NCBI GenBank assembly: GCA_003242735.1
Contig: QGVH01000011.1
Coordinates: 37,583-101,582, forward strand
Length of the DNA stretch: 64,000 nucleotides
DNA from: a bacterium
GTDB lineage: Bacteria; Gemmatimonadota; Gemmatimonadetes; Longimicrobiales; RSA9
Reading direction: 5' to 3'
Shown here: positions 1 to 64,000 of the stretch, piece after piece
Layout: each line of letters opens with the position of its first letter
Position numbering within the stretch: the first letter of the stretch is position 1
Made by a program: the position numbers and the translations under genes
The notes under the pieces: model-generated
Seen by the model: only the letters and a program-made list of their open reading frames with translations
Told to the model about the DNA's origin: nothing
The model's database searches: none

Positions 1-1
1 C

Positions 2-736
2 GCCCCGGGCAGCCGGACCGTGTACAGCGACCTCGGCATCATGGTGTTGGGGTTCATCATCGAGGAGGTGACCGGCCAGACGCTGGACGGGTTCCTCGAT
101 GAGCGGGTGTTCGACCCGCTCGGCATGCGGGACACGGGATACAACCCTCGTTCGTGGGCGGATCCCGTCCCCGCCGTCGCGGCGTACGGCGAAGCGGGGC
201 CCGGAACGGACGGCAGTCCGCCGATCCTCGCCAGAGTGGCGCCGACCGAGGTGGACACCGTTTTCCGTCACACACACGTCCACGGCGTCGTCCACGATGA
301 GAACGCGTACGCCCTCGGCGGCGTCGCCGGTCACGCCGGGCTCTTCTCCTCGGCGCGCGACCTGGCCGTCTTCGCGCAGATGATGTTGAACGGAGGAGAG
401 TACGGCGGGGTACGTGTGGTGGATTCCGCGACCATCGCGCTCTTCACGCGTCGCGCCGAGGGCTCCGGCCGAGCGCTCGGCTGGGACAAGCCCGGCCCGA
501 GCGATCCGTTCAGCCCGCGCGCCTACGGACACACGGGCTTCACGGGCACCAGCGTCTGGATCGACCCGGAGTACGACTTGTTCGTCGTGCTCCTCACGAA
601 CCGGATCAATCCGACGCGCGACAACACGAAACACGCCGCCCTGCGCAGGGCCGTGCACGACGCGGTCATTCATGCGATCACCGACATGCCGGTGAGGAAG
701 CGCGAGGGGGCGAGAAGCGATGAAGTACGCCAGTAG
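2..736 (+). CDS. Serine hydrolase, beta-lactamase/PBP-like (5' partial)
   Basis: The gene enters from the left edge, so the N-terminus and the catalytic SxxK motif are missing. The frame is open from base 2; the GTG at 20 is internal. About 244 C-terminal residues remain. A YSD triad near the window edge fits the second active-site motif of class C beta-lactamase-like hydrolases, and an HTGFTG sequence near residue 175 fits the KTG-like third motif. The family cleaves peptidoglycan peptides, esters or beta-lactams. The next gene is an amino-sugar deaminase whose earliest start overlaps this one, and in related bacteria this domain is often fused to a family 3 beta-N-acetylglucosaminidase. A missing GH3 domain upstream is therefore possible but cannot be seen here. 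Confidence 0.85.
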   Translation, partial: APGSRTVYSDLGIMVLGFIIEEVTGQTLDGFLDERVFDPLGMRDTGYNPRSWADPVPAVAAYGEAGPGTDGSPPILARVAPTEVDTVFRHTHVHGVVHDENAYALGGVAGHAGLFSSARDLAVFAQMMLNGGEYGGVRVVDSATIALFTRRAEGSGRALGWDKPGPSDPFSPRAYGHTGFTGTSVWIDPEYDLFVVLLTNRINPTRDNTKHAALRRAVHDAVIHAITDMPVRKREGARSDEVRQ

Positions 737-2714
737 ATCTCCGCTGCGCGTGTGGGATCACGCGCTACCCTACAACCTGGACCATCGGACAGCGAACATG
801 GCTCAACACACCGAACGTGTTCCTGTGGTGATCGTCGAGGAGCACGAGGACATCGCGCGCCTCATCGCGGATCGCATCGCGACGCTCATCCGCACCAAGC
901 GCGCCGCCGGCGAGTACGCCGTCCTCGGGCTCGCGACGGGCTCCACGCCGATCGGCATATACCGCGAACTGATCCGCCTGCACCGCGAGGAGGGCCTCGA
1001 CTTCTCCAACGTCATCACGTTCAATCTCGATGAGTACTACCCCATGCAACCGGATAGCATCCACAGCTTCCACCGGTACATGTGGGAGAACTTCTTCGAG
1101 CACGTGAACGTCAAGCCGGAGAACGTCCACATCCCTCGCGGCGACATCCCGCGCGACCAGGTGGAAGCCTACTGCCGGGAGTACGAGGCCGCCATCGAAC
1201 GGGCCGGCGGGATCGACTTCCAGATCCTCGGGATCGGCAAGAGCGGCCACATCGGGTTCAACGAGCCGGGCTCCGGCATCGATTCCCGGACCCGCCTGGT
1301 GACGCTGGACACCATCACCCGCAAGGACGCCGCCGCCGACTTCTTTGGCGAGGAGAACGTGCCGCGCGAGGCGATCACCATGGGCGTCGCCACGATCCTC
1401 GAGGCCCGTGAGATCGCGCTCATCGCCACCGGCGAACACAAGGCGTCCATCATCCGCCGCGCCGTCGAGGGCGACATTTCTCCCGACGTCGCCGCCACGT
1501 ACCTCCAGACGCATCCGAACACGACCTTCTACGTGGACAGCGCCGCGGCCAGCGAGCTCACGCGGGTCCGTACGCCCTGGCTGGTCCGGGAGGTCGAGTG
1601 GACGCCCGAACTCACCGAGCGCGCGGTCATCTGGCTCTCCGAGGAGACCAAGACGCCGATCCTCAAGCTGTCCAGCACGGACTATCGGGAGAACCACCTC
1701 AGCTCCCTGCTCGCGTCCTACCCCTCGGTGGACGTGCTGAACAAGACCGTGTTCGCGCGCCTCGCGGCCAAGATCTGTGACAACCCGCGGCTCCCGCACG
1801 GGCGCCGGATCATCGTCTTCAGCCCGCACCCGGACGATGACGTGATCAGCATGGGCGGCACGCTGCGGAAGCTGCACGAGAACGAGAACCATCTCGTGGT
1901 CGCCTACATGACGTCCGGCAACATCGCCGTCTTCGACCACGAGGTGCGGCGGTACCTCGACTTCATTTCGCGCTTCCACCGCGAGGTCGCCGGCATCCAG
2001 AACGGGGCGCTGGACGAGTTGATCGCCCGCATCGAGAGCGCGCTCGCGCGGAAGAAGCCGGGCGAGGTCGACATCCGCGAGGTGCAGGACATCAAGCGCG
2101 AGATCCGTGAGGCCGAGGCGGTCAGCGCCGTCGAGTCGCTGGGAATCGCGCGCAGCGCCTGCCGCTTCCTGAACCTGCCGTTCTACCAGACCGGCAAGGT
2201 GCGCAAGGACCCGATCGGCGAGGCGGACATCCGGATCATCCTCGAGCTGTTCGAGGAGGTGAAGCCCGAGGTCATTTACGTGGCCGGCGACCTGTCCGAT
2301 CCGCACGGCACGCACCGGATGTGCAAGCAGGCCATCGAGCTGGCGCTGCAGCGGTACCAGGGGCCGCAGCCCGAGGTCTGGCTCTACCGCGGCGCCTGGC
2401 AGGAGTGGGCCGTCCACGAGGCCGATGTGCTGGTGCCGCTCTCGCGCGAAGAGTTGCGACGCAAGATCCTCGCGATCTTCAAGCACCAGTCGCAGAAGGA
2501 CGTCGCGCCGTTCCCGGGGCCGTACGACGAGCGGGAGTTCTGGCAGCGCGTGGAGGCGCGCAACACCGCCACGGCCCGGGACATGGATCGCCTCGGCCTG
2601 CCGGAGTTCCACGCGATGGAGGCGTTCGTGGTGATCCGCCCGTCGGCCCAGCGGCGTAGCATCCCGGCGCCGGCCGCCGAGCCCGAGATGTCGCCCGTGC
2701 TCGCCGTCGAGTAG
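720..2714 (+). CDS. nagB: Glucosamine-6-phosphate deaminase fused to a PIG-L-type deacetylase
   Basis: This is a two-domain cytosolic enzyme. Residues about 35-300 are a NagB domain that converts GlcN-6-P to fructose-6-P and ammonia. It has the substrate-loop GLATGSTP, NLDEYYPM with the proton-transfer Asp, and SGHIGFNEPG with the catalytic His. Residues about 360-640 are a PIG-L/LmbE-type zinc deacetylase with the metal-binding HPDDD at 370-374 and a later DPHGTHR. The fusion is known from Bacteroidetes-type genomes. The ATG at 720 has a GAGGGGG ribosome site and overlaps the previous gene by 17 nt. The ATG at 798 (MAQHTE) is an alternative that removes 26 residues. The symporter follows 6 nt after the stop, so this lies in an amino-sugar operon with no separate nagA in view. 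Confidence 0.93.
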   Translation: MKYASRSPLRVWDHALPYNLDHRTANMAQHTERVPVVIVEEHEDIARLIADRIATLIRTKRAAGEYAVLGLATGSTPIGIYRELIRLHREEGLDFSNVITFNLDEYYPMQPDSIHSFHRYMWENFFEHVNVKPENVHIPRGDIPRDQVEAYCREYEAAIERAGGIDFQILGIGKSGHIGFNEPGSGIDSRTRLVTLDTITRKDAAADFFGEENVPREAITMGVATILEAREIALIATGEHKASIIRRAVEGDISPDVAATYLQTHPNTTFYVDSAAASELTRVRTPWLVREVEWTPELTERAVIWLSEETKTPILKLSSTDYRENHLSSLLASYPSVDVLNKTVFARLAAKICDNPRLPHGRRIIVFSPHPDDDVISMGGTLRKLHENENHLVVAYMTSGNIAVFDHEVRRYLDFISRFHREVAGIQNGALDELIARIESALARKKPGEVDIREVQDIKREIREAEAVSAVESLGIARSACRFLNLPFYQTGKVRKDPIGEADIRIILELFEEVKPEVIYVAGDLSDPHGTHRMCKQAIELALQRYQGPQPEVWLYRGAWQEWAVHEADVLVPLSREELRRKILAIFKHQSQKDVAPFPGPYDEREFWQRVEARNTATARDMDRLGLPEFHAMEAFVVIRPSAQRRSIPAPAAEPEMSPVLAVE

Positions 2715-2720
2715 GCCGGC

Positions 2721-4229
2721 ATGTCCATCACTGCGCTCGACGCCGCCGTCATCGTCGCCTACCTGCTCGGCGTCACCGCGTTCGGGACCTGGCTCGGCCG
2801 CTCCCAGAAGGGGGCGCAGGACTACTTCTTGGGCGGCCGGGCCATCGCCTGGTGGGCGGTCTGCTTCTCCGTCGTCGCGACGGAGACCAGCGCCCTCACC
2901 TTCATCAGCGTGCCGGGCACCGCGTACGTGTCCGACCTGTGGATGCTCCAGCTCACCCTGGGCTACCTGGTCGGGCGCATCGCGATCGCGGCGGTCCTGC
3001 TGCCCGGTTACTTCCGGGGTGAGCTCGAAACGGCCTACGCCGTGCTCGAGGGCCGCTTCGGCCTGGGCGCCCGCCGCTTCGCGTCCATCATCTTCCTGGT
3101 GACCCGCGCCTTCGCCGACAGCGTGCGCGTGTTCGCCGCCGCGATCCCCATCTCCCTCCTGACGGGACTGCCCTACTGGCAATCGATCGTCATCACGGGG
3201 ATCTTCACGCTGGTCTACACCTACTACGGCGGGTTGCGCGCAGTGGTCTGGGTGGACGTCATCCAGATGGGGATCTACCTGTTCGGCGGGATCGCGGCCC
3301 TCGCCGTGTTGCTCGGGCGGCTCGGCGGGTGGGAGGCGATCGCGGCGGCGGTCGAGCCGCTCGACAAGTTCCGGATCTTCCACTTCGAGGGGGGCTGGGG
3401 AGGCTTCGCCAGCGCCCAGTGGTTCTGGACCGGCCTCGTGGGCGGCGCGTTCCTCTCCATGGCGTCGCACGGCGTGGACCACCTGATCGTCCAGCGCCTG
3501 CTCGCCGCGCCCTCACTGGCCGACGCGCGCCGCGCGCTCGTCGGCAGCGGCATCCTGGTGATCGGGCAGTTCGCCCTGTTCCTGCTGGTCGGCGCCGGCC
3601 TCTATGCGTTCTACCAGGGCCGGGCCTTCGACACGCCGGACGCGATCTTCCCGACGTTCATCATCGAGCAGCTCCCGCCCGGGCTCTCGGGCTTGATCAT
3701 CGCCGGGATCCTGGCCGCGATGATGTCCACGGTCTCGTCCTCGCTCAATTCGCTGGCATCCGCCACGACACACGACCTGTACGCGCCGCTCTCCGGCCGC
3801 GGGGATGATCAAGAACACCTGATGCGCGTCGGCAGGCGCTTCACGGTCCTGTGGGCGGCGATCATCATCGGCGGCGGGATCCTGTTCCAGTTCGCGTCGC
3901 AGGGCACGCCGATCGTGGTCATCGCGCTCCAGATCGCGTCCTTCACCTACGGCGGCCTGCTCGGCGCGTTCCTGCTCGCCGTCGTTTCGCGGCGCGCCGG
4001 GCAGCGTGACGCGATCGCCGGCATGGCGGTCGCCATCGTCGTCATGACCGCGCTCTGGGCGGCCCAGCAGTTCGGCCTCATGCCCAAGGTGGTCGACACG
4101 CTCTGGTTCTCGTTGATCGGCTCCGCCATCACGGTCGCCGTCGGCTCTGCGAGCGCTGCCTTGCGGGGCGGCCGCGGCGCACGTCGGCAGCTCGAGGTGG
4201 TCGCGGGCGCCGATCCACGATCGAGATGA
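2721..4229 (+). CDS. Sodium:solute symporter (SSS family), probable amino-sugar uptake
   Basis: This 502-residue integral inner-membrane protein has about 13 hydrophobic segments and an N-terminal DYFLGGR motif typical of the SSS family (SLC5-like). Those transporters couple Na+ import to uptake of sugars, amino acids or similar solutes. WWAVCFSVVATETSALTF in the second helix and the SSSLNSLASATTHD stretch match the family sodium-site region. It starts 6 nt after the deaminase fusion and its stop overlaps the kinase start by 4 nt (ATGA). The neighbours suggest N-acetylglucosamine, N-acetylmuramic acid or glucosamine as substrate. That is inference from context, because SSS specificity cannot be read from sequence. 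Confidence 0.9.
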   Translation: MSITALDAAVIVAYLLGVTAFGTWLGRSQKGAQDYFLGGRAIAWWAVCFSVVATETSALTFISVPGTAYVSDLWMLQLTLGYLVGRIAIAAVLLPGYFRGELETAYAVLEGRFGLGARRFASIIFLVTRAFADSVRVFAAAIPISLLTGLPYWQSIVITGIFTLVYTYYGGLRAVVWVDVIQMGIYLFGGIAALAVLLGRLGGWEAIAAAVEPLDKFRIFHFEGGWGGFASAQWFWTGLVGGAFLSMASHGVDHLIVQRLLAAPSLADARRALVGSGILVIGQFALFLLVGAGLYAFYQGRAFDTPDAIFPTFIIEQLPPGLSGLIIAGILAAMMSTVSSSLNSLASATTHDLYAPLSGRGDDQEHLMRVGRRFTVLWAAIIIGGGILFQFASQGTPIVVIALQIASFTYGGLLGAFLLAVVSRRAGQRDAIAGMAVAIVVMTALWAAQQFGLMPKVVDTLWFSLIGSAITVAVGSASAALRGGRGARRQLEVVAGADPRSR

Positions 4230-5188
4230 GCCCCGGTCCTCGCCCTCGCCCCTGTCCGGGCCCCGACGCGGTGTACCTCGGCCTCGACGGAGGCGGCACC
4301 AACACCACGGTCGTGGCGACGGACGCCGCCGGACGAGAGCTCGCGCGCGTCCGCGGCGGTGCCGGGATCGTGAACCCGGCGGACCCCGGCGCCCGGGCGG
4401 GGACGCTCGCAGAGCTCGCCCGCCGCACGCTGGAGGCGGCCGGCGCCGCCGCACCCGCCGCCGCGCTCTGCTGTGCGCTCGCCGGTGCGGGGCGCGAGGC
4501 CGAACGTCGCGCCATCCGGGAGGCGCTCGCCCGCCACGCGGTGGCCCGGGAGATCCGCGTCGTCGGCGACATCGAGGCCGCCTTCCACGACGCCTTCGCC
4601 GCCGGGCCCGGCCTGCTCATCATCGCCGGCACCGGCTCCATCGCGTGGGGCCGCGCCGAGGACGGACGCACCGCCCGCGTCGGCGGCTGGGGGCACGTGC
4701 TCGGCGATGAGGGCAGTGGTTACGCCGTGGGACTCGCCGCCCTGCGCGCCGTGGTCCGGGCCCACGACGGCCGCGCTCCCGGGACCGCGCTACGGGAACC
4801 CGTGTTGAGGCACGCGGGCGTGGATGCGCCGGAGGGGCTCATTGCCTGGGCCGCAGCCGCGACCAAGGCAGACATCGCCGCGCTCACCCCCCACGTCGCC
4901 ACCACCGCGGCGGCGGGCGACGCGGTCGCCGCCGGCATCCTGCGCGCCGCTGCTGAGGAGCTCGCCGCCCACGCCCGCGCCCTCTACCGGCGGCTGGGCC
5001 CGTGGGCCGAGCCGGCCCCCGTCGCCCTCACCGGCGGTCTCCTCGCGCCCGGCGGCCCGCTCCGCGAGGCGACCGCCGCGGCGCTCCGGGCCCTCGAGCT
5101 CCCGCTCCGCTTGCTCGACAGCACCGTGGACGCGGCCCGCGGTGCGGCGGCGCTCGCGCGGGGCGCCGCGCCGCCCGCTCGAGCCTGA
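4226..5188 (+). CDS. N-acetylglucosamine kinase-like BadF/BadG/BcrA/BcrD ATPase
   Basis: This 320-residue member of the actin-like ASKHA ATPase fold shows the phosphate-1 loop (GLDGGGTNTT, about residues 14-23), an adenosine/phosphate-2 GTGS, the GDEGSGYAVG loop and an LTGG motif near the C-terminus. BadF-family members with this pattern include GlcNAc kinases, which would produce GlcNAc-6-P for the deacetylase and deaminase encoded two genes upstream. The ATG overlaps the symporter stop as ATGA, indicating coupled translation. A perfect hairpin follows the stop. The alternative, a benzoyl-CoA reductase activase subunit, is unlikely because no reductase genes are nearby. Confidence 0.88.
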   Translation: MSPGPRPRPCPGPDAVYLGLDGGGTNTTVVATDAAGRELARVRGGAGIVNPADPGARAGTLAELARRTLEAAGAAAPAAALCCALAGAGREAERRAIREALARHAVAREIRVVGDIEAAFHDAFAAGPGLLIIAGTGSIAWGRAEDGRTARVGGWGHVLGDEGSGYAVGLAALRAVVRAHDGRAPGTALREPVLRHAGVDAPEGLIAWAAAATKADIAALTPHVATTAAAGDAVAAGILRAAAEELAAHARALYRRLGPWAEPAPVALTGGLLAPGGPLREATAAALRALELPLRLLDSTVDAARGAAALARGAAPPARA

Positions 5189-5208
5189 CCGGGCACACCC
5201 CTCCTCGG

Positions 5209-5246
5209 GTCCTGGAGAGGGCCGCTCGGGCGGCCCTCTCCAGGAC
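5209..5246 (+). terminator. Perfect 17-bp hairpin ending the amino-sugar operon
   Basis: Positions 5209-5225 are the exact reverse complement of 5230-5246, separated by a TCGG tetraloop. The hairpin sits 20 nt after the kinase stop. No T-run follows, so it could be a terminator without a U-tract or an RNA-stabilising 3' end. Confidence 0.7.
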
Positions 5247-5700
5247 CGACAGCCGCCCATCCCCCGTCACAAAACGGAAGGGTCGCGCGTTCTAAGGCTG
5301 AACCGAGGTCGGGAACAACGCTGCCGCCCGAGTGGCTGCAGCAGTCATTGTGTTTGGATCGGATCGGCGCCGTGGCTCGGCCCGGGGCGTCCACTTGCCT
5401 CTTGACAGGAGTTCGGTCTGGGCGTAAGTGTAGGTGCCAATCCGACCAAGCCTCAGGAGAGCCGCTTTCGAGGCCACTCACCAACATTCCTGACGCCGGG
5501 AGAGGCGATCACGAGGCGCCTTGTTCCGAAACTCGTTCAGAGAGCGCGAATTGCGTGCTTTTCGTTCGGACGTCTGTTCGCTTTCCAATTCTTCGTCGTT
5601 GGTATACGAAGGACCCGTGTGCCCGGGCGCCACGTCCGCGCATCGGCGCCCGGGGGTCGGATCGCCGGTCCGTCATCCGTATCTCCTCAAGGAGGGAACC
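5247..5700 (+). promoter_or_regulatory. Leader region upstream of the TonB-receptor operon, with a promoter candidate
   Basis: No convincing gene is seen here. The stretch at about 5480-5620 is clearly less GC-rich than its surroundings. A perfect -35 box TTGACA at 5402-5407 is followed after 17 nt by a weak -10 (TAAGTG, 5425-5430), implying a 5' UTR of roughly 265 nt. A second -10-like TATACG lies near 5603 inside a small inverted repeat (CTTCGT...ACGAAG). AAGGAGGG sits just before the GTG at 5701. ORFs crossing the region have unlikely composition and no separate ribosome site. Confidence 0.5.
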
Positions 5701-8700
5701 GTGACGCAACGCTACGTCCTGGCCGGCGCGGTCGCCGCGTTACTGCTGGCGTTCGGCGCCTTCGCCCCGCCGGTCCACGCTCAAACCGGCAAGTTGACCG
5801 GACTCGTGACGGACCAGCAGACGGGCGAGCCCCTGGCCGGCGTCCAGGTGACCATCGAGGAGTTGAGACGGAGCACGCTCACGGGCGAGAACGGTCGTTA
5901 CTTCATGATCAACATCCCGCCCGGGACGTACACCGTCACGGCGCAGATCATCGGCTACGCGACGGTGCGCAAGGAGAACATCTCGATCACGATCGACGTG
6001 ACGCGCACGGTCGACTTCGAGATGACCAGCGAGGCGCTGGCCGTCTCGCCGGTCGTCGTCGAGGTGGAGCGCGTCCCGCTGATCGAGACGTCCGCGGCGG
6101 GGAGCTCGAGCACGCTCACCACGGCGGAGGTCAACACCCTGCCCGTGACCAGCGTCGAGGGCGCTCTGGCGTTGAAGCAGGGTTTCCTCCAGGTCCCGCA
6201 GAACACGGACATCATCGCGTTCACGGACACGCGCCGGAATCCCATTGAGCCGCTCCAGATCCGTGGCGGCCGGGTGGGCGAGACGCTCACCCTGATCGAC
6301 GGCATCCCGGTCAACAACTTCGTGTTCGGCGGCCCGGCGATCACGATCAACCGGAAGTACGTCCAGCAGATCGAGTACCAGCGCGGCGGCCTCGAGCCCC
6401 AGTACGGCAACGCCCTCTCGGGGATCGTGAACGTCGCGACCAAGGAGGGGTCGCGGGAGCTCGAGGGCTCGTTCGAGTACCAGACCTCGTCGCTGGGCGG
6501 GGCCCTGGGCAACCGTCACGACGAGCTGCTGGGCTACAGTCTGTTCGAAGGCCACCTGAGCGGCCCCGTCCCGGGGACGGGCGAGCGGCTGCGCTTCGTC
6601 ATCGCGGGGCGCAACAAGTACTCGGCCGACCAGGTGCACGAGTACGACAACGACGTCTTCCGGCCGGACCGGCCGCCGCAGGGCCTCAACACGCCGCACC
6701 CGCTGGATGTCATCGCGGGCTGGAGGGCGGACGGCTACGACAGCGAGGGTGACCTGTTCGCCAAGCTGACGTTCGAGGCGTCGCCCACGGCCAAGTTGAG
6801 CTTCTCGGTGCTCGACTACTACCGGCAGCGCATGCCGTTCGACTTCGCCTACCTGCTGACGGGCTTCAACCCGTCGGACGAGTGCGTCAAGCTCGGCGTG
6901 GACCGCGACGTCTGCGACGCGTACTACGGCACGGCGGGGCAGACGCCGCAGGGCTACGGCCGTTACGAGTTCATCGCGCGCTCGTCCATCCGGCTGGACC
7001 GGCGCCTCTACACGCTCAAGTGGGACCACACGCTGAACCGGACCCGCTACACGCTCGCGGCCGGGCTCTTCGACCAGGAGCGCCTGACCTGCAACTACCT
7101 GGACGGCGTCTGCCTCGAGGACCGGTTCGCGGACACCAACTTCACGGGCCGGTTCGTCGCGCCGGGGATCACGGCGTTCCACCCGGCGGCGGGGACGGAC
7201 GAGTTCTACGGGGGTGAGAAGCTCCGGACCCTGGTGGCGCGGGCGGACGTCGAGTCCCAGATCACGGACCACCACAACATCCAGGCCGGCGTCTACTACG
7301 AGCGCCACGACCTGGACTACCACGAGGTCCGCAACCGCGGCACCAACGACGTGATCGCGGTGCCGACCGACTACACGGCGAAGCCCTGGAACGCCGCGTT
7401 CTACGTGCAGGACGAGATCGAGTACGACTTCGTGACGGTGCGCCTGGGCTTCCGCTTCGACTATGGTCGGGCGGGCGGCCTCTTCTTCGCGGACCCGCTC
7501 GATCCGACCAACGGCACCACGGCGCGTGACGTGTGCGAGAACCCGCTGGCGTTCCAGAACGTGCGGGTCCGGGTGCCCAACGAGTCCGGCACGGGCACGC
7601 GGGTGGTCCAGATGTCGGCCGATCCGTCGTGGACGTGGGAGTACTGCTCGCATCCGGACAACCGGGACGTCCTGGCGGAGGCCGCGCGGATCGCGAGCCA
7701 TGACGACTTCGGCGAGTCGTCGCTGCGGAAGCAGTTCTCGCCGCGGATCCAGCTCTCGTTCCCGGTGACCGAGACGTCCAACTTCTTCTTCAATTTCGGC
7801 CGCTACTCGCAGAACCCGCTGCTCAACAACATCTACCAGGGCACGGGGATCGGCACGCCGTTGGAGGGTGTGCCGGGCGGCCCGCGCATCTTCTCCACGT
7901 CGTACACGATCGACTGGATCGGGAACCCGCATCTCCTGGTGGAGCGCACCGACGCCTACGAGATCGGGTTCCAGGCCGCGATCAACGACGAGTACTCGTT
8001 CCAGACGGTGTTCTTCACGAAGGACCAGTTCGGTCTGACGGGCCTCCAGGAGGGTGGCCGCAACGTCACCGATCCGGGTGCCACGTACGGCACCAACATC
8101 CCGCGCTACTGGGTCCTGGTGAACAAGGACTTCCAGACGGTGCGGGGCTTCGAGATCGGCGTGCAGCGTCGCCTCTCTGGGTACTGGGGGTTCGACCTGA
8201 ACTACACGTTCTCGCGGGCCACGACGAACGCGGCCGCACCCGAGCGTGAGGCGCAGGGTGTGATCGAGGAGGGCGATCCGCAGGCGCGGATCGAGTTCCC
8301 GTCGCCGATCGACCGGCCGCACGTCTTCAACGGCGTGCTGCGTTTCCAGGTCGGGCGGGAGACGCCGGACATTCCGTTCGGGAACTGGCTGCGGCACACG
8401 ATGGCGGCCGTCACCATCCGGGCGGCGAGCGGGTTCCCGTACACGCCGACCACGACGTTCACGGGGATCGGCGAGAACGCCCAGCTCGCCCGGAACTCGG
8501 CGCGCGCGCCCGCGACGTTCCAGCTGGACCTGCTGGCGCGGAAGGAGTGGGAGGTGGGCAACCTCCGCTACGGTGTGTTCGCGCGCGTCGTCAACCTGAC
8601 CGACCGCATCAACTGCGTCCAGGTCTACGTCTCCTCGGGCAACTGCATCGCAGGGACGGTGGACCAGAGCCGCGAGCGGCACGGCAACACGGTCGGCGAG

Positions 8701-8784
8701 GGTGCGAACTCGACCTACTTCGATCGGCCGTACTACATCGGCGAGCGCCGCAGCATCAACGCGGGCGTGACCATCAACTTCTGA
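5701..8784 (+). CDS. TonB-dependent outer-membrane receptor with carboxypeptidase-regulatory-like domain
   Basis: The GTG at 5701 is preceded by AAGGAGGG and opens a classical signal peptide ending near VHAQ. The frame remains open upstream but carries no such signal. About 1027 residues follow. Residues about 30-110 are a CarboxypepD_reg-like Ig fold (TGLVTDQQTGEPLAGV). About 120-260 form a plug domain including IRGGRVGETLTLIDGIP. The rest is a 22-strand barrel ending in the C-terminal Phe (TINF) recognised by the BAM machinery. Such receptors import large or scarce ligands using the proton motive force. It heads a five-gene cluster of secreted or outer-membrane proteins. The ligand is unknown, and no SusD-like partner is recognisable next to it. 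Confidence 0.92.
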   Translation: MTQRYVLAGAVAALLLAFGAFAPPVHAQTGKLTGLVTDQQTGEPLAGVQVTIEELRRSTLTGENGRYFMINIPPGTYTVTAQIIGYATVRKENISITIDVTRTVDFEMTSEALAVSPVVVEVERVPLIETSAAGSSSTLTTAEVNTLPVTSVEGALALKQGFLQVPQNTDIIAFTDTRRNPIEPLQIRGGRVGETLTLIDGIPVNNFVFGGPAITINRKYVQQIEYQRGGLEPQYGNALSGIVNVATKEGSRELEGSFEYQTSSLGGALGNRHDELLGYSLFEGHLSGPVPGTGERLRFVIAGRNKYSADQVHEYDNDVFRPDRPPQGLNTPHPLDVIAGWRADGYDSEGDLFAKLTFEASPTAKLSFSVLDYYRQRMPFDFAYLLTGFNPSDECVKLGVDRDVCDAYYGTAGQTPQGYGRYEFIARSSIRLDRRLYTLKWDHTLNRTRYTLAAGLFDQERLTCNYLDGVCLEDRFADTNFTGRFVAPGITAFHPAAGTDEFYGGEKLRTLVARADVESQITDHHNIQAGVYYERHDLDYHEVRNRGTNDVIAVPTDYTAKPWNAAFYVQDEIEYDFVTVRLGFRFDYGRAGGLFFADPLDPTNGTTARDVCENPLAFQNVRVRVPNESGTGTRVVQMSADPSWTWEYCSHPDNRDVLAEAARIASHDDFGESSLRKQFSPRIQLSFPVTETSNFFFNFGRYSQNPLLNNIYQGTGIGTPLEGVPGGPRIFSTSYTIDWIGNPHLLVERTDAYEIGFQAAINDEYSFQTVFFTKDQFGLTGLQEGGRNVTDPGATYGTNIPRYWVLVNKDFQTVRGFEIGVQRRLSGYWGFDLNYTFSRATTNAAAPEREAQGVIEEGDPQARIEFPSPIDRPHVFNGVLRFQVGRETPDIPFGNWLRHTMAAVTIRAASGFPYTPTTTFTGIGENAQLARNSARAPATFQLDLLARKEWEVGNLRYGVFARVVNLTDRINCVQVYVSSGNCIAGTVDQSRERHGNTVGEGANSTYFDRPYYIGERRSINAGVTINF

Positions 8785-8800
8785 GCCGGATCTGGGGGCG

Positions 8801-8840
8801 GGGACCGGGGGGGCGCACGTAGGCGCCGTCGCCCGGTCCC
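8801..8840 (+). other. Intercistronic stem-loop
   Basis: GGGACCGGG at 8801-8809 pairs with 8832-8840, and GGCGC at 8812-8816 pairs with 8823-8827. This makes a long hairpin between the receptor stop and the next start. It could partly terminate transcription or protect the receptor mRNA, giving unequal expression inside the operon. Confidence 0.5.
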
Positions 8841-8875
8841 GCGCCAACGGCGAGGCCATTGGAATCTGGGAGACC

Positions 8876-11800
8876 ATGATGAATCGCTACATCCGTTCGA
8901 CCGGGACACGCGCCGCAGTGCGGGGGCTCGTGTTCGTGGTGACGGCGGGCGTCCTCGCGGCGGCAGCGCGCGATGTCGCGGCCCAGGAAACGTACCGTGG
9001 GTACCCGGTCCAAAGGGTGGATTTCGTCTCGGCCGGCGGTGACCCCAACACGCCGGACCTGGACCTGCGCGCCCGGCGTTCGCCGTTCCGGCTGCGGGCG
9101 ATGAACGACGTCGCGTTCAGCGGCATGCGCATGGCCGGGACGTTCAACTATTTCATGTCGAACGCCGGCCCGGGCGATTACAACTACGACCCGGGTTACC
9201 TGGGGTACCTGCTGCATCGCGGCGGGTGGCGGCACAACTTCTTCGAGATCACGTTCATGGCCGGCACGCCGCGGAGCACGTGGGTGAAGTACCGCGACGT
9301 CATCCCGAGCCTCCAGAACATCGCCAACGAGGACGGCTACTCGGCCGCGATGAACGGCATCCTCCTCTCGGGGATGCAGAACTTCGCCGCCGCGGACGGC
9401 ACGCTGGGCGCGCTGTTCTCCGGCGTGGCGAGCACCTCGGATGGGAGCTGCCGGGACCACAGCGCCACTCTGGGTGGACAGCTCGATGCGGGCGTGACGC
9501 TGCTGGCCGGGAGCAACTGCCCCGAGACCTGGCCGAGCGGCGGCTGGCAGGGCAGCCCGCTGATCACGGCCGAGGGCTGGGCCGAGTACTTCAACCGCGC
9601 CGGGCACGACTTCCGGTTCGACTGGTGGGCGGTGCCGGAGGACCTGCACACGCCGGGCTTCATCGGCAGCTTCCAGACGTACGGCCGCATCAGCGACTTC
9701 TACGCGGAGCGGCTCGCCGACTACGGCAGCGTCATCCCCAACGGCAGCGGCAAGCCGGTCAAGGAAGGCTACCCGTTGGGTCTGGAGATCGACTTCGACG
9801 CCTTCTCCTTCACGCTCCCGTCGGTCGCGAACGCCGTCTTCTGGCAGGCGAAGATCACGAACGCGTCCGAGAAGGTCTACGGCGTCGGCATCGACTACGA
9901 CTCGCTCTACATCGGCTTCTCGCCGCAGCCGTCGAACACCATCCAGGAAACGGCCACGTACTACGAGCCGCAGAACGGCTCTGTCCGCTGGGTGAACAAC
10001 GGGGTGCACCCGGGCTGCAACGGCGCGCGGGTCGTTTCGGGGGTGTCGTCGTGCCTGACGAGCGGCGACCGCGGGTTCTACTGGGGCGCCACCCAAATGA
10101 TCATCCTCAAGTCCCCGATCGGCGACCTGAGGAACAAGCTGTTCACCACGCCCGGCTCGCCGTTCTACGACCCGACGCATCCCGCGGCGGGTGACACGAT
10201 CACGTTCAACCACGGCCACATCTGCGGCTACGGCGGCTGCGCCGCGACGACGCTGCTGACCGGCCGCGACCGCCGGCGGTTCGGCATGCTCTCCTCCACG
10301 GAGGTGAACGTGCTGGACGGCCGTGCGCCGGCCTCGCTGAGCGCGACGGAGTACTGGCGGACGTTCTACAGCAAGGACTACCCGTCGCGGACGGGCTTCA
10401 ACCGCTACGTGCCGGGCGACTGGACGTACAGCAACCGGCCGCCGGGGGCGCCCGTCGGTCCGGATACGCTCTACCTGGACACCTGCTCGGGTGAGAACGT
10501 GCCGCCCGAGGTGGCGTGCGTGGTGACCTGGTCCGACACGCTTCCCGGTGGGCTGAACAACCGGTACGGCAACGTGCAGGTCGTCGGCATCGGGCCGTTC
10601 CCGCTCAAGGCCGGCGAGTCCACGGGTGTGGTCATCTCCGTCATGGGCGCCCCGGACTCGATCGGGATCGAGGATCTCCAGAAGTCCGTCATCGACCTGT
10701 ACATGAACTTCTGGCTGAGCCCGCAGCCGCCGGCGACCGCGGCGGGCGTCGTGAACCTGCCGGACGGGCGGGTCCACCGGAACGAGCCGCTCGCCATCGT
10801 CGCGACCAACGTCACCGCGGGCGACATCAACACCGCACAGGTGACGCTGTTCCTCAACGACGGTGCCGAGAACTGGGTCGATCCCTTCCTGATCGACTAT
10901 TACAAGAAGCTGGTGGACGCGACCCCGGGGACCGCGCTGGCCACGCTGCGGGACCTGAACCCGTGGCTGGCGGACAGCGTGCTGGCCCGGGCGTTCAACA
11001 ACCTCGAGGCGATCTACATCTACAAGTCCTGCAACGGCGGGACGTCCTGGACGGATGACCAGGACTGCGCCGGGGACGAAGCCGTGGACGAGCGGGGCAA
11101 CCCGGTCGGCAACGGGTGGCGTCCGGCGCAGATCATCACCGCCGGCGCGGATGGGTCGCTGCCGAACATCTGGACGGACACCAACGTCCGGCCCGGCGTG
11201 ACGTACCTCTACTCGATCTCGACGCTCTCCCGGGGCGCCGAGTGGCCGGTGCTGAACGTCGACGCGGACGGCGACACGGTCGTGACGGTGGTCCAGATCG
11301 CGCCGAAGCTGCTCGCGCCGCTCTCCGCGTCCACGAGCGACCCGAACGTGGCGAGCGTCTACGTGCCGATCAGCCTGGTCGCGGGCGGCGAGCGCGCGAC
11401 CGCCACGTTCCCGGAGGACGGGCAGGTCGGGCCGGCCCGCGTGCCGTACCATCCGATCTCCGCTCGCGTGGCCGGTGAACCGGAGTCCGCGGCCACGTAC
11501 CGCGTGGTCTTCGGCGATGCGTTCACGATCCGGCAGGGACCGGACGGCGTCGTCGTCGAGGTCGAGCGCGTCTCCGGGACGGAGACGTTCACCCACCCGA
11601 ACCGGGACATCGTGACGATCCATTACGCGGCGGGCGATACCGCCGTCACCACGACGACGTCCGGCGAGACGACGACCACGAACCTGCGGCGGCTGGGCAT
11701 CGTCGTGGTCCGGAGCGACGGCGCGCCGCTGCTGGTTTCGACCGAGCTGACGGGCGATGCGGCGACGCCGGGCACGTTCATCGCGCGGAGCGACTTCCCG

Positions 11801-13042
11801 AACTTCACGCTGTCCGTGGACGCCACGCTGGGCGGCCAGTTCAACAGCACGTTCTACGTGGACGTGGCCGCCGGCGACACGCTGTCGCAGAGCGCGGCGC
11901 CGAGCGTGGTGTGGGATCGGAACGCTTCGGTCCGCCGGGCGTCGGCTGGCGTGGCCTCCGGTGAGTACCACATCGAGTGGAAGGACCGCGCCTACGGCCC
12001 GCAGGCGCCGGTGCGGATCGACTTCGGGAGCCCGTCGGCGACGAGTCAGGCGATCTCGGCCTCGCTCAACGCGCGGCAGGTGGCGCAGACCGGCGAGGTC
12101 TCGCAGGAGGTCGTGGACCTTGTCCGCGGCGTCGTCGTCCAGGAGTACAGCGCGAGCGCATTCGATCAATCGGCGCGGGCGCGGGCCGAGCGGCTCTCGG
12201 TGGATGACCTGGTCGCCGTCAAGCTGCCGTTCACGGTGCGCAACGCGAGCTTCGACCGCGACGTCAAGGTCGTGATGCTGAAGCGCGAGGTGCGCGCCGA
12301 GCTGGACGCGCTGGCGCAGGGTCTGGCGCCGGAGGGCGTGGAGCTCCGTGTCGCGCGTGCCAACGAGATCACCCTCGGTCAGGGCGTCGGCACGGTCCAG
12401 AGCGGGGTGACCGTCCCCGGCGACGTCTGGATCCCCGGCGACAAGCTCTACTTCATCGAAGACGCGGGCAGCGGCCCGGTGGTGACGTGGGGGCCGGCGG
12501 CGATCCAGTGCGTCGACCCGCGGCCCTCGTGCAACCCGGTGGCGGGTCCGGGTTCGAGCGCGTACGTGTCGCCGCGGGCGGGGCTGCGCCAGGTGGTCCG
12601 GTACTACGTGCCGTTCACCTCGGCCAGCGAGTACCGGCTGGAGATCAAGCCGGCGGTCAAGGGTGCCGACGTCAAGCTGGCGAAGGGTGCCCTGGATGAC
12701 ATCATGGTCGTGCCGAACCCGTACATCGGCCGGTCCACGTTCGAGCAGACGACGCAGTCGACGGAGGGCCGGATCTACTTCGTGAACATGCCCCCCGAGG
12801 GCGTGCTGCGGATCTACACGGTTTCGGGCGCGTTCGTCCAGGAGATCCGGTGGACGCAGGACGACCTGGTCTCGCTGGATCACACGACGCATGCCCGGCC
12901 GCGCGCCAGCGGTGACCTGGCGTACGACCTCCGCACGCGCGAGGGCAACGACCTGGCGTCCGGTCTGTACCTGTTCGTGGTCGAGGCCGGCGGCCAGAAG
13001 AAGATCGGCAAGTTCGTGGTCATCCAGGCGAAGGCACAGTGA
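8876..13042 (+). CDS. Large secreted protein with type-IX-like C-terminal sorting domain
   Basis: This 1388-residue exported protein has a signal peptide ending around DVAAQ. I recognise no catalytic domain in the body, which has many aromatic, Gly and Asp residues and beta-rich segments, as expected of a surface protein. Residues about 1275-1388 begin with VVPNPYIG and continue through RIYTVSGAFVQEI, DLASGLYLFVV and a Lys-rich KKIGKFVVIQ end. This matches the FlgD-like/type A C-terminal domain that marks type IX secretion cargo. It lies between a TonB receptor and a PorV/PorQ-like protein, the usual shuttle partner of such cargo. ATGs at 8876 and 8879 are adjacent; GGGAG spacing slightly favours the second. 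Confidence 0.8.
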   Translation: MMNRYIRSTGTRAAVRGLVFVVTAGVLAAAARDVAAQETYRGYPVQRVDFVSAGGDPNTPDLDLRARRSPFRLRAMNDVAFSGMRMAGTFNYFMSNAGPGDYNYDPGYLGYLLHRGGWRHNFFEITFMAGTPRSTWVKYRDVIPSLQNIANEDGYSAAMNGILLSGMQNFAAADGTLGALFSGVASTSDGSCRDHSATLGGQLDAGVTLLAGSNCPETWPSGGWQGSPLITAEGWAEYFNRAGHDFRFDWWAVPEDLHTPGFIGSFQTYGRISDFYAERLADYGSVIPNGSGKPVKEGYPLGLEIDFDAFSFTLPSVANAVFWQAKITNASEKVYGVGIDYDSLYIGFSPQPSNTIQETATYYEPQNGSVRWVNNGVHPGCNGARVVSGVSSCLTSGDRGFYWGATQMIILKSPIGDLRNKLFTTPGSPFYDPTHPAAGDTITFNHGHICGYGGCAATTLLTGRDRRRFGMLSSTEVNVLDGRAPASLSATEYWRTFYSKDYPSRTGFNRYVPGDWTYSNRPPGAPVGPDTLYLDTCSGENVPPEVACVVTWSDTLPGGLNNRYGNVQVVGIGPFPLKAGESTGVVISVMGAPDSIGIEDLQKSVIDLYMNFWLSPQPPATAAGVVNLPDGRVHRNEPLAIVATNVTAGDINTAQVTLFLNDGAENWVDPFLIDYYKKLVDATPGTALATLRDLNPWLADSVLARAFNNLEAIYIYKSCNGGTSWTDDQDCAGDEAVDERGNPVGNGWRPAQIITAGADGSLPNIWTDTNVRPGVTYLYSISTLSRGAEWPVLNVDADGDTVVTVVQIAPKLLAPLSASTSDPNVASVYVPISLVAGGERATATFPEDGQVGPARVPYHPISARVAGEPESAATYRVVFGDAFTIRQGPDGVVVEVERVSGTETFTHPNRDIVTIHYAAGDTAVTTTTSGETTTTNLRRLGIVVVRSDGAPLLVSTELTGDAATPGTFIARSDFPNFTLSVDATLGGQFNSTFYVDVAAGDTLSQSAAPSVVWDRNASVRRASAGVASGEYHIEWKDRAYGPQAPVRIDFGSPSATSQAISASLNARQVAQTGEVSQEVVDLVRGVVVQEYSASAFDQSARARAERLSVDDLVAVKLPFTVRNASFDRDVKVVMLKREVRAELDALAQGLAPEGVELRVARANEITLGQGVGTVQSGVTVPGDVWIPGDKLYFIEDAGSGPVVTWGPAAIQCVDPRPSCNPVAGPGSSAYVSPRAGLRQVVRYYVPFTSASEYRLEIKPAVKGADVKLAKGALDDIMVVPNPYIGRSTFEQTTQSTEGRIYFVNMPPEGVLRIYTVSGAFVQEIRWTQDDLVSLDHTTHARPRASGDLAYDLRTREGNDLASGLYLFVVEAGGQKKIGKFVVIQAKAQ

Positions 13043-13064
13043 TTTCCGCTGACTGGGGGCTATC

Positions 13065-14186
13065 ATGAGGACACGTACAGGCTGGCTCGCGTTCGCCCTG
13101 GTGCTGGCCACGGCCGGCGAGCTGCTGGCGCAGGGGACCGGCACGCCGCTGGAGAACCGGCGCGATGAGCCGATCACGCGGACCGGCACACGCGGCGCCA
13201 ACTTCCTGGAGATCGGCGTGGGTGCGCAGGCGCAGGCCCTGGGCGGTTCGTACACCGCCCGGGCCATGGGCCCGACCGCGCTCTACTGGAACACCGCGGC
13301 CACGGCCCTCACGGAGACGTTCGCCGCGGGCTTCTCGCACACCGAGCTGTTCGAGGGCTCGGGCGTGACGCACCAGTTCGCGGGTGCGTTGTTGCCGACC
13401 AACCTCGGCACGATCGGCGTGAGCGTGATCTCGTTGTCGTCCGGGAAGATGACCCGCACTACCGAGGCGTACCCCCTCGGCGGTGATCCCCAGTACGGCG
13501 GCGAGTTCGAGTGGACCGCCACGGCGATCGGGCTGCATTACGCCCGTCGCATCACGGACCGCCTGTCGGTCGGTGTGGCGGGGAAGTTCGTGACCGAGGG
13601 GATCACGGGCGCGAACGCGTCCTACGTGGGCGCGGACCTGAGCACCCTGTTCAACACGGGGCTCTACGGGATCACCCTCGGCGCCGCGCTCGTCAACATC
13701 GGCAGCAGCGGGCGCATGGAGGGGCAGTTGATCGAGGACCGGCTCTCGCCGGGCAGGACTGAGGATCTGTTCGGCAACCGGCGCCGTCAGGACGTGCTCC
13801 TCAAGACGCAGGAGGCCCCGCTGCCCACGCAGTTCCGGTTCGGCATCATGATGGACCTGGTCGGGAGCGCGACGGCGCTGCTGGCCCCGAACCCGGATCA
13901 CCGCTTCGTCGTGTTGACGGACATCTCGGACGCGATCGACACGGCCATCCAGACGAGCATCGGGTTCGAGTACTCGTTCAGGGACATTCTCTTCCTGCGC
14001 GCGGGCAAGCAGTGGCTGAACGAGGCCCGGGCCGAGCATCGCGACAGCTTCACCTTCGGCCTCGGCGGGGGCGCCGGCCTGCGCATCCCGCTCGGCGGCT
14101 CGCGCATGATCGGCATCGATTACTCGTACCGGGACCACGGGGACCTGAACAACACCCAGGTCATCTCGGTCGAAGTGGCCTTCTGA
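13065..14186 (+). CDS. PorV/PorQ-family outer-membrane barrel protein
   Basis: The protein has 373 residues with a signal peptide ending near ELLAQ. After the leader it carries the family signature NFLEIGVGAQAQALGGSYTA, followed by ALYWNTAATA (compare GASAVFWNPA in PorV and related FadL-like barrels). The sequence alternates amphipathic strands and ends in VEVAF with the terminal Phe of outer-membrane barrels. In Bacteroidetes, PorV binds the C-terminal signal of type IX cargo and hands it to the surface attachment complex. The gene lies 22 nt after the gene encoding a cargo-like protein, which supports a similar pairing here. No ribosome site better than the weak GGGGGC before the ATG is seen. 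Confidence 0.8.
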   Translation: MRTRTGWLAFALVLATAGELLAQGTGTPLENRRDEPITRTGTRGANFLEIGVGAQAQALGGSYTARAMGPTALYWNTAATALTETFAAGFSHTELFEGSGVTHQFAGALLPTNLGTIGVSVISLSSGKMTRTTEAYPLGGDPQYGGEFEWTATAIGLHYARRITDRLSVGVAGKFVTEGITGANASYVGADLSTLFNTGLYGITLGAALVNIGSSGRMEGQLIEDRLSPGRTEDLFGNRRRQDVLLKTQEAPLPTQFRFGIMMDLVGSATALLAPNPDHRFVVLTDISDAIDTAIQTSIGFEYSFRDILFLRAGKQWLNEARAEHRDSFTFGLGGGAGLRIPLGGSRMIGIDYSYRDHGDLNNTQVISVEVAF

Positions 14187-14208
14187 CGGATCCTGAACGA
14201 ATGAGCCG

Positions 14209-14244
14209 GAGGCCGCGCCGCACCGCTCGGCGCGGCGCGGCCTC
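14209..14244 (+). other. Intercistronic 13-bp hairpin
   Basis: GAGGCCGCGCCGC at 14209-14221 is the exact reverse complement of 14232-14244, with a 10-nt loop. It lies between the PorV-like gene and the next barrel gene. There is no T-run, so it is more likely a processing or stability element than a full terminator. Confidence 0.5.
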
Positions 14245-14268
14245 GGCCCTGCGCAAGGGAGCGAGAAA

Positions 14269-14964
14269 ATGCTTGGAACCGATTGGCGCCGTCCGCTCGT
14301 GTTGATGACGGCCCTGCTCCTGGGGTTGCCGGCGGCGAACGCGGGTGCGCAGTCTCCGGAGCGCGGCTTCACGGTCGCGCCGCACGCCGGCTATCTGGTA
14401 TTCGACAAGGCGTCCGGCTTCGACAACGACGCGGCGGCAGGCGTGGACGTGGCGTACCACCTGAACCCGAACATCCGTGTCGGGTTCTTCGGGGACCTCT
14501 CCCGGCCGAAGACGAACGGGAAGTACTTCCCGCGCGCGCGGCACGAGTTCGCGGACACCACGTTCACGTACCGCGTTTCGCAGCAGGTCACGCTGGCCAA
14601 CGTCGGCGTCGCCGGGTGGCTCACGGTGCCGGTGGGCCGCATGGAGGCGTCCCTCATGGCGGGCGTGGGCCGTTACACGATCTTCATGGACCCGCAGGTC
14701 ATGCGCCGCAGCAAGACGTACGGCGGCACCGGGTTCGTGGTGGGCGGCGTGCTGGGTTACGCGCTCTCGGAGAACGCGGGTCTGCAGCTCACCGTCCGGG
14801 ACTACTTCTTCACCGACTACGATCGGAACGTGTTGAATCCGGTCTCGGCTCCGCACCAGGACACCACCTGGCCGGAGTTCCTCGAGGGCGTCCCCGAGCC
14901 GAAGGACAAGTTCCACAACCTGCGCGTCTCGGTCGGCCTCACCTTCGTGCCGGGCGGCAATTAG
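14269..14964 (+). CDS. Small outer-membrane beta-barrel protein
   Basis: This is a 231-residue exported protein with an N-terminal signal (hydrophobic LVLMTALLLGLPAANAGAQ). It then shows the alternating pattern of an 8-10-stranded barrel, such as FTVAPHAGYLVFDKA and TLANVGVAGWL. The ATG at 14269 is preceded by a GGGAGCG ribosome site. It resembles the OmpW/outer-membrane beta-barrel domain group in layout, but no specific family motif allows a function. It does not end in Phe (it ends GGN), so the last strand is atypical. It sits in the receptor/cargo cluster and is probably co-expressed with it. Confidence 0.7.
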   Translation: MLGTDWRRPLVLMTALLLGLPAANAGAQSPERGFTVAPHAGYLVFDKASGFDNDAAAGVDVAYHLNPNIRVGFFGDLSRPKTNGKYFPRARHEFADTTFTYRVSQQVTLANVGVAGWLTVPVGRMEASLMAGVGRYTIFMDPQVMRRSKTYGGTGFVVGGVLGYALSENAGLQLTVRDYFFTDYDRNVLNPVSAPHQDTTWPEFLEGVPEPKDKFHNLRVSVGLTFVPGGN

Positions 14965-15013
14965 GCGAAGCGTGAACGCAATGGACCCGTTCCGAGGCGG
15001 AAGGATGCGAACG

Positions 15014-16888
15014 ATGAAGAGGACAGTGGCGCGCACGGGGGTCCTGGCGGTGGCCGGGGCCGCGTTGATCGCCGCCTGCAGCGAGAGGGAAAAGCTCTAC
15101 GAAGTCGAGGGCGACCCGATCTTCCAGTCGCCCGTGGACGTCGCCCAGGCGACGGGGCTGCCGAACGGCACGCTGACCCTCGACCGTTACAAGGTGATCG
15201 ATTACGATCTCAGCGTGCCCGACGCCTTCGGCCGAGCGACGACCTCGGCCTCTGGGCTGTACGGGCATCAAACGGGAACGGCGAGCGGGAACTACTGGGG
15301 CATCGCCCTCCACACGCGCGCGCAGGATCCCCGGCTCCCGGCGCTGACGGCGGTAGAAGCGAGCGGCGGCGGAGCGGCCTACATCGGTGGCCCTGACGCG
15401 TGGATGGACCCTGGCGAGTTCAACTTCTGGTTCGACGGGACCGTGGTCGGCGTTCCCGGGACCCGGTACGTCGCGGCGCTCGCGCGGTACGCGGTCGTTC
15501 CGCGAGGGGAGCTGGATCACGTCGAGATACTGCTCAACGGGACGATCACGCTCCCGGACAGCCTGGTCCTGGTCGACCCGAACCCGGGCGGCTCGGTCGA
15601 GCTCGGAGACAACTTCTCCGGCCCGTGCCGGGACCTCTCGGCTGCACAGGAGACCGCCAATCCGTTGTTCCTGGGGTCGACGATCGCGGAGGACGACGGA
15701 TCCGTCTTGCTGGACCTCAACATCTGCTCCGGGCTGTGGTACGCGAGCGGCCTGGCGATCGACCAGACCGACAAGACGCCGATCGCGCCGAACGTCAACA
15801 AGCCGTTCCGCGCGCCGCAGTTCAACTACATCGTCTGGTACGAGATGGACGCGGACGGCAACGTGCTGCTCGACAGGCCGCTCGTGAGACGGCAGGTCGC
15901 GCCCGATCTCACCGTGGACGGTTCCGGCATCGTGAACAACGCGATGGCGCCGTTCCCGACCGCGCGCGCGACGACGGAGCAGCTCCTGGCCGGGCCGGGG
16001 TTCGCCGGAGCGCCGGACAGCCTGACGCTCCAGGTGTATCACCTGGATGACCTGGGGAGCAAGGTCTACCACGCGTGGCTGTACAACAACCTCACGGGTG
16101 AGGTTGTCCCCGCACCGGGGAACTGGGTCGTCGAAGAGGAGATCCGCCGGGTCACGGATGCCGGCGACGTGGTCATCGAGTACGAGACGGTGACCACCGC
16201 GAACGGCACGGCCGCGGTGCCCGGTGCCGGCGGGGGCGGCGTGTTCCGCCACACCTTCCGCACCAGCGATGCGTTGCTGAACGGCGATTCCATCCACCGT
16301 TACACGCATCTGCTGGTCTCGATCGAGAACGGGCCGGGCGCGGGCCGGCCGTCCGCGGAGATCCCGTTGTGGCGTCAGTTCGCGGACAAGAGGGGAACGG
16401 ATTCGAATTACTTCGACGACGTGTTCCTCCCGGGGACGATCGCGTTCGGCACCTTCCGGCTGGACGCCCTGCCGTACATCTACGAGCCGCGCGGCACCGC
16501 GAAGGCCGATTTCCACGGCGGGAACCTGCGCATCGTGGCGGAGCAGCTCAGCCGCCCGCCGGTGGGCTACTACTACGCCGCCTGGCTGGTGAACGAGAGC
16601 ACGGGGGCGCTGGCGTACCTCGGCCCGCTCACGAGCCCGCCGCCAGGGTCGAAGTCGCTGTTCGACGCCGACGTGGACAGCGGGCTGCCGGGCGTCACGG
16701 CCGACGGGATCGTGCGTGCGGCGGTGACCGTCAGCGAGTCCTCGATCGGCGGCAAGTTCTACGACTTCAACACGATCCGCGTCACGCTCGAGCCGAAGGC
16801 GAGCCCGGAGAACGTGCCGGCCCCGACGATCATTCTCGCCGGGCCGGTGCCGGACCCGCTCCTCCAGCAGCGTCCGGGGAATGAGTGA
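15014..16888 (+). CDS. Large lipoprotein of unknown function
   Basis: The start chosen is the ATG at 15014, nine nt after GGAAGG. It gives a 22-residue lipoprotein leader with lipobox LIAAC and lipidated Cys22. Earlier in-frame starts (14972, 14981, 15005) only add charged residues. The mature part, about 600 residues, is beta-rich and Gly/Asp/Pro-rich with no recognised domain. Segments such as LYGHQTGTASGNYW and VYHLDDLGSKVYHAWL look like repeated sandwich modules. The Ser-Glu-Arg after the Cys is compatible with outer-membrane sorting. It is the last gene before a strong terminator and closes the receptor/cargo cluster, so it may be a surface-exposed partner of that system. Confidence 0.75.
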   Translation: MKRTVARTGVLAVAGAALIAACSEREKLYEVEGDPIFQSPVDVAQATGLPNGTLTLDRYKVIDYDLSVPDAFGRATTSASGLYGHQTGTASGNYWGIALHTRAQDPRLPALTAVEASGGGAAYIGGPDAWMDPGEFNFWFDGTVVGVPGTRYVAALARYAVVPRGELDHVEILLNGTITLPDSLVLVDPNPGGSVELGDNFSGPCRDLSAAQETANPLFLGSTIAEDDGSVLLDLNICSGLWYASGLAIDQTDKTPIAPNVNKPFRAPQFNYIVWYEMDADGNVLLDRPLVRRQVAPDLTVDGSGIVNNAMAPFPTARATTEQLLAGPGFAGAPDSLTLQVYHLDDLGSKVYHAWLYNNLTGEVVPAPGNWVVEEEIRRVTDAGDVVIEYETVTTANGTAAVPGAGGGGVFRHTFRTSDALLNGDSIHRYTHLLVSIENGPGAGRPSAEIPLWRQFADKRGTDSNYFDDVFLPGTIAFGTFRLDALPYIYEPRGTAKADFHGGNLRIVAEQLSRPPVGYYYAAWLVNESTGALAYLGPLTSPPPGSKSLFDADVDSGLPGVTADGIVRAAVTVSESSIGGKFYDFNTIRVTLEPKASPENVPAPTIILAGPVPDPLLQQRPGNE

Positions 16889-16935
16889 CGCCGGGCTCGA
16901 GCGCTGCTCGGGCTCGCCGCGCTCCGCGGCGGACG

Positions 16936-16970
16936 ACCGGCCCCGCACCCGCGGGGCCGGTTCCGTTTTT
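16936..16970 (+). terminator. Intrinsic terminator of the receptor/cargo cluster
   Basis: The 11-bp stem 16936-16946 / 16951-16961 (ACCGGCCCCGC and its complement) with loop ACCC is followed by a T-rich tail ending in TTTTT at 16966-16970. This is the clearest Rho-independent terminator in the window. Confidence 0.85.
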
Positions 16971-16984
16971 CGTACGGAGCCGGC

Positions 16985-17013
16985 TTGCCGGCGGGGGGCT
17001 CCGGCGCTAGTAG
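16985..17013 (+). promoter_or_regulatory. Sigma-70-like promoter candidate for the cupin-folK run
   Basis: TTGCCG (16985-16990), a 17-nt spacer and TAGTAG (17008-17013) lie 67 nt before the cupin start and directly after the terminator of the previous operon. Confidence 0.45.
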
Positions 17014-17079
17014 TGTCGTAGCGCCGCCGCGCCTGGCCCGCAGCGCGCGGCGTGGTTCACCGACAGCGGAGGTGCTGCC

Positions 17080-17427
17080 GTGAGGCCGACGCGTGTGGAG
17101 AAGCCTTGGGGCCACGAACTCATCTGGGCACACACGGACCGTTACGTGGGGAAGATCCTGCACGTGAAGGCCGGTCACGCCCTCTCGCTGCAGTACCACG
17201 TCCGCAAGGACGAGACGATCCACCTGCTCCGGGGCGAGATGCGGTTCTGGGCGGGGCCCTCGGCGCAGCAGCTCGAAGAGATCCCGTTGCGCGAGGGAGA
17301 GAGCTACCGGATCACGCCCGGCACGGTCCACCGTATGGAGGCCATCACGGACGTGGACATCCTCGAAGCGTCCACGCCCGACCTGGACGACGTGGTCCGG
17401 CTCGAGGACCGCTACGGGCGGGTCTGA
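17080..17427 (+). CDS. Cupin-domain protein, mannose-6-phosphate isomerase type II-like
   Basis: This 115-residue single cupin starts at a GTG with CGGAGG seven nt upstream. KPWGHELIW at the N-terminus and LSLQYHVRKDETIHLL match the C-terminal cupin of type II phosphomannose isomerase/GDP-mannose pyrophosphorylase. The motif pair H..H.E (QYH, and E with HLL) and TVHRMEA would hold a divalent metal. As a free cupin it could isomerise or epimerise a sugar phosphate, or act as a sugar-binding regulator. folK starts 22 nt downstream, so they share a transcript. I am sure of the fold but not of the substrate. Confidence 0.8.
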   Translation: MRPTRVEKPWGHELIWAHTDRYVGKILHVKAGHALSLQYHVRKDETIHLLRGEMRFWAGPSAQQLEEIPLREGESYRITPGTVHRMEAITDVDILEASTPDLDDVVRLEDRYGRV

Positions 17428-17449
17428 GCGGCCCCTGAAGGCCCGTCGG

Positions 17450-17968
17450 ATGCCTGCCGTCTATCTCGGGCTCGGGACGAACCTGGGCGACCGGGAGTCG
17501 AACCTGCGCGAGGCGCTGCGCCGGCTGGCGGAGCACGTGCGGATCGAGGCGGTCTCCTCCGTGTACGAATCCGAGCCGGTGGGCTTTCGCGCTCAGCCGG
17601 ATTTCTTGAACCTCGTGGTGCGGGTGGGGACGGAGGAGGAACCGCGCGCGTTGCTCCGCATGGTGCAGGAGATCGAACGGGCGATGGGGCGCCAGCGCTC
17701 CTTTCGCAACGCGCCGCGGGTCATCGACATCGACATCCTCCTCTACGACGACCTCAACCTCGAGCTGCCGGAGCTCACCATCCCCCATCCGCGAATGCTG
17801 GAGCGGGCCTTCGTGCTGAAGCCGCTCGCCGAGCTGGCGCCGGAGCTGGTGCATCCGCGGACCGGGCGCACGATCCGTGAACACGCGGCGGCGGCCGCGA
17901 CCCTCGAGCGCGCGGAGCCGGTCTTCCCCGGCGCGCGGCTGTTCGACTCCGAGCCGGACGAGGAGTGA
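17450..17968 (+). CDS. folK: 2-amino-4-hydroxy-6-hydroxymethyldihydropteridine diphosphokinase (HPPK)
   Basis: This cytosolic folate-pathway enzyme transfers pyrophosphate from ATP to 6-hydroxymethyl-7,8-dihydropterin. At 172 residues it matches the family length. YLGLGTNLGDRESNLREAL is the N-terminal signature, VYESEPVGF holds the pterin-binding loop, and APRVIDIDILLYDD contains the Mg-binding Asp pair. IPHPRMLERAFVLKPL is the conserved C-terminal block. folP and folB are not nearby. It is followed after 8 nt by a lipoprotein gene. Confidence 0.95.
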   Translation: MPAVYLGLGTNLGDRESNLREALRRLAEHVRIEAVSSVYESEPVGFRAQPDFLNLVVRVGTEEEPRALLRMVQEIERAMGRQRSFRNAPRVIDIDILLYDDLNLELPELTIPHPRMLERAFVLKPLAELAPELVHPRTGRTIREHAAAAATLERAEPVFPGARLFDSEPDEE

Positions 17969-17976
17969 GGGCCGCC

Positions 17977-19248
17977 ATGCGTTCGCTCTCCGGCGTCGTC
18001 CGGGTCGCGTTGCTGGTGGTGCCGCTGCTGGTCGGCGGGTGCCGTGACCGGAGCCGGGAGGCGGCCGAGGCGCGGCTCCGCGAATCGGTGGATGCGCTGC
18101 TCCCCCGCGTCGAGGCGTTGTCGGGCCTGGAGGCGCGCGCGCCGGTGAAGCTCGCGCTGCGCGACCGGGCGGAGCTCCGGGAGTACGTGGCCGCCCGGAT
18201 CGAGGAGGAGTTCCCGCCCGGGGAGCTGGAGGGGGTGGAAGGCGCCTACCGAGCCCTCGGGCTCCTCCCGGACACCCTCGATCTGCGCGCCCTGCTGCTC
18301 GACCTGCTCACCGAGCAGGTGCTGGGCTACTACGACCCTCCCACGAAGACGCTGTACCTGGTGGCCGGCGTGCCGCGGTCGGCGCTGGAGCCGGTCCTGG
18401 CGCACGAGCTGGTGCACGCGCTCCAGGACCAGCACGCGGATCTCGACGCGCTGGTCGCGCGGGAGCGGGGCAACGACCGCCAGACCGCGGCGCAGGCGGC
18501 GCTGGAGGGGCACGCCACGCTGGTCATGATGGCGCTCCTCGCGGAGCGGCAGACGGGGCGGCTGATCGACCCGACCATGCTCCCCGACCTCGGGGAGCAG
18601 CTCCGGCCGGCTCTGGAGGCGGAGAACGACCAGTTCCCGGTGTTCCGCTCGGCGCCCCGCATCCTCCGTGAGACGATGTTGTTCCCGTACGTGGAGGGCG
18701 CCAGCTTCGTGCAGGCGCTCTGGCGTGCGGCCGGGGCGGGACGGACGCCTGCGCCGCTCGATACGCTGTTGCCGCAGTCCACCGAGCAGGTCCTGCACGC
18801 CGACGAGCGGTTCATCCGCACGCGCGATGAACCGACCGAGATCGTCCTGGGCGAGGCCTCGGTAGGCGATGCCGGCGGCTGGCGGACGCTCTACGAGAAC
18901 ACGTTGGGGGAGCTCGAGCTGTCCATCCTGCTGAGCGAGCACCTGGGTGCCGGGGCGGAGCAGGCCGCCCGGGGCTGGGACGGCGACCGTTACCGTCTGC
19001 TCGAGGGCCCGGGCGGCGGGCGTGCGCTCGTCTGGTATACCGTGTGGGACGACGCGGATGCGGCGGGCCGCTTCGCGGATGCGTATCGGCGGATCCTGGA
19101 GCGGCGGGCGGAGCGCCGGCACGGCCGGGTGGAGCGGCTCGAGGTGGCGGGGCGGCCGGTGGTGCGGGTGGTCGATGCGGAAAGGGGGGTGCCGCTCGAG
19201 GCCGTTCCGGTGCCGCCGGTCGAGGCGCTCTCGGAGGCGAGCCGGTGA
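17977..19248 (+). CDS. Lipoprotein with HExxH metalloprotease-like motif
   Basis: The ATG at 17977 follows GAGGAGTGAGGG and gives a lipoprotein leader with lipobox LVGGC (Cys22). A GTG at 17965 is an alternative. The 423-residue protein contains GYYDPPTKTLYLV followed by LAHELVHALQDQ, an HELVH zinc motif at residues 143-147. A downstream ALEGHATLVM about 35 residues later could supply a third ligand. This arrangement suggests a gluzincin-type peptidase or a catalytically dead relative anchored in the periplasm. I do not recognise a named family. It sits between folK and the YbdK-like ligase gene, which gives no functional clue. Confidence 0.75.
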   Translation: MRSLSGVVRVALLVVPLLVGGCRDRSREAAEARLRESVDALLPRVEALSGLEARAPVKLALRDRAELREYVAARIEEEFPPGELEGVEGAYRALGLLPDTLDLRALLLDLLTEQVLGYYDPPTKTLYLVAGVPRSALEPVLAHELVHALQDQHADLDALVARERGNDRQTAAQAALEGHATLVMMALLAERQTGRLIDPTMLPDLGEQLRPALEAENDQFPVFRSAPRILRETMLFPYVEGASFVQALWRAAGAGRTPAPLDTLLPQSTEQVLHADERFIRTRDEPTEIVLGEASVGDAGGWRTLYENTLGELELSILLSEHLGAGAEQAARGWDGDRYRLLEGPGGGRALVWYTVWDDADAAGRFADAYRRILERRAERRHGRVERLEVAGRPVVRVVDAERGVPLEAVPVPPVEALSEASR

Positions 19249-19338
19249 CCGGCCCGCCGGAGAGTGCACGGCCGTGGCGCCTTGCTTGCTGTAGCGTCCG
19301 AGTTGCCCGTAGGATGTCCGCCGGACGGGATGGGAGAC

Positions 19339-20499
19339 ATGGGGCGAGCGAGCGGGCTGCGGGAGGCGTTCACGGTGGGGGTGGAGGAGGAGTACCAGCT
19401 CGTCGACGAGGAGGCGGGCGAGTTGCGCAGCCGCGCCCGGGACGTGCTCGCGTTCGACTGGAGCGCGGAGATCCGGGGCGAGCTCCAGGAGACGACGCTC
19501 GAGGTCGGCACACGCGTCTGTACGTCAATGGAGGCGGTGGAGCAGGAGCTCAAGCGCCTGCGCCTCCAGGTGGCTGCGACCGCGGCCGCGCACGACCTGC
19601 GGATCGTGGCGGCGGGCGTGCACCCGTTCAGTCGGTGGGAGGGCCACGAACGCAGCCGCGAGCCGCGGTACGTGCGGATCGAACGGGAGTTCGGCCGGAT
19701 CGCGCGGGACGAGCACAACTTCGGGATGCACATCCATGTGGCCGTGCCGGAGCGGTTGGACCGGATCCCGCTGCTCAACGCCGTCCGCGGGTACATTCCT
19801 CACCTCATCGCCCTGTGTTGCAGTTCGCCGTTCTACGAGGGCGAGGAGACGGGGTACGCATCGTACCGGCTGATCCTGTGGCGGCGCTGGCCGGGCAACG
19901 GCGTGCCGCCGCTGCTGGAGTCCACGGAGGAGTACCGCCGGTACGTGGACGTGCTGCTCCGGGCGCGGGCGATCCCGGATGAGCGGAGCATCTACTGGAG
20001 CGTACGCCCGCACGCGATCTACTCCACCCTCGAGTTCCGGGTGACGGACACGTGCCCGCGCGTCGAGGACGCGGCGGCGGTTGCCGCTCTGACGCGCGCC
20101 CTCGTGGTGGCGGCGGCGCTGGGGCGGCTGCCGGCGTGGGCGCCGTCCGGCTTTTCGCCCGGCGCTGCCCACGCACTGCTCGCGGAGAACGAGTGGCGAG
20201 CCGCGAGGGATGGGCTGGATGCGTGGCTCGTCGCGCCGGATGCGGCGGGCGCGCGCGTGCCGGTGCGGGAGGCGATTCGCGAGCTCGTGGACCACGTCGC
20301 GCCTGTCCTCGATTCCCTCGGCGATGGTGCGGCGCTCGAGCGCATCGATGCGTTGCTCGAGCGAGGCAACGGGGCGGACCGGATGCGGAAGGTGTATCGC
20401 GACTCCGGCGATCTGGGCGTGGTGGTCCGCTGGTTGGCGAGCGAGACGCTGCTGGGTATAGGGCTGGACCGGCGACGTACGCAGAGGGGGGCGGCATGA
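19339..20499 (+). CDS. Carboxylate-amine ligase, YbdK/GCS2 family
   Basis: This 386-residue ATP-grasp-like ligase belongs to the glutamate-cysteine ligase type 2 family. The signature FTVGVEEEYQLVD opens the fold. GELQETTLEVGTRVC and HNFGMHIHVAVP carry the metal and substrate residues, and SIYWSVRPH lies further on. YbdK members show weak glutamate-cysteine ligase activity and their physiological product is uncertain. The ATG at 19339 is chosen because a GGGATGGGAG stretch precedes it and homologues start shortly before the FTVGVEEEY motif. The ATG at 19330 is a close alternative. The stop overlaps the next gene by 4 nt. Confidence 0.9.
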   Translation: MGRASGLREAFTVGVEEEYQLVDEEAGELRSRARDVLAFDWSAEIRGELQETTLEVGTRVCTSMEAVEQELKRLRLQVAATAAAHDLRIVAAGVHPFSRWEGHERSREPRYVRIEREFGRIARDEHNFGMHIHVAVPERLDRIPLLNAVRGYIPHLIALCCSSPFYEGEETGYASYRLILWRRWPGNGVPPLLESTEEYRRYVDVLLRARAIPDERSIYWSVRPHAIYSTLEFRVTDTCPRVEDAAAVAALTRALVVAAALGRLPAWAPSGFSPGAAHALLAENEWRAARDGLDAWLVAPDAAGARVPVREAIRELVDHVAPVLDSLGDGAALERIDALLERGNGADRMRKVYRDSGDLGVVVRWLASETLLGIGLDRRRTQRGAA

Positions 20500-20714
20500 A
20501 CCTCGGTGTGCTCGCACGCGTCGCGATCGTCGCCGGCGTCGTCCTCCTGGTGCTCGGGGTGGTGTTGCTGCTGGTCGACCACTTCGGCCTGCGCCGGCTG
20601 CCCGGCGACATTGTCTGGGAGCGCGGGCCCGTGCGGGTCTACGTGCCGCTTGGGCTCATGCTGCTCCTGAGTCTGATCCTGACCCTGCTGCTGAACCTGA
20701 TCTTCCGTCGCTGA
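20496..20714 (+). CDS. DUF2905-type small membrane protein
   Basis: This 72-residue protein has two hydrophobic segments (residues about 5-27 and 48-68) around LRRLPGDIVWERG, the conserved centre of the DUF2905 family. It is an inner-membrane protein of unknown role. The ATG overlaps the stop of the ligase gene as ATGA, after a GAGGGGGG ribosome site. aroB begins 12 nt later. Confidence 0.88.
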   Translation: MNLGVLARVAIVAGVVLLVLGVVLLLVDHFGLRRLPGDIVWERGPVRVYVPLGLMLLLSLILTLLLNLIFRR

Positions 20715-20725
20715 GGCCGCCACCC

Positions 20726-21865
20726 GTGGCAACGATCCCCATCGCGGTGCCGGGAACGCCGCCGACGCGGTACGACGTGGTCGTGGAGCCAGGCGCCCTG
20801 TCACGCCTGGGGATGTTGGTGACCGCGGCCGCCCCGGCGGCGCGCTACGCGGTGCTGGCGGACGAGCGCGTGGCGCGCCTCTACGGCGACGTCGTGTGCA
20901 CAGCCCTCGCGCGAGCGGGTGCCCGCGCGGATCTGGTCCCGTTCGCGGCGGGCGAGGCGCGCAAGACGGTGGCGACGTGGGCGGAGCTGTGCGATGCGCT
21001 GGTCCGGCTCGGCGTGGGCCGCGACGGGTGCATCATCGCCCTGGGCGGGGGCGTGACGGGCGATGTGGCGGGCTTCGTCGCGGCGACGTACCTGCGGGGC
21101 ATTGATTTCGTCCAGGTGCCGACGACGCTGCTCGCCATGGTGGACGCCTCGGTGGGCGGCAAGACGGGCGTGGACACGCCTGCGGGCAAGAACCTGGTGG
21201 GCGCATTCCACCAGCCCCGGCTGGTCGTGGCGGACCCGGATGTCCTGGCCTCGTTGCCCGAGGCCGAGCTGCGCGCAGGCCTGGTGGAGGCCGTCAAGCA
21301 CGGCGTGATCGCGGACGCCGCGTACCTGGAGCGAACGGTCCGTGACGCGGCGGCGATCCTGCGCCGCGACGCCGCCGTGCTCGGCGCGCTGGTCGCCCGC
21401 TCGGTGGAGATCAAGGCGGAGGTGGTGGCAGAGGACCCCCGGGAGGCGGGGCGCCGCGCCACGCTGAACTTCGGCCACACCATCGGGCATGCGCTCGAGG
21501 CGCTGAGCGGCTACGAGTTGTCGCACGGGTACGCGGTCGCGGCGGGCATGGTGGCCGAGGCGACGATCGGCGAGGCCGTGGGCGTGACGGCGCCCGGCAC
21601 TGCTTCGGCGATCCGGGAAGCGCTCGGCGCCCTCGGGGTGCCGACGGCGTGGCCGGAGTGGGCCGCGCCGGACGCCGTGCTGGCCCGGAGCCGCCACGAC
21701 AAGAAGGTGCGTGCCGGGCAGGTCCGGTACTCCCTGGTGGCCCGGGTAGGTGAGGCGGCGCGCACGGCCGACGGCGCCTGGACCCACCCGGTTCCGGACA
21801 CCGTTGCGGCGCAGGCGCTGGCGTCGCTGGCCCGCGCAACGCCCTTCCGGCTCGGGGGTATGTAG
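20726..21865 (+). CDS. aroB: 3-dehydroquinate synthase
   Basis: This is the second enzyme of the shikimate pathway, converting DAHP to 3-dehydroquinate with NAD+ and a divalent metal. The 379-residue protein carries the NAD loop GGGVTGDVAGF, PTTLLAMVDASVGGKTGVD, and GKNLVGAFHQP with the Lys and Asn active-site residues. EAVKHGVI and NFGHTIGHALE supply zinc ligands. The start is GTG with a weak ribosome site. It is the last gene before the promoter at 21881 and shares the strand and spacing of the folK run. Confidence 0.96.
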   Translation: MATIPIAVPGTPPTRYDVVVEPGALSRLGMLVTAAAPAARYAVLADERVARLYGDVVCTALARAGARADLVPFAAGEARKTVATWAELCDALVRLGVGRDGCIIALGGGVTGDVAGFVAATYLRGIDFVQVPTTLLAMVDASVGGKTGVDTPAGKNLVGAFHQPRLVVADPDVLASLPEAELRAGLVEAVKHGVIADAAYLERTVRDAAAILRRDAAVLGALVARSVEIKAEVVAEDPREAGRRATLNFGHTIGHALEALSGYELSHGYAVAAGMVAEATIGEAVGVTAPGTASAIREALGALGVPTAWPEWAAPDAVLARSRHDKKVRAGQVRYSLVARVGEAARTADGAWTHPVPDTVAAQALASLARATPFRLGGM

Positions 21866-21880
21866 TTACGGGACTATGGT

Positions 21881-21909
21881 TTGACGCCGTCCGGGGACCC
21901 GGCTATGTT
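21881..21909 (+). promoter_or_regulatory. Near-consensus sigma-70 promoter for the acyl-CoA synthetase
   Basis: TTGACG (21881-21886), a 17-nt spacer and TATGTT (21904-21909) give one of the best promoter matches in the window. It starts 16 nt after the aroB stop and predicts a 5' UTR of about 67 nt. Confidence 0.7.
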
Positions 21910-21982
21910 TGTGGCGGCCGGGAACGGAAGTCCGCACCGAGTTCCGGGCGGACGGCGAGGAGTGAATCCCGACGGAGGCGGA

Positions 21983-23584
21983 ATGGCGCTCGCGGAGCGC
22001 TTCGGTGGCCGGTCGGTGGCCCAGGCGTTGGAGCTGCGGGCCGCGGAGGATCCGGACCGCACCTTCCTGATCTACGGCGGCCGCCGGCTCACGTACGGGC
22101 AGGTGGAGGAGCGTGCCGCGGCTCTGGCGGCGGCACTGCACGAGTTGGGGATCGAACGGGGCGACCGCATCGCGCTGGACCTGCCCAACTGGCCCGAGTT
22201 CGTCATCTCGACCTTCGCGGCGGCAAAGCTGGGCGCGGTCATCGTTCCGCTGAATCCGCACTACACCGTGCCCGAGTTGCAGTACATGCTGCGCCACTCG
22301 GAAGCGGCCGTTGTAGTCTGTGCGGAGAACTTCAACGGGACGGACTACCTCCAGCTCTTCGAGGGCTTCCTCGCCACGCTCCCCGATCTGCAGTACGTGG
22401 TGACGGTGGGGGAGGAAGACCTCTGGTACGACGACCGGATCTATCAGTTCGAGGACCTGCTCTCGAGCGGGCAGGGTCGTGAGTTCCCGGCGCCGGTCAT
22501 CGACCCGGAGGAAGACGTCTTCGCCATCCTCTACACCTCCGGTACGATGGGGAAGCCGAAGGGGGTGGCGCTGACGCACCGCAACCTGCTGCATACGGCC
22601 GCCCAGACCGTCGAGGCGATCGGACTCGGCCCCGATGACGTGGTGTTCGGCGTGACGACGATCTTCCACGTCTTCGGCCTGGGGCCCGGCTTGCTCGGCA
22701 CGATGATGGCCGGCGCATCGCTGGTGCTCCAGGAGCAGTTCGACCCCGCAGGAGCGCTCGAGTTGATCGAGCGGCACCGCGTGACGGTCCACTACGGCGT
22801 GCCGACGGTCTTCATCCAGGAGCTGCGCGAGCCGGGGCTGCGGCGCCACGACCTGTCCTCGCTGCGGGCCGGCATCGTGGCCGGCGCGCCCATCGGGGAC
22901 GAGCTGGTGCGGCGCATCCGCAAGGAGTTGTGTCCGGGGCTCCAGGTCGCGTACTCCCTGACGGAAACGGCGTCCACCGTCTCGATCACACGGGCGGACG
23001 ACCCGATGGAGAAGCAGATTTTCACCGTCGGCCGGCCGCTGCCGGGAACCGAGGTCCGGATCGTGGACGTGGACGGGACGCCGTTGCCCGTCGAGAGTCT
23101 CGGCGAGATCGCGGTGCGCGGACCGGGCGTGATGCGTGGGTACTACCGGCAGCCCGGCGAGACCTCGCAGGTCATCGACCGGGAGGGCTTCTTCCTGACC
23201 GGCGACCTGGGAATGATCGACGACGAGGGGTACATCCACATCGTCGGTCGACGGAAGGAGCTGATCATCCGCGGCGGGTTCAACGTCTACCCGCGGGAGG
23301 TGGAGGACAGACTGCAGGCGCACCCCGCGGTGCTGGACGTGGCCGTGGTCGGCGTGCCGGACGAAGTGTTGGGCGAAGCGGTGTGCGCGTGCGTGGTGCC
23401 GGTCGAGGGCGCGATCGTCACCGGGGAGGAACTCAAGGAGTGGTGCCGGGGCGCGCTCGCGGAATACAAGGTCCCGGACAAAGTCCGCTTCCTCGATGCG
23501 TTGCCGCTGACGGGGAGCGGCAAGGTGAGGCGCGTCGAGCTCGCGCGCATGATGAGCGCGGCCGAGTCCAGCCGACGCACCTGA
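21983..23584 (+). CDS. Long-chain acyl-CoA synthetase (AMP-forming)
   Basis: This 533-residue member of the ANL adenylating superfamily has [18 protein letters not shown] as the P-loop-like AMP motif and YSLTETAS as motif A5. TGDLGMID and [20 protein letters not shown] form the hinge region, and TGSGKVRR holds the catalytic Lys near the C-terminus. It activates a fatty or aryl acid to its CoA thioester. The start at 21983 (MALAERF) follows GGAGGCGG. The 34 residues encoded upstream in frame overlap the promoter and are not translated in this view. Together with etfBA and the ETF:quinone oxidoreductase it fits fatty-acid degradation, though the exact acid is not determined. Confidence 0.93.
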
Positions 23585-23677
23585 TGCAGGATCCCGCCTC
23601 GCCAGCGGCCCGCTGTCCGGCTCGGGCGCTCGCGAGGCGGACTCGAATGGGTGGTCGCGAGACTCCTCCGCCGTTCG

Positions 23678-23699
23678 GCGGGACCGCCGAAGGTCCCGC
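23678..23699 (+). terminator. Hairpin between acyl-CoA synthetase and NYN gene
   Basis: GCGGGACC (23678-23685) pairs with GGTCCCGC (23692-23699) over a 6-nt loop. It lies 25 nt before the next start and has no T-run. It could terminate the upstream transcript or structure the 5' UTR of the next gene. Confidence 0.4.
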
Positions 23700-23723
23700 G
23701 CGACGGGGAGGGGCCTCGCAAGT

Positions 23724-26051
23724 GTGAACGTGAACCACGCGAGGCAAATGGCTGCTCAGTTCGCCCGGGCCCCGCATCAGGGGCACCTGGCCACGCCGGC
23801 GCAGAATGCGCCGAACGCTGCGCTCCTCATCGACTTCGACAACGTGACGATGGGGATCCGCAGCGACCTGTCGAAGGAACTCAAGAAGCTACTCAACAGC
23901 GACATCATCAAGGGGAAAGTCACGGTCCAGCGTGCGTACGCGGACTGGCGACGCTATCCCCAGTACATTGTCCCGCTCAGCGAAGCATCGGTCGATCTGA
24001 TCTTCGCTCCCGCCCACGGCAGCTCGAAGAAGAACGCGACGGACATCCGTCTCGCCATCGACGCGCTCGAGCTGGTGTTCACCCGGCCCGAGATCGGGAC
24101 GTTCATCCTGATCTCCGGCGACAGCGACTTCAGCAGCCTCGTGCTGAAGTTGAAGGAGTACGGCAAGTACGTCATCGGGGTGGGCATCCGGGAGTCCAGC
24201 TCGGACCTGCTGGTGCAGAACTGTGATGAGTACTACTCGTACTCCGCGCTCTCCGGCCTGGTCCGGGCGGGCGAGGACGTGCCGTCCGCGAGCGAGGATC
24301 CGTGGGTCCTGGTGGACCGGGCGGTGCGGCAGATGGCGGAGCGAGGCGACGTGATGCGTTCGGATCGGCTCAAGCAGGTGATGATTGAGCTGGATCCGAG
24401 CTTCGACGAGCGTACGCTGGGCTACAGCAAGTTCAGCAAGTTCCTGATCGAGGCCGCGAACCGCGGCTGCCTGCGGCTGCGCAAGCTCGAGAACGGGCAG
24501 TACGAGGTCGCTCCGGCCGACACCGAGGTCGAAGAGCCGGCCCACGAGGAGGAGGAGCAGGCCGCGCCGCGGGCGCGGCGCGAGGAGGGCTCGCGTCGCG
24601 GGCGTCGCGACCGGGAGGAGCGCGCGGCGCAGCGCGAGCGTGAGCGCGAGGAGAGGCCGTCCCGCCGCGAGCGGGCCGAGCGTGTGGCGGCCGATCAAGC
24701 GCCGGTTGCCGCTGCGTCGCAGGCGGCCGCGCCGGCTCCCTCGGTTCCGGCCGCCGAAGCGCAGGATCCGGCGGAGGCGTTGCGCGCGGCGTATGAGCTG
24801 CTCCGGCGCGCGGTCGAGGGGCTGGTGCGGCGTCCCGGCGAGGCGGTGCGCGACTCGGATGTGAAGCGTCGGATGCTCGAGCTCCAGCCGGGTTGGGACG
24901 AGTCGGCGCTGGGCTTCAGCAAGTTCAGCCGGTTCCTGCGTCAGGCCCACGACATGGAGATCGTGGACCTGCGCAAGACGGACAACGGTGGCTACGAGGT
25001 GGCGCCATCGTCCCGTGGCCGGGTCGCTGCTACGGTGAGCGGCGCCGCCGAGCCGACCGCCCGTGGCGAGCGCGGCGCGGACCGCGCGGCGTCCCGGAGC
25101 CGGCGGGAGTCGGCGAAGCAGAAGGAGGCGCCGGCCGGCAGGCGTGAAGCGGCGAGTGCCGAGCCCGTCGCGGCCGTGAAGGAGGAGCCCGCGGCGGCTG
25201 GCGAGCCGGAGGCCACGGCCGTCGAGACGCCTGCGGCCGCGCAGGCGGTCCGGACGCCCGTGAGCACCGTGCCGGTGCCGGGCGTGCTGCGGTTCCGTCG
25301 CGGCACCCGCGGGCGTAGCCTGGTGCTGGCCGCTCCGCCGCCGGTGCTCGCCGGCCAGACCGTTCCGCTGGTGGAGGAGCGGAACGGCGCGACGCCGCCG
25401 GAGGAGTCGGCGCCTGCGGCGGACGCTGCGGCCGAGGCGCGGAAGGCGGCGGAGGCGTCGTCGCCCGAGCGCGCCGAGCCGAGGGCGGAGCAGCGGTCCT
25501 CGCGCAGCCGCCGTGGCGCGCGGAAGGCACGCCAGGAGGCGCCAGCGCCGACGGCTGCCGGGGAGCCCGCTGCGGGAACGGCGCCGACCGCGGAGGCCGC
25601 GGTCGTCAGTGCGGCGCCGGCGGGGGAGTCGTTCCCGACCGATCCCGCGGCCGTTATCGCGCGGCTCAGCTCCTACAAGGGCGTGGGTCGGAAGACGGCG
25701 GAGGCGCTGATCGAAGCGCTGGGCGCCGAGAACGTGTTCCCGACGCTGCGGGACGCGCCGGACCGCATCCGTGAGGTGTTGGGCGGTCGGCGCGCCGAGC
25801 GGCTGATCGCGGCGTGGCAGGCGGAGGCCAGCGCCGCTGTCGCGAGGACGGCGGCGACGGCCGAGCCGGCGGCAGCCGCCCCGGCGGAGGCCGCGGAGAC
25901 CACGGTGACGGTCGCGGAACCCGCCGCGGCCGGGGAAGCCGCGGCACCGGCAGGGGCCAGGAAGCGCGCGCGCGGCCGTCGCGGCGGGCGCCGTGCCGGC
26001 CGGCGGGGCAAGAGCACGGCGAACGACGCCGTGGCCGCTGGCGGCGCTTGA
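23724..26051 (+). CDS. NYN/LabA-like nuclease-fold protein with two OST-HTH (LOTUS) domains and HhH
   Basis: The protein has 775 residues. About 30-175 form a NYN (PIN-like) domain with LIDFDNV near the N-terminus and FILISGDSDFS near residue 135. The clustered acidic residues fit Mg-dependent RNA cleavage. Two OST-HTH/LOTUS-like domains (about 190-265 and 352-425) share LGYSKFSKFL and LGFSKFSRFL, indicating internal duplication. Long Ala/Glu/Arg/Pro-rich linkers follow. Near 640-700 SYKGVGRKTAEALIEALG is a helix-hairpin-helix, and the end is a basic RGRRGGRRAGRRGK tail. This suggests RNA (or DNA) binding and processing. The GTG at 23724 lies 10 nt after GGGGAGGGG; the ATG at 23748 is an alternative. 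The stop overlaps the glycosylase start (TTGA). Confidence 0.85.
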   Translation: MNVNHARQMAAQFARAPHQGHLATPAQNAPNAALLIDFDNVTMGIRSDLSKELKKLLNSDIIKGKVTVQRAYADWRRYPQYIVPLSEASVDLIFAPAHGSSKKNATDIRLAIDALELVFTRPEIGTFILISGDSDFSSLVLKLKEYGKYVIGVGIRESSSDLLVQNCDEYYSYSALSGLVRAGEDVPSASEDPWVLVDRAVRQMAERGDVMRSDRLKQVMIELDPSFDERTLGYSKFSKFLIEAANRGCLRLRKLENGQYEVAPADTEVEEPAHEEEEQAAPRARREEGSRRGRRDREERAAQREREREERPSRRERAERVAADQAPVAAASQAAAPAPSVPAAEAQDPAEALRAAYELLRRAVEGLVRRPGEAVRDSDVKRRMLELQPGWDESALGFSKFSRFLRQAHDMEIVDLRKTDNGGYEVAPSSRGRVAATVSGAAEPTARGERGADRAASRSRRESAKQKEAPAGRREAASAEPVAAVKEEPAAAGEPEATAVETPAAAQAVRTPVSTVPVPGVLRFRRGTRGRSLVLAAPPPVLAGQTVPLVEERNGATPPEESAPAADAAAEARKAAEASSPERAEPRAEQRSSRSRRGARKARQEAPAPTAAGEPAAGTAPTAEAAVVSAAPAGESFPTDPAAVIARLSSYKGVGRKTAEALIEALGAENVFPTLRDAPDRIREVLGGRRAERLIAAWQAEASAAVARTAATAEPAAAAPAEAAETTVTVAEPAAAGEAAAPAGARKRARGRRGGRRAGRRGKSTANDAVAAGGA

Positions 26052-26677
26052 GCGGGCGTCCCGCGCTCCGGCCGCTCCCGCCGGACTTCTATGCCCGCGC
26101 CGCCGACGAGGTGGCGCGCGATCTCCTGGGCGCCGTCCTGGTTTCGACCGTGGGCGGCGCCCTCGTGTCGGGGCGCATCGTCGAGACCGAGGCGTATCTC
26201 GGCCCGCACGACCCGGCGTCGCACGCCGCCGAGCGGATCGGCCGCACGGCGCGCAACGCGGCCATGTTCGGCCCGCCCGGCATCGCCTACGTCTACCGGA
26301 TCTACGGGCTGCACTGGTGCCTCAACGCGGTGACCGGCGAGGAGGGGTACCCCGCGGCTGTCCTGATCCGCGCCCTCGAGCCGCTGCACGGCATCGAGGT
26401 GATGCGGCGGCGACGCCGGCGGGGGCGGGCTCCCGCTGGGAACGCTGGCGTGCGCCCGGAACGCGAGCTGACCGCCGGGCCCGCACGCCTCGCCGAGGCG
26501 CTGGCGATCGACGGGTCGCTGAACGGCCACCCGCTCCAGGATCCGCCCCTCGTGCTGGCCGCGGGCGAGCCGGTGCACCCCGCCGAGGTCGAGGCCGCGC
26601 CGCGCATTGGTGTGACGCGGGCCGCGGACTGGCCGCTGCGCTTCTTCATCCGAGGCAACCCATGGGTTTCCCGTTGA
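26048..26677 (+). CDS. DNA-3-methyladenine glycosylase, AAG/Mpg family
   Basis: This 209-residue base-excision repair enzyme removes alkylated purines. The N-terminal block LPPDFYARAADEVARDLLGA is typical. IVETEAYLGPHDPASHA holds the catalytic Glu, and GIAYVYRIYGLHWCLN and AVLIRALEP are conserved. No ATG fits the N-terminus. The frame has a TTG at 26048 that overlaps the NYN stop as TTGA, giving the usual family length, so I take TTG as the start and infer coupling to the NYN gene. The C-terminus overlaps the next start by 16 nt. A DNA-repair gene coupled to the NYN/OST-HTH gene hints at a shared nucleic-acid role, but this is only context. Confidence 0.92.
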   Translation: MSGRPALRPLPPDFYARAADEVARDLLGAVLVSTVGGALVSGRIVETEAYLGPHDPASHAAERIGRTARNAAMFGPPGIAYVYRIYGLHWCLNAVTGEEGYPAAVLIRALEPLHGIEVMRRRRRRGRAPAGNAGVRPERELTAGPARLAEALAIDGSLNGHPLQDPPLVLAAGEPVHPAEVEAAPRIGVTRAADWPLRFFIRGNPWVSR

Positions 26678-27804
26678 ACGATTCTCGCGTCTCGCCGCGC
26701 GCAGAGAGACTCCACCGGGATGCACTCGTGGTGGACCTCCACGCGGACACGCCCTCCGAGTTCTTCCTCGACCCCTCGTACGACTTCGGCGTCCGGCACG
26801 AGGACGGGCACGTAGACCTGCCGCGCATGCGGGAGGGCGGCGTGGACGCGGAGTTCATGATCGCGTGGGTCCCCGCGGAGCTGGCCTCGCAGCCGGGCGC
26901 GGCCGGCGCACACGCCCTGCGGCTCGTGGAAGCCATACGCGACGTCGCCGCGCGCACGCCGGGCACGCGGCTCGCCACCAGCGCAGCGGAGATCGAGGCG
27001 GCGCGCGAGAGCGGCGATGTCGCCTTGCTGATCGGATTGGAGGGCGGACATGCGCTCGAGAACTCGCTCGAGATGCTCGCGCGCTTCCATGCCGCGGGCG
27101 TCCGCTACGTGACGCTGACCTGGAACAACGCCAACGACTGGGCGGATGCGTGCTGCTCGCCGCCGCGCCACGGCGGTCTGACCGAGTTCGGCCGCGAGGT
27201 CGTCCGGGAGATGAACCGACTCGGGATCCTGGTCGACGTCTCGCACGCCGCGGACACGACGGTCGAGCAGGTGCTCGAGGTCTCCGAAGCGCCGATCCTG
27301 GCGAGCCACTCGTGCGCACGGGCGCTGGCCCGGCTCCCCCGCAACCTGACGGACGAGCTCGCGCGGGCCATCGCGCGCCGGGGCGGCGTGATCGGCGTCA
27401 ACTTCTTCCCGGGCTTCCTCGACGAGCGCTACGGCGCGCGGTTCGATGCGCTGATGAAGGAGATGGAGCAGCGTGTGGATGCCGCGTACGCCGTGCACGG
27501 CGACCGGGACCGTGCACGCCGGGAGGCCCATGCATGGCTGCGCTCCCGGCTGGACGCGCTGGAGCCGGTGCCGCTGGATCGGCTGCTGGACCACGTGGAC
27601 CATCTCGTGCGGGTGGCCGGCGTGGACCACGTGGCGCTGGGCAGCGACTTCGACGGGGTGGCGGCGTTGCCGGCGGGCGTTCGGGACGTGGCGGACATGC
27701 CGCGGATCACCGAGGGCTTGCTCGCGCGGGGCCATTCGGAGGAGGACGTCGCCAAGATCCTGGGACTGAACGTGCTGCGTCTCCTGCGCGAGGTGACCGG
27801 CTGA
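26662..27804 (+). CDS. Membrane (renal) dipeptidase, peptidase family M19
   Basis: This 380-residue zinc dipeptidase is of the amidohydrolase-like TIM-barrel type. VVDLHADTP carries the H-x-D metal pair and LIGLEGGHALEN a bridging Glu. LVDVSHAADTT and ILASHSCARAL supply His ligands, and LGSDFDGV is the closing motif. The family hydrolyses dipeptides, some D-amino-acid containing, and beta-lactams. No signal peptide is evident, so it is probably cytosolic. The ATG at 26662 lies inside the glycosylase gene (16-nt overlap). Frames reaching further upstream are antisense-free shadows of the NYN and glycosylase genes. Confidence 0.93.
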   Translation: MGFPLNDSRVSPRAERLHRDALVVDLHADTPSEFFLDPSYDFGVRHEDGHVDLPRMREGGVDAEFMIAWVPAELASQPGAAGAHALRLVEAIRDVAARTPGTRLATSAAEIEAARESGDVALLIGLEGGHALENSLEMLARFHAAGVRYVTLTWNNANDWADACCSPPRHGGLTEFGREVVREMNRLGILVDVSHAADTTVEQVLEVSEAPILASHSCARALARLPRNLTDELARAIARRGGVIGVNFFPGFLDERYGARFDALMKEMEQRVDAAYAVHGDRDRARREAHAWLRSRLDALEPVPLDRLLDHVDHLVRVAGVDHVALGSDFDGVAALPAGVRDVADMPRITEGLLARGHSEEDVAKILGLNVLRLLREVTG

Positions 27805-27830
27805 CGCGGCGGGGGCCGTTAAGTCGTTCG

Positions 27831-27846
27831 TGGCACGTCTTCTGCG
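27831..27846 (+). promoter_or_regulatory. Sigma-54-type promoter candidate
   Basis: TGGCACG at 27831-27837 followed by CTGC after four bases reproduces the -24 GG and -12 GC elements with exact spacing (consensus TGGCACG-N4-TTGC). It sits 26 nt after the dipeptidase stop and 57 nt before the small gene start. Confidence 0.55.
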
Positions 27847-27903
27847 CCTTTCTCTGTTCCGGCCGCATCAGGGAGTGCGAGCCGGAACGAAGGGAGGCGA
27901 GGC

Positions 27904-28104
27904 ATGGCAACCGTACCCGGACCGAACCGGGACAAGCCCTTGCCTCGACCGGGAGCGCCGGCAGAGGAGCCGCCGTACGAGCCCGAGGAAGAGCCGGACG
28001 TGGTGGGGCCGGACCGGTCCGATTCGCCGGATTGGCTTCCGAAGCCGTACGACCCGGAGCGTGAGGTGGCGGAACCGGGGATCCCGATCGGGGTGGAGCC
28101 GTGA
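27904..28104 (+). CDS. Small Pro/Glu-rich hypothetical protein
   Basis: The ORF encodes 66 residues, strongly enriched in Pro, Glu and Asp and predicted disordered, with no Cys and no hydrophobic segment. It has a very good ribosome site (GGGAGGCGAGGC) before the ATG, its own upstream promoter candidate and a downstream terminator. This makes a real monocistronic gene likely despite the lack of a family. Possible roles are a stress or acid-soluble protein; nothing in the sequence decides it. Confidence 0.65.
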   Translation: MATVPGPNRDKPLPRPGAPAEEPPYEPEEEPDVVGPDRSDSPDWLPKPYDPEREVAEPGIPIGVEP

Positions 28105-28120
28105 GAGATAGATGCGTTGA

Positions 28121-28149
28121 AGCCCCGGCACGGAGCTGCCGGGGCTTTG
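28121..28149 (+). terminator. Intrinsic terminator after the small Pro-rich gene
   Basis: AGCCCCGGCA (28121-28130) pairs exactly with 28137-28146 across a 6-nt loop and is followed by a short T-rich TTTGT. It lies 16 nt after the stop. Confidence 0.75.
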
Positions 28150-28419
28150 TCGTATCCGGGCCGGGACGACGGCATCCGGCCGCCCGCCTCGCCAGCGGCG
28201 CCCCGCGTCGTGCTGCCTTCACCGCCCGGGCGGGAGCCTCGGAGGATCGGCGAAGGCGCCCGGCGCCGAACCCCGTTCACCCGGGGCGGCAGGTTGATAC
28301 GAGCGGCAACTCCGAGGTTGGGCGCTGCGCCACGCGGCCGCGCGGCAGGGCCGGGGGCGACGTGGTACACAACTTGAAACCCCGGCGCGGGGCCTGCCGG
28401 AAGCGGGAGGGGAGGCGCA
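28150..28419. other. Intergenic region with no recognised gene
   Basis: From the terminator to the glycosyltransferase I see no convincing ORF, RNA or consensus promoter. GC-rich ORFs crossing it lack ribosome sites. GCGGGAGGGGAGG just before 28420 is the ribosome site of the next gene. Confidence 0.5.
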
Positions 28420-29556
28420 ATGCGCGTACTCGTCACGACGGACAGCGCCGGCGGCGTGTGGGCGTACACGGAAGAGCTGGTGGACGCGCTGGCGGCGCTG
28501 GGACACGAGGCGACGCTCGTGGCACTTGGCCCGGAGCCCGGACCCGTACAGCGGGAGTGGCTGGGGTCTCGCCCGGATCTGGACTTCATCGCGCTAGGCG
28601 CGCCGCTGGAGTGGTACCCGGACCCGGAGCCGGGTCTGACGGAGTCGCTGGACCGCCTGCGTGAGGTGATCGCGGCGCGGCGGCCGGACGTCGTTCATCT
28701 GAACCAGTTCTTCTACGGCGCGTTCGAGCTGGGCGCGCCGAAGTTGGTCGTCGCGCACAGCGATGTGGTGAGCTGGTGGCGGGCGGCGCGCCGGCGGGAT
28801 CCGCCGGACGACGGCTGGCACCGCCGGTACCGGGATTGGGTGCGTGCGGGTCTGTCCGGCGCCCGGGTGGTGGTGGCTCCCTCCCGATGGATGGCGGAGC
28901 AGCTCGCCGAGCATTACGGCGTCCGCGGCGTCCGCGTGATCCACAACGCGCGTTCCGCCGCCCGCTTCCGTTTCCGCCGCAGGTCTCGCCGCGAACGGAT
29001 GGTGGTGGCGGCCGGGCGGCTCTGGGACGAAGGGAAGGGAATGACCGACCTGCTCGGCGCGGCGGCGGTGCTCGGCGGCGACGTCCAGGTGGTGCTGGCG
29101 GGGCCCGAAACCTCGCCGTCCGGCCTGGAACGGTTCCCTGTCCGGGCGCCGGGCGTCCGCTGGGTCGGCGTCCTCGGGCCGTCGGACCTGCGGCGCCTGC
29201 TGGCCCGCGCCGCGGTCTACGCCGCCACGTCCCGCTACGAGCCGTTCGGCTTGGCGCCGCTCGAGGCGGCCCTGGCCGGGTGTGCCCTCGTCCTCGCCGA
29301 CATCCCGACCTACCGCGAACTCTGGGAGGGTTGCGGCGAGTTCTATCCACCCGGCGATGCCGCCGCCCTCGCCGCGGCGATCCGCGGACTCATGGACGCC
29401 GAAGGCCGGCGCCGTGCCCTCGCCGAGGCCGCACGCGCCCGCGCCGCTGAGCGCTATTCTCCCGAACGCATGGCGCGGCAGTACGAGGCGCTGTACCGCG
29501 AGCTGGCGGCAGCACCGGCGGCGGCCCCCCGCGTCGCGGCCCACCCGCGGTCCTGA
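28420..29556 (+). CDS. Glycosyltransferase, GT4-like (GT-B fold)
   Basis: This 378-residue cytosolic or membrane-associated glycosyltransferase begins with VLVTTDSAGGVWAYTEELV, the glycine-rich acceptor-side loop of GT-B enzymes. The C-terminal half contains GRLWDEGKG and RYEPFGLAPLEAALAGCALV, the E-x7-E sugar-nucleotide signature of GT4. The donor and acceptor are not identifiable. It stands alone between a terminator and the next TonB receptor. The start has a strong GGGAGGGGAGG site. Confidence 0.88.
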   Translation: MRVLVTTDSAGGVWAYTEELVDALAALGHEATLVALGPEPGPVQREWLGSRPDLDFIALGAPLEWYPDPEPGLTESLDRLREVIAARRPDVVHLNQFFYGAFELGAPKLVVAHSDVVSWWRAARRRDPPDDGWHRRYRDWVRAGLSGARVVVAPSRWMAEQLAEHYGVRGVRVIHNARSAARFRFRRRSRRERMVVAAGRLWDEGKGMTDLLGAAAVLGGDVQVVLAGPETSPSGLERFPVRAPGVRWVGVLGPSDLRRLLARAAVYAATSRYEPFGLAPLEAALAGCALVLADIPTYRELWEGCGEFYPPGDAAALAAAIRGLMDAEGRRRALAEAARARAAERYSPERMARQYEALYRELAAAPAAAPRVAAHPRS

Positions 29557-29645
29557 CCGCGCCTCCCCCGACACAGACCCGCCCCTTCGCGCGTTCTCAC
29601 AGGAAGACCTCTACGGAAAGCGTTGGACACGGAGAACGGCATCCA

Positions 29646-32546
29646 ATGGAGGGTGGAACGCGGGGCTCCGGTCCAGGGGCGGTCGCGCGGCGCTTGCGCC
29701 GCGTTTGGACGATCGTGCCGGCGGCTGCGGCCGTGGCCGCGCTGATGGCCGCGACAGCGGTCGTGACCGCGGGCAAGGCGGCGGCGCAGACGGCCGGCAC
29801 GGTCTCGGGCCGCGTCGTCGTCGCGGGTACGGCGCAGCCCGTCGCCGGCGCCGAGGTCACCATCCAGCCGCTCGGGCGGCGGACGCTCACGGCGGAGGAC
29901 GGCCGCTTCGTCCTGGCCGCGGTGCCGACGGGAGAGTGGTCCCTGCGCGTGGAGCGCTTGGGCTACCGGCCCGTGGTGCTCGAGAGAGTGGTCGTGCGTG
30001 CCGGCCGGCCCACCGAACTGGAGATCGAGGTGGAGGAGACGGCGGTCGCCCTGCCCGGCGTCACCGTCTCGGCCGAGCAGGTCCGCCTGGTCGAGCCGGA
30101 GGTCGCCGTCACGCGCGACGTGGTGGTCGGCCGTGGGCTGCGTGAGCTGCCGCTGGACCGCCTCCAGGACGCCATCGAGCTCGCGCCCGGCGTCTCGGAC
30201 GGTCACTTTCGCGGCGGCCGTGTGGGCCAGGAGGCCTACGTCGTGGACGGCATCGAGCTGAAGAACCAGCTCGAAGGGTCCATGCACGGCTTCGGCCTCG
30301 AGTTCTCACCCACCTCCCTTGAAGAGGTCGAGGTCGTGACCAGCGGCTTCGGCGCGGAGTACGGCTCGGCGCTGTCCGGTGTGGTCAACCTGGTGACACG
30401 TCGCGGCAGCACGGAGCGCTGGGAAGGGCGCGCCTCCCTGCTCACCGACCACTGGGCGCCGGACGGCCTGTTCCGGGGCTTCACGGGTCTGTCGGCCTCG
30501 GCCGGCGGGCCGCTCCGGGCGCTCGGGACGGGCACCACCCTCTTCGCGGACCTGCTGCTCCAAGGGATGCTGGACGCGGAACCCCGCGCGCGCGGGCTCA
30601 CCTGCCTGCGGCCAGAGGACGTGGGCGACTCGCTCGCCGTGCAGATCCGGGCGCTCCGGGACGACCCCCTCACGCGCCACCTCTACTGCCCCTACACCGC
30701 GCCGCGCCTGCCCCATCAGCGAGGCGACAAGCTGATCGGCTTCATCCGCCTGGACCGCCCGCTCTCCGGGGGCGCGATCCTCACCGCGTCCGTGTTGCGC
30801 AACCGCCTCCAGCGCGAGCTGTATACGCAGGAGTTCAAGTACAACCCGCGCCATCAGCTCGGCCAGCGCACCACCGGCACGCTCGGCACGCTCGCCCTCG
30901 ACTTGACGCGCCACCGGCAGGGCAGGGCGTACCGCGTGACGGCGCGGGCCGCGTTCATGCGCCTGGACCGCTACCTCGGCGTGCTGGACCGCTCCAGCGT
31001 GGACGGCCGCTTCGAGGTCGCCGGGTTCGGGCCGGGGCGGTTCCGGTTCCTGGGCGAAGACGTGATGCTGCGACAAGGCGCGACCTGGACCGACCCGGTG
31101 CCCGGCTACAGTGCGCCGGGCGGCGAGGCCGGATCGCCGTTCGGCCCGGGCGGCTACGGCCTGTTCTTCACACGGGGAACGCCCCCCATCGCCAACTGGA
31201 CGAGCACCCGGATGGTGGGTGCCGATCTGGTGGGGGAGGCCTTCTCCGCAGGCGGCGTTGCGGTGCGGGGAGGTCTGATGGCGCGGCTGTACGGCATCCG
31301 GGCGCTGGAACGCGTGCGCGCCCACGAGGCGGGCGTCGCGCCGATCTACAACGAGTTCGACCCCGCGACGCTCAGCGGCTTCGCGGAGGTACAGGTGGTC
31401 ACCGGGGATCTGCACGCTCGGGCCGGCGTGCGGGTGGAGGCGTTCCGCTCGGGGCTCGACCTGACGCACGACCCCGATGGAGGAGGACCCAGAGTCCTCA
31501 CGCCGGGGTGGAAGCACAGCATCATGCCACGCCTCGGCGTCGCGTTGCCGGTGACGGCGCAGACCTCGTTCCGCGCCAACTTCGGCTGGGTGGCGCAGCC
31601 GCCGGACTTCCGTTACTTCATGGACACCACGCTCGGCGACTCGCTCCGCACCGACATCCACCGGCAGGGCAACCCGGACCTCGGCTTCGAGCGCGGGACG
31701 GCGTACGAGATCGGCGTCAGTCACTCGATCGGCGAGAACACCGGCGTGGCCGCCACGCTGTTCCGCAAACGGCTCCACGAACTCGTGTCCGGCAGCGTCG
31801 CGCAGGAAGGCGGCGTGATCGGCCGCTTCGAGCTCGGCGACTTCGGCAACGTCAACGGCCTGGAGCTCTCGGTTCGCGCGCAGTGGCGCGGGCTGCTGCT
31901 GCGCGGCGGCTACGCGCTCCAAAAGGCCACGGGCGTGACGTCGACGGCGCTGAGCGACCCGCTCGCGGACACGAGCAACGTTCGCGTCGAGTTCCCGCTC
32001 GCCTTCGACCGGCGGCACTCGATGGACCTGGCCGTCTACGCCGGGCGCGCCGCCGGCCGTGTGGAAACGCGCTGGAGCGCGGCGCTGCGCGGCCGGATCA
32101 ACAGCGGCTACCCGCTGGACCGTCGCCTCGCCGGCGGCTCGTTCAACGAGTTCGCGTACTTGCCCTGGACCGCGGGCCTGGACGCCCGGGTCAGCCGGGA
32201 GCTGGGGACGCTGCCGGGCTGCGACCGGTGCGCGTGGCGCGTCATCGCGGACGGCCGCAACGTGCTCGGCCGGCACAACATCGTCGGGCTGCGTCGTGAG
32301 ACGGCGAGCCTCGCGCCGGAGCTCGCGCGGCTCCGGGAGATCGCGGCCGAGCCGATGCCGGGTGGCGAGCCGATCCCGTGGGAGTCGCCGTTCTACAGCC
32401 GCTACGCAGACCTGGACGGGGACCGCATGATCTCGGCCGAGGAGTACGCCACCGCCCGTTTCGCGGCGGCCCTCGACCGCTTCGATCCGTCGCTCTTCTT
32501 CGGGGAGCCGCGGCAGATCCGAGTGGGCGTGGAGGTGGCGTTTTGA
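29646..32546 (+). CDS. TonB-dependent receptor with regulatory-like domain and an EF-hand-like loop
   Basis: This 966-residue outer-membrane receptor has a long leader with a hydrophobic stretch ending around KAAAQ. A CarboxypepD_reg-like fold lies at about 50-130 (GTVSGRVVVAGTAQPVAGAEV). A plug domain follows with FRGGRVGQEAYVVDGIEL and GAEYGSALSGVVNLVTRRG. The barrel ends in VGVEVAF. Residues 922-933 read DLDGDRMISAEE, a good EF-hand calcium loop inserted near the last strands. Its stop overlaps the TTG start of a lipoprotein gene, so the two are probably made together as an outer-membrane pair. The ligand is unknown; the preceding glycosyltransferase is only weak evidence for sugars. Confidence 0.92.
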   Translation: MEGGTRGSGPGAVARRLRRVWTIVPAAAAVAALMAATAVVTAGKAAAQTAGTVSGRVVVAGTAQPVAGAEVTIQPLGRRTLTAEDGRFVLAAVPTGEWSLRVERLGYRPVVLERVVVRAGRPTELEIEVEETAVALPGVTVSAEQVRLVEPEVAVTRDVVVGRGLRELPLDRLQDAIELAPGVSDGHFRGGRVGQEAYVVDGIELKNQLEGSMHGFGLEFSPTSLEEVEVVTSGFGAEYGSALSGVVNLVTRRGSTERWEGRASLLTDHWAPDGLFRGFTGLSASAGGPLRALGTGTTLFADLLLQGMLDAEPRARGLTCLRPEDVGDSLAVQIRALRDDPLTRHLYCPYTAPRLPHQRGDKLIGFIRLDRPLSGGAILTASVLRNRLQRELYTQEFKYNPRHQLGQRTTGTLGTLALDLTRHRQGRAYRVTARAAFMRLDRYLGVLDRSSVDGRFEVAGFGPGRFRFLGEDVMLRQGATWTDPVPGYSAPGGEAGSPFGPGGYGLFFTRGTPPIANWTSTRMVGADLVGEAFSAGGVAVRGGLMARLYGIRALERVRAHEAGVAPIYNEFDPATLSGFAEVQVVTGDLHARAGVRVEAFRSGLDLTHDPDGGGPRVLTPGWKHSIMPRLGVALPVTAQTSFRANFGWVAQPPDFRYFMDTTLGDSLRTDIHRQGNPDLGFERGTAYEIGVSHSIGENTGVAATLFRKRLHELVSGSVAQEGGVIGRFELGDFGNVNGLELSVRAQWRGLLLRGGYALQKATGVTSTALSDPLADTSNVRVEFPLAFDRRHSMDLAVYAGRAAGRVETRWSAALRGRINSGYPLDRRLAGGSFNEFAYLPWTAGLDARVSRELGTLPGCDRCAWRVIADGRNVLGRHNIVGLRRETASLAPELARLREIAAEPMPGGEPIPWESPFYSRYADLDGDRMISAEEYATARFAAALDRFDPSLFFGEPRQIRVGVEVAF

Positions 32547-33742
32547 GCGCGCGCGGACGGCTCCGGGTCAGGGTGCGCCGCGGCACGGCGCTGCTCGCCG
32601 CACTCGGCGCCGCGCTCGCCTGCCGGGACGCGACGCCGCCGTTCGAGGCCCAGGACCACGACCCGTTCGAGGGGCCGCCGCCGTGGCGGCTCACGTACAA
32701 TCCGGGAGACGACCGCGCCCCGGCCTGGTCCCCGGACGGCGAGGCGGTGTTCTACGAGGCCGCGGGCTACGCGCCGTTCCCGCGATCCGATTTCGTGATG
32801 GTCGCCGCGCCGCGGGAGGGCGGCCACGCGACGCTCCTGGTGCCCCGCGCGCAGGTCCTCCCGGACACGGTGCTCCCCCTGCGAACGCCGGTCCCCTCGC
32901 CCGACGGCCGGCGCGTCGCCTTCGTCGAGATGGGGCCGACGGCCGGCTTGTCTCTCTGCGGCGGTGTCCCCGTGTGCCCGCTCACCGGGCCGGTGACGGA
33001 GCCCGTCGTGTGGCTGCGCTGGGCCGTGCTGCGTGTGCGCGACCTGGACGATTCCCAGCCGCTGGAGAACGACCCGGTGCTCCGCATCGAGTTCGCCGGC
33101 CCTGTGTTCCACTTGCGAGAGGAGCCGCAGCGGATCGAGGCGCCGTACTATCCCGGCCAGCGGGCGTTCAACGAGTCGAAGACGGCGCTGTTCCGGCCAT
33201 CGTGGTCGCCGGACGGGCGGCGGATCGTCTTCAGCGACGGTCTGCGGCTCTGGATCTGGACGGTCGGCGGCGGCGAGCCCGTTGCCGTACCCGGTGTCAT
33301 GGACGCGGTCTCGCCCGCCTGGAGCCCCGACGGCGAGTGGATCGCGTTCACGCATCTCCTGAGGGGAGAGGCCGTGACCCAGTCCTGCCGTGAGGTGGCG
33401 CCGGGCACGGGGGAAACGGGGTGCATCCTCGAGCGGACCGACTATCCGCTGCTCGGTCGGAACGTCGCCATCGTGCGGCCCGACGGCTCGGGCCTGGCCA
33501 CGGTCGGGGAAGGGGAGGAGCCGGCCTGGTCGCCGGACGGATCGCGGCTGTACTTCCGGCGTGGCGACCGGATCTGGCGCAGCGGGCTGGACGGTTCGGG
33601 CGCCGCGCCGCTGCCTCGGACCGAGGGCGGCCGCGAGCCGGCCGTCTCACCGGACGGCCGGCTGCTCGCCTTCGCCCGGCGCCTCGGCCCGGAGGACGCC
33701 CAGGCGAAGTACGACATCTGGGTGCTGCCGCTCGATCCGTGA
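32543..33742 (+). CDS. Beta-propeller (PD40/TolB-like) lipoprotein
   Basis: The TTG at 32543 overlaps the receptor stop as TTGA and is preceded by GGAGGTGG. It gives a leader RRGTALLAALGAALAC with lipidated Cys27. The mature protein, about 370 residues, has at least six PD40 blades recognised by repeated WSPDG cores (APAWSPDG, PSWSPDG, PAWSPDGEW, PAWSPDGSR, AVSPDG). This is the TolB/WD40-like propeller. It is probably a periplasm- or surface-facing binding protein that works with the upstream receptor. Frames extending further upstream lie inside the receptor gene and are not expected to be translated. Confidence 0.88.
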   Translation: MSARGRLRVRVRRGTALLAALGAALACRDATPPFEAQDHDPFEGPPPWRLTYNPGDDRAPAWSPDGEAVFYEAAGYAPFPRSDFVMVAAPREGGHATLLVPRAQVLPDTVLPLRTPVPSPDGRRVAFVEMGPTAGLSLCGGVPVCPLTGPVTEPVVWLRWAVLRVRDLDDSQPLENDPVLRIEFAGPVFHLREEPQRIEAPYYPGQRAFNESKTALFRPSWSPDGRRIVFSDGLRLWIWTVGGGEPVAVPGVMDAVSPAWSPDGEWIAFTHLLRGEAVTQSCREVAPGTGETGCILERTDYPLLGRNVAIVRPDGSGLATVGEGEEPAWSPDGSRLYFRRGDRIWRSGLDGSGAAPLPRTEGGREPAVSPDGRLLAFARRLGPEDAQAKYDIWVLPLDP

Positions 33743-33746
33743 ACGG

Positions 33747-33956
33747 CTACTCCCGGCGCCAGCGCTCCATCTCCCGGAGCTGCTCCTCGCTCCGCTCCTC
33801 GCCCAGGTCCAGATTGGTGCCCGGCCGCTTGCGCTCGCCTTCCTCCACCAGTGCACGGTCGGTCTCGTAGGGTCGTCCGATCCGATCCGGCTTGCCCTTG
33901 CGACGCAGCTCCTCCCGCAGGCGCTCGAGCTCCCGTTCGCTGTGCTCCCTGGCCAT
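33747..33956 (-). CDS. Small charged, helical hypothetical protein
   Basis: The gene encodes 69 residues on the minus strand, convergent with the propeller gene and only 4 nt from its stop. The ATG follows GAGGAGGCGGC. The protein is over half charged (ERELERLREELRRKGK, EEQLREMERWRRE), predicts as a helix and has no hydrophobic core or Cys. The central GRPYETDRALVEEGERKRPG is probably a loop. A longer minus-strand frame continues upstream but is antisense to etfBA, so I reject it. Confidence 0.65.
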   Translation of the reverse strand: MAREHSERELERLREELRRKGKPDRIGRPYETDRALVEEGERKRPGTNLDLGEERSEEQLREMERWRRE

Positions 33957-34281
33957 GCCGCCTCCTCGTCCAGTTCCAGGCCCCTGGCCGCTCCCCACGC
34001 GCACCGCCGCGGGGCTTGCGGCATCATCGCAATCGGGGCAATCTCCGTTCCCGCCGCGGGTCGAGAGCGGCGACCCGCGCTCCCGCGACCCGCGGCGGCT
34101 GGCGGCAGGGGGCCGGCCAGGGCGTTGTCGTACGCGGCACCGGGCCGGCCGCGACGTACGCGGCGGCGAACGGCCCGGCGCCGTTGAACCGTCCAGCCGT
34201 GCCGCCGGTGCCGGGGCCCCGCACGCCAGCAGGCGTTTCCGCGCCGACGCTGACGCACCGGCAATCGGCGCCTGCGCCATA
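33957..34281. other. Divergent intergenic region with nested palindromes
   Basis: No gene is supported here. Positions 34051-34063 are the exact reverse complement of 34086-34098 (13 bp). A competing hairpin pairs 34056-34063 with 34071-34078 (8 bp). The etfBA promoter lies downstream of them, so any transcript carrying the structures should run leftwards into the 69-aa gene. A 9-nt direct repeat CGTACGCGG occurs near 34129 and 34155. Confidence 0.5.
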
Positions 34282-34310
34282 TGGACAGAGGATCGCGCGC
34301 TCTCTAGATT
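34282..34310 (+). promoter_or_regulatory. Promoter candidate for etfBA
   Basis: TGGACA (34282-34287), a 17-nt spacer and TAGATT (34305-34310) give five and four matches to the sigma-70 hexamers. This predicts a transcript starting about 36 nt before the TTG at 34353. Confidence 0.6.
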
Positions 34311-34352
34311 GGCCGCGCGTTTTCCTTGCCCGCCCTCCAGGAGGGAACGAGC

Positions 34353-35102
34353 TTGAAGATCATCGTTTGCGTGAAGCGCGTGCCCGAGACCGAGGCGCGC
34401 ATCCGGATCGCGGATGACCGGAAGGGGATCGACCCGGCCGGGCTGAAGTACATCGTGAGCCCGTACGACGAGTACGCCCTCGAGGCGGCGTTGCGGCTCA
34501 AGGAGGCGGCGGGGACCGGCGAGGTCACAGCACTGACGCTGGGGGATGCCGCCGCGGCGGAGCAGTTGCGCTCCGCGCTGGCGATGGGGGCGGATCGCGC
34601 GGTGCTGTTGAAGGGGGCGGCGGGCGTGGACGGGCTCGCCACTGCCCGGGCGCTCGCCGCGGAGCTGAAGGACGCGGGCGCGGACCTGATCCTGTTCGGC
34701 ATGAAGGCCGTCGACGACGACCAGCAGCAGGTGGGACCCATGGTCGCCGAGCTGCTGGGGCTGCCGTGCATCACGGTGGCGGCGGAGCTCGAGGTGAAAG
34801 ACGGGCAGGTCATCTGCCACCGCGAGATCGAGGGTGGCTACGAGGTCGTGGAGGCGCCGCTGCCCGCGGTGGTCACGGTCACGAAGGGCAAGCACGAGCC
34901 GCGCTACCCGTCGCTGAAGGGGATCATGGCGGCGAAGAAGAAGCCGCTGGAGGAGAAGGAAGCGCAGGTCGGCGGCGAGCGGGTCCGCGTGATCGAGCTG
35001 AGCTATCCGCCGGAGCGGCCGCCGGGGCGCATTGTGGGTGAAGGGCCGGAAGCGGTGCCCGAGCTGGTGCGTCTCCTGAGGGAAGAAGCGAAGGTACTGT
35101 GA
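34353..35102 (+). CDS. etfB: Electron transfer flavoprotein beta subunit
   Basis: This 249-residue small subunit of the FAD/AMP-containing ETF accepts electrons from acyl-CoA and other dehydrogenases. KIIVCVKRVPETEARIRI, NPYDEYALEAAL-like SPYDEYALEAAL and the late VEAPLPAVVTVTKG (family signature) identify it. The TTG start at 34353 is set by GGAGGG seven nt upstream. An in-frame start at 34326 has no ribosome site. The stop overlaps the etfA ATG by one base. Confidence 0.96.
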   Translation: MKIIVCVKRVPETEARIRIADDRKGIDPAGLKYIVSPYDEYALEAALRLKEAAGTGEVTALTLGDAAAAEQLRSALAMGADRAVLLKGAAGVDGLATARALAAELKDAGADLILFGMKAVDDDQQQVGPMVAELLGLPCITVAAELEVKDGQVICHREIEGGYEVVEAPLPAVVTVTKGKHEPRYPSLKGIMAAKKKPLEEKEAQVGGERVRVIELSYPPERPPGRIVGEGPEAVPELVRLLREEAKVL

Positions 35103-36091
35103 TGAAGAACATTCTGGCGATCGCGGAGCAGCGTGAGGGGGCGCTCCGCCGGGTCTCGCAGGAGGTGGTCTCCGCCGCGCGGGGGCTGGCCGATGCGCTG
35201 GGCGCGGAGGTCCACGCTCTGGTGCTTGGGCCTGCGGGCATCGCGGACCGCGCCGCCGAGCTGGGGCGCTGGGGCGCGGACCGCGTGCGGGTGGTGGAGC
35301 ACGAGGCGTTCGGGCTGTACAACCCGGACGGTTACGCGCAGGCGGTCGCGGCTGCCGTGGGGGACGGCGGCTACTTCGCCGTGCTGTTCCCGGCGAGCGC
35401 GCAGGGCAAGGACCTGGCGCCGCGGGTCGCCGCCAAACTCGACGTGCCACTCGCGACGGACGCGACCGCGCTGAGCATTGAGAACGGAGACCTGGTCGTG
35501 ACGCGCCCGGTGTACGCGGGCAAAGCGTTCGCGCGTGTCGCGCTGGACGGCGAGCCGCGGCTCGTCTCGTTGCGTCCGAACGTGTTCCGTCCGGCGGAGA
35601 GCCCGCGGGAGGCCACGGTGGAGCGTCTCGATGCAGCGCTCGACCCGAGCACGTGGCGCGTGCGCGTGCGCGAGGTCGTCGCCGCCGCCGGAGAGCGGCC
35701 GGACGTGTCCGAGGCCGCCGTGGTCGTGGCCGGCGGTCGGGGCATGCGCGGCCCCGAGAACTGGGGCCTGCTCGAGGCGCTGTGCGAGGCGATCGGCCCG
35801 CGCTGCACGTTGGGCGCATCGCGCGCGGTGGTGGACGCGGGCTGGCGGCCCCACTCGGAGCAGGTCGGTCAGACGGGCAAGACGGTCTCACCGCAGCTCT
35901 ACATCGCGGTGGGCATCAGCGGGGCGATCCAGCACATCGCAGGCATGCGCACGGCCGGCACGATCGTCGCCATCAACAAGGACCCGGATGCACCGATCTT
36001 CAAGATCGCCGACTACGGGATCGTGGGCGACGCGCTCGAGATCGTGCCCCGCCTGACGGACGAGATCCGGAAGTTGCGCAGCGAAGATTGA
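35102..36091 (+). CDS. etfA: Electron transfer flavoprotein alpha subunit
   Basis: This 329-residue large subunit carries most FAD contacts. LFPASAQGKDLAPRVAAKL and YAGKAFARV lie in domain I. The C-terminal half has the FAD-binding sequence with ASRAVVDAGW, GQTGKTVSPQLYIAVGISGAIQHIAGM and INKDPDAPIFKIADYGIVGD. The ATG overlaps the etfB stop; the GTG three bases earlier is an alternative. The pair would pass electrons to the ETF:quinone oxidoreductase encoded convergently at 37355-39016. Confidence 0.96.
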   Translation: MKNILAIAEQREGALRRVSQEVVSAARGLADALGAEVHALVLGPAGIADRAAELGRWGADRVRVVEHEAFGLYNPDGYAQAVAAAVGDGGYFAVLFPASAQGKDLAPRVAAKLDVPLATDATALSIENGDLVVTRPVYAGKAFARVALDGEPRLVSLRPNVFRPAESPREATVERLDAALDPSTWRVRVREVVAAAGERPDVSEAAVVVAGGRGMRGPENWGLLEALCEAIGPRCTLGASRAVVDAGWRPHSEQVGQTGKTVSPQLYIAVGISGAIQHIAGMRTAGTIVAINKDPDAPIFKIADYGIVGDALEIVPRLTDEIRKLRSED

Positions 36092-36161
36092 GCCCCGTGC
36101 CGTTCGTGATGGACCGCGGGGCTGGAGCGCGTCGAGACGCGTGAGACGAGACAGGGGAACG

Positions 36162-37268
36162 ATGACGAGACGGCGCCTCTTGGCAGTGGCCGTGGCGGCG
36201 GTGATCCTGCTGGGCCTCGGACTCATGGTCCTGGTGGGCACGCCGGAAGCCGCCGAGCCCGACCTCCATGCGCCGCTGCCCGTGGATCCCAACGCCCTGG
36301 ACCTCCGGTGGGACCGGGAGCGGGGCGAGCTGGTGATCGCCTACGGGCCGATCGACTTGCCCGCCGGGGCATCACACGAGGACATCGTCCAGATCGGCGG
36401 AGTGGTCGGCACGCTGCCGGCGGACGGCTGGCTCCACGGCTACCGGGTCGAGATCACGGACGCGCACGGCAGGCGCGTCCCGCAGCTCGTCCTGCACCAC
36501 ATCAACATCATCGCGACGGACCGGCGGGAGCTGTTCAGCGAGATCATGCAGCGCGTGGGCGCGGCGGGCCACGAAACCGGACCCGTGAAGCTGCCGCGGC
36601 TGTTCGGCCTGCCGGTGCGCCAGGGCGAGCGGCTGCTGGTCACGGCGATGATGCACAATCCGACGTCCGAGTCGTACGAGGGCGTACGGGTGGTGACGCG
36701 GATGCCGTTCACGCCGCGCGGGACGTGGCTGCCGCCGATCCCGGTGTTCCCGTTCTACCTCGACGTGATGCCGCCCGCGAGCAAGCACGCCTACGACCTG
36801 CCGCCCGGCCGGTCGGAGAAGAGCTGGGAGGGAAGGCCCGCCGTGTCCGGCCGGATCATCGGCGTGGGCGGGCACCTGCACAAGTACGGCGTGGCGTTGC
36901 GTTTCGAGGACGTGACGGCAGGCAAGGTCCTGTGGGAGGCCGCCCCGATCCTGGACGAGGACGGCAACGTCATCGGCATGCCGATGCGCATGTTCCTCGG
37001 ACGGCTCGGCATCCCGCTCCGCAAGGACCACGTCTACCGCCTCACCGCGGTGTACGACAACCCGACCGGTGAGACGATCCCCGACGGCGCCATGGGCACC
37101 CTCGGCGGCGTCATGATCCCGGCCCGCAACGAGACCTGGCCCGGCGTGGACCGCCGGCACCCGGACTATCTGCTGGATTGGGAACTGATCCAGGACACGT
37201 CGTACGGACACGCGGGACGCGGGGAAGGCAGCGCCACGGCGGGCGGGCACGGACATCACCACCACTGA
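36162..37268 (+). CDS. Putative PHM-like type II copper monooxygenase domain protein
   Basis: The ATG at 36162 follows CAGGGGAAC and opens a signal anchor (LLAVAVAAVILLGLGLMVLVG), so the 368-residue protein is exported or periplasm-facing. Potential copper ligands fall in the order and spacing of peptidylglycine hydroxylating monooxygenase: HH at 112-113, H165 in MMHNP, HLH at 238-240 in GGHLHKYGV, and Met311 in GAMGTLGG. In PHM they are 107/108, 172, 242/244 and 314. It has no Cys and therefore none of the PHM disulfides. The C-terminus is the His-rich GHGHHHH. I infer a mononuclear-copper-pair fold; enzymatic activity is not shown. It follows etfA closely but may be transcribed separately. 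Confidence 0.6.
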   Translation: MTRRRLLAVAVAAVILLGLGLMVLVGTPEAAEPDLHAPLPVDPNALDLRWDRERGELVIAYGPIDLPAGASHEDIVQIGGVVGTLPADGWLHGYRVEITDAHGRRVPQLVLHHINIIATDRRELFSEIMQRVGAAGHETGPVKLPRLFGLPVRQGERLLVTAMMHNPTSESYEGVRVVTRMPFTPRGTWLPPIPVFPFYLDVMPPASKHAYDLPPGRSEKSWEGRPAVSGRIIGVGGHLHKYGVALRFEDVTAGKVLWEAAPILDEDGNVIGMPMRMFLGRLGIPLRKDHVYRLTAVYDNPTGETIPDGAMGTLGGVMIPARNETWPGVDRRHPDYLLDWELIQDTSYGHAGRGEGSATAGGHGHHHH

Positions 37269-37280
37269 GCCGTGAAGCGG

Positions 37281-37322
37281 GCGTTCCCGACAACGCGATG
37301 AGAGACCGCATGCCGGGAACGC
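37281..37322. terminator. Bidirectional hairpin between convergent genes
   Basis: GCGTTCCCG (37281-37289) pairs with CGGGAACGC (37314-37322) across a 24-nt loop. It lies between the copper-protein stop (37268) and the ETF:QO stop (37355) and could serve both. Confidence 0.5.
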
Positions 37323-37354
37323 TCACCTCCTCGCCGCCCTCACCTCACGTCGCC

Positions 37355-39016
37355 TCACATGCGCCGGTAGCGCGGGCCGCTGCCCCCCTCGCGCGGCGTC
37401 CACCGCGGACCCAACACATCCGTGGCCTTGCAGTCGATGCAGTTCGGCGCGTTGACGATCAACCGGCCATCCTGCCGCTCGTACACGCCGGCCGGGCACA
37501 GGTGTTCGTACAGCTCGGCGACCTCGGGCGGCACGTCCTCGCCCACGATCAGGTGCGAAGGGATCGTGTCCCGGGTGGCGTTGCCGGACTTGTAGACCGC
37601 GTCCACCTTCCGGAACGTGAGCTTGCCGTCAGGCACGAAGTGCGTCACGCCGCCGGGCTGGCGGGGAACCGCGGCATCGCTCGGGGTGGCGATCCGACTG
37701 CCCGGGAACCGCCCTCCGGTCAGCGTCATGAGCGCGGCTTTCGCGCCACCCATGAACAAGCCCGACCGGAAGGCGAGCCGCATGTTACGGCGCTGATAGA
37801 GGTCGCGCATGATGAAGCTGTCTTCCACCATACGGTCGTACGCGGCAAGCCGGGCGGCGGAGACATCGCCCGCTTTGAGCGCCGCGAAGATGGCGCGCGC
37901 GGCGAAGATCCCCGACTGCACCGCGTAGTGGATCCCCTTCAGCGACGGCACGTCCACGAACCCCGCACTGTCTCCCAGGATCACCACGCCGTCGCCGTAG
38001 CGCCGTGACGGCAGCGCGTAATAGCCCCCCTCCGGGATCGTCTTCGCGCCCCACTCCACCATCTCGCCCCCGTCGAGGTAGCGGCGGAAGAGCGGGTGCA
38101 GCTTGAGCTGCTGGAGCAGGCCGTGCGGGTCCAGGCCGGTCTGGTGGTAATCGAGGCCCACGACGAGGCCGAGCGCCAGCACGTTCGGCTCCAGCGGATA
38201 GAGGAACGTCCCGCCGAAGGCGTCCGTGGGCAGCGGCCAGCCGAGCGTGTGCACCACCGTGTCCAGCGGCACCCGGGTCTCCCAGAGCTCCTTGACGCCC
38301 AGGGCGTAGATCTGCGGGTTCTCCGATGTGATGCCCTGCCACTGGAGGTACGCCTGCGAGAGCATGCCCCGGGTCCCCTCGGCAAGCGCCGTCACGCGCG
38401 CCACGATGTCCGTCGGCGGCGTGTAGGCGCTCGTCGGCTCGCCGTTCCGGTCGAGCCCGGACGGCGTCGTGCGGACGCCGATCACCCGCTGGCCATCCAC
38501 GAGCAGCGCGGCGGCCGGGAAGCCGGTGAAGATGTTGACGCCCAGCTCCTCGGCCTTCTCCCCGAGCCACCGCACCACCTCACAGATGGACGCCACGTAG
38601 AAGCCGTGGTTGCGCATGGTCGGTGGCGTGGGGATCCGCACCGCATGGCTGCCGTTCGGGAGCCAGTACACCGCGTCACGCTCGACACGCGTGCGGAACG
38701 GGAAGTCCGTCTCCTCCAGCTCCGGGAACAGCTCCCGGAACGGCGCAGGGTTCACCACCGCGCCGGACAGACAGTGCTCGCCCAGCCCGTCCGCCTTCTC
38801 CAACACCCCGATCTCGATGTCGCCCAGCCCCCCGCCCGCCTCGTTGTCCCGCTTGACCAACCGCGCGAGCTCGATCGCGCCCGCGAGGCCCGCAGGACCG
38901 CCGCCCACGAACACGACGTCCATGGGCACGCTCTCCTCACCCGGCTGCTCCGCGAGGATCAGCCGGTCCAGCGGGAGCGCCGGCTGATGCCGTGCCGGGA
39001 TCACCTGTTCGGCCAA
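37355..39016 (-). CDS. Electron transfer flavoprotein:quinone oxidoreductase
   Basis: This 553-residue membrane-associated flavoprotein passes electrons from ETF to quinone. VVFVGGGPAGLAGAIELARL is the FAD loop near residue 35. GLGEHCLSGAVVNP, HTLGWPLPTDAFGGTFLYP and GDSAGFVDVPSLKGIHYAV are family blocks. The C-terminus has the ferredoxin-like segment with CPAGVYE and NCIDCKATD. Usual enzymes have a fourth cluster Cys where this one has Thr (CKAT instead of CKTC). The start is the TTG at 39016, nine nt after GGAGGG. The 22 residues encoded upstream are unlike the family. It lies downstream of the moe/mob genes on the same strand. Confidence 0.9.
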   Translation of the reverse strand: MAEQVIPARHQPALPLDRLILAEQPGEESVPMDVVFVGGGPAGLAGAIELARLVKRDNEAGGGLGDIEIGVLEKADGLGEHCLSGAVVNPAPFRELFPELEETDFPFRTRVERDAVYWLPNGSHAVRIPTPPTMRNHGFYVASICEVVRWLGEKAEELGVNIFTGFPAAALLVDGQRVIGVRTTPSGLDRNGEPTSAYTPPTDIVARVTALAEGTRGMLSQAYLQWQGITSENPQIYALGVKELWETRVPLDTVVHTLGWPLPTDAFGGTFLYPLEPNVLALGLVVGLDYHQTGLDPHGLLQQLKLHPLFRRYLDGGEMVEWGAKTIPEGGYYALPSRRYGDGVVILGDSAGFVDVPSLKGIHYAVQSGIFAARAIFAALKAGDVSAARLAAYDRMVEDSFIMRDLYQRRNMRLAFRSGLFMGGAKAALMTLTGGRFPGSRIATPSDAAVPRQPGGVTHFVPDGKLTFRKVDAVYKSGNATRDTIPSHLIVGEDVPPEVAELYEHLCPAGVYERQDGRLIVNAPNCIDCKATDVLGPRWTPREGGSGPRYRRM

Positions 39017-39078
39017 TTCGTCTCTCCCTCCGGCGGAACGCCCGCCGTCACGGTTCCCTCGTCGAGTGGTCCATACCC

Positions 39079-40374
39079 TCACGCCGGCAGTCCGGACGTC
39101 TCCTGCCCGGCATCCCCCGGCAGGAGCGGGATCGCCACCACGTCCTCGCCTTCCGCGAGCCGCTCCACGTCCTCCGGGATGACCAGGAGCGCGTCCGCTT
39201 CGGCCATCGAGGACAGGATGCCGGAGCCCTGGGCGCCGGTCAGCCGTGCAACGTAGCCAGCCGGTCCGTCGAGCTCCAGCCGCGCGCGGAGGAAGTGGAC
39301 GAGCCCCGCCTTGGACTCGACCCGTTCCCCGAGACGCACCCGGATGGTGCGGCTGTGCACGTCCCGGCGTCCAGCCATCCGGCGGAGCGCCGGGCGGACG
39401 AACACCTCGAAGGTCACCAGCGCCGAGACCGGGTTGCCGGGCAGTCCGAACACCGGGGTCCGACCCAGGCGACCGAAGGAGAACGGGCTGCCGGGCCGCA
39501 TGCGCACGCGCCAGAAGTCGAGCTCGAAGCCGAGAGCCGTGAGAACGTCGCGCACCAGGTCGTGTTCGCCGACGCTCACGCCCGCGCTGGTGATCAGAGC
39601 ATCGAGCCCCTCCGCGGCTTCGAAGTACGCCCGGAGACTCGCCTCGTCGTCCCGGGCGATGCCGAGCCGGACCGGCACGCCGCCGGCGGTGGCGACGGCG
39701 GCGGCGAGCGCGTAGCCGTTGGAATCTGCGATGCGACGGCCGGCGCGCACGTCTTCGAACGCCTCCGCCCCGGCGAGCTCGTTCCCCGTGGAAAGGATGC
39801 CGACCCTCGGCCGTCGGGCGACGGCGACCTCCGACCGTCCCACGGCGGCGAGGACCCCGACCTCGCCGGGGCGGAGCACGCGCCCGGCCCTCAGCACCAC
39901 CGTGCCCGCCCGCAGGTCTTCGGCACGGCGGCGGATGTTGCGGCCGGCATCGCGGTCGTCGAAAACGGCGACGCGTTCCGGCGCGCCCGGAAGCGTCTCG
40001 GTGTCCTCGACCCGCACGACGGAGTCAGCGCCCTCGGGCACGGGCGCTCCGGTCATCACCCGGATCGCCTGGCCGGGGCCGACCCGGCGGCCGGGGAACG
40101 CACCCGCGGGCACCGACTCGATGACCTCGAGGACGACGGGCGCGTCGCGGCTCGCGCCACGAACGTCGGCCGCGCGCACGGCGTAGCCATCCATGGCGCT
40201 GTTGTCCCACGGCGGGTGGTCGAGCGGCGAAACGATATCCTCGGCCAGCGTACGACCCGCGGCCTCGGCCACCGGGATCCGTTCCGCTCCCAGCGGTGCG
40301 ACCGCGCCGAGGACGCGCTCGAGCGCCTCGCGGACGGACAGCCAGTCCGCTTGCCGCCGATGCCGTTCACCCAC
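39079..40374 (-). CDS. moeA: Molybdopterin molybdenumtransferase MoeA
   Basis: This 431-residue enzyme inserts molybdate into adenylylated molybdopterin. The signatures are DHPPWDNSAMDGYAV (active-site loop), VMTGAPVPEGADSVVRVEDT, GVLAAVGRSEVAVARRPRVGILSTGNEL and TSAGVSVGEHDLVRDVL. VFGLPGNPVSALVTFEVFVRP leads into the C-terminal beta domain. The GTG start overlaps the mobA gene by 8 nt. It is part of the minus-strand cluster fdhD-like, mobA, moeA. Confidence 0.95.
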   Translation of the reverse strand: MGERHRRQADWLSVREALERVLGAVAPLGAERIPVAEAAGRTLAEDIVSPLDHPPWDNSAMDGYAVRAADVRGASRDAPVVLEVIESVPAGAFPGRRVGPGQAIRVMTGAPVPEGADSVVRVEDTETLPGAPERVAVFDDRDAGRNIRRRAEDLRAGTVVLRAGRVLRPGEVGVLAAVGRSEVAVARRPRVGILSTGNELAGAEAFEDVRAGRRIADSNGYALAAAVATAGGVPVRLGIARDDEASLRAYFEAAEGLDALITSAGVSVGEHDLVRDVLTALGFELDFWRVRMRPGSPFSFGRLGRTPVFGLPGNPVSALVTFEVFVRPALRRMAGRRDVHSRTIRVRLGERVESKAGLVHFLRARLELDGPAGYVARLTGAQGSGILSSMAEADALLVIPEDVERLAEGEDVVAIPLLPGDAGQETSGLPA

Positions 40375-40981
40375 GGGCGAGCGCCTCCGCCCGCTCGCGT
40401 TCCTCAGGCGTGTTCACGTTGAGGAACAGCACCTGCGGGTCACCGTACGTGCGGACGTCGTCGAGCGGGATACGCTCGACCACGACGTCGTCGTAGAACC
40501 CGATCACGTGGACGTCGCCACGCTCGATCCGCCGTTCGATCGCGGCGATGCAGCGCGTGGAGTAATACGCGCACAGCGGTTCGACGCCGCGCGGCCCGTC
40601 GCTCTCGGGGACGACGACATCCGCGCCCCGCGCCGCGCCCTCGACGAGCCGGGCGAGCAGCCGTGGACCGAGGAACGGCATGTCGCACGCGACGGCGAGG
40701 ACGCCGGGCCGGCTCGCCTCCCGGGCCCAGAGCAGGGCGGTGTGGATGCCGCCGAGCGCGCCGAGCCCCGGCCGCGCGTCGGCCCGCATCGCCAGGCCGA
40801 CCGGTGCGAACACGTCCGGATCGTTCGTGATCAGGACGATGTCCGGCGTTACGGCCCGCAGCGCGCGGATGACGCGGTCGATGATTCGGACCCCGCCCAC
40901 CGCCGCCAGCGCCTTGGGGCCGCCGTAGCGCACGTTGCGCCCGCCGGCGAGGATCGCGCCGAACGGCGGCAGCGCGTTCAC
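40367..40981 (-). CDS. mobA: Molybdenum cofactor guanylyltransferase-like nucleotidyltransferase
   Basis: This 204-residue Rossmann-type nucleotidyltransferase has AILAGGRNVRYGGPKALA as the GTP-binding G-x-S/G-x-R...K loop, VACDMPFLGPRLL as the Mg-binding Asp motif, and a VNTPEER end. It probably attaches GMP (or CMP) to molybdenum cofactor. The GTG start at 40981 overlaps the fdhD-like stop as GTGA and gives the family N-terminus; the longer frame is not homologous. The acceptor loop has Asn/Val (GGRNVRYGG) where many MobA have Ser/Arg, so exact specificity is open. Confidence 0.88.
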   Translation of the reverse strand: MNALPPFGAILAGGRNVRYGGPKALAAVGGVRIIDRVIRALRAVTPDIVLITNDPDVFAPVGLAMRADARPGLGALGGIHTALLWAREASRPGVLAVACDMPFLGPRLLARLVEGAARGADVVVPESDGPRGVEPLCAYYSTRCIAAIERRIERGDVHVIGFYDDVVVERIPLDDVRTYGDPQVLFLNVNTPEERERAEALARG

Positions 40982-41748
40982 GGCCGGGGCTCCGTAGCAG
41001 GCGGCCAGTACACGTGGGCGTCCCTGTCCGCAGCACGCGCCACGATCGGGAATCCCGCCGCGGCGGCGATGCGCAACGCGAGCGTGGTAGGGACCGAGCC
41101 GCTGGCGATCCACGCGACGCCGCACCGCGCGGCCTTGAGGGCGATCTCGCCAGTCACCCGCGCGCTCAGCACGAGCCCCATGCGGCCGAGGTCCTCACCG
41201 GCGAGCAACGCGGCGCCGATCGCTTTGTCCACGGCGTTGTGGCCGTCCACATCCTCGGCGCGCTGACACAACGCCTGACCATCCGTGAGCGCGGCCGTGT
41301 GGACGCCCGCCGCGCCACGCCCCGCATCGTTCGGCGCGGACAACTCCCGGAACAGGGCCGCAATGGCGTCAGGGGAGGGAAGCGGGAGCGTGCGCGCCTG
41401 GCCGTGCAGTAGCTCCGGCGCATGCTGCACGTAATAGAGCGCGCCGATGCCGCTCTCGGCCCGTGCCCGGCGATGGCGCTCCGCTTCCCTTGCCCGGCCG
41501 GGGTCCACCGATGCGCGGACCCCGAAGCTCCCCGCCGCATCGGCGATCGGTTCGATCGAGACGAGGTCCTCGGCGCGCACGATGAAGCCCTCGGCCCGAA
41601 GCCAGCCCACGGCCAGCGCTTCGAGCCGCTCGGGCGAGCAGGACCACCAGGCGACGCGGCTGCCGTTCACCTCGATCCAGAACGGGGCCTCGTCCACCGG
41701 AGCGACCCGGGTCATCGCGCGATCCACCGATGAGAGCGTTCCAGGCAT
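40978..41748 (-). CDS. fdhD: FdhD-like sulfurtransferase homologue lacking the CxxC pair
   Basis: This 256-residue protein resembles FdhD, which moves sulfur to the molybdenum cofactor of formate dehydrogenase. The C-terminal half is clear: GVHTAALTDGQ, EDVDGHNAVDKAIG, VLSARVTGEIALKAARCGV and ASGSVPTTLALRIA. In the loop where FdhD normally has CGxC, this protein reads SGIGALYYVQHAPELLHG with no Cys. It may therefore bind cofactor without sulfur transfer. The ATG at 41748 lacks a strong ribosome site; the ATG at 41715 is an alternative. It heads the mobA-moeA group, and no formate dehydrogenase gene is in the window. Confidence 0.82.
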   Translation of the reverse strand: MPGTLSSVDRAMTRVAPVDEAPFWIEVNGSRVAWWSCSPERLEALAVGWLRAEGFIVRAEDLVSIEPIADAAGSFGVRASVDPGRAREAERHRRARAESGIGALYYVQHAPELLHGQARTLPLPSPDAIAALFRELSAPNDAGRGAAGVHTAALTDGQALCQRAEDVDGHNAVDKAIGAALLAGEDLGRMGLVLSARVTGEIALKAARCGVAWIASGSVPTTLALRIAAAAGFPIVARAADRDAHVYWPPATEPRP

Positions 41749-41751
41749 GCG

Positions 41752-42276
41752 TCACCCGACCAGACCGAACATGCCGTGGGGGATGTGGTCGAGGAGCTCG
41801 ATCCCCAACCAGCCGAGCACCGCGGTGACGACGGCTCTCGTGGTCGAGAAATCCAGGGCCTGGCGGAGCGCGACGATCGCCGCGGCCAGCACCCAGACCG
41901 CGACGGCCAGCTCCAGCACCCACCCGAGTCCGGGAAGGACGGCCAGGACCAGGAGCGCGCGCGGCACGTGAGCGAAACCGAGGGTCCGTAGCAGCTCACC
42001 CCAGGTGGCGGTGCCGCCCAGCAGCTTGTCCCCGATCAGATACGTCAATCCGGACCACAGCAGCCACCGCACGTACGTCTCGATCAGGCCGACCAGGAAT
42101 CCGGAGGGGCCCGCGGGTGCGCTGCCGATCGCCGTCGCCAACGCGACGATCCCCACCACGATCGCCGCCTGAGCCGTGGCGCTGGTGTCCGCCTCCACCT
42201 CTTCGTACGCCTCGATGTCGAGGAGCGCCGCGCCCTTCATGCGTTCGGTCAGCGACCGCTGCCCAACGGGCCGCAT
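41752..42276 (-). CDS. Yip1-family-like integral membrane protein
   Basis: This 174-residue protein has four to five hydrophobic segments after a short cytosolic N-terminus containing LLDIEAYEEVEAD. The pattern AIVVGIVALATAIG, WSGLTYLIGDKLLGG, LLRTLGFAHVPRALLVLAVLPGLG matches bacterial Yip1-domain proteins of unknown function. The ATG at 42276 follows GGAGGCGGGA; the ATG 12 codons later is less well placed. It ends 3 nt before the fdhD-like start, so they are likely cotranscribed. Confidence 0.78.
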   Translation of the reverse strand: MRPVGQRSLTERMKGAALLDIEAYEEVEADTSATAQAAIVVGIVALATAIGSAPAGPSGFLVGLIETYVRWLLWSGLTYLIGDKLLGGTATWGELLRTLGFAHVPRALLVLAVLPGLGWVLELAVAVWVLAAAIVALRQALDFSTTRAVVTAVLGWLGIELLDHIPHGMFGLVG

Positions 42277-42447
42277 TCCCGCCTCCGGGGTAGGTGACCT
42301 GTCCGGGCAAAGATAAGGGAGATTCCGGGATGCTGAAAGGCGATCAGCGGGCGCCCTCGGCGCCGCGGGCCTCGCGGCAAGGTTGTTGCAACTCCGTCCG
42401 CGTCCGCGCTGTTCCGGCCGACCACGCCGAGCAAGGAGGATCCGACC

Positions 42448-43317
42448 ATGGCCGAGTACGGCTGGGAGATGTCCCGCGGTCGCTGGCGGCGCCCCGGCGT
42501 CCCGCCGGAGGGCGCCGGCCGGCGGCCGCTGCGCCGCCGCATGCCGCCGCCGGACTGGCGCTACGACCGCGAGTACGAGGCCGGCGGCGAGCGCTACGAA
42601 CCCTGGTGGGGTGGCGGGCCGGGCTACACCGGCGGCTACGGCTACGAGTACCGCAGGCACCGCGAGTCGGGCGGGCGCCGCTACGGCTACCGGTACGGCG
42701 AGCCGGTTTGGCGCAGCGGTCGGCGGCGGCTGTGGCCCGCCGAGGAGGGCCCTGGCACGTCCCGGTCACGCTGGCTCGGCGACGAGGCCTGGGCCACCTT
42801 CACGGGCTACGACCGGGAGTACATGGATGCCGAGTTCGAGCCCGAGCCGCGGAGCACGCGCCGCTTCCGCGCCGCACGGTACGGCAGCGAATACGATCAG
42901 CGTGCGTACGCGGGGCCGGAGTACCTGGAGCGGTACCCGGATGTGCGCTACGGCCCCACGCCGCCGGACCGGTGGCCCGGCACCGGCCACGACCTGGACC
43001 GGATGGACGAAGCCGAGCGCCGCATGAGCGACGACGAGATCCGCGAGGCGGTGATCGCGAACCTGGAGGAGGACACCTGGATCGATCCGGACCGCATCGC
43101 TGTCGATGTGGAGGACGGCGTGGTGACCCTCACCGGAGAGGTGGAGGACTTCATGCAGGCGCGCTACGCGTGGGACGATGCCTGGGAGAGCCCTGGCGTA
43201 CGCGGCGTCATCAACAACTTGACCGTGCGCACGGACGTCCCACGTGACGAGATGGCGCTCCCGCAGACCGCGGGAAGCGAGCGCCGCCGGGAGGGAGGAC
43301 GCCGGAGCGCCGGCTGA
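42448..43317 (+). CDS. BON-domain protein with long Arg/Tyr/Gly-rich N-terminus
   Basis: The ATG follows a perfect AAGGAGG. The 289-residue protein has a low-complexity N-terminal half (about 1-190) rich in Arg, Tyr, Gly and Trp (for example GGYGYEYRRH and GRRYGYRYGEP), which predicts disorder. Residues about 195-265 form a BON domain: DDEIREAVIANLEED, DPDRIAVDVEDGVVTLTGEV and VRGVINNLTV. BON domains bind membranes or lipids and are often on stress-induced periplasmic proteins, but no signal peptide is visible here. It is divergent from the Yip1-like gene and is followed by a bidirectional terminator. Confidence 0.85.
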   Translation: MAEYGWEMSRGRWRRPGVPPEGAGRRPLRRRMPPPDWRYDREYEAGGERYEPWWGGGPGYTGGYGYEYRRHRESGGRRYGYRYGEPVWRSGRRRLWPAEEGPGTSRSRWLGDEAWATFTGYDREYMDAEFEPEPRSTRRFRAARYGSEYDQRAYAGPEYLERYPDVRYGPTPPDRWPGTGHDLDRMDEAERRMSDDEIREAVIANLEEDTWIDPDRIAVDVEDGVVTLTGEVEDFMQARYAWDDAWESPGVRGVINNLTVRTDVPRDEMALPQTAGSERRREGGRRSAG

Positions 43318-43467
43318 TCGGCGCTGCGGCGCACGGCACGGCCGCAGCATCCGGGCCGGTCCGGGGCGCGTGCGACGCGCGGATCGCGAACCCGTCCGCG
43401 GGGGCCTGCCGCGCCTCCTCGCTCCGGCCTCCGGGACGGTTTGCGCCCCCTCGGCACCGAACAACAG

Positions 43468-43503
43468 CCGAGCGGGCGCCCGACCCTCCGGACGCCCGCT
43501 CGG
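43468..43503. terminator. Bidirectional terminator between BON and OmpA genes
   Basis: CCGAGCGGGCG (43468-43478) pairs exactly with 43493-43503 around a 14-nt loop. It lies in the 254-nt gap between two convergent genes, and I see no gene in that gap. Confidence 0.65.
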
Positions 43504-43571
43504 ACCACGGACCTACGCTCCTCGGGCGCGGAGCCGTGGCGTGCGCTGCCTCGGCCAGAGCCGGGGCGCGG

Positions 43572-44678
43572 TCACTGCTGCGGCAGCCGCAGCGCCTCGC
43601 CGCCGCGGACCACGCGGAACTCGGCGCGACGGTTCTTGGCCCACGCCTCCTCGTTGCTGGCCGGGTCCACCGGCTGGCTCTCGCCCAGGCTCAACGTCTC
43701 GAGCTGCGAGGCGGGGACGCCCAGGGACACGAGGTGCGCCTTCACCGACTCGGCGCGCCGCTGGCCGAGCGCCAGGTTGTACTCCGTGGAGCCACGCTCG
43801 TCCGTGTGGCCCTCGATCCGCACCACCAGGTTCGGGTTCGCCTTCAGGACCCGGGCCTTCCGCTCCAGAATGGCCGCCGCGTCCGGGCGGATGTCCGAGC
43901 GGTCGAAGTCGAAGTGGACGACCTCCTCGATGATCGCCCGCGCCCGCGCGGTCTCCTCCGCGGTACGGTCCGCCGGAGTGGGCTCCGCAGGCGGCTCAGC
44001 CGCACGCTCGCTCGGCTGGGGCGTCGCCGGCGTCTCGGGTTGCGGCGGGGGCGGCTCCACCGTCGTCGCGACCGGCGGTTCCCCGCGCCGCTGCCACAGG
44101 TTCCACAGCAGGCTCAACCCGGCCTGGACGCCGAAATGCGTCTGGCTCTTGAACGTCACGACCGCCGTACCATCCGGGCGGCGCACGGCCGTGCCCCGGT
44201 TGCCGGCCCATTGCGCCGGCATATGGTCCACGGTGCCGTCCAGCCGGAGCGCCGCGTGGTCGCCCAGCCAGAACCGCAACCCCAGGAGCCCGCCGATGCC
44301 GTGCTCGTCGGCCGGCCGCTGGTTCGTCCGCCCGTAGTCGTACCAGGCATACCCCGCCCCGACCAGCAGATCGGTGCGGCCGCCGATCGGACGGTTGTAC
44401 AGGAGACGCGCGTGGAAGGGCGTGAAATTGGACTCCACGCCATCCCGGTCTTCCACCTGTCCCCGGGAGATGTCGGCCTCCAGGGAGACCTGGGGCAGGA
44501 TGAAGAGCCCCAACCGCCCGCTGATGCTCAGAACGTCATCGAACGCGCCCCGCCGGTCCAAACGCGTGAAGCGGCCGAAGGGCCCCAGTTCCACCGTCCC
44601 CGGTTGCTGCGCGGGGAGTGGCACCGCGACCATCACCAGCGCGAGGACCGCGCCTGCCATTCGCCGCCGCCTACGCAT
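43572..44678 (-). CDS. OmpA-family outer-membrane protein with peptidoglycan-binding domain
   Basis: This 368-residue exported protein has a signal peptide (MAGAVLALVMVAVPLPAQ). An N-terminal eight-stranded barrel-like region of about 200 residues precedes a Pro/Glu-rich linker (about 215-250). The C-terminal OmpA domain contains VHFDFDRSDIRPDA, RIEGHTDERGSTEYNLALGQRRAESV and a final NRRAEFRV, with the Asp and Arg that bind diaminopimelate. It ties the outer membrane to the wall. The ATG at 44678 is six bases after GGAGGG; the ATG at 44684 abuts that site. A promoter candidate lies about 80 nt upstream. Confidence 0.93.
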   Translation of the reverse strand: MRRRRRMAGAVLALVMVAVPLPAQQPGTVELGPFGRFTRLDRRGAFDDVLSISGRLGLFILPQVSLEADISRGQVEDRDGVESNFTPFHARLLYNRPIGGRTDLLVGAGYAWYDYGRTNQRPADEHGIGGLLGLRFWLGDHAALRLDGTVDHMPAQWAGNRGTAVRRPDGTAVVTFKSQTHFGVQAGLSLLWNLWQRRGEPPVATTVEPPPPQPETPATPQPSERAAEPPAEPTPADRTAEETARARAIIEEVVHFDFDRSDIRPDAAAILERKARVLKANPNLVVRIEGHTDERGSTEYNLALGQRRAESVKAHLVSLGVPASQLETLSLGESQPVDPASNEEAWAKNRRAEFRVVRGGEALRLPQQ

Positions 44679-44758
44679 GATCATCCCTCCGTTGAAACAA
44701 TGACGGGCTCGCCCGCCACCGCGCATTCTGTCTCATACAGGGCGGCCCGGGCGCGACG

Positions 44759-44787
44759 ATTATCGCCGATCCCAAGGAACGACGCAA
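44759..44787 (-). promoter_or_regulatory. Promoter candidate for the OmpA-family gene
   Basis: On the minus strand TTGCGT (44787-44782), a 17-nt spacer and GATAAT (44764-44759) precede the start by about 80 nt. The remainder of the 308-nt gap (44679-44986) shows no gene. Confidence 0.5.
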
Positions 44788-44986
44788 GTCGGCCGACGGC
44801 CGGCTCGACGCACAGCGTCTCGGGCCGGGCTGCCTGACGATCGCAGAACGCGCCGCCGGCGGCCCGGCCAGGAACAGCCGCATGCCGGGCCACTCCGCAC
44901 GCCCGATCCGCCGACGACGCTCCGCACGACGTGGTTCGGTGGACGGAGCCGGGCACGGCCGGGACGTCCGGCCGGGGGGCGCGGCC

Positions 44987-46861
44987 TCAGGTCCGGCCGT
45001 GCGCCCACTCGAGGAGCTGAGCCGTGTTGATCAGCGCAATGTGGGTGAACGCTTGCGGGAAGTTGCCGAGGAAGTCCCCCGTGTGCGGGTCGATCTCCTC
45101 GCTGTACAGCCCCAGATGGTTCGCGTGTCGCAGCATCCGCCGGAAGATGCGCTCGCCACGCTCCACGTCACCGGACAGGATCAGCGCGTCCGCCAGCCAG
45201 AAGGTGCAGATCGAGAAGACCCCTTCGCCGCCGGGCAGACCGTCCGGGTTGATGTAGCGGTAGACCAGCTCCCGGTCCTCGCTCGTGAGCTCGCGGATCG
45301 TCGCCTCGATCGTCGCCCGCACCCGCGGATGGTCCGGCGGCAGGAAGCCGACGATCGGGATCAGCAGGTTCGCCGCGTCCAGCGCCGTGCTGCCGTAGTA
45401 CTGGACGAACGAGCGGCGCGTCTCGTCCCACCCCTTCTCCATCACCTCCGCGTGGATCGCGTCGCGCTCGCGCCGCCACCGGTCGATGTCGCCCGGCAGC
45501 CCCAGCTCCTCGGCCATCCGGATCGCGCGGTCCAGCGCGACCCAGGCCATCACCTTGCTGAACACGTAGTGCTGGACGCCGGCGCGCACCTCCCAAATGC
45601 TCGTGTCCTTGCGATGCCAGTTGTCCGCCACCCAGTCGGCGAGGCTCGCGAGGAGGGACCACATCCCCTCCGTCATGCGGTTGTGCTGGTGCCACAGGAA
45701 CGCCGCCTCCAGGACCTCGCCGTACACGTCGATCTGGAGCTGGTCGTACGCGCCGTTCCCGATGCGCACCGGCCGCGAGCCACGGTACCCCTCGAGATGA
45801 TCGAGCTCCCGCTCCGCCAGGTCCCGTTCCCCCGCGATCCCGTACATGATCTGGAGGTGGTCCGCGGATTTCCGGCACACCCGCTTCAGATACCCCATGA
45901 AGCGGTCCGCTTCGTCGTACTGGCCGAGAGCGTGCAGCGCGTAGAGCGTGAACGCCGCGTCACGCAGCCACGTGTACCGGTAATCCCAGTTGCGGACCCC
46001 GCCGATCTCCTCCGGCAGCGATGTCGTCGGTGCCGCCACGACGGCGCCGGTGGGCGCGTAGAACAGCAGTTTCAGGACGAGGGCGCTGCGTTCCACCTCG
46101 GCCCGGTACGGGCCGGAGTAGCGGATGCGGCTGACCCACTCGTCCCAGAACGCGGCGGTGGCGTCCAGCTTGGCCTGGGAGTCGTAGCTGCCGATGGGGT
46201 GGACCTCATCGTCGTCGTAGCGGAGCACCACCCACGTCGTCTCGCCGGCGCTCAGCCGGAGGCGCGCCCGCGCGGTTCCGTCCGACAACTCCCACCACAG
46301 GTCTTCGAGCGACGACAGCGCCACGGCCTCGTCCTCGCGGTCCGTCGCCAGCACGCCGTGACGCCGCCTCATCAGGTAGACGGGCGAGAGCGCGTAGTCG
46401 AAGCGCGGCTCGAAGAGGATCTCCACCTCGACCTGGCCACGCGTGCAGCGGATACGGCGGTGGATCTCGTGGTAGGCCGAGAGTTCCTGCCCGCGCTCGA
46501 GCGATGGCATGAAGTCGGTGACCTCCACCACGCCGCCCGCATCCGTGTGGAACGTCGTGACCAGAATGTTCGTCGCTGGCAGGTAACGCTGCGACGAAGT
46601 GTACGGGGCCGTGGGCGCGATGCGGAAGCGGCCGCCCTTCTTGTGGTCCAGGATCGCAGCGAAGAGACTCGCTGAGTCGAAGCGCGGGAAGCAGCACCAG
46701 TCGATCGAGCCGTCCAGCCCGACCAGAGCGCATGTGCGCATGTCCCCGATGATCCCGTAGGCCGAGATCGGCTTGTAGTCCGGGAACCGCCCAGCGTGCG
46801 TCGCTGCGTCGACCCTTTCTTGCTCTTGCTCGTGCAGGACCGGGTTCCCCAATTCCGTCAA
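44987..46861 (-). CDS. Glycoside hydrolase family 15 protein (glucoamylase/trehalase-like)
   Basis: This 624-residue protein has an N-terminal beta-sandwich beginning with ISAYGIIGDMRTCALVGLDGSIDW, the typical GH15 opening, and a C-terminal alpha/alpha-6 barrel. GVRNWDYRYTWLRDAAFTLYAL and FSICTFWLADALILSGD are conserved catalytic-domain blocks. Bacterial relatives of this type hydrolyse trehalose, or alpha-glucans less often. No signal peptide is seen, so it is probably cytosolic, which favours trehalose. The TTG start follows GAGGAG and overlaps the stop of the BON gene as TTGA, coupling the two. Confidence 0.9.
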   Translation of the reverse strand: MTELGNPVLHEQEQERVDAATHAGRFPDYKPISAYGIIGDMRTCALVGLDGSIDWCCFPRFDSASLFAAILDHKKGGRFRIAPTAPYTSSQRYLPATNILVTTFHTDAGGVVEVTDFMPSLERGQELSAYHEIHRRIRCTRGQVEVEILFEPRFDYALSPVYLMRRRHGVLATDREDEAVALSSLEDLWWELSDGTARARLRLSAGETTWVVLRYDDDEVHPIGSYDSQAKLDATAAFWDEWVSRIRYSGPYRAEVERSALVLKLLFYAPTGAVVAAPTTSLPEEIGGVRNWDYRYTWLRDAAFTLYALHALGQYDEADRFMGYLKRVCRKSADHLQIMYGIAGERDLAERELDHLEGYRGSRPVRIGNGAYDQLQIDVYGEVLEAAFLWHQHNRMTEGMWSLLASLADWVADNWHRKDTSIWEVRAGVQHYVFSKVMAWVALDRAIRMAEELGLPGDIDRWRRERDAIHAEVMEKGWDETRRSFVQYYGSTALDAANLLIPIVGFLPPDHPRVRATIEATIRELTSEDRELVYRYINPDGLPGGEGVFSICTFWLADALILSGDVERGERIFRRMLRHANHLGLYSEEIDPHTGDFLGNFPQAFTHIALINTAQLLEWAHGRT

Positions 46862-47355
46862 CGATTCTCCTCGGACCAGCTACCTTCCTGGACCGGCCGA
46901 TCCGGGGGCTCGTACGCTTCCCCCCGCGAGATCGCCGCCTGCACGTTGTGCGTACCGTAGAGGTGGCCGGGGAGGTCCTCGATCAGGTGATCCGCTTCGG
47001 TATCGGTCAGCGCGCCTTCCTCTCCCAGCTGCGCCTCCACCTCCTGGTCTTCCGCGACGGCTTCATCGGCCGCCTCGCTCTGCTCGGCGCGCACCAGCTC
47101 GTCCACCACCACCTCGTTCGAGTAGTTGGCGATGCCGAGCACGTCGCCGATCACCTGCTCGATGGCCTGCAGCTCGGCCTCCGACCCGACCCGGCCGGCA
47201 ACCGTGATGAACCCGTCCGTCACCTGGATGTCGAGTCGATCCGGGTCCAGTTCCGGGTACTCGGAGAGTTCCTGGACGATCAGGTCGTACAGCTCCTCAT
47301 CGTCGAGGTCGCCGATGGAATAGAGGTCTTCGTAGTCTCCGCCGCGGTCGGGCAT
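46858..47355 (-). CDS. BON-domain protein
   Basis: This 165-residue acidic protein has ELYDLIVQELSEYPELDPDRLDIQV followed by DGFITVAGRVGSEAE and a Val-rich end, matching a BON domain at about 20-90. The C-terminal 75 residues are acidic and probably disordered (DEAVAEDQEVEAQLGEEG). It is related to the protein at 42448-43317. The ATG at 47355 follows GAGGGGAGG. It has no signal peptide. The GH15 gene is coupled to its stop. Confidence 0.86.
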   Translation of the reverse strand: MPDRGGDYEDLYSIGDLDDEELYDLIVQELSEYPELDPDRLDIQVTDGFITVAGRVGSEAELQAIEQVIGDVLGIANYSNEVVVDELVRAEQSEAADEAVAEDQEVEAQLGEEGALTDTEADHLIEDLPGHLYGTHNVQAAISRGEAYEPPDRPVQEGSWSEENR

Positions 47356-47421
47356 GTGCGCCTCCCCTCGCATCCGCTCTCCGGAGGGGCGCCGCACGAG
47401 CCGGCCGCGGGCCAGCGTGAC

Positions 47422-48117
47422 TCAGAAGTGAATGGCCGCCCCCACGGAGAAATAGAAGTTCTGGACCCACTCCTCGCTGGACACGTCCCCGATCGAGGTG
47501 AACGCGCGCGGGTTGTCCAGCTCCCAGAACAGCAGTCGCCCGTCCAGCCGGAGCGACAGCCGGGGCATCGCGAACCACTCGATGCCGCCGCCCAGTTGAC
47601 CGGCGAAACTCGTGCCGAAGCCGAAGCGCACGTCCGGGTCGAGGTCCGGCGTCTTCTCGTCGGCTACGCTGATGGCGGCGCCGGCACCCGCGAGGAGGTA
47701 GGGCTGCACGTTCCGGTACGTCCGGGGGCCGGTGAGGTTGAACCGGAGCGCCCCCGACAGCACCAGCAGCGAGATGTCCGCATTGCGGAGGCGGACCGGC
47801 ATGTGGGTGTCGCCCTCCTCGTCGGTCTCCAGGTCCACCACGCGTCGGGAGGTCGGCACGAACGCGGCCTCGCCTTCCACCGTGAACGGCCCACTGAGCC
47901 GGATCCCGTAGCGCGCGCCGAAGACCGGAGCCGAGCCGGGCCCGAGCTCCAGCGACCCGCGATCGGTGACGACGTACCCCACGAACAGGCCACCGGCCTG
48001 CGAATGTTCCAGGTGCCGGTACGGTGAGCGGATCGTCTGGCCCGCCGCGGGTGTCGCGAGGAGCGCGACCGCGGAGACCGTGGCCAGCATCCGGCGGAGT
48101 CGTTGCTTGGAAGTCAT
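47422..48117 (-). CDS. Outer-membrane beta-barrel protein
   Basis: This 231-residue exported protein has a leader ATVSAVALLATPAAGQ and alternating strands such as GGLFVGYVVTDRG and YGIRLSGPFTVEGEAAFVP. It ends in AAIHF with a terminal Phe. It resembles the small outer-membrane beta-barrel domain proteins common in FCB bacteria, with no more specific motif. It lies upstream of the BON gene on the same strand and is divergent from the SH3 protein. Confidence 0.78.
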   Translation of the reverse strand: MTSKQRLRRMLATVSAVALLATPAAGQTIRSPYRHLEHSQAGGLFVGYVVTDRGSLELGPGSAPVFGARYGIRLSGPFTVEGEAAFVPTSRRVVDLETDEEGDTHMPVRLRNADISLLVLSGALRFNLTGPRTYRNVQPYLLAGAGAAISVADEKTPDLDPDVRFGFGTSFAGQLGGGIEWFAMPRLSLRLDGRLLFWELDNPRAFTSIGDVSSEEWVQNFYFSVGAAIHF

Positions 48118-48207
48118 GCGATCCCGGATGGTTCAGGAAGGGTACGCGAACGGCGCGCCAAGGTAGACGCGCCCCGGCGCACACGCAAGCGGGCGGCCGT
48201 GCGCGAA

Positions 48208-48236
48208 TTGACACCCCCACACCGTGGTCCTAGGTT
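48208..48236 (+). promoter_or_regulatory. Strong sigma-70 promoter candidate for the SH3 protein
   Basis: A perfect TTGACA (48208-48213), a 17-nt spacer and TAGGTT (48231-48236) lie 44 nt before the ATG at 48281, in the divergent region between two envelope genes. Confidence 0.7.
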
Positions 48237-48280
48237 CCCAGGCCACAGAATAACCGTATGGCCTCCAGGCGGTTCCCCGG

Positions 48281-49315
48281 ATGCTTCGCCTTCTCGGCTT
48301 CGTCTCGCTCCTCCTTTGGCCCGCTGCAGCGTTCGCACAGGCGGGAACGGTCACCAGGGGCGGTGAAGAGCTGCGCGCGGCGCCGGACGGCGCCATCCTC
48401 GCGACGATCCAGCAGGGCACGCCGCTCATCCTCGGCAGGCGCCAGGGCGCCTGGCAGGAGGTGACGCTTGAAGGCTGGATCTGGCATGCGTCGGTCCGTG
48501 CCGAGCGCAACGGTCCCCACGACCTCGTGGTCTCGGCGCGGCCCACGGAGAACCTGCGCGCCTCGCCCAACGGCGACCTTCTGGCGATCGTCCGGACGGG
48601 CATGCGGCTCACCCAGGTCGAGCGTGAGGGCAATTGGGTCCGGGTTCGCCGCACCGGCTGGGTCCGTGCGAGCGCCGTCGCCGCCGCCGAGGCGGGAGCC
48701 GCCTCCCAGCACGCGCGGGAGCCGTCCCCGCCGGAGGCGCCGGCCTCAACCCCACCGGACACGCTGCCCCAGGAGGAGTCGGCGCCGGCCGCCGCGGGCA
48801 CGGTCCACATCGGCCCCTCCGGCGCCGCCGTGGTCGTTCGGCCCGGCGGGGACACCCTGGCGAGGATCCGGCCGGGGGCGGTCGTCGCGCTCGGCCCGCG
48901 GGAGGGCGATTGGGTCCGGGTCCGGCTCGAGGGCTGGGTGCCCGCGGCCGCCATCGGCGCCGCGGCGGCGGGGGACGTGCTCTCCGACATCACCGCCGCC
49001 GCGCTCGCCGAGGACCCCGGCGCGTTCACCGGCAAGGTCGTCGAGTGGGAGCTCCAGTTCATCGCGCTCCAGCGCGCGGAGCCGATCCGCACGGACTTCG
49101 GCCCCGGCGAGCCCTTCATGCTGACCCGCGGGCCGGCCGGGGAGGGCGGATTCGTCTACGTGGCGGTCCCAGCCGAGCTCGTCCCCGAGGTCGAACGGAT
49201 CCAGCCGCTCGGCCGCATCCGCGTTCGCGCCCGCGTGCGGAACGCGCACTCCCCCCTCACGGAGGCGCCCATCCTGGAACTGCTCGAACTCCGGCGCGCC
49301 GGCGACGCGGATTGA
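48281..49315 (+). CDS. Exported protein with repeated bacterial SH3-like domains
   Basis: This 344-residue protein has a signal peptide LLGFVSLLLWPAAAFAQ and three SH3-like repeats at about 20-75, 78-135 and 170-225. Each has an LRA.PDG/LRASPNG-type loop and a terminal W-V-R or GW motif (EGWIWHASV, TGWVRASAV, EGWVPAAAI). A Pro/Ala linker separates the second and third. The last 100 residues form an OB-like or unrecognised domain. Such repeats bind peptidoglycan peptides or act as envelope scaffolds. A strong promoter precedes it and a protease gene follows. Confidence 0.82.
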   Translation: MLRLLGFVSLLLWPAAAFAQAGTVTRGGEELRAAPDGAILATIQQGTPLILGRRQGAWQEVTLEGWIWHASVRAERNGPHDLVVSARPTENLRASPNGDLLAIVRTGMRLTQVEREGNWVRVRRTGWVRASAVAAAEAGAASQHAREPSPPEAPASTPPDTLPQEESAPAAAGTVHIGPSGAAVVVRPGGDTLARIRPGAVVALGPREGDWVRVRLEGWVPAAAIGAAAAGDVLSDITAAALAEDPGAFTGKVVEWELQFIALQRAEPIRTDFGPGEPFMLTRGPAGEGGFVYVAVPAELVPEVERIQPLGRIRVRARVRNAHSPLTEAPILELLELRRAGDAD

Positions 49316-49397
49316 CGCCCCGGCCGTGGGCCCGAGGCCCAGCGTGCGGGCCCGCTGTCGCACGAGCGCCGAGGACAGACGAGACAGGGATGCGTCG

Positions 49398-51569
49398 ATG
49401 AGACGAGACAGGCGGGAGCTCCGCATTCCGGTCGCGATCGCGGCAGTGCTCGCGCTCACCGTGTGCGGCGATCCGTCCGGCCCGCAGGGCGGACGGTCCA
49501 TCGCCATCCACGGTGAAGCCCCACGTTATGGCCTCGTGGGCACCGTACTGGAGACGCCCCTGCGCGTCGTCGTGACCCGGCGCAGCAACGGCGAGCCCCT
49601 CGGCAGGGTGAGCGTGAGCTGGCGGGTGGTGCAGGGCAGCGGCGCGAGGATCGAGCCGGCGACGTCGCAGACGGACTCAGCCGGCATCGCATCCGCGTAC
49701 CTGCGGCTGGGGCCGGAGCCGGGCTCGTACCGCGTGGAGGCGTGGGTGCCAGGAGCCGTCGACGGCCCTGCAGGGTTCGAGGTCTACGCGGTGCACCGGC
49801 CCGAGATCCTCGCCATCACGCCCGATCCCGTCCCGGCAGGCGATGTGGTCCGCATCACCGGCCGCAACTTCGGCCCCGTGCCCGAGGACCACGTGGTGCT
49901 GTTCGGCAACTTCCGCGGCACCGTTCTGGATGGATCCTCCACGGAGCTGGAGGTCGTGGTCCCGGGCTGCATCCCCCAGCGCTCGGTGTCGGTGACCGTC
50001 GAACTCGGGCCCGTGCGCAGCCTGCCCGCCCCGCTCCGGGTGGAGGCCGAGCCGGAGAGCCCTCTCGTCCTCGAGCGCGGGCGCGCCGCAACGCTCACCA
50101 GCCCGGGCGAGCTGGCCTGCATCCGGTTGCCGGCGGGGCCGGCGTCGGCGCGGTATCTGCTGATCGCGCAGAACGCCCACGACGACCCGGACCGTGACCT
50201 CCCCTTCCAGCTCGCGGCGCTCACCGGCCCGCTCACGGCGCCGCCGCTCGACCCGACGCCCACGCACAGCGTCGCGTTCGCGACTGGCGGGCCCGGCGAG
50301 TTCGGCGCCCTGTGGGATGCCGAACTGCGAGCCCGCGAGCGCCGGCTCTCACCCGCGGCTGCGCTGCCGGCCCGGGGCGAGCTCCGGGCGCTCGGCGCCG
50401 GAGCCGCCCCCAAGGTCGGCGACCGACGGCAGTTCCGGGTCATCAACAAGGATGACGGCTTCACGCGCGTGACGGCCGAGGTGATGCACGTCAGCGGGCG
50501 CGCAGTCTTCTATCAGGACGTCCGCGCACCCGCGGGCGGGTTCACCGCGACGGACTTCGCGGCGCTCGGCCGGTTGTTCGACGACCCGATCTACGAGGCC
50601 GTGGTCTCGACGTTCGGCGAGCCGTCGGACGTGGACGGGGATGGCCGGATCACCATCCTCTTCACGCCCGTCGTGAACGAGATGACGCCGCGCGGGTCGA
50701 ACGGTTTCATCGCCGGCTTCTTCTACGGCCTGGACCTCACCACCGAACCCAACAGCAACCGCGCGGAGATCTTCTACAGCCTGGTGCCGGACCCGAACGG
50801 GGACTTCGGCGACCGCCGCGCGACATCGGACGTGCTCCGCGTCGTCCCACCGGTGCTGGCGCACGAGTTCCAGCACATGATCCACTTCAACCAGCGGTTC
50901 TTGCTGCGCAGGGTGGGAACGGAGGTGCAGTGGCTGTCCGAGGCGCTCGCCCACAGCGCCGAAGACATCGTCGCCGCGGCGCTGCGGGAGCGGGGGCAGG
51001 AGAGCGACGCCGACGTGTTCTCGATCCCCAACCTCCAGCGCGCGAGCCGGTTCCTGGCGGACCCCGGCGGAGCGAGTCTGATCGGCGACGATCCGCCCGG
51101 CTCGCTCGAGGAGCGCGGGGCGCAGTGGCTCTTCCTCAAGTACGTCAGCGGCCACTACGGCGGCGCGGATCTGCTCCGGACCCTCACGCAGACCACGCGC
51201 AGCGGCGTGGACAACGTCACGGCGGCGACGGGCCGGAGCTGGAGCTCTCTCCTCGCCGACTGGTCCGTGGCGCTCTGGGCCCACAGCGCGCCCGAGCTCC
51301 AGGGCGTCACCCTCGAGCCGCGCTTCACCTACGCGAACGTGGATCTACGCCAGGAATTCCAGCGGTTCGGTGCCAGCTACCCGCTCGAGCCCGTGCCGCT
51401 GCTCATGCAGGACTTCGTCGCGTCGGACACGCTGCCCGCCGCGAGCATGGACTACCTGCTCCTCGTGGCGCCCGGCTCGGCCCCGCCGTTGAACCTCAAC
51501 TTCGCCGGGAAACGGGGAGCTCCGTTCTCCGAGCCGGGCCCGCAGCTCACCATCCTGCGGGTGCGCTAG
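49398..51569 (+). CDS. Secreted M30-like metalloprotease with Ig-like and IPT/TIG domains
   Basis: This protein of about 723 residues has a leader RIPVAIAAVLALTVCG. It looks like a lipobox but has Val at -1, so lipidation is uncertain. An Ig-like Big-type domain (about 35-130) and an IPT/TIG domain (PEILAITPDPVPAGDVVRITG, about 135-215) precede the catalytic region. There VLAHEFQHMIHF gives HEFQH at 489-493 and WLSEALAHSAEDI the downstream Glu, as in hyicolysin-type M30 peptidases. Nutritional or adhesive protein degradation is likely. The ATG at 49398 follows AGGGATG; an earlier in-frame start at 49326 has only charged residues. The 3' end overlaps the convergent phosphodiesterase gene by 23 nt. 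Confidence 0.85.
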   Translation: MRRDRRELRIPVAIAAVLALTVCGDPSGPQGGRSIAIHGEAPRYGLVGTVLETPLRVVVTRRSNGEPLGRVSVSWRVVQGSGARIEPATSQTDSAGIASAYLRLGPEPGSYRVEAWVPGAVDGPAGFEVYAVHRPEILAITPDPVPAGDVVRITGRNFGPVPEDHVVLFGNFRGTVLDGSSTELEVVVPGCIPQRSVSVTVELGPVRSLPAPLRVEAEPESPLVLERGRAATLTSPGELACIRLPAGPASARYLLIAQNAHDDPDRDLPFQLAALTGPLTAPPLDPTPTHSVAFATGGPGEFGALWDAELRARERRLSPAAALPARGELRALGAGAAPKVGDRRQFRVINKDDGFTRVTAEVMHVSGRAVFYQDVRAPAGGFTATDFAALGRLFDDPIYEAVVSTFGEPSDVDGDGRITILFTPVVNEMTPRGSNGFIAGFFYGLDLTTEPNSNRAEIFYSLVPDPNGDFGDRRATSDVLRVVPPVLAHEFQHMIHFNQRFLLRRVGTEVQWLSEALAHSAEDIVAAALRERGQESDADVFSIPNLQRASRFLADPGGASLIGDDPPGSLEERGAQWLFLKYVSGHYGGADLLRTLTQTTRSGVDNVTAATGRSWSSLLADWSVALWAHSAPELQGVTLEPRFTYANVDLRQEFQRFGASYPLEPVPLLMQDFVASDTLPAASMDYLLLVAPGSAPPLNLNFAGKRGAPFSEPGPQLTILRVR

Positions 51570-52617
51570 GCGCCGCCCCGCTCACGCCGTCCGAGGTGAG
51601 CGTGGTCTCCGCCGCGCGCCGCGCGGCGTCGTCGAACGCCGCCGCCACGGGCTTGCCCGTCCAACCCTCGGGGATCGGCACGCCCAGCAGCCACAGCGCG
51701 GTGGCGGCCGTGTCCATGGTTCGGATCCCCGGGGGGAGCTGACCGGGCCGCACGCCCTTGCCCCACGCGATCCACGGGATCGTCATGTCCCGCGGGTCCG
51801 CGCTGCCGTGGTCCCGGCCGTGGCCGCCGTGGTCCGCCGTCACCACCACCGTGTAGTTGCCGCGGCCGTACGCCCGATCCGCCGCGGCCAGGACCTCGCC
51901 CACGGCCGCATCGGCGCGCCGCACCGCCCACCCGTAGATGCCGCTCATCCACCCCACCGTGTGGCCGGCGTAGTCCGGCTCGGCAATGTGCACGAACAGC
52001 AGGTTCGGCCGCTCGAACTTCAGGTACCGGACGACGTCTTCCACCGTCTGCGAGGCCAGCAGGTGCACCCAGCCATCCGGGGCCTGCGTGTGGTCCAGCG
52101 TGCCTGGCTTCTGCAGGTGATGGAACTTCGACTTGCTGAAGAACGCCGCCGTGCTCAGCCCTGCCTGCTTCGCCGCCTCGAACACCGTCGTCACCTCCAC
52201 GACGCCGCGCACGTCGGTCTCATCACTGTTCCACGTGACGCCGTGCACCTCCGGCGGCACGCCGGTCAGCATCGAGGTGTGCGACGGCAACGTCTTGCTC
52301 GGATAGATCGTCTGCGCCTCGAGCGACCACGCGCCCTCGCGCAGCATGCGCTGCAACCGCTTCGCGCCGAAGCGCTCGATCGCATCCGGCCTGAGCCCGT
52401 CGATCGAGATCACGATCACGTGGTCCGTCACGGCGCCCGCGGGCGGTGTCTCCCGGCCCGCCGGCATCCAGCCGCCCAGGAGCCCCACCAGCGCCAGCAC
52501 CGCGAGGCCGCGGCGCGGGTCCAGGAGGGATCTACGCTGTCTCAACTGCCTGCTCGTGAATCGCTGTCGCGCCGTGCCGTGGCTGCGACCGGCAGGGCCG
52601 AACCGGTCCAACGGCAC
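51547..52617 (-). CDS. Alkaline-phosphatase-fold phosphodiesterase (NPP-like)
   Basis: This 356-residue exported hydrolase belongs to the nucleotide pyrophosphatase/phosphodiesterase group. Its motifs are IVISIDGLRPDAIERFG (metal Asp), IYPSKTLPSHTSMLTG (catalytic Thr and nearby His), AEPDYAGHTVGW and VVVTADHGGHGRDHG (zinc ligands). A hydrophobic segment GLAVLALVGLLGGW is a signal or anchor. The start is uncertain: the GTG at 52617 has no clear ribosome site, and a TTG at 52545 would put the signal nearer the N-terminus. It could cleave phosphodiesters of nucleotides or lipids. Confidence 0.88.
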   Translation of the reverse strand: MPLDRFGPAGRSHGTARQRFTSRQLRQRRSLLDPRRGLAVLALVGLLGGWMPAGRETPPAGAVTDHVIVISIDGLRPDAIERFGAKRLQRMLREGAWSLEAQTIYPSKTLPSHTSMLTGVPPEVHGVTWNSDETDVRGVVEVTTVFEAAKQAGLSTAAFFSKSKFHHLQKPGTLDHTQAPDGWVHLLASQTVEDVVRYLKFERPNLLFVHIAEPDYAGHTVGWMSGIYGWAVRRADAAVGEVLAAADRAYGRGNYTVVVTADHGGHGRDHGSADPRDMTIPWIAWGKGVRPGQLPPGIRTMDTAATALWLLGVPIPEGWTGKPVAAAFDDAARRAAETTLTSDGVSGAAPSAPAGW

Positions 52618-52620
52618 GGA

Positions 52621-52665
52621 GTTGACGGTGTAAGTACTTGTCTATCAACAAATTATGGTACCCGT
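52621..52665. promoter_or_regulatory. AT-rich patch before the phosphodiesterase gene
   Basis: The stretch contains the palindrome AAGTACTT (52633-52640) and TTGATA-like and CATAAT-like hexamers on the minus strand, but no well-spaced pair. Its low GC stands out from its neighbours and suggests a promoter or operator. Confidence 0.4.
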
Positions 52666-52688
52666 CCGGGCCCGGGTCCGTTCCGGTC

Positions 52689-52724
52689 GGCCGGCGACGC
52701 GTCCCGGGCGACGCGTCGCCGGCC
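52689..52724. terminator. Perfect 14-bp hairpin after nicotinate phosphoribosyltransferase
   Basis: Positions 52689-52702 are the exact reverse complement of 52711-52724, with an 8-nt loop, 33 nt beyond the pncB stop on the minus strand. No T-run is seen. Confidence 0.55.
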
Positions 52725-52757
52725 ACCGGGCGCCGCGGCGACGGGCGACGGCGGGGC

Positions 52758-53882
52758 TCAGGTCACCCGTTCGAGGCGGGGGTTCGGCTGGTACCCACGG
52801 CCGGCCTTGGCCACCGGCTTGCCGTCCACGAGGACCACGTCGGCGGTGAAGTCGTAGCGGTCCTTGAAGAGCGAGGAGCCGACGCCGTAGGAGTCCACGG
52901 GCACGCCGAGCTCCTCGAAGTAGCGGATCTTCTCGGCGTCGAACCCGCCGGAGACGACGATCTTCACGTGGTCGAAACCGGCGTCGTCGAGTGCGCGCCG
53001 TACGTTCCACACGAGCTGCGGGTTGACGCCGCGGGGGTCGAACCTGCCCATCTGGGGGATGATGGAGCGGTCCACGAGGGTCTCGGAGGTGTCCAGCCGG
53101 ACGCCGTAGAGCCGCGGGCCGAGGGCGCGTGCGACGGCGAGGGAGGTGCCGACGCAGTCGTTGTCGAAGTCCACGAGGCTGATGACCTTCACGTCCTCGG
53201 GCATCGTCCGGGCGAACGCGAGGGTCGCGCGGACGGTGTCCCCGCCGTAGCAGGCGATGAGGGCGTGGGGGACGGTGCCGACGCCCTCGGATCCCCACCA
53301 CGAGGCCTGCGCGTCCGTGGACACGCCGATGGCTCCCGCGATGTGGGCGGCGTAGCCGTCGCCGGTCTGGACGAGCCAGTGGTCGTGGCGGGCGGGGAAG
53401 AACATGACGGTCTTGGGCCATGCGGCCTCGACGACCTTGCGTGTGTTGGTGGCGACCTTGGTCCGGCGACCGAGCACGCCGAGGTAGAGCGTTTCGAGGT
53501 GCGCGAACGCAGCGTAGGGGCCGGTGATGTGCATGACCGGCTCCCAAGGCTCGACCTCGTCGCCGTCGCGCAGCGCGTAGACCTCCAGGTCTTCCCAGCG
53601 GAACCCCTCGGTGAGGCACAGTTTCAGGATGGCGATGGCCTCGTCCACGCCGCCCAGCCACGCGTGCTTCTTGGTGAAGACCTGCACGGTCACCGTGGGG
53701 TTGTGGCCGTCGGCGAGGAGCACCTCGCGGGCTCGCACGAAGTATTTGTCCGAGTAGTAGCCGCTGCGCATCTTCTCGACCGGGAGCTGGAAGATCTCGG
53801 GGTCCAGCCGCTTCTCCGGCCGGAGCGGCGGCGGCGGAGCGGGCCGTGTGCGTCGAGACGGCTCGGCGGTTGTGGTCGTCAT
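52758..53882 (-). CDS. pncB: Nicotinate phosphoribosyltransferase
   Basis: This 374-residue NAD-salvage enzyme joins nicotinate and PRPP. SGYYSDKYFVRAREVLL is the N-terminal block with the active-site Tyr, and ISLVDFDNDCVGTSLAVARAL and VRLDTSETL form the PRPP side. IVVSGGFDAEKIRYFEE and DSYGVGSSLFKDRYDFTADVV close the barrel. The ATG at 53882 (MTTTTAEP) is chosen; further upstream the frame is non-homologous. The gap to the MFS gene upstream is 64 nt. Members of this shorter group have also been called nicotinamide phosphoribosyltransferase-like, but the motifs favour nicotinate. Confidence 0.92.
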   Translation of the reverse strand: MTTTTAEPSRRTRPAPPPPLRPEKRLDPEIFQLPVEKMRSGYYSDKYFVRAREVLLADGHNPTVTVQVFTKKHAWLGGVDEAIAILKLCLTEGFRWEDLEVYALRDGDEVEPWEPVMHITGPYAAFAHLETLYLGVLGRRTKVATNTRKVVEAAWPKTVMFFPARHDHWLVQTGDGYAAHIAGAIGVSTDAQASWWGSEGVGTVPHALIACYGGDTVRATLAFARTMPEDVKVISLVDFDNDCVGTSLAVARALGPRLYGVRLDTSETLVDRSIIPQMGRFDPRGVNPQLVWNVRRALDDAGFDHVKIVVSGGFDAEKIRYFEELGVPVDSYGVGSSLFKDRYDFTADVVLVDGKPVAKAGRGYQPNPRLERVT

Positions 53883-53946
53883 CGCGTCCAGACAGATCCG
53901 ATTGTCGGGAATGCGTCCCTGATGGACGTCCGTAAATTGCCGCTGA

Positions 53947-55245
53947 TCAAAGTCTTGCGCCAGACCGTCCGCGTTCCTGGCGCGCGGCGGCGATGGACCG
54001 GCGCAGCATGGCGGAGCCGGCCAGCGCAAGACTGCCGGCCACGGGCCACATCAGCGGATAACCGTGCGTGGCCGGGTAGAGGCGGGCGCCGAGGTCGATC
54101 CCCGCGCCGACGATGAGCGGCGCCATGATCCGGCCGAGGCCCAGGGTGAGGACGTAGAGGCCCGTGTAGCGGCCGATGGATCGTTCGCCCGCGATCCCGG
54201 CGAAGAGGGGGTAGGGCAGGGCGACCAGGGTCGCGGCGCCGACGCCGGAGGCGAGCAGGAGGGCCACAGCGCCGGGGACGTCCCGGACCACGACGCCCGC
54301 CAGCATGGCGAGCCCCGTGACGAGGGAGCCGGCCTGGAGCAGCCATGCGCGGCCGTAGCGGTCTCCGAGGTGTCCGATCGCGACGGCGCCGAGCCCGAGC
54401 CCGGCCACCAGGACCACGAGCACCAGCGATGCCTCGGCCACCGTGATGCCCAGAACGGTGACGGCGAAGAGGAAGACGTAGGGCCGGATCCCGTCCACCG
54501 CACCGCTCCACAGCGCGTTGGCCAGGAGCAGCCGCCGCACCGCCGGCCTCTCCCGCAGCTCGGTCCAGATGCGCAGGGCGCCTCCGCCGGCGGGCTCCTC
54601 GGGGAGTTCCCGGTCCCGCGCCGTGCTCGGCGCTGCGCGGTACGTGAGCCAGGTGGTCGCGAGCACCAGGGCTGCGGCCAGGAGGAAGGGCAGGGCGGGC
54701 CACAGACCGAAGAGCAGGCCGCCGGCGACGAGGCCGTAGCCGAGTCCGGCGGCGTGCAGCGCGCCCCGCACGCCGTGCACGCGGCCCCGCCGCTGGTCCG
54801 GCACGGCGTCCACCATGAGCGCCCAGAGCGGCGTCAGGTAGCCGTGCAGGGCGGCGAAGAAGACGAACGAGATGCCGGCGAGCGACCAGTAACCCTCGAG
54901 GAAGGGGGCCACGCCGAGCGCGAGGGCGAGGAGCGGCGCCGTCAGGAGGAGGAAGAAGGTGCGGCGCCCGAAGCGGCGGGCGAGGCCGGCGGGCAGGGCG
55001 TCGCTGTAGTGCCCGATCCAGTACGGGACCAGCACCGCGAAAACGCCTTCCGCGCCGATGACGAAGCCGATCCACACGGCCGAGGGCGCATACTCGGCCA
55101 GCAGCACCGGCAGCAGCGCCACCATCACGGTCTGGGCAGCGGTGGAGCCCAGCGTGCCCGCCGTGAGGCCGTATTCCCTGATCGCGCGCAGCCGCTCGCC
55201 GCGCGTGGTCCCGTCCCGGTCCGGTTCGTTCGCGCTCGGATGCAT
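53947..55245 (-). CDS. Major facilitator superfamily transporter
   Basis: This 432-residue protein has 12 hydrophobic segments. VWIGFVIGAEGVFAVLVPYWIGHYSD and LARRFGRRTFFLL mark the helix 2-3 loop, and LGAVAIGHLGDRYGRAWL the equivalent loop in the second half. The layout resembles the sugar/GPH-like or SLC45-type branch. The substrate is unknown; the pncB neighbour could hint at a nicotinate-related solute, but this is weak. The ATG at 55245 follows GAGG. The ATG at 55284 would add 13 unsupported residues. Confidence 0.85.
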   Translation of the reverse strand: MHPSANEPDRDGTTRGERLRAIREYGLTAGTLGSTAAQTVMVALLPVLLAEYAPSAVWIGFVIGAEGVFAVLVPYWIGHYSDALPAGLARRFGRRTFFLLLTAPLLALALGVAPFLEGYWSLAGISFVFFAALHGYLTPLWALMVDAVPDQRRGRVHGVRGALHAAGLGYGLVAGGLLFGLWPALPFLLAAALVLATTWLTYRAAPSTARDRELPEEPAGGGALRIWTELRERPAVRRLLLANALWSGAVDGIRPYVFLFAVTVLGITVAEASLVLVVLVAGLGLGAVAIGHLGDRYGRAWLLQAGSLVTGLAMLAGVVVRDVPGAVALLLASGVGAATLVALPYPLFAGIAGERSIGRYTGLYVLTLGLGRIMAPLIVGAGIDLGARLYPATHGYPLMWPVAGSLALAGSAMLRRSIAAARQERGRSGARL

Positions 55246-55325
55246 CGGGCCTCGCAAAGCGCGCCAATGTGCGGGCCCGCTCATGGAGATTCAAGCGCCC
55301 GGGGCGCCGGCCGGCCGCCCCGGCG

Positions 55326-56123
55326 TCAGGCGGCGCGGCGACGGGCCTCGGCTGCGCGCTCCAGACTCTCGCGGAGACGGCGCGTCAGGTCCAGGACCGG
55401 CGTGGGGCGGGGTGGCGGCGGCGCGGGACGCTCCAGCTCGGGCGGCAGGTGCCCCTCCGCCTTCTGGCGCAGGACCTCGAGCACGCGGTCGCGGTATTCG
55501 TTGCGGTACCGCTCCGGGACGAAATCGCCGGACATGCGCCCGACGAGCTCGACGCCCATGCGGATGTCCCCCTCGCGCAACCGCGTCTCCGTCGGCAGCG
55601 CGAGCTCCCGCTCCGGGATCAGCTCCTCGGGGAAGTACAGGGTCTGCACGACCAGCGCGTCTCCGTGGACGCGCACGGCTGCCAGGTGCTCCCGGTGCAT
55701 GAGCACGAACTGGGCGATGCCGACCTTGCCGCTCCGCCGCAGCGCCTCCCGCAGGAGGACGTACAGGTCCTCGCCTCCCTCATCCGGCGCCACGTAATAC
55801 GGCTTGCGGAAGTAGATGGGGTCGATGTCCCGGAGGTCGACGAACTCCCTCACCGCGATCGACCGCGTGAGCGTGGGCGCCGCGCGGCTCAGCTCCTCGT
55901 CCTCCACGACCAGCCAGCCGTCATCCGTCGCGTAGCCGCGAACGATCTCCCCCGCGGGTACCTCGCGCCCTTCCTCGCTGCACACCTTGAGGTACCGGAT
56001 CGGCGCGCGATCCGGCTCGTGCAGCAGCCGGAACTCGATCGGCCGCTTCCGGACGGCCTGGTAGAGTCGGATCGGCGCGTGGACCAGCCCGAACGCCAGC
56101 GTCCCACGCCACAGCAGCTCCAT
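55326..56123 (-). CDS. ku: Ku protein (bacterial non-homologous end joining)
   Basis: This 265-residue homodimeric DNA-end-binding protein begins with the Ku core WRGTLAFGLVHAPIRLYQAV. LLHEPDRAPIRYLKVC, EIVRGYATDDGWLVVEDEEL, IDPIYFRKPYYVAPDEGGEDLY and LREGDIRMGVELVGRMSGDF follow. The C-terminal 45 residues are Pro- then Arg/Ala-rich. The ATG at 56123 follows GGGAGGTG. Ku normally works with the ligase/primase LigD; no ligD is in the window. Confidence 0.96.
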   Translation of the reverse strand: MELLWRGTLAFGLVHAPIRLYQAVRKRPIEFRLLHEPDRAPIRYLKVCSEEGREVPAGEIVRGYATDDGWLVVEDEELSRAAPTLTRSIAVREFVDLRDIDPIYFRKPYYVAPDEGGEDLYVLLREALRRSGKVGIAQFVLMHREHLAAVRVHGDALVVQTLYFPEELIPERELALPTETRLREGDIRMGVELVGRMSGDFVPERYRNEYRDRVLEVLRQKAEGHLPPELERPAPPPPRPTPVLDLTRRLRESLERAAEARRRAA

Positions 56124-56247
56124 TCGGCACCTCCCAGCCGCCTGCCTCCGGCCCCGGGCGCAAGAGTCGTTCCCCGCGGCCGCGGGCGCCCGCCGACGCC
56201 GGCGGCGCACCGGCTCGGGGCCGGAACGCGGTCGGGCCGAGCCGGGC

Positions 56248-57195
56248 TCAATCCACCGACTGCCCGACGGAGGAACGGGCCAGCGAGATGCCGCCGATGA
56301 TCACGGCGGCTCCCACGATCTGGAACAGCTGCGGCTGTTCGCCCAGCGCCGCCCACGCCACCAACAGGGCGACGGCCGGTACGAGGTTCGAGTACGTGGC
56401 CGTCCGCGTGTTGCCGATCCGATCCACGGCCGTGTTCCAGATCAGGTAGGCGAGGCCGATGCCCAACGCGCCGGAGTACACCACCCCGGCCCACGCCGCC
56501 CCGGGCACCGCGCCCCAGTCCAGCCGGATGAGATCGGGAACCCCCAGCAGGACGAGGCCCAGCGAGCCGATGCACAGCGTCCACGCCGTCACCGCCGTCG
56601 GCCCGTACTCGGCGATCACGTCCCGCGCGCCCACCGTGTACACGGACCAGGCCACGGACGCGGCGATCAGGATCAGGTCGCCGCCCAGCGTCTCGCCGCC
56701 GAAGCCCATCTCGCCGGCGCCGCCGGCCACGATCAGCACCATGCCCAGCACGGCGCCGCACACGCCCAGCCACACGCGCCCGCTCAGCCGCTCGTGCCCC
56801 GCCCACGCCGAGAACAACGCCGTGACGATCGGCGTGCCCGCCAGGAGGAGGCTCGCGTTGCCGGCACGTGTGCGGTCCATGCCGAAGATGAAGAGGAGCT
56901 GGTAGACCACGTTCGCGATCACACCCAGCCCCACGATGCGGAGGCGATGCTCGGGGCGCGGCAGCCGCAACGCACCCTGCCGCCACAGCGCCGCCACCAC
57001 CACCAGAGCCGCCAGCGGGAAGCGCAGCGCGTTGAACGCCAGCGGCGACAGCGTCGCCAGCGCCGCCTTGATCACCGAGAAGTTCACCGCCCAGATCAGC
57101 ACCATCAGCAGCAGCACGACGTCCGTGCTCCGGAGCATCGGCGCTGCCGCGCCGGCCGGTCGGCCCGTGGCCGTCATCTCGTTCCGTGCTTCCAT
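56248..57195 (-). CDS. EamA/DMT-family transporter
   Basis: This 315-residue protein has ten hydrophobic helices in two EamA repeats (about 25-155 and 170-300). VVLLLMVLIWAVNFSVIKAAL opens the first repeat, and IGLAYLIWNTAVDRIGNTRTATYSNLVPAVALLVAW is the conserved second-repeat end. Members export amino acids or other metabolites, and the substrate is not readable. The ATG at 57195 is favoured by a GGTGGG site; ATGs at 57204 and 57180 are alternatives. It is divergent from fabI. Confidence 0.88.
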   Translation of the reverse strand: MEARNEMTATGRPAGAAAPMLRSTDVVLLLMVLIWAVNFSVIKAALATLSPLAFNALRFPLAALVVVAALWRQGALRLPRPEHRLRIVGLGVIANVVYQLLFIFGMDRTRAGNASLLLAGTPIVTALFSAWAGHERLSGRVWLGVCGAVLGMVLIVAGGAGEMGFGGETLGGDLILIAASVAWSVYTVGARDVIAEYGPTAVTAWTLCIGSLGLVLLGVPDLIRLDWGAVPGAAWAGVVYSGALGIGLAYLIWNTAVDRIGNTRTATYSNLVPAVALLVAWAALGEQPQLFQIVGAAVIIGGISLARSSVGQSVD

Positions 57196-57326
57196 GCCCA
57201 CCATCGACGATGCCCCGACTCGCCGCGCCGCTCCACAGCCGCCGGCGCGCGCGTCGGGCGCGGCCCGCACGAGCCGCGCAAGATCCGCGGACCGCCACCC
57301 CGCCCGCAAGGCCGCACCGCCCTCCG

Positions 57327-57355
57327 TTGCGGGCGACGGGCCCACGGCCCTAACT
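57327..57355 (+). promoter_or_regulatory. Weak promoter candidate for fabI
   Basis: TTGCGG (57327-57332) and CTAACT (57350-57355) are 17 nt apart, about 40 nt before the fabI ATG. The -10 match is poor. Confidence 0.3.
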
Positions 57356-57395
57356 TCGCGGCTCACGTTCGACCTCCAACCCACGAGATCCGACG

Positions 57396-58178
57396 ATGGC
57401 AGCTTCCGGCAGACTGTTCGAGGGCAAGCGCGTCCTCGTGTGCGGCGTCGCGAACGAGCGCAGCATCGCGTGGGGCATCAGCCAGGCCATGCACGAGCAC
57501 GGTGCGGAGCTCGGCTTCACGTACGCCGGCGAGGCGCTCGAGAAGCGCGTCCGGCCCCTCGCGGAGAGCGTCGGCGCTTCGTTCGTGCTGCCGCTGGATG
57601 TCCGCGACCACGACCAGGTCGCCGCGACCTTCCGCGAGATCCGCAACACCTGGGACGGCCTGGACGTCCTGGTCCACGCCATTGCGTTCGCCAACCGCGA
57701 AGACCTCGAGGGCCGCTACCTCGACACCAGCCGCGAGGGGTTCCTCACGGCCTTGGAGATCAGTGCGTACTCGCTGGTCCTCCTGACACGCGAGGCCGCG
57801 CCGTTGCTCGCCGCTCGGGGGGGCAACGTCCTCACGCTGACGTACTACGGCGCGGAGAAGGTCGTGCCCGGCTACAACGTGATGGGGGTAGCCAAGGCCG
57901 CCCTCGAGGCGAGCGTACGCTACCTCGCCGCGGACCTCGGGCCGGAGGGCATCCGCGTCAACGCCATCAGCGCGGGCCCCGTGAAGACGCTCGCCGCCTC
58001 GGCGGTGCGCGGCTTCAAGAACATCCTCGGCCTCGTGCCGGAGAAGGCGCCGCTGCGCCGCAACGTCACGCAGGAGGACATCGCCCGGGCCGCGCTGTTC
58101 CTGTGCAGCGACCTGGGCGCCGGTGTGACGGGCGAGGTGCTGTACGTGGATTGCGGCTACAACATCATCGGGCTGTAG
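57396..58178 (+). CDS. fabI: Enoyl-[acyl-carrier-protein] reductase (NADH)
   Basis: This 260-residue enzyme makes the last reduction of fatty-acid elongation. GVANERSIAWGISQAM is the NAD-binding site, and HAIAFANREDLEGRYLDTSREGF is the family region. YYGAEKVVPGYNVMGVAKAALE contains Tyr-x6-Lys (YNVMGVAK). The C-terminal loop ISAGPVKTLAASAVRGF is the substrate-binding lid. It is the usual triclosan-target type. No other fab genes adjoin it. The start is the ATG at 57396. Confidence 0.96.
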   Translation: MAASGRLFEGKRVLVCGVANERSIAWGISQAMHEHGAELGFTYAGEALEKRVRPLAESVGASFVLPLDVRDHDQVAATFREIRNTWDGLDVLVHAIAFANREDLEGRYLDTSREGFLTALEISAYSLVLLTREAAPLLAARGGNVLTLTYYGAEKVVPGYNVMGVAKAALEASVRYLAADLGPEGIRVNAISAGPVKTLAASAVRGFKNILGLVPEKAPLRRNVTQEDIARAALFLCSDLGAGVTGEVLYVDCGYNIIGL

Positions 58179-58225
58179 CCGGCGCAGGTCAACGGCGGGC
58201 GGTTCCGGGGGTGACGGCGAGGAAC

Positions 58226-58258
58226 GCGCCCGGTCCGGGCGGCGGCGGTACCGGGCGC
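58226..58258. terminator. Weak hairpin between fabI and the convergent membrane gene
   Basis: GCGCCCGGT (58226-58234) pairs with 58250-58258 over a 15-nt loop, in the gap between two convergent stops. It has no T-run and low specificity. Confidence 0.35.
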
Positions 58259-58266
58259 GCCGCGCC

Positions 58267-59031
58267 TCAGCCCATGGCGGCCGGCCCGCCGTCCGGCTCC
58301 GGGTGCGGCGGCGTCTCACCCTCCGCGCCGCCAGAGGACGGATGAGGGTGAACGTCGCGTCTCACGCCCGGGCGCTGGCGTACCCGCTCGTACCACTCGC
58401 GCGTGATCGCGGCCGCGACGTCGCGCGCGCCCAGGCCGAACGCAATGCCGGTCGCCAGGGCCGCCGCGCCCACCACCGCGATGAACGCCACGAGCACGAT
58501 GTCCTGCGCGATCCCGAGCTGCTCGAGCGCCATGAAGATGGTCAGCACGATCACCGCGGCCTTCGCGGCCCGGGCCAGCGTGGGACCACCCGGCAGCGCT
58601 CCGGCGGAAGCGAGCACCAGGTCCTTGACGAACTCTCCCAGGACGATGCCCAGGATCAGGATGATGACCGCGGCGATGACGCTGGGGATGTAGGCGAGCA
58701 GCTCGGCGAACAGGCTGCTCACCACCATCAGGCCGAGCGCGTTCGCGGAGAGCAGGATCACCAGCAGCATGACGGTCCAAAAGACCAGCTTCGCGAGCGC
58801 CGTCGAGGGGTCCAGGGTGGTGCCGGCGCGCTCCAGCGCCTCGATCACGCCTCCCTCGCGCATCCACCGGTCGAAGCTGATCCGCCGCAGCGCCTTCTCC
58901 GCGCCGCGCTCGACCATCTTCGCTATGGCGTAGCCGGCGAGCAGGATCCCGAGCGCCGCGGCGAGCTGCGGCAGGAACGCCACGATCTGGAGGATCCCCT
59001 CTTCCAGCCGATCGATCAATGTCTGGCTCAT
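58267..59031 (-). CDS. Conserved TM-helix-repeat membrane protein (MscS-like)
   Basis: This 254-residue protein has four to five hydrophobic helices. LAAALGILLAGYAIAKMVERG is the first TM-helix repeat, and IPSVIAAVIILILGIVLGEFVKDLV a second copy, as in the TM_helix family linked to mechanosensitive channels. FGLGARDVAAAITREWYERV resembles the pore-side end of MscS-like proteins, but the usual beta domain is absent. The Pro/His-rich C-terminal tail is soluble. The ATG at 59031 follows GAGAGGAA. Confidence 0.82.
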   Translation of the reverse strand: MSQTLIDRLEEGILQIVAFLPQLAAALGILLAGYAIAKMVERGAEKALRRISFDRWMREGGVIEALERAGTTLDPSTALAKLVFWTVMLLVILLSANALGLMVVSSLFAELLAYIPSVIAAVIILILGIVLGEFVKDLVLASAGALPGGPTLARAAKAAVIVLTIFMALEQLGIAQDIVLVAFIAVVGAAALATGIAFGLGARDVAAAITREWYERVRQRPGVRRDVHPHPSSGGAEGETPPHPEPDGGPAAMG

Positions 59032-59113
59032 GCGGGTATTCCTCTCTCGGAAGGGCGATCAAGCCTGCGGCAGCGCGGACGGCCCCGCAAGGGGGCGCGC
59101 AGGAGGGGTGCCA

Positions 59114-59344
59114 GTGCGTAGATTCGTAGACGACGAAGGCCGGGCCTGGGACGTCGTCCTGGGCCGCGAGTCCTGGGGCGCGCTCTACGCCCTGTTCGTG
59201 CCGGCCGGGCCCGGCGGCACCCAGCCGGTCCGGCAGGCACTCCTACAGGCCGCGGGGTACGATGCCGCGTACGCCGAACTCATGGATGCGGACGAGGCGC
59301 GCATCGCCGACCTGTTCCGCAATTCGACACCGAAAGAGAGCTGA
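59114..59344 (+). CDS. Small hypothetical protein, first of a tandem pair
   Basis: The GTG at 59114 is favoured by AGGAGGGG a few bases upstream. The 76 residues begin RRFVDDEGRAWDVVLGRES and continue WGALYALFVPAG. The next small protein begins RSFQDAAGREW and has HGRWYLVFRPAD at the same position, so the two look related. The fold would be a small beta sheet. Function is unknown. Both sit upstream of an envelope hydrolase gene. Confidence 0.68.
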   Translation: MRRFVDDEGRAWDVVLGRESWGALYALFVPAGPGGTQPVRQALLQAAGYDAAYAELMDADEARIADLFRNSTPKES

Positions 59345-59356
59345 GCCGGGAGAGCC

Positions 59357-59626
59357 ATGCGTTCGTTCCAGGATGCGGCCGGCCGGGAGTGGCTGGCCGA
59401 TGCGATGGAGGAGGCCACGCCGCGCCACCACGGTCGTTGGTATCTGGTCTTTCGGCCGGCCGACGGGGACGGCCCCGTGCTGCCGATGCCCGAGGTGAGG
59501 TGGCAGACGCGGGAAACCGCGGCGCGCACGATCAACAGCATGTCCCTCACGGAGCTGCGCCGGCGGCTCTCCGCCGTGCTCGCCCGTGCGGGCAGGAAGG
59601 CCCCGGTCGGCGCCGGCCAGCCGTGA
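59357..59626 (+). CDS. Small hypothetical protein, second of a tandem pair
   Basis: The 89-residue ORF starts at the ATG 12 nt after the previous stop, with GGGAGAG as ribosome site. It shares the opening RSFQDAAGREW-like block and a later WYLVFRPADG with its neighbour. The remaining part TARTINSMSLTELRRRLSAVL predicts a helix. It has no Cys and no export signal. Function is unknown. Confidence 0.65.
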   Translation: MRSFQDAAGREWLADAMEEATPRHHGRWYLVFRPADGDGPVLPMPEVRWQTRETAARTINSMSLTELRRRLSAVLARAGRKAPVGAGQP

Positions 59627-59764
59627 GACCCGATCCTGCCTGCCCGCCTGGCGCGGCGCCGCACGCGACCGCGTCCGCACGCGCCGTCAACCGACCCGGC
59701 CGCCGGGAACACACCTTGCACCGACGGGGCCACGTACGGTCCGCAGGACGCAGGAGGGGCCTTG

Positions 59765-60052
59765 ATGCGACCTCGCGTTGGTGCCACGGCGTGGCGGTCG
59801 TTCGATCGGCGCGACCAGCGGGCGATCCGGGCGCGGCTCGCGGCCGGCGCGCCGCTGCGTTGTCCCCGCTGCGCCGGCCTGCTGGAGGCGCGGCCGACGA
59901 GCCGCCTCCTGGCGGTGCTCCCGTCCGGCGCGAGGGGCTACGACCTCGACTGCCGCTCCTGCCATCAGTTCCTGCCGCTCATCGAGCACACGCCGCAGTC
60001 GCTGCGTCTGCTGCGGCTGCGTCGGCTCGTCGCCGCAGTGCGGCGCGCCTGA
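59765..60052 (+). CDS. Small zinc-ribbon-like protein
   Basis: The 95-residue protein starts at the ATG behind AGGAGGGG. LRCPRCAGLL and YDLDCRSCHQF give two CxxC pairs about 33 residues apart that could bind one zinc. Arg-rich flanks (RRDQRAIRARL, LRLLRLRRLVAAV) suggest nucleic-acid or membrane contact. It has no signal peptide. It is probably cotranscribed with the NlpC/P60 gene 34 nt downstream. Confidence 0.7.
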   Translation: MRPRVGATAWRSFDRRDQRAIRARLAAGAPLRCPRCAGLLEARPTSRLLAVLPSGARGYDLDCRSCHQFLPLIEHTPQSLRLLRLRRLVAAVRRA

Positions 60053-60086
60053 GCGCCGGGCGACGGCCGACCGTCCATGAGGGGCC

Positions 60087-61124
60087 ATGGACGCGCTGAG
60101 TCGCGCGGTCGAGGACGTGCGCGCGCAGCGTGGGCTCGACCCGCGCACCGCCGTCTTCGACGTCCGCGTCGAACCCGGGCCCGGCGGGTACGTGCTGGTC
60201 GGCGAGGCGACGGACCCCGCGGCGGTCGAGGAGCTGATCGCGCGCCTGGCGGCGTTCGGCGCCGTGACCGACCGGACCGTCCGACTCCCGGCCCCCGGAT
60301 CGCCGGCCGAAGGGTTCGGTCTGGTGAGCGCGGCCGTCGCGCCGCTCATGCCCGAGCCGAGGATCTCCTGCACGCCCTCATCGCAGTACGTGCTGGGACA
60401 GCGCGTCGAGGTCCTCGCCCGGCGCGGGCCGTGGCTGCGCGTCCGCGGCGAGGACGGCTACATCGGGTGGCTGCACCAGGGGTACGTGTGCCTCTGCGGA
60501 GAGGAGCGGGCGCGCGCCTGGGAGCGGGGCGACGGGGGCGAGCCGGTGGTTTCCCTGGGCGTGGAGCTGCTCGGCGAGGACAGCGCCGTTCTCGGCTGGC
60601 TGCCCTGGGGCGCCCGTCTGGTCCGTGAGCCGGATGGCCGGCTGCGGCTGCCCGATGGCCGCGCGGGCATGGCCGGGAGAGGGGAGCTGGTGGAGGTGGA
60701 GCGGCTCCCGGCCCGGTTCCCGCAGGACGGGGAGAGCGTGGTGCGTACGGCGCGCCGCTGGGCGGGGACGCCGTACCTCTGGGCCGGCGTCACGCCGGCC
60801 GGCGCCGATTGCTCCGGCTACGTCCAGGCGGTGTTCCGGCTGCACGGCGTAGCCCTGCCCCGGGACTCGGACATGCAGGCGCGGATGGGGGTGCCCGTGG
60901 ATCCGGGCCCGGAATTCGCCGCGCTGCGGCCGGGCGACCTGCTCTTCTTCGCGGAGAACGGCGAGCGGATCACGCACGTCGCCCTCTCCCTCGGCGGTTC
61001 GCGCATCATTCACTCCGCGTTGGCGGCGGGCGGCGTCGCCGAGTACGACCTGAACGGGCGGGACGAGAGGGAGGTGCGGCTGCGCGAGTGCTTCCGCTCA
61101 GCGCGCCGCGTGTTGCCCGACTGA
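60087..61124 (+). CDS. C40 family peptidase (NlpC/P60) with SH3-like domains
   Basis: The protein has 345 residues. About 20-70 resemble a BON-like module. About 80-200 are SH3-like repeats (LGQRVEVLARRGPWLRVRGEDGYIGWLHQGYV). About 215-345 form the NlpC/P60 endopeptidase. GTPYLWAGVTPAGADCSGYVQAVF has the catalytic Cys. ITHVALSLG and IIHSALA supply His residues. Such enzymes cut gamma-D-Glu-diaminopimelate bonds in peptidoglycan. No N-terminal signal peptide is visible, so export would need another route, or the enzyme recycles fragments in the cytosol. It converges on the PBP4-LysM gene with 2 nt between stops. Confidence 0.9.
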   Translation: MDALSRAVEDVRAQRGLDPRTAVFDVRVEPGPGGYVLVGEATDPAAVEELIARLAAFGAVTDRTVRLPAPGSPAEGFGLVSAAVAPLMPEPRISCTPSSQYVLGQRVEVLARRGPWLRVRGEDGYIGWLHQGYVCLCGEERARAWERGDGGEPVVSLGVELLGEDSAVLGWLPWGARLVREPDGRLRLPDGRAGMAGRGELVEVERLPARFPQDGESVVRTARRWAGTPYLWAGVTPAGADCSGYVQAVFRLHGVALPRDSDMQARMGVPVDPGPEFAALRPGDLLFFAENGERITHVALSLGGSRIIHSALAAGGVAEYDLNGRDEREVRLRECFRSARRVLPD

Positions 61125-61126
61125 CG

Positions 61127-62980
61127 TCAAGGCAGGCGAATGACCTGACCGGGCATCAGCCGCCGTGGGTCGATGCCGGGGTTCGCGTCGAGCAGCGCGC
61201 GGACGTCGAGCCCGAGCCGCTTCGCGATCCCTTCCAGTGTATCGCCTCGCCGGATCCTGTAGGTACGCCGTGCGTCCGAGGCCGAGGCGGCCGCCGCCGA
61301 ATCCAGGGCGGCCGGCGCCGCGGGCGTTGCCGTCTGAGCCGCCACAGGGGTGACGACGACGCGCCCGCCGGACGAGCGGCGGAACGCGGCGAGCCGCGCG
61401 CCGATCGCGTCTTCGACCCGCTTCGCTCTCCACGTGGACGGCACGTCGTTGCTGATGATCGAGAACGCGAGTCGCTCTCCATCCGCCGAGCGCACGTAGC
61501 CGGACAGCGCCGAGACGCGGTCGATCGTCCCCGTCTTCGCACGCAGGTTCCGCTCGGCAGGTGTGCGGTACATCCGCCGCAGCCCGTCCTGTGCGCCGGC
61601 TTCCGGCAACGTCGCGAGGAACGGCTCCGCCATCGGCGAGTTCGCCACGAAGGTGAGCAGCCGGATCAAGTGCCCGGCGCTCACGCGGTTGAGCGGCGAG
61701 AGCCCTGAGCCGTCGTAGATGGCGAGGTCCGGATACGACGCGCCCGTCTCCCGCTCGAGCATGTGGTGGACCGCCCGCGCGCCGCCCTCCACCGTCCCCT
61801 CGCCGACGGCGACGCGTCCCACCGTCCGCAGCACGAGCTCGGCGTAGAGGTTGTGACTCTTCTTGTTGACGACTTCCAGGATGTCCAGCAGCGGCGGCGA
61901 CTGGTGCACCGCGAGGACGGTCAGTGCGGCGTTGCCGTCGAACGCGGGCGCGAACACCGAGCGGCCGGTGAGGGGGGACTCGGTCTCCCGCTGCACTGCA
62001 CGGATGCCGCCCGTCACGTGAATGCCGCGCTTCTCCAGCACCTCGCGCACCACCGCCGCGGTGTAGCGCGCCGGATCCGCAACGGGCACCGCGCGCCACA
62101 TCCCCGGATGGCCCGGGGGGATCGCTCCGCGCAGTACGATCGGCCCGTGGTAGCTGGCGCGATCCACCTGGATCATCGGTCTCCCGCCCGCGCGCGTCGT
62201 CGCTTGGTTGACGATCCCGATCCCCTCGCCGCCCGGGATGAGCTGCACGCGCGGCCGCCAGTTCGGCTGCTCCCCGGGCAGGATCCGCAGCGTCACGATG
62301 TTGTCGTTGAAGGAGAGCGCGCTCACCGGCGCGGCGTAGGATGCGTTCATGTAGCTCTCCTGCCACCCCACGCCGACGGACGTGCCGCCGAAGTAGGAGG
62401 CGTCTCCCACAACGTCCCCGCGGATCTCGGTGATTCCCTGCGCGAGGAGCGTGTCCGCCAGCGCTTCCCACACCGCCGTCTTGGACGGGTAGAACCGGTC
62501 CGACAGCGTGGGATCGCCCGTGCCGTAGATGATGAGGTCGCCGTCGAGCACGCCGCCCGCAACGTTGCCATCCGTCATCAGGAACGTCGCGTAGCGGAAC
62601 TCCGGGCCGAGATAATAGAGCCCCGCCGCAGACGTCAGCAGCTTCATGTTGGATGCCGGAGCGAGCGTGAGGTCCGGGGCGAGGGCGAACAGCGTGTCCC
62701 CGCGGTCGAGCGAGACGACCAGCACGCTCCACTGCGCGTTGCGCCAGCCCGTCGCATCGATCAACCGCTGAAGGTTCGTGCGGAGGGAGACGACCTCGGG
62801 GTCCAGCGCGACGTGCGCGCTCGCCGTGGTCCCCGCGGACGCGGACTGCTGCGGGGCGACCGCCACGACGGGCGTGGGCGCCGCGACCGATTCCGTGGCG
62901 AAGGCAGCGCGGCCGCGGACAGCCGTGTAGGGCAACGCCGCCAGCGCGAGCACCGTGATGAACGGAAAGATCCGCCGCAT
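61127..62980 (-). CDS. dacB: D-alanyl-D-alanine carboxypeptidase/endopeptidase (PBP4, S13) with C-terminal LysM
   Basis: This 617-residue exported enzyme has a signal peptide ending near RGRAAFA. The S13 motifs are present: ASNMKLLTSAA (SxxK), VNKKSHNLYAE (SxN as SHN) and AKTGTIDR (KTG). A domain insertion between them is typical of PBP4. Residues about 570-616 form a LysM domain, with YRIRRGDTLEGIAKRLGLD and LMPGQVIRLP, that binds peptidoglycan. This fusion is unusual for PBP4. It trims or cross-cuts D-Ala peptides in the periplasm. The ATG at 62980 is the family start. Confidence 0.94.
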   Translation of the reverse strand: MRRIFPFITVLALAALPYTAVRGRAAFATESVAAPTPVVAVAPQQSASAGTTASAHVALDPEVVSLRTNLQRLIDATGWRNAQWSVLVVSLDRGDTLFALAPDLTLAPASNMKLLTSAAGLYYLGPEFRYATFLMTDGNVAGGVLDGDLIIYGTGDPTLSDRFYPSKTAVWEALADTLLAQGITEIRGDVVGDASYFGGTSVGVGWQESYMNASYAAPVSALSFNDNIVTLRILPGEQPNWRPRVQLIPGGEGIGIVNQATTRAGGRPMIQVDRASYHGPIVLRGAIPPGHPGMWRAVPVADPARYTAAVVREVLEKRGIHVTGGIRAVQRETESPLTGRSVFAPAFDGNAALTVLAVHQSPPLLDILEVVNKKSHNLYAELVLRTVGRVAVGEGTVEGGARAVHHMLERETGASYPDLAIYDGSGLSPLNRVSAGHLIRLLTFVANSPMAEPFLATLPEAGAQDGLRRMYRTPAERNLRAKTGTIDRVSALSGYVRSADGERLAFSIISNDVPSTWRAKRVEDAIGARLAAFRRSSGGRVVVTPVAAQTATPAAPAALDSAAAASASDARRTYRIRRGDTLEGIAKRLGLDVRALLDANPGIDPRRLMPGQVIRLP

Positions 62981-63212
62981 GGATCGGGTCGAGTCGCACT
63001 GCGCAGGGCCACGGGGTGGCCCGTGCCTCCCCGTGGTGGCTGCCGGGGAGAGCGAGGGTGCAAGAGCGGGGCCGCTGCGGGTTCCGTGTCCCGGGACCGC
63101 CCGTGCGGTCGGCCGGTACGGCCGTGGCCCCGACTGGTTACTCCATGAAGCCGGGCGGGGTTCCCCGCCGTCCGTATTCGCCTTGGCGACAGCGCGGCCC
63201 TATCTTTCACCC

Positions 63213-63593
63213 ATGGTCCTCGGCACCGGCATCGACCTCGTCCCGGTCGCCCGCATGGGACGGTTCAGGGAGCGCCGCGGCGAGCGCGGACTCCGCCGGC
63301 TGTTCACGCCCGACGAGCTCGCCTACTGCCTCCGGCTCGCCGTGCCCGAACGCTCGCTCGCCGCGCGCTTCGCCGCCAAGGAGGCGTTCTTCAAGGCGAT
63401 CGGGACCGGCTACGGCCGGGAGGGCGGCGGCTGGACCGAGGTCGAGGTCCTCCGCGAGCCGTCCGGCCGCCCCGGCATCCGGCTCCACGGCCGCGCCGCC
63501 CGGTTCGCCGCCGGGCGCGGCGTCCGGCGCATCCACCTGTCTCTCTCCCACACCGACGACGTGGCCGCCGCGTTCGTCGTGCTGGAGGGGTGA
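63213..63593 (+). CDS. acpS: Holo-[acyl-carrier-protein] synthase
   Basis: This 126-residue phosphopantetheinyl transferase activates ACP for fatty-acid synthesis. GTGIDLVPVARM carries the Mg-binding Asp, and LAARFAAKEAFFKAIGTG is the signature helix with the Glu ligand. VRRIHLSLSHTDDVAAAFVV is the C-terminal block. The ATG at 63213 gives the family N-terminus; longer upstream frames are shadows. A TATCTT -10-like box at 63201-63206 lies only 6 nt upstream, so the mRNA may be leaderless. Confidence 0.95.
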   Translation: MVLGTGIDLVPVARMGRFRERRGERGLRRLFTPDELAYCLRLAVPERSLAARFAAKEAFFKAIGTGYGREGGGWTEVEVLREPSGRPGIRLHGRAARFAAGRGVRRIHLSLSHTDDVAAAFVVLEG

Positions 63594-63920
63594 TGGATCT
63601 CGCGTCCGCTCACCCGGCCGCGGCCGCACCCGGCCGCGCGCCACCACCGCCCCGGATGGGCATGGATCTGGCGCGGCCCCGCGGACGGTCCGGCCCCGGC
63701 GGGGCGTCGGCGAGCCTCTTGCGCAAACGCTGCCGGGCATACACTATGATGCGCCGCGTTCAAGCCTGCCGACGTCGGCCGCAATTCGAGGTCATGGCGC
63801 GCCTCCCCTCTGCCGGGGCAGGGCGCCTGTTCTGTTTTCGGGGGTACGCATGACCGGCGGCGACACCACCGCGGTCACGCGATCGCAGGTCCACCTCTTC
63901 GCCGGAAGGAGCTTGCCGCA
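63594..63920. other. Intergenic region before the response regulator
   Basis: No gene is supported here; a frame at 63590-63853 has no ribosome site or family resemblance. TATGAT at 63745-63750 is a good -10 box, but no matching -35 is found at the right spacing. AAGGAGC near 63906-63912 is the ribosome site of the next gene. Confidence 0.45.
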
Positions 63921-64000
63921 ATGGCCGAGTCGCTTCGCGTCCTGATCGCCGATGATGAGGCCCTCCACAACCTCGCCCTCACCAGCCAGCTCGAGACCCT
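63921..64000 (+). CDS. Response regulator receiver protein (3' partial)
   Basis: The first 26 codons read MAESLRVLIADDEALHNLALTS and continue past the window edge. VLIADDEA is the N-terminal acidic pocket of a CheY-like receiver domain that takes phosphate from a histidine kinase. The ribosome site AAGGAGC is nine bases upstream. The output domain lies outside the window, so its type (ANTAR, DNA-binding or other) cannot be told. Confidence 0.8.
   Translation, partial: MAESLRVLIADDEALHNLALTSQLET

Follow-up and report, generated by a model that had tools for sequence, protein, structure and literature searches.

PHM and DBH are animal copper enzymes that make amidated hormones and noradrenaline. 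Whether they adopt a closed state with coupled coppers is disputed between PMC4846438 and PMC6123673, and in the available portions of these papers such a state is described only for chain A of DBH and for a copper-depleted PHM mutant. The same portions describe conserved disulfides in the DBH core (PMC4846438) and PHM H172A crystals that lack CuH (PMC6123673). No paper on a PHM-like family of the kind analysed here was found among the matches listed from the open-licence PMC literature. The window, a stretch of 64,000 nucleotides from a Gemmatimonadota contig, carries a gene that, in our judgement, probably encodes an exported, cysteine-free protein resembling the PHM/DBH core and likely acting as a copper-dependent oxygenase.

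The gene runs uninterrupted through 368 codons to its stop, with AGGGGA just 5' of its ATG. Translation returned every residue that the first-pass annotation had placed, i.e. HH at 112-113, H165, H238-L-H240, M311 and the terminal GHGHHHH, in this order, with the 71-residue gap from HxH to Met and the complete lack of cysteine (0 Cys, 19 His). In the predicted model, a hydrophobic N-terminal helix is followed by a folded core and a His-rich end of low confidence. The protein is thus likely exported, and a lipobox-like pattern occurs near the start of 25 of 142 close relatives. At least three His after residue 345 are found in 132 of these 142, while residues 47-340 are free of cysteine in 139/142 close relatives and in 109/128 members of a divergent set.

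Table. Features of the gene and its 368-aa product (window coordinates; counts refer to the divergent set of 128)
Feature	Position	Strand	Basis
Gene of the 368-aa PHM-like protein	36162..37268	+	Open frame, stop codon included
Hydrophobic helix at the N-terminus (residues 2-25), probably an anchor or export signal	36165..36236	+	DSSP helix on predicted model
H112-H113, matching the CuH pair H107, H108 of PHM	36495..36500	+	126 and 127 of 128; HH-HH in profile alignment
M163, in the place of PHM H172 / DBH H333 (third CuH ligand)	36648..36650	+	Fragment end-points, profile register
H165, two residues beyond the third CuH ligand position	36654..36656	+	His in 66/128
H238-L-H240, matching the CuM His pair H242, H244 of PHM	36873..36881	+	127/128 each; pairs with HMH in bacterial PHM domains
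M311, matching the CuM Met M314 of PHM	37092..37094	+	126/128; C-terminal offset 3 in 25/25 PHM rows
GHGHHHH tail, predicted disordered	37245..37265	+	pLDDT <50, residues 350-368

Among the candidates scored in a protein search, 784 were relatives of the protein with E no higher than 0.001. None of the 120 relatives listed carries a Pfam domain, and those named by organism are assigned to Longimicrobiales, Longimicrobium, Gemmatimonadales or Gemmatimonadetes. Likewise, all seven family loci from a scan of genome contigs are titled Gemmatimonadetes, and a sample of the window's phylum contains a family match in 104 of 298 genomes; in its own genome the 368-aa protein is the only one. Pfam and NCBIfam searches with the single protein and with profiles returned sub-threshold chance matches and no family, and PDB sequence searches gave nothing of use for the protein or its relatives. 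With E allowed to reach 10, PF01082 and PF03712 still did not match the protein; PF01082 matched none of 38 diverse family members, and the window's genome gave no match to PF01082 or PF03712 (E up to 10) or to PF01292 (E up to 0.001). Two database proteins, P0124 (690 aa) and P0125 (674 aa), carry the family sequence twice in tandem. HH and HxH are present in both copies and His at 165 in neither, while the equivalent of M311 is missing from the first copy.

The fold of the core is predicted to be a PHM-type double jelly roll. Structural comparison gave Z 16.9 for PHM/DBH and 8.5 for PNGase F, the rmsd of the model was lower to the closed PHM/DBH forms, and structural alignments with PHM contained 10-12% identical residues. 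Foldseek TM-scores by query length were 0.37-0.47, and DBH was absent among the 50 Foldseek matches listed. Common ancestry with bacterial PHM domains is nevertheless detectable when profiles are compared. A diverse alignment of 38 family members (A5) scored 59.3 against a profile of 18 bacterial PF01082-type domains, with a probability of 93.6% and E 2.1e-7, an E-value that, like all profile-comparison E-values given here, refers to one comparison and not to a database. One hundred column-shuffled profiles averaged 16.5 (sd 2.7, maximum 24.7), the reversed profile scored 18.4, and the best of 26 decoys from unrelated neighbour families reached 20.4. The profile homology and the predicted fold both support the comparison with PHM made in the first-pass annotation. 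Most of the signal comes from the CuM half (42.9) and little from the CuH half (24.2); in the alignment, HH and HxH each fall on their namesakes in the PHM domains. Nine PHM sequences against alignment A1 gave single-comparison E-values of 6e-7 (global) and 1e-4 (local). On the other hand, alignment A3 against A2 reached a single-comparison E of 0.016, and the 18 PHM domains against the A2 core E 0.021, with a local score above all 60 shuffles and a global score below the shuffle mean. Homology becomes firm only with A5; these last, narrower alignments gave just E 0.016-0.021.

Conservation was assessed in 128 genome-derived relatives including the window protein (mean pairwise identity 36%, 294 columns). 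H112, H113, H238, H240 and M311 occur all together in 126 of them and rank 13, 8, 6, 5 and 9 of the 294 columns, for which a hypergeometric p of ~7e-8 is rough, as columns were treated as exchangeable and the cut-off was set post hoc. R122, E138, Y292, Y298 and D201 are kept at 96% or more. By sequence and structural offset, the CuM ligand set of His, His and Met (H238, H240, M311) appears to be retained; the pairing of M311 with PHM M314 stems from the structural offset and not from the profile alignment, which alone puts the canonical CuM Met about six residues beyond M311. The exceptions are instructive: one full-length relative (row L072_-_0_2155, hereafter L072), 36% identical to the window protein, has lost all five presumed ligands but kept His at 165, and L127 has lost H112 and M311, so the five residues tend to be retained or to disappear together, and H165 is no part of this group. 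L072 resembles a natural ligand-free version of the family. Two further histidines were considered as ligands and rejected, since H72 and H209, each present in 141/142 close relatives, are found in only 74/128 and 10/128 of the divergent set.

The ligand set proposed in the first-pass annotation is supported for HH, HxH and Met, which are near-invariant, but probably does not include H165 as the third CuH ligand, a position at which M163 seems to lie. H165 looks conserved among close relatives (His in 135/142), yet its column ranks only 124 of 294 in the divergent set and changes 13 times on the 128-row tree, at least 12 of these changes being forced by well-supported branches; the tree was built by a quick method with the H165 column itself kept in. 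For a fragment model covering residues 45-168, the end-point lies at PHM 177 in 19 of 25 PHM rows, at 178 in two, at 180 in one and at 182 in three, while the end-point at 175 needed to pair H165 with H172 occurs in 0/25; the DBH end-point is 338. If the last five residues are free of gaps, M163 falls at PHM 172/DBH 333 and H165 at 174/335, a register shared by the profile alignment. Moreover, HNP follows two residues after the DBH ligand and likewise after M163 in the family, where 99 of the 128 divergent relatives have Met at 163. H165 is thus probably not the counterpart of PHM H172 and DBH H333, and of the three-His CuH site the His-His pair is kept while the third position is, by this indirect register, a Met. 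His at 92 (36435-36437) occurs in 27 of the 62 relatives lacking H165 vs 3 of the 66 having it. These counts could reflect compensation or shared descent, and H92 was not adopted as a substitute for H165.

The gene lies after etfB and etfA and faces a gene for ETF-ubiquinone oxidoreductase, beyond which are genes reading like moeA and mobA; these names, like groEL/groES-like labels, come from reading translations. A simple gene finder recovered the family gene in 37 of 42 stretches (window included) and in none of the other five. The placement beside etfBA had been read as a possible link, but etfB/etfA, or ETF-ubiquinone oxidoreductase with moeA/mobA-like genes, recur in only two of the 37 (L054 and L043), and etfBA was dropped as a partner. 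Any given neighbour family is seen in six of the 37 at most. Nothing points to an operon, and the description of the gene as stand-alone holds. Of 138 neighbours listed (two per side), 20 were scanned with Pfam; three had no family, none belonged to a copper family, and no electron donor or redox partner was seen among these 20 or as a domain within the protein.

As a copper-dependent oxygenase, which residue conservation and the modelled fold make likely, the protein would hold a CuM-like copper at H238, H240 and M311 that binds O2 and attacks the substrate. H112 and H113, with M163 or H165, would either bind another copper or come up to the CuM-like one on domain closure, the His-rich tail may gather copper, and electrons would be delivered by a reductant or a carrier encoded away from the gene. 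Several observations speak against an oxygenase: the PF01082 and PF03712 models fail to recognise the protein, the narrow alignments gave only weak E-values, the profile signal lies mostly in the CuM half, the Foldseek TM-scores are low, there is no electron donor beside the gene, and the first halves of P0124 and P0125 do without M311. The third CuH ligand is not kept either, and it is the H172A exchange that left PHM crystals without CuH in the available part of PMC6123673. Some of these points suit a carrier, store or scavenger of copper in the cell envelope, whose PHM-like frame and tail would bind the metal and catalyse nothing: the His-rich end is widespread among close relatives, the third CuH ligand is loose, and no redox partner was seen within the protein or among the 20 neighbours scanned. 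Carriers, though, seldom keep a whole five-residue set together with R122, E138, Y292, Y298 and D201, and no copper-handling family was named among the scanned neighbours, which leaves such a role rather unlikely.

How the two halves would share copper can be pictured in different ways. In a classical two-site monooxygenase in its open form, with H165 as third CuH ligand and coppers ~11 A apart, H165 should neither vary as it does nor fall out of register with M163 at the ligand position, and the model should not lie nearer to the closed forms; we regard this arrangement as improbable. A PHM fold working in the closed form, in which His-His of one domain meets HxH/Met of the other at a single shared copper or at two closely coupled coppers, is a tentative possibility. 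If true, it would account for the joint retention or loss of the five residues and for the drift at the third CuH ligand, and nature would offer in this family a permanent, disulfide-free form of the closed state. The protein shares its predicted fold class, the double jelly roll, with PNGase F and viral double jelly-roll proteins, and it might itself be of the PNGase F or capsid-like kind, its conserved His and Met having structural or other uses unrelated to copper. This last reading seems very improbable given the drop in Z from PHM/DBH to PNGase F, the matched histidine pairs in the profile alignment and the joint loss of the five residues in L072.

Returning to the oxygenase reading, the substrate is not expected to be a peptide extended by glycine, because the mappable peptide-binding residues of PHM are not kept: G236 stands at what we take to be the position of R240, and T161 replaces Q170. 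The latter belongs to the peptide network described in the available part of PMC6123673. The protein differs from PHM (PF01082/PF03712) in the absence of cysteine, in Met at the H172 position and in being unmatched by the Pfam models, and from the human DBH catalytic core (4zel) in lacking DOMON and dimerisation domains as well as the conserved core disulfides. Plant SURNod19 is only a lead, the relation being unproven: PF07712 did not match the window protein, gave a single hit at E 0.13 among 40 close relatives and none among 38 diverse members, and was found in 0/200 genomes, where controls likewise had no match. Bean Nod19 is copper-regulated via miR398 according to the available part of PMC3882225, and the weak match to one relative hints that plant Nod19 proteins are possibly PHM-like copper proteins too. 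Nearer relatives exist in the same phylum sample, where bacterial PF01082-type proteins were matched in 11 of 200 other Gemmatimonadota genomes at E 0.01, one of them above the curated cut-off. Those at loci L032-L040 share profile homology with the family but, unlike the 368-aa protein, have canonical QMHY and EEMC motifs and Cys. A cytochrome c-like CxxCH precedes the HMH/PHM domain in 9 of the 11 PF01082-type loci, including L032-L040, and these proteins may be PHM-like enzymes that bring along an electron carrier. The 368-aa protein is not filed as a PHM/DBH member, because it fails the Pfam models and lacks the three-His CuH site and the disulfides. By homology and predicted fold it stands beside PHM and DBH and would add to this group a bacterial family missed by the Pfam and NCBIfam models in these searches, and as a small, cysteine-free bacterial relative with only the interdomain ligands fixed it would be a simple protein in which to test the closed state.
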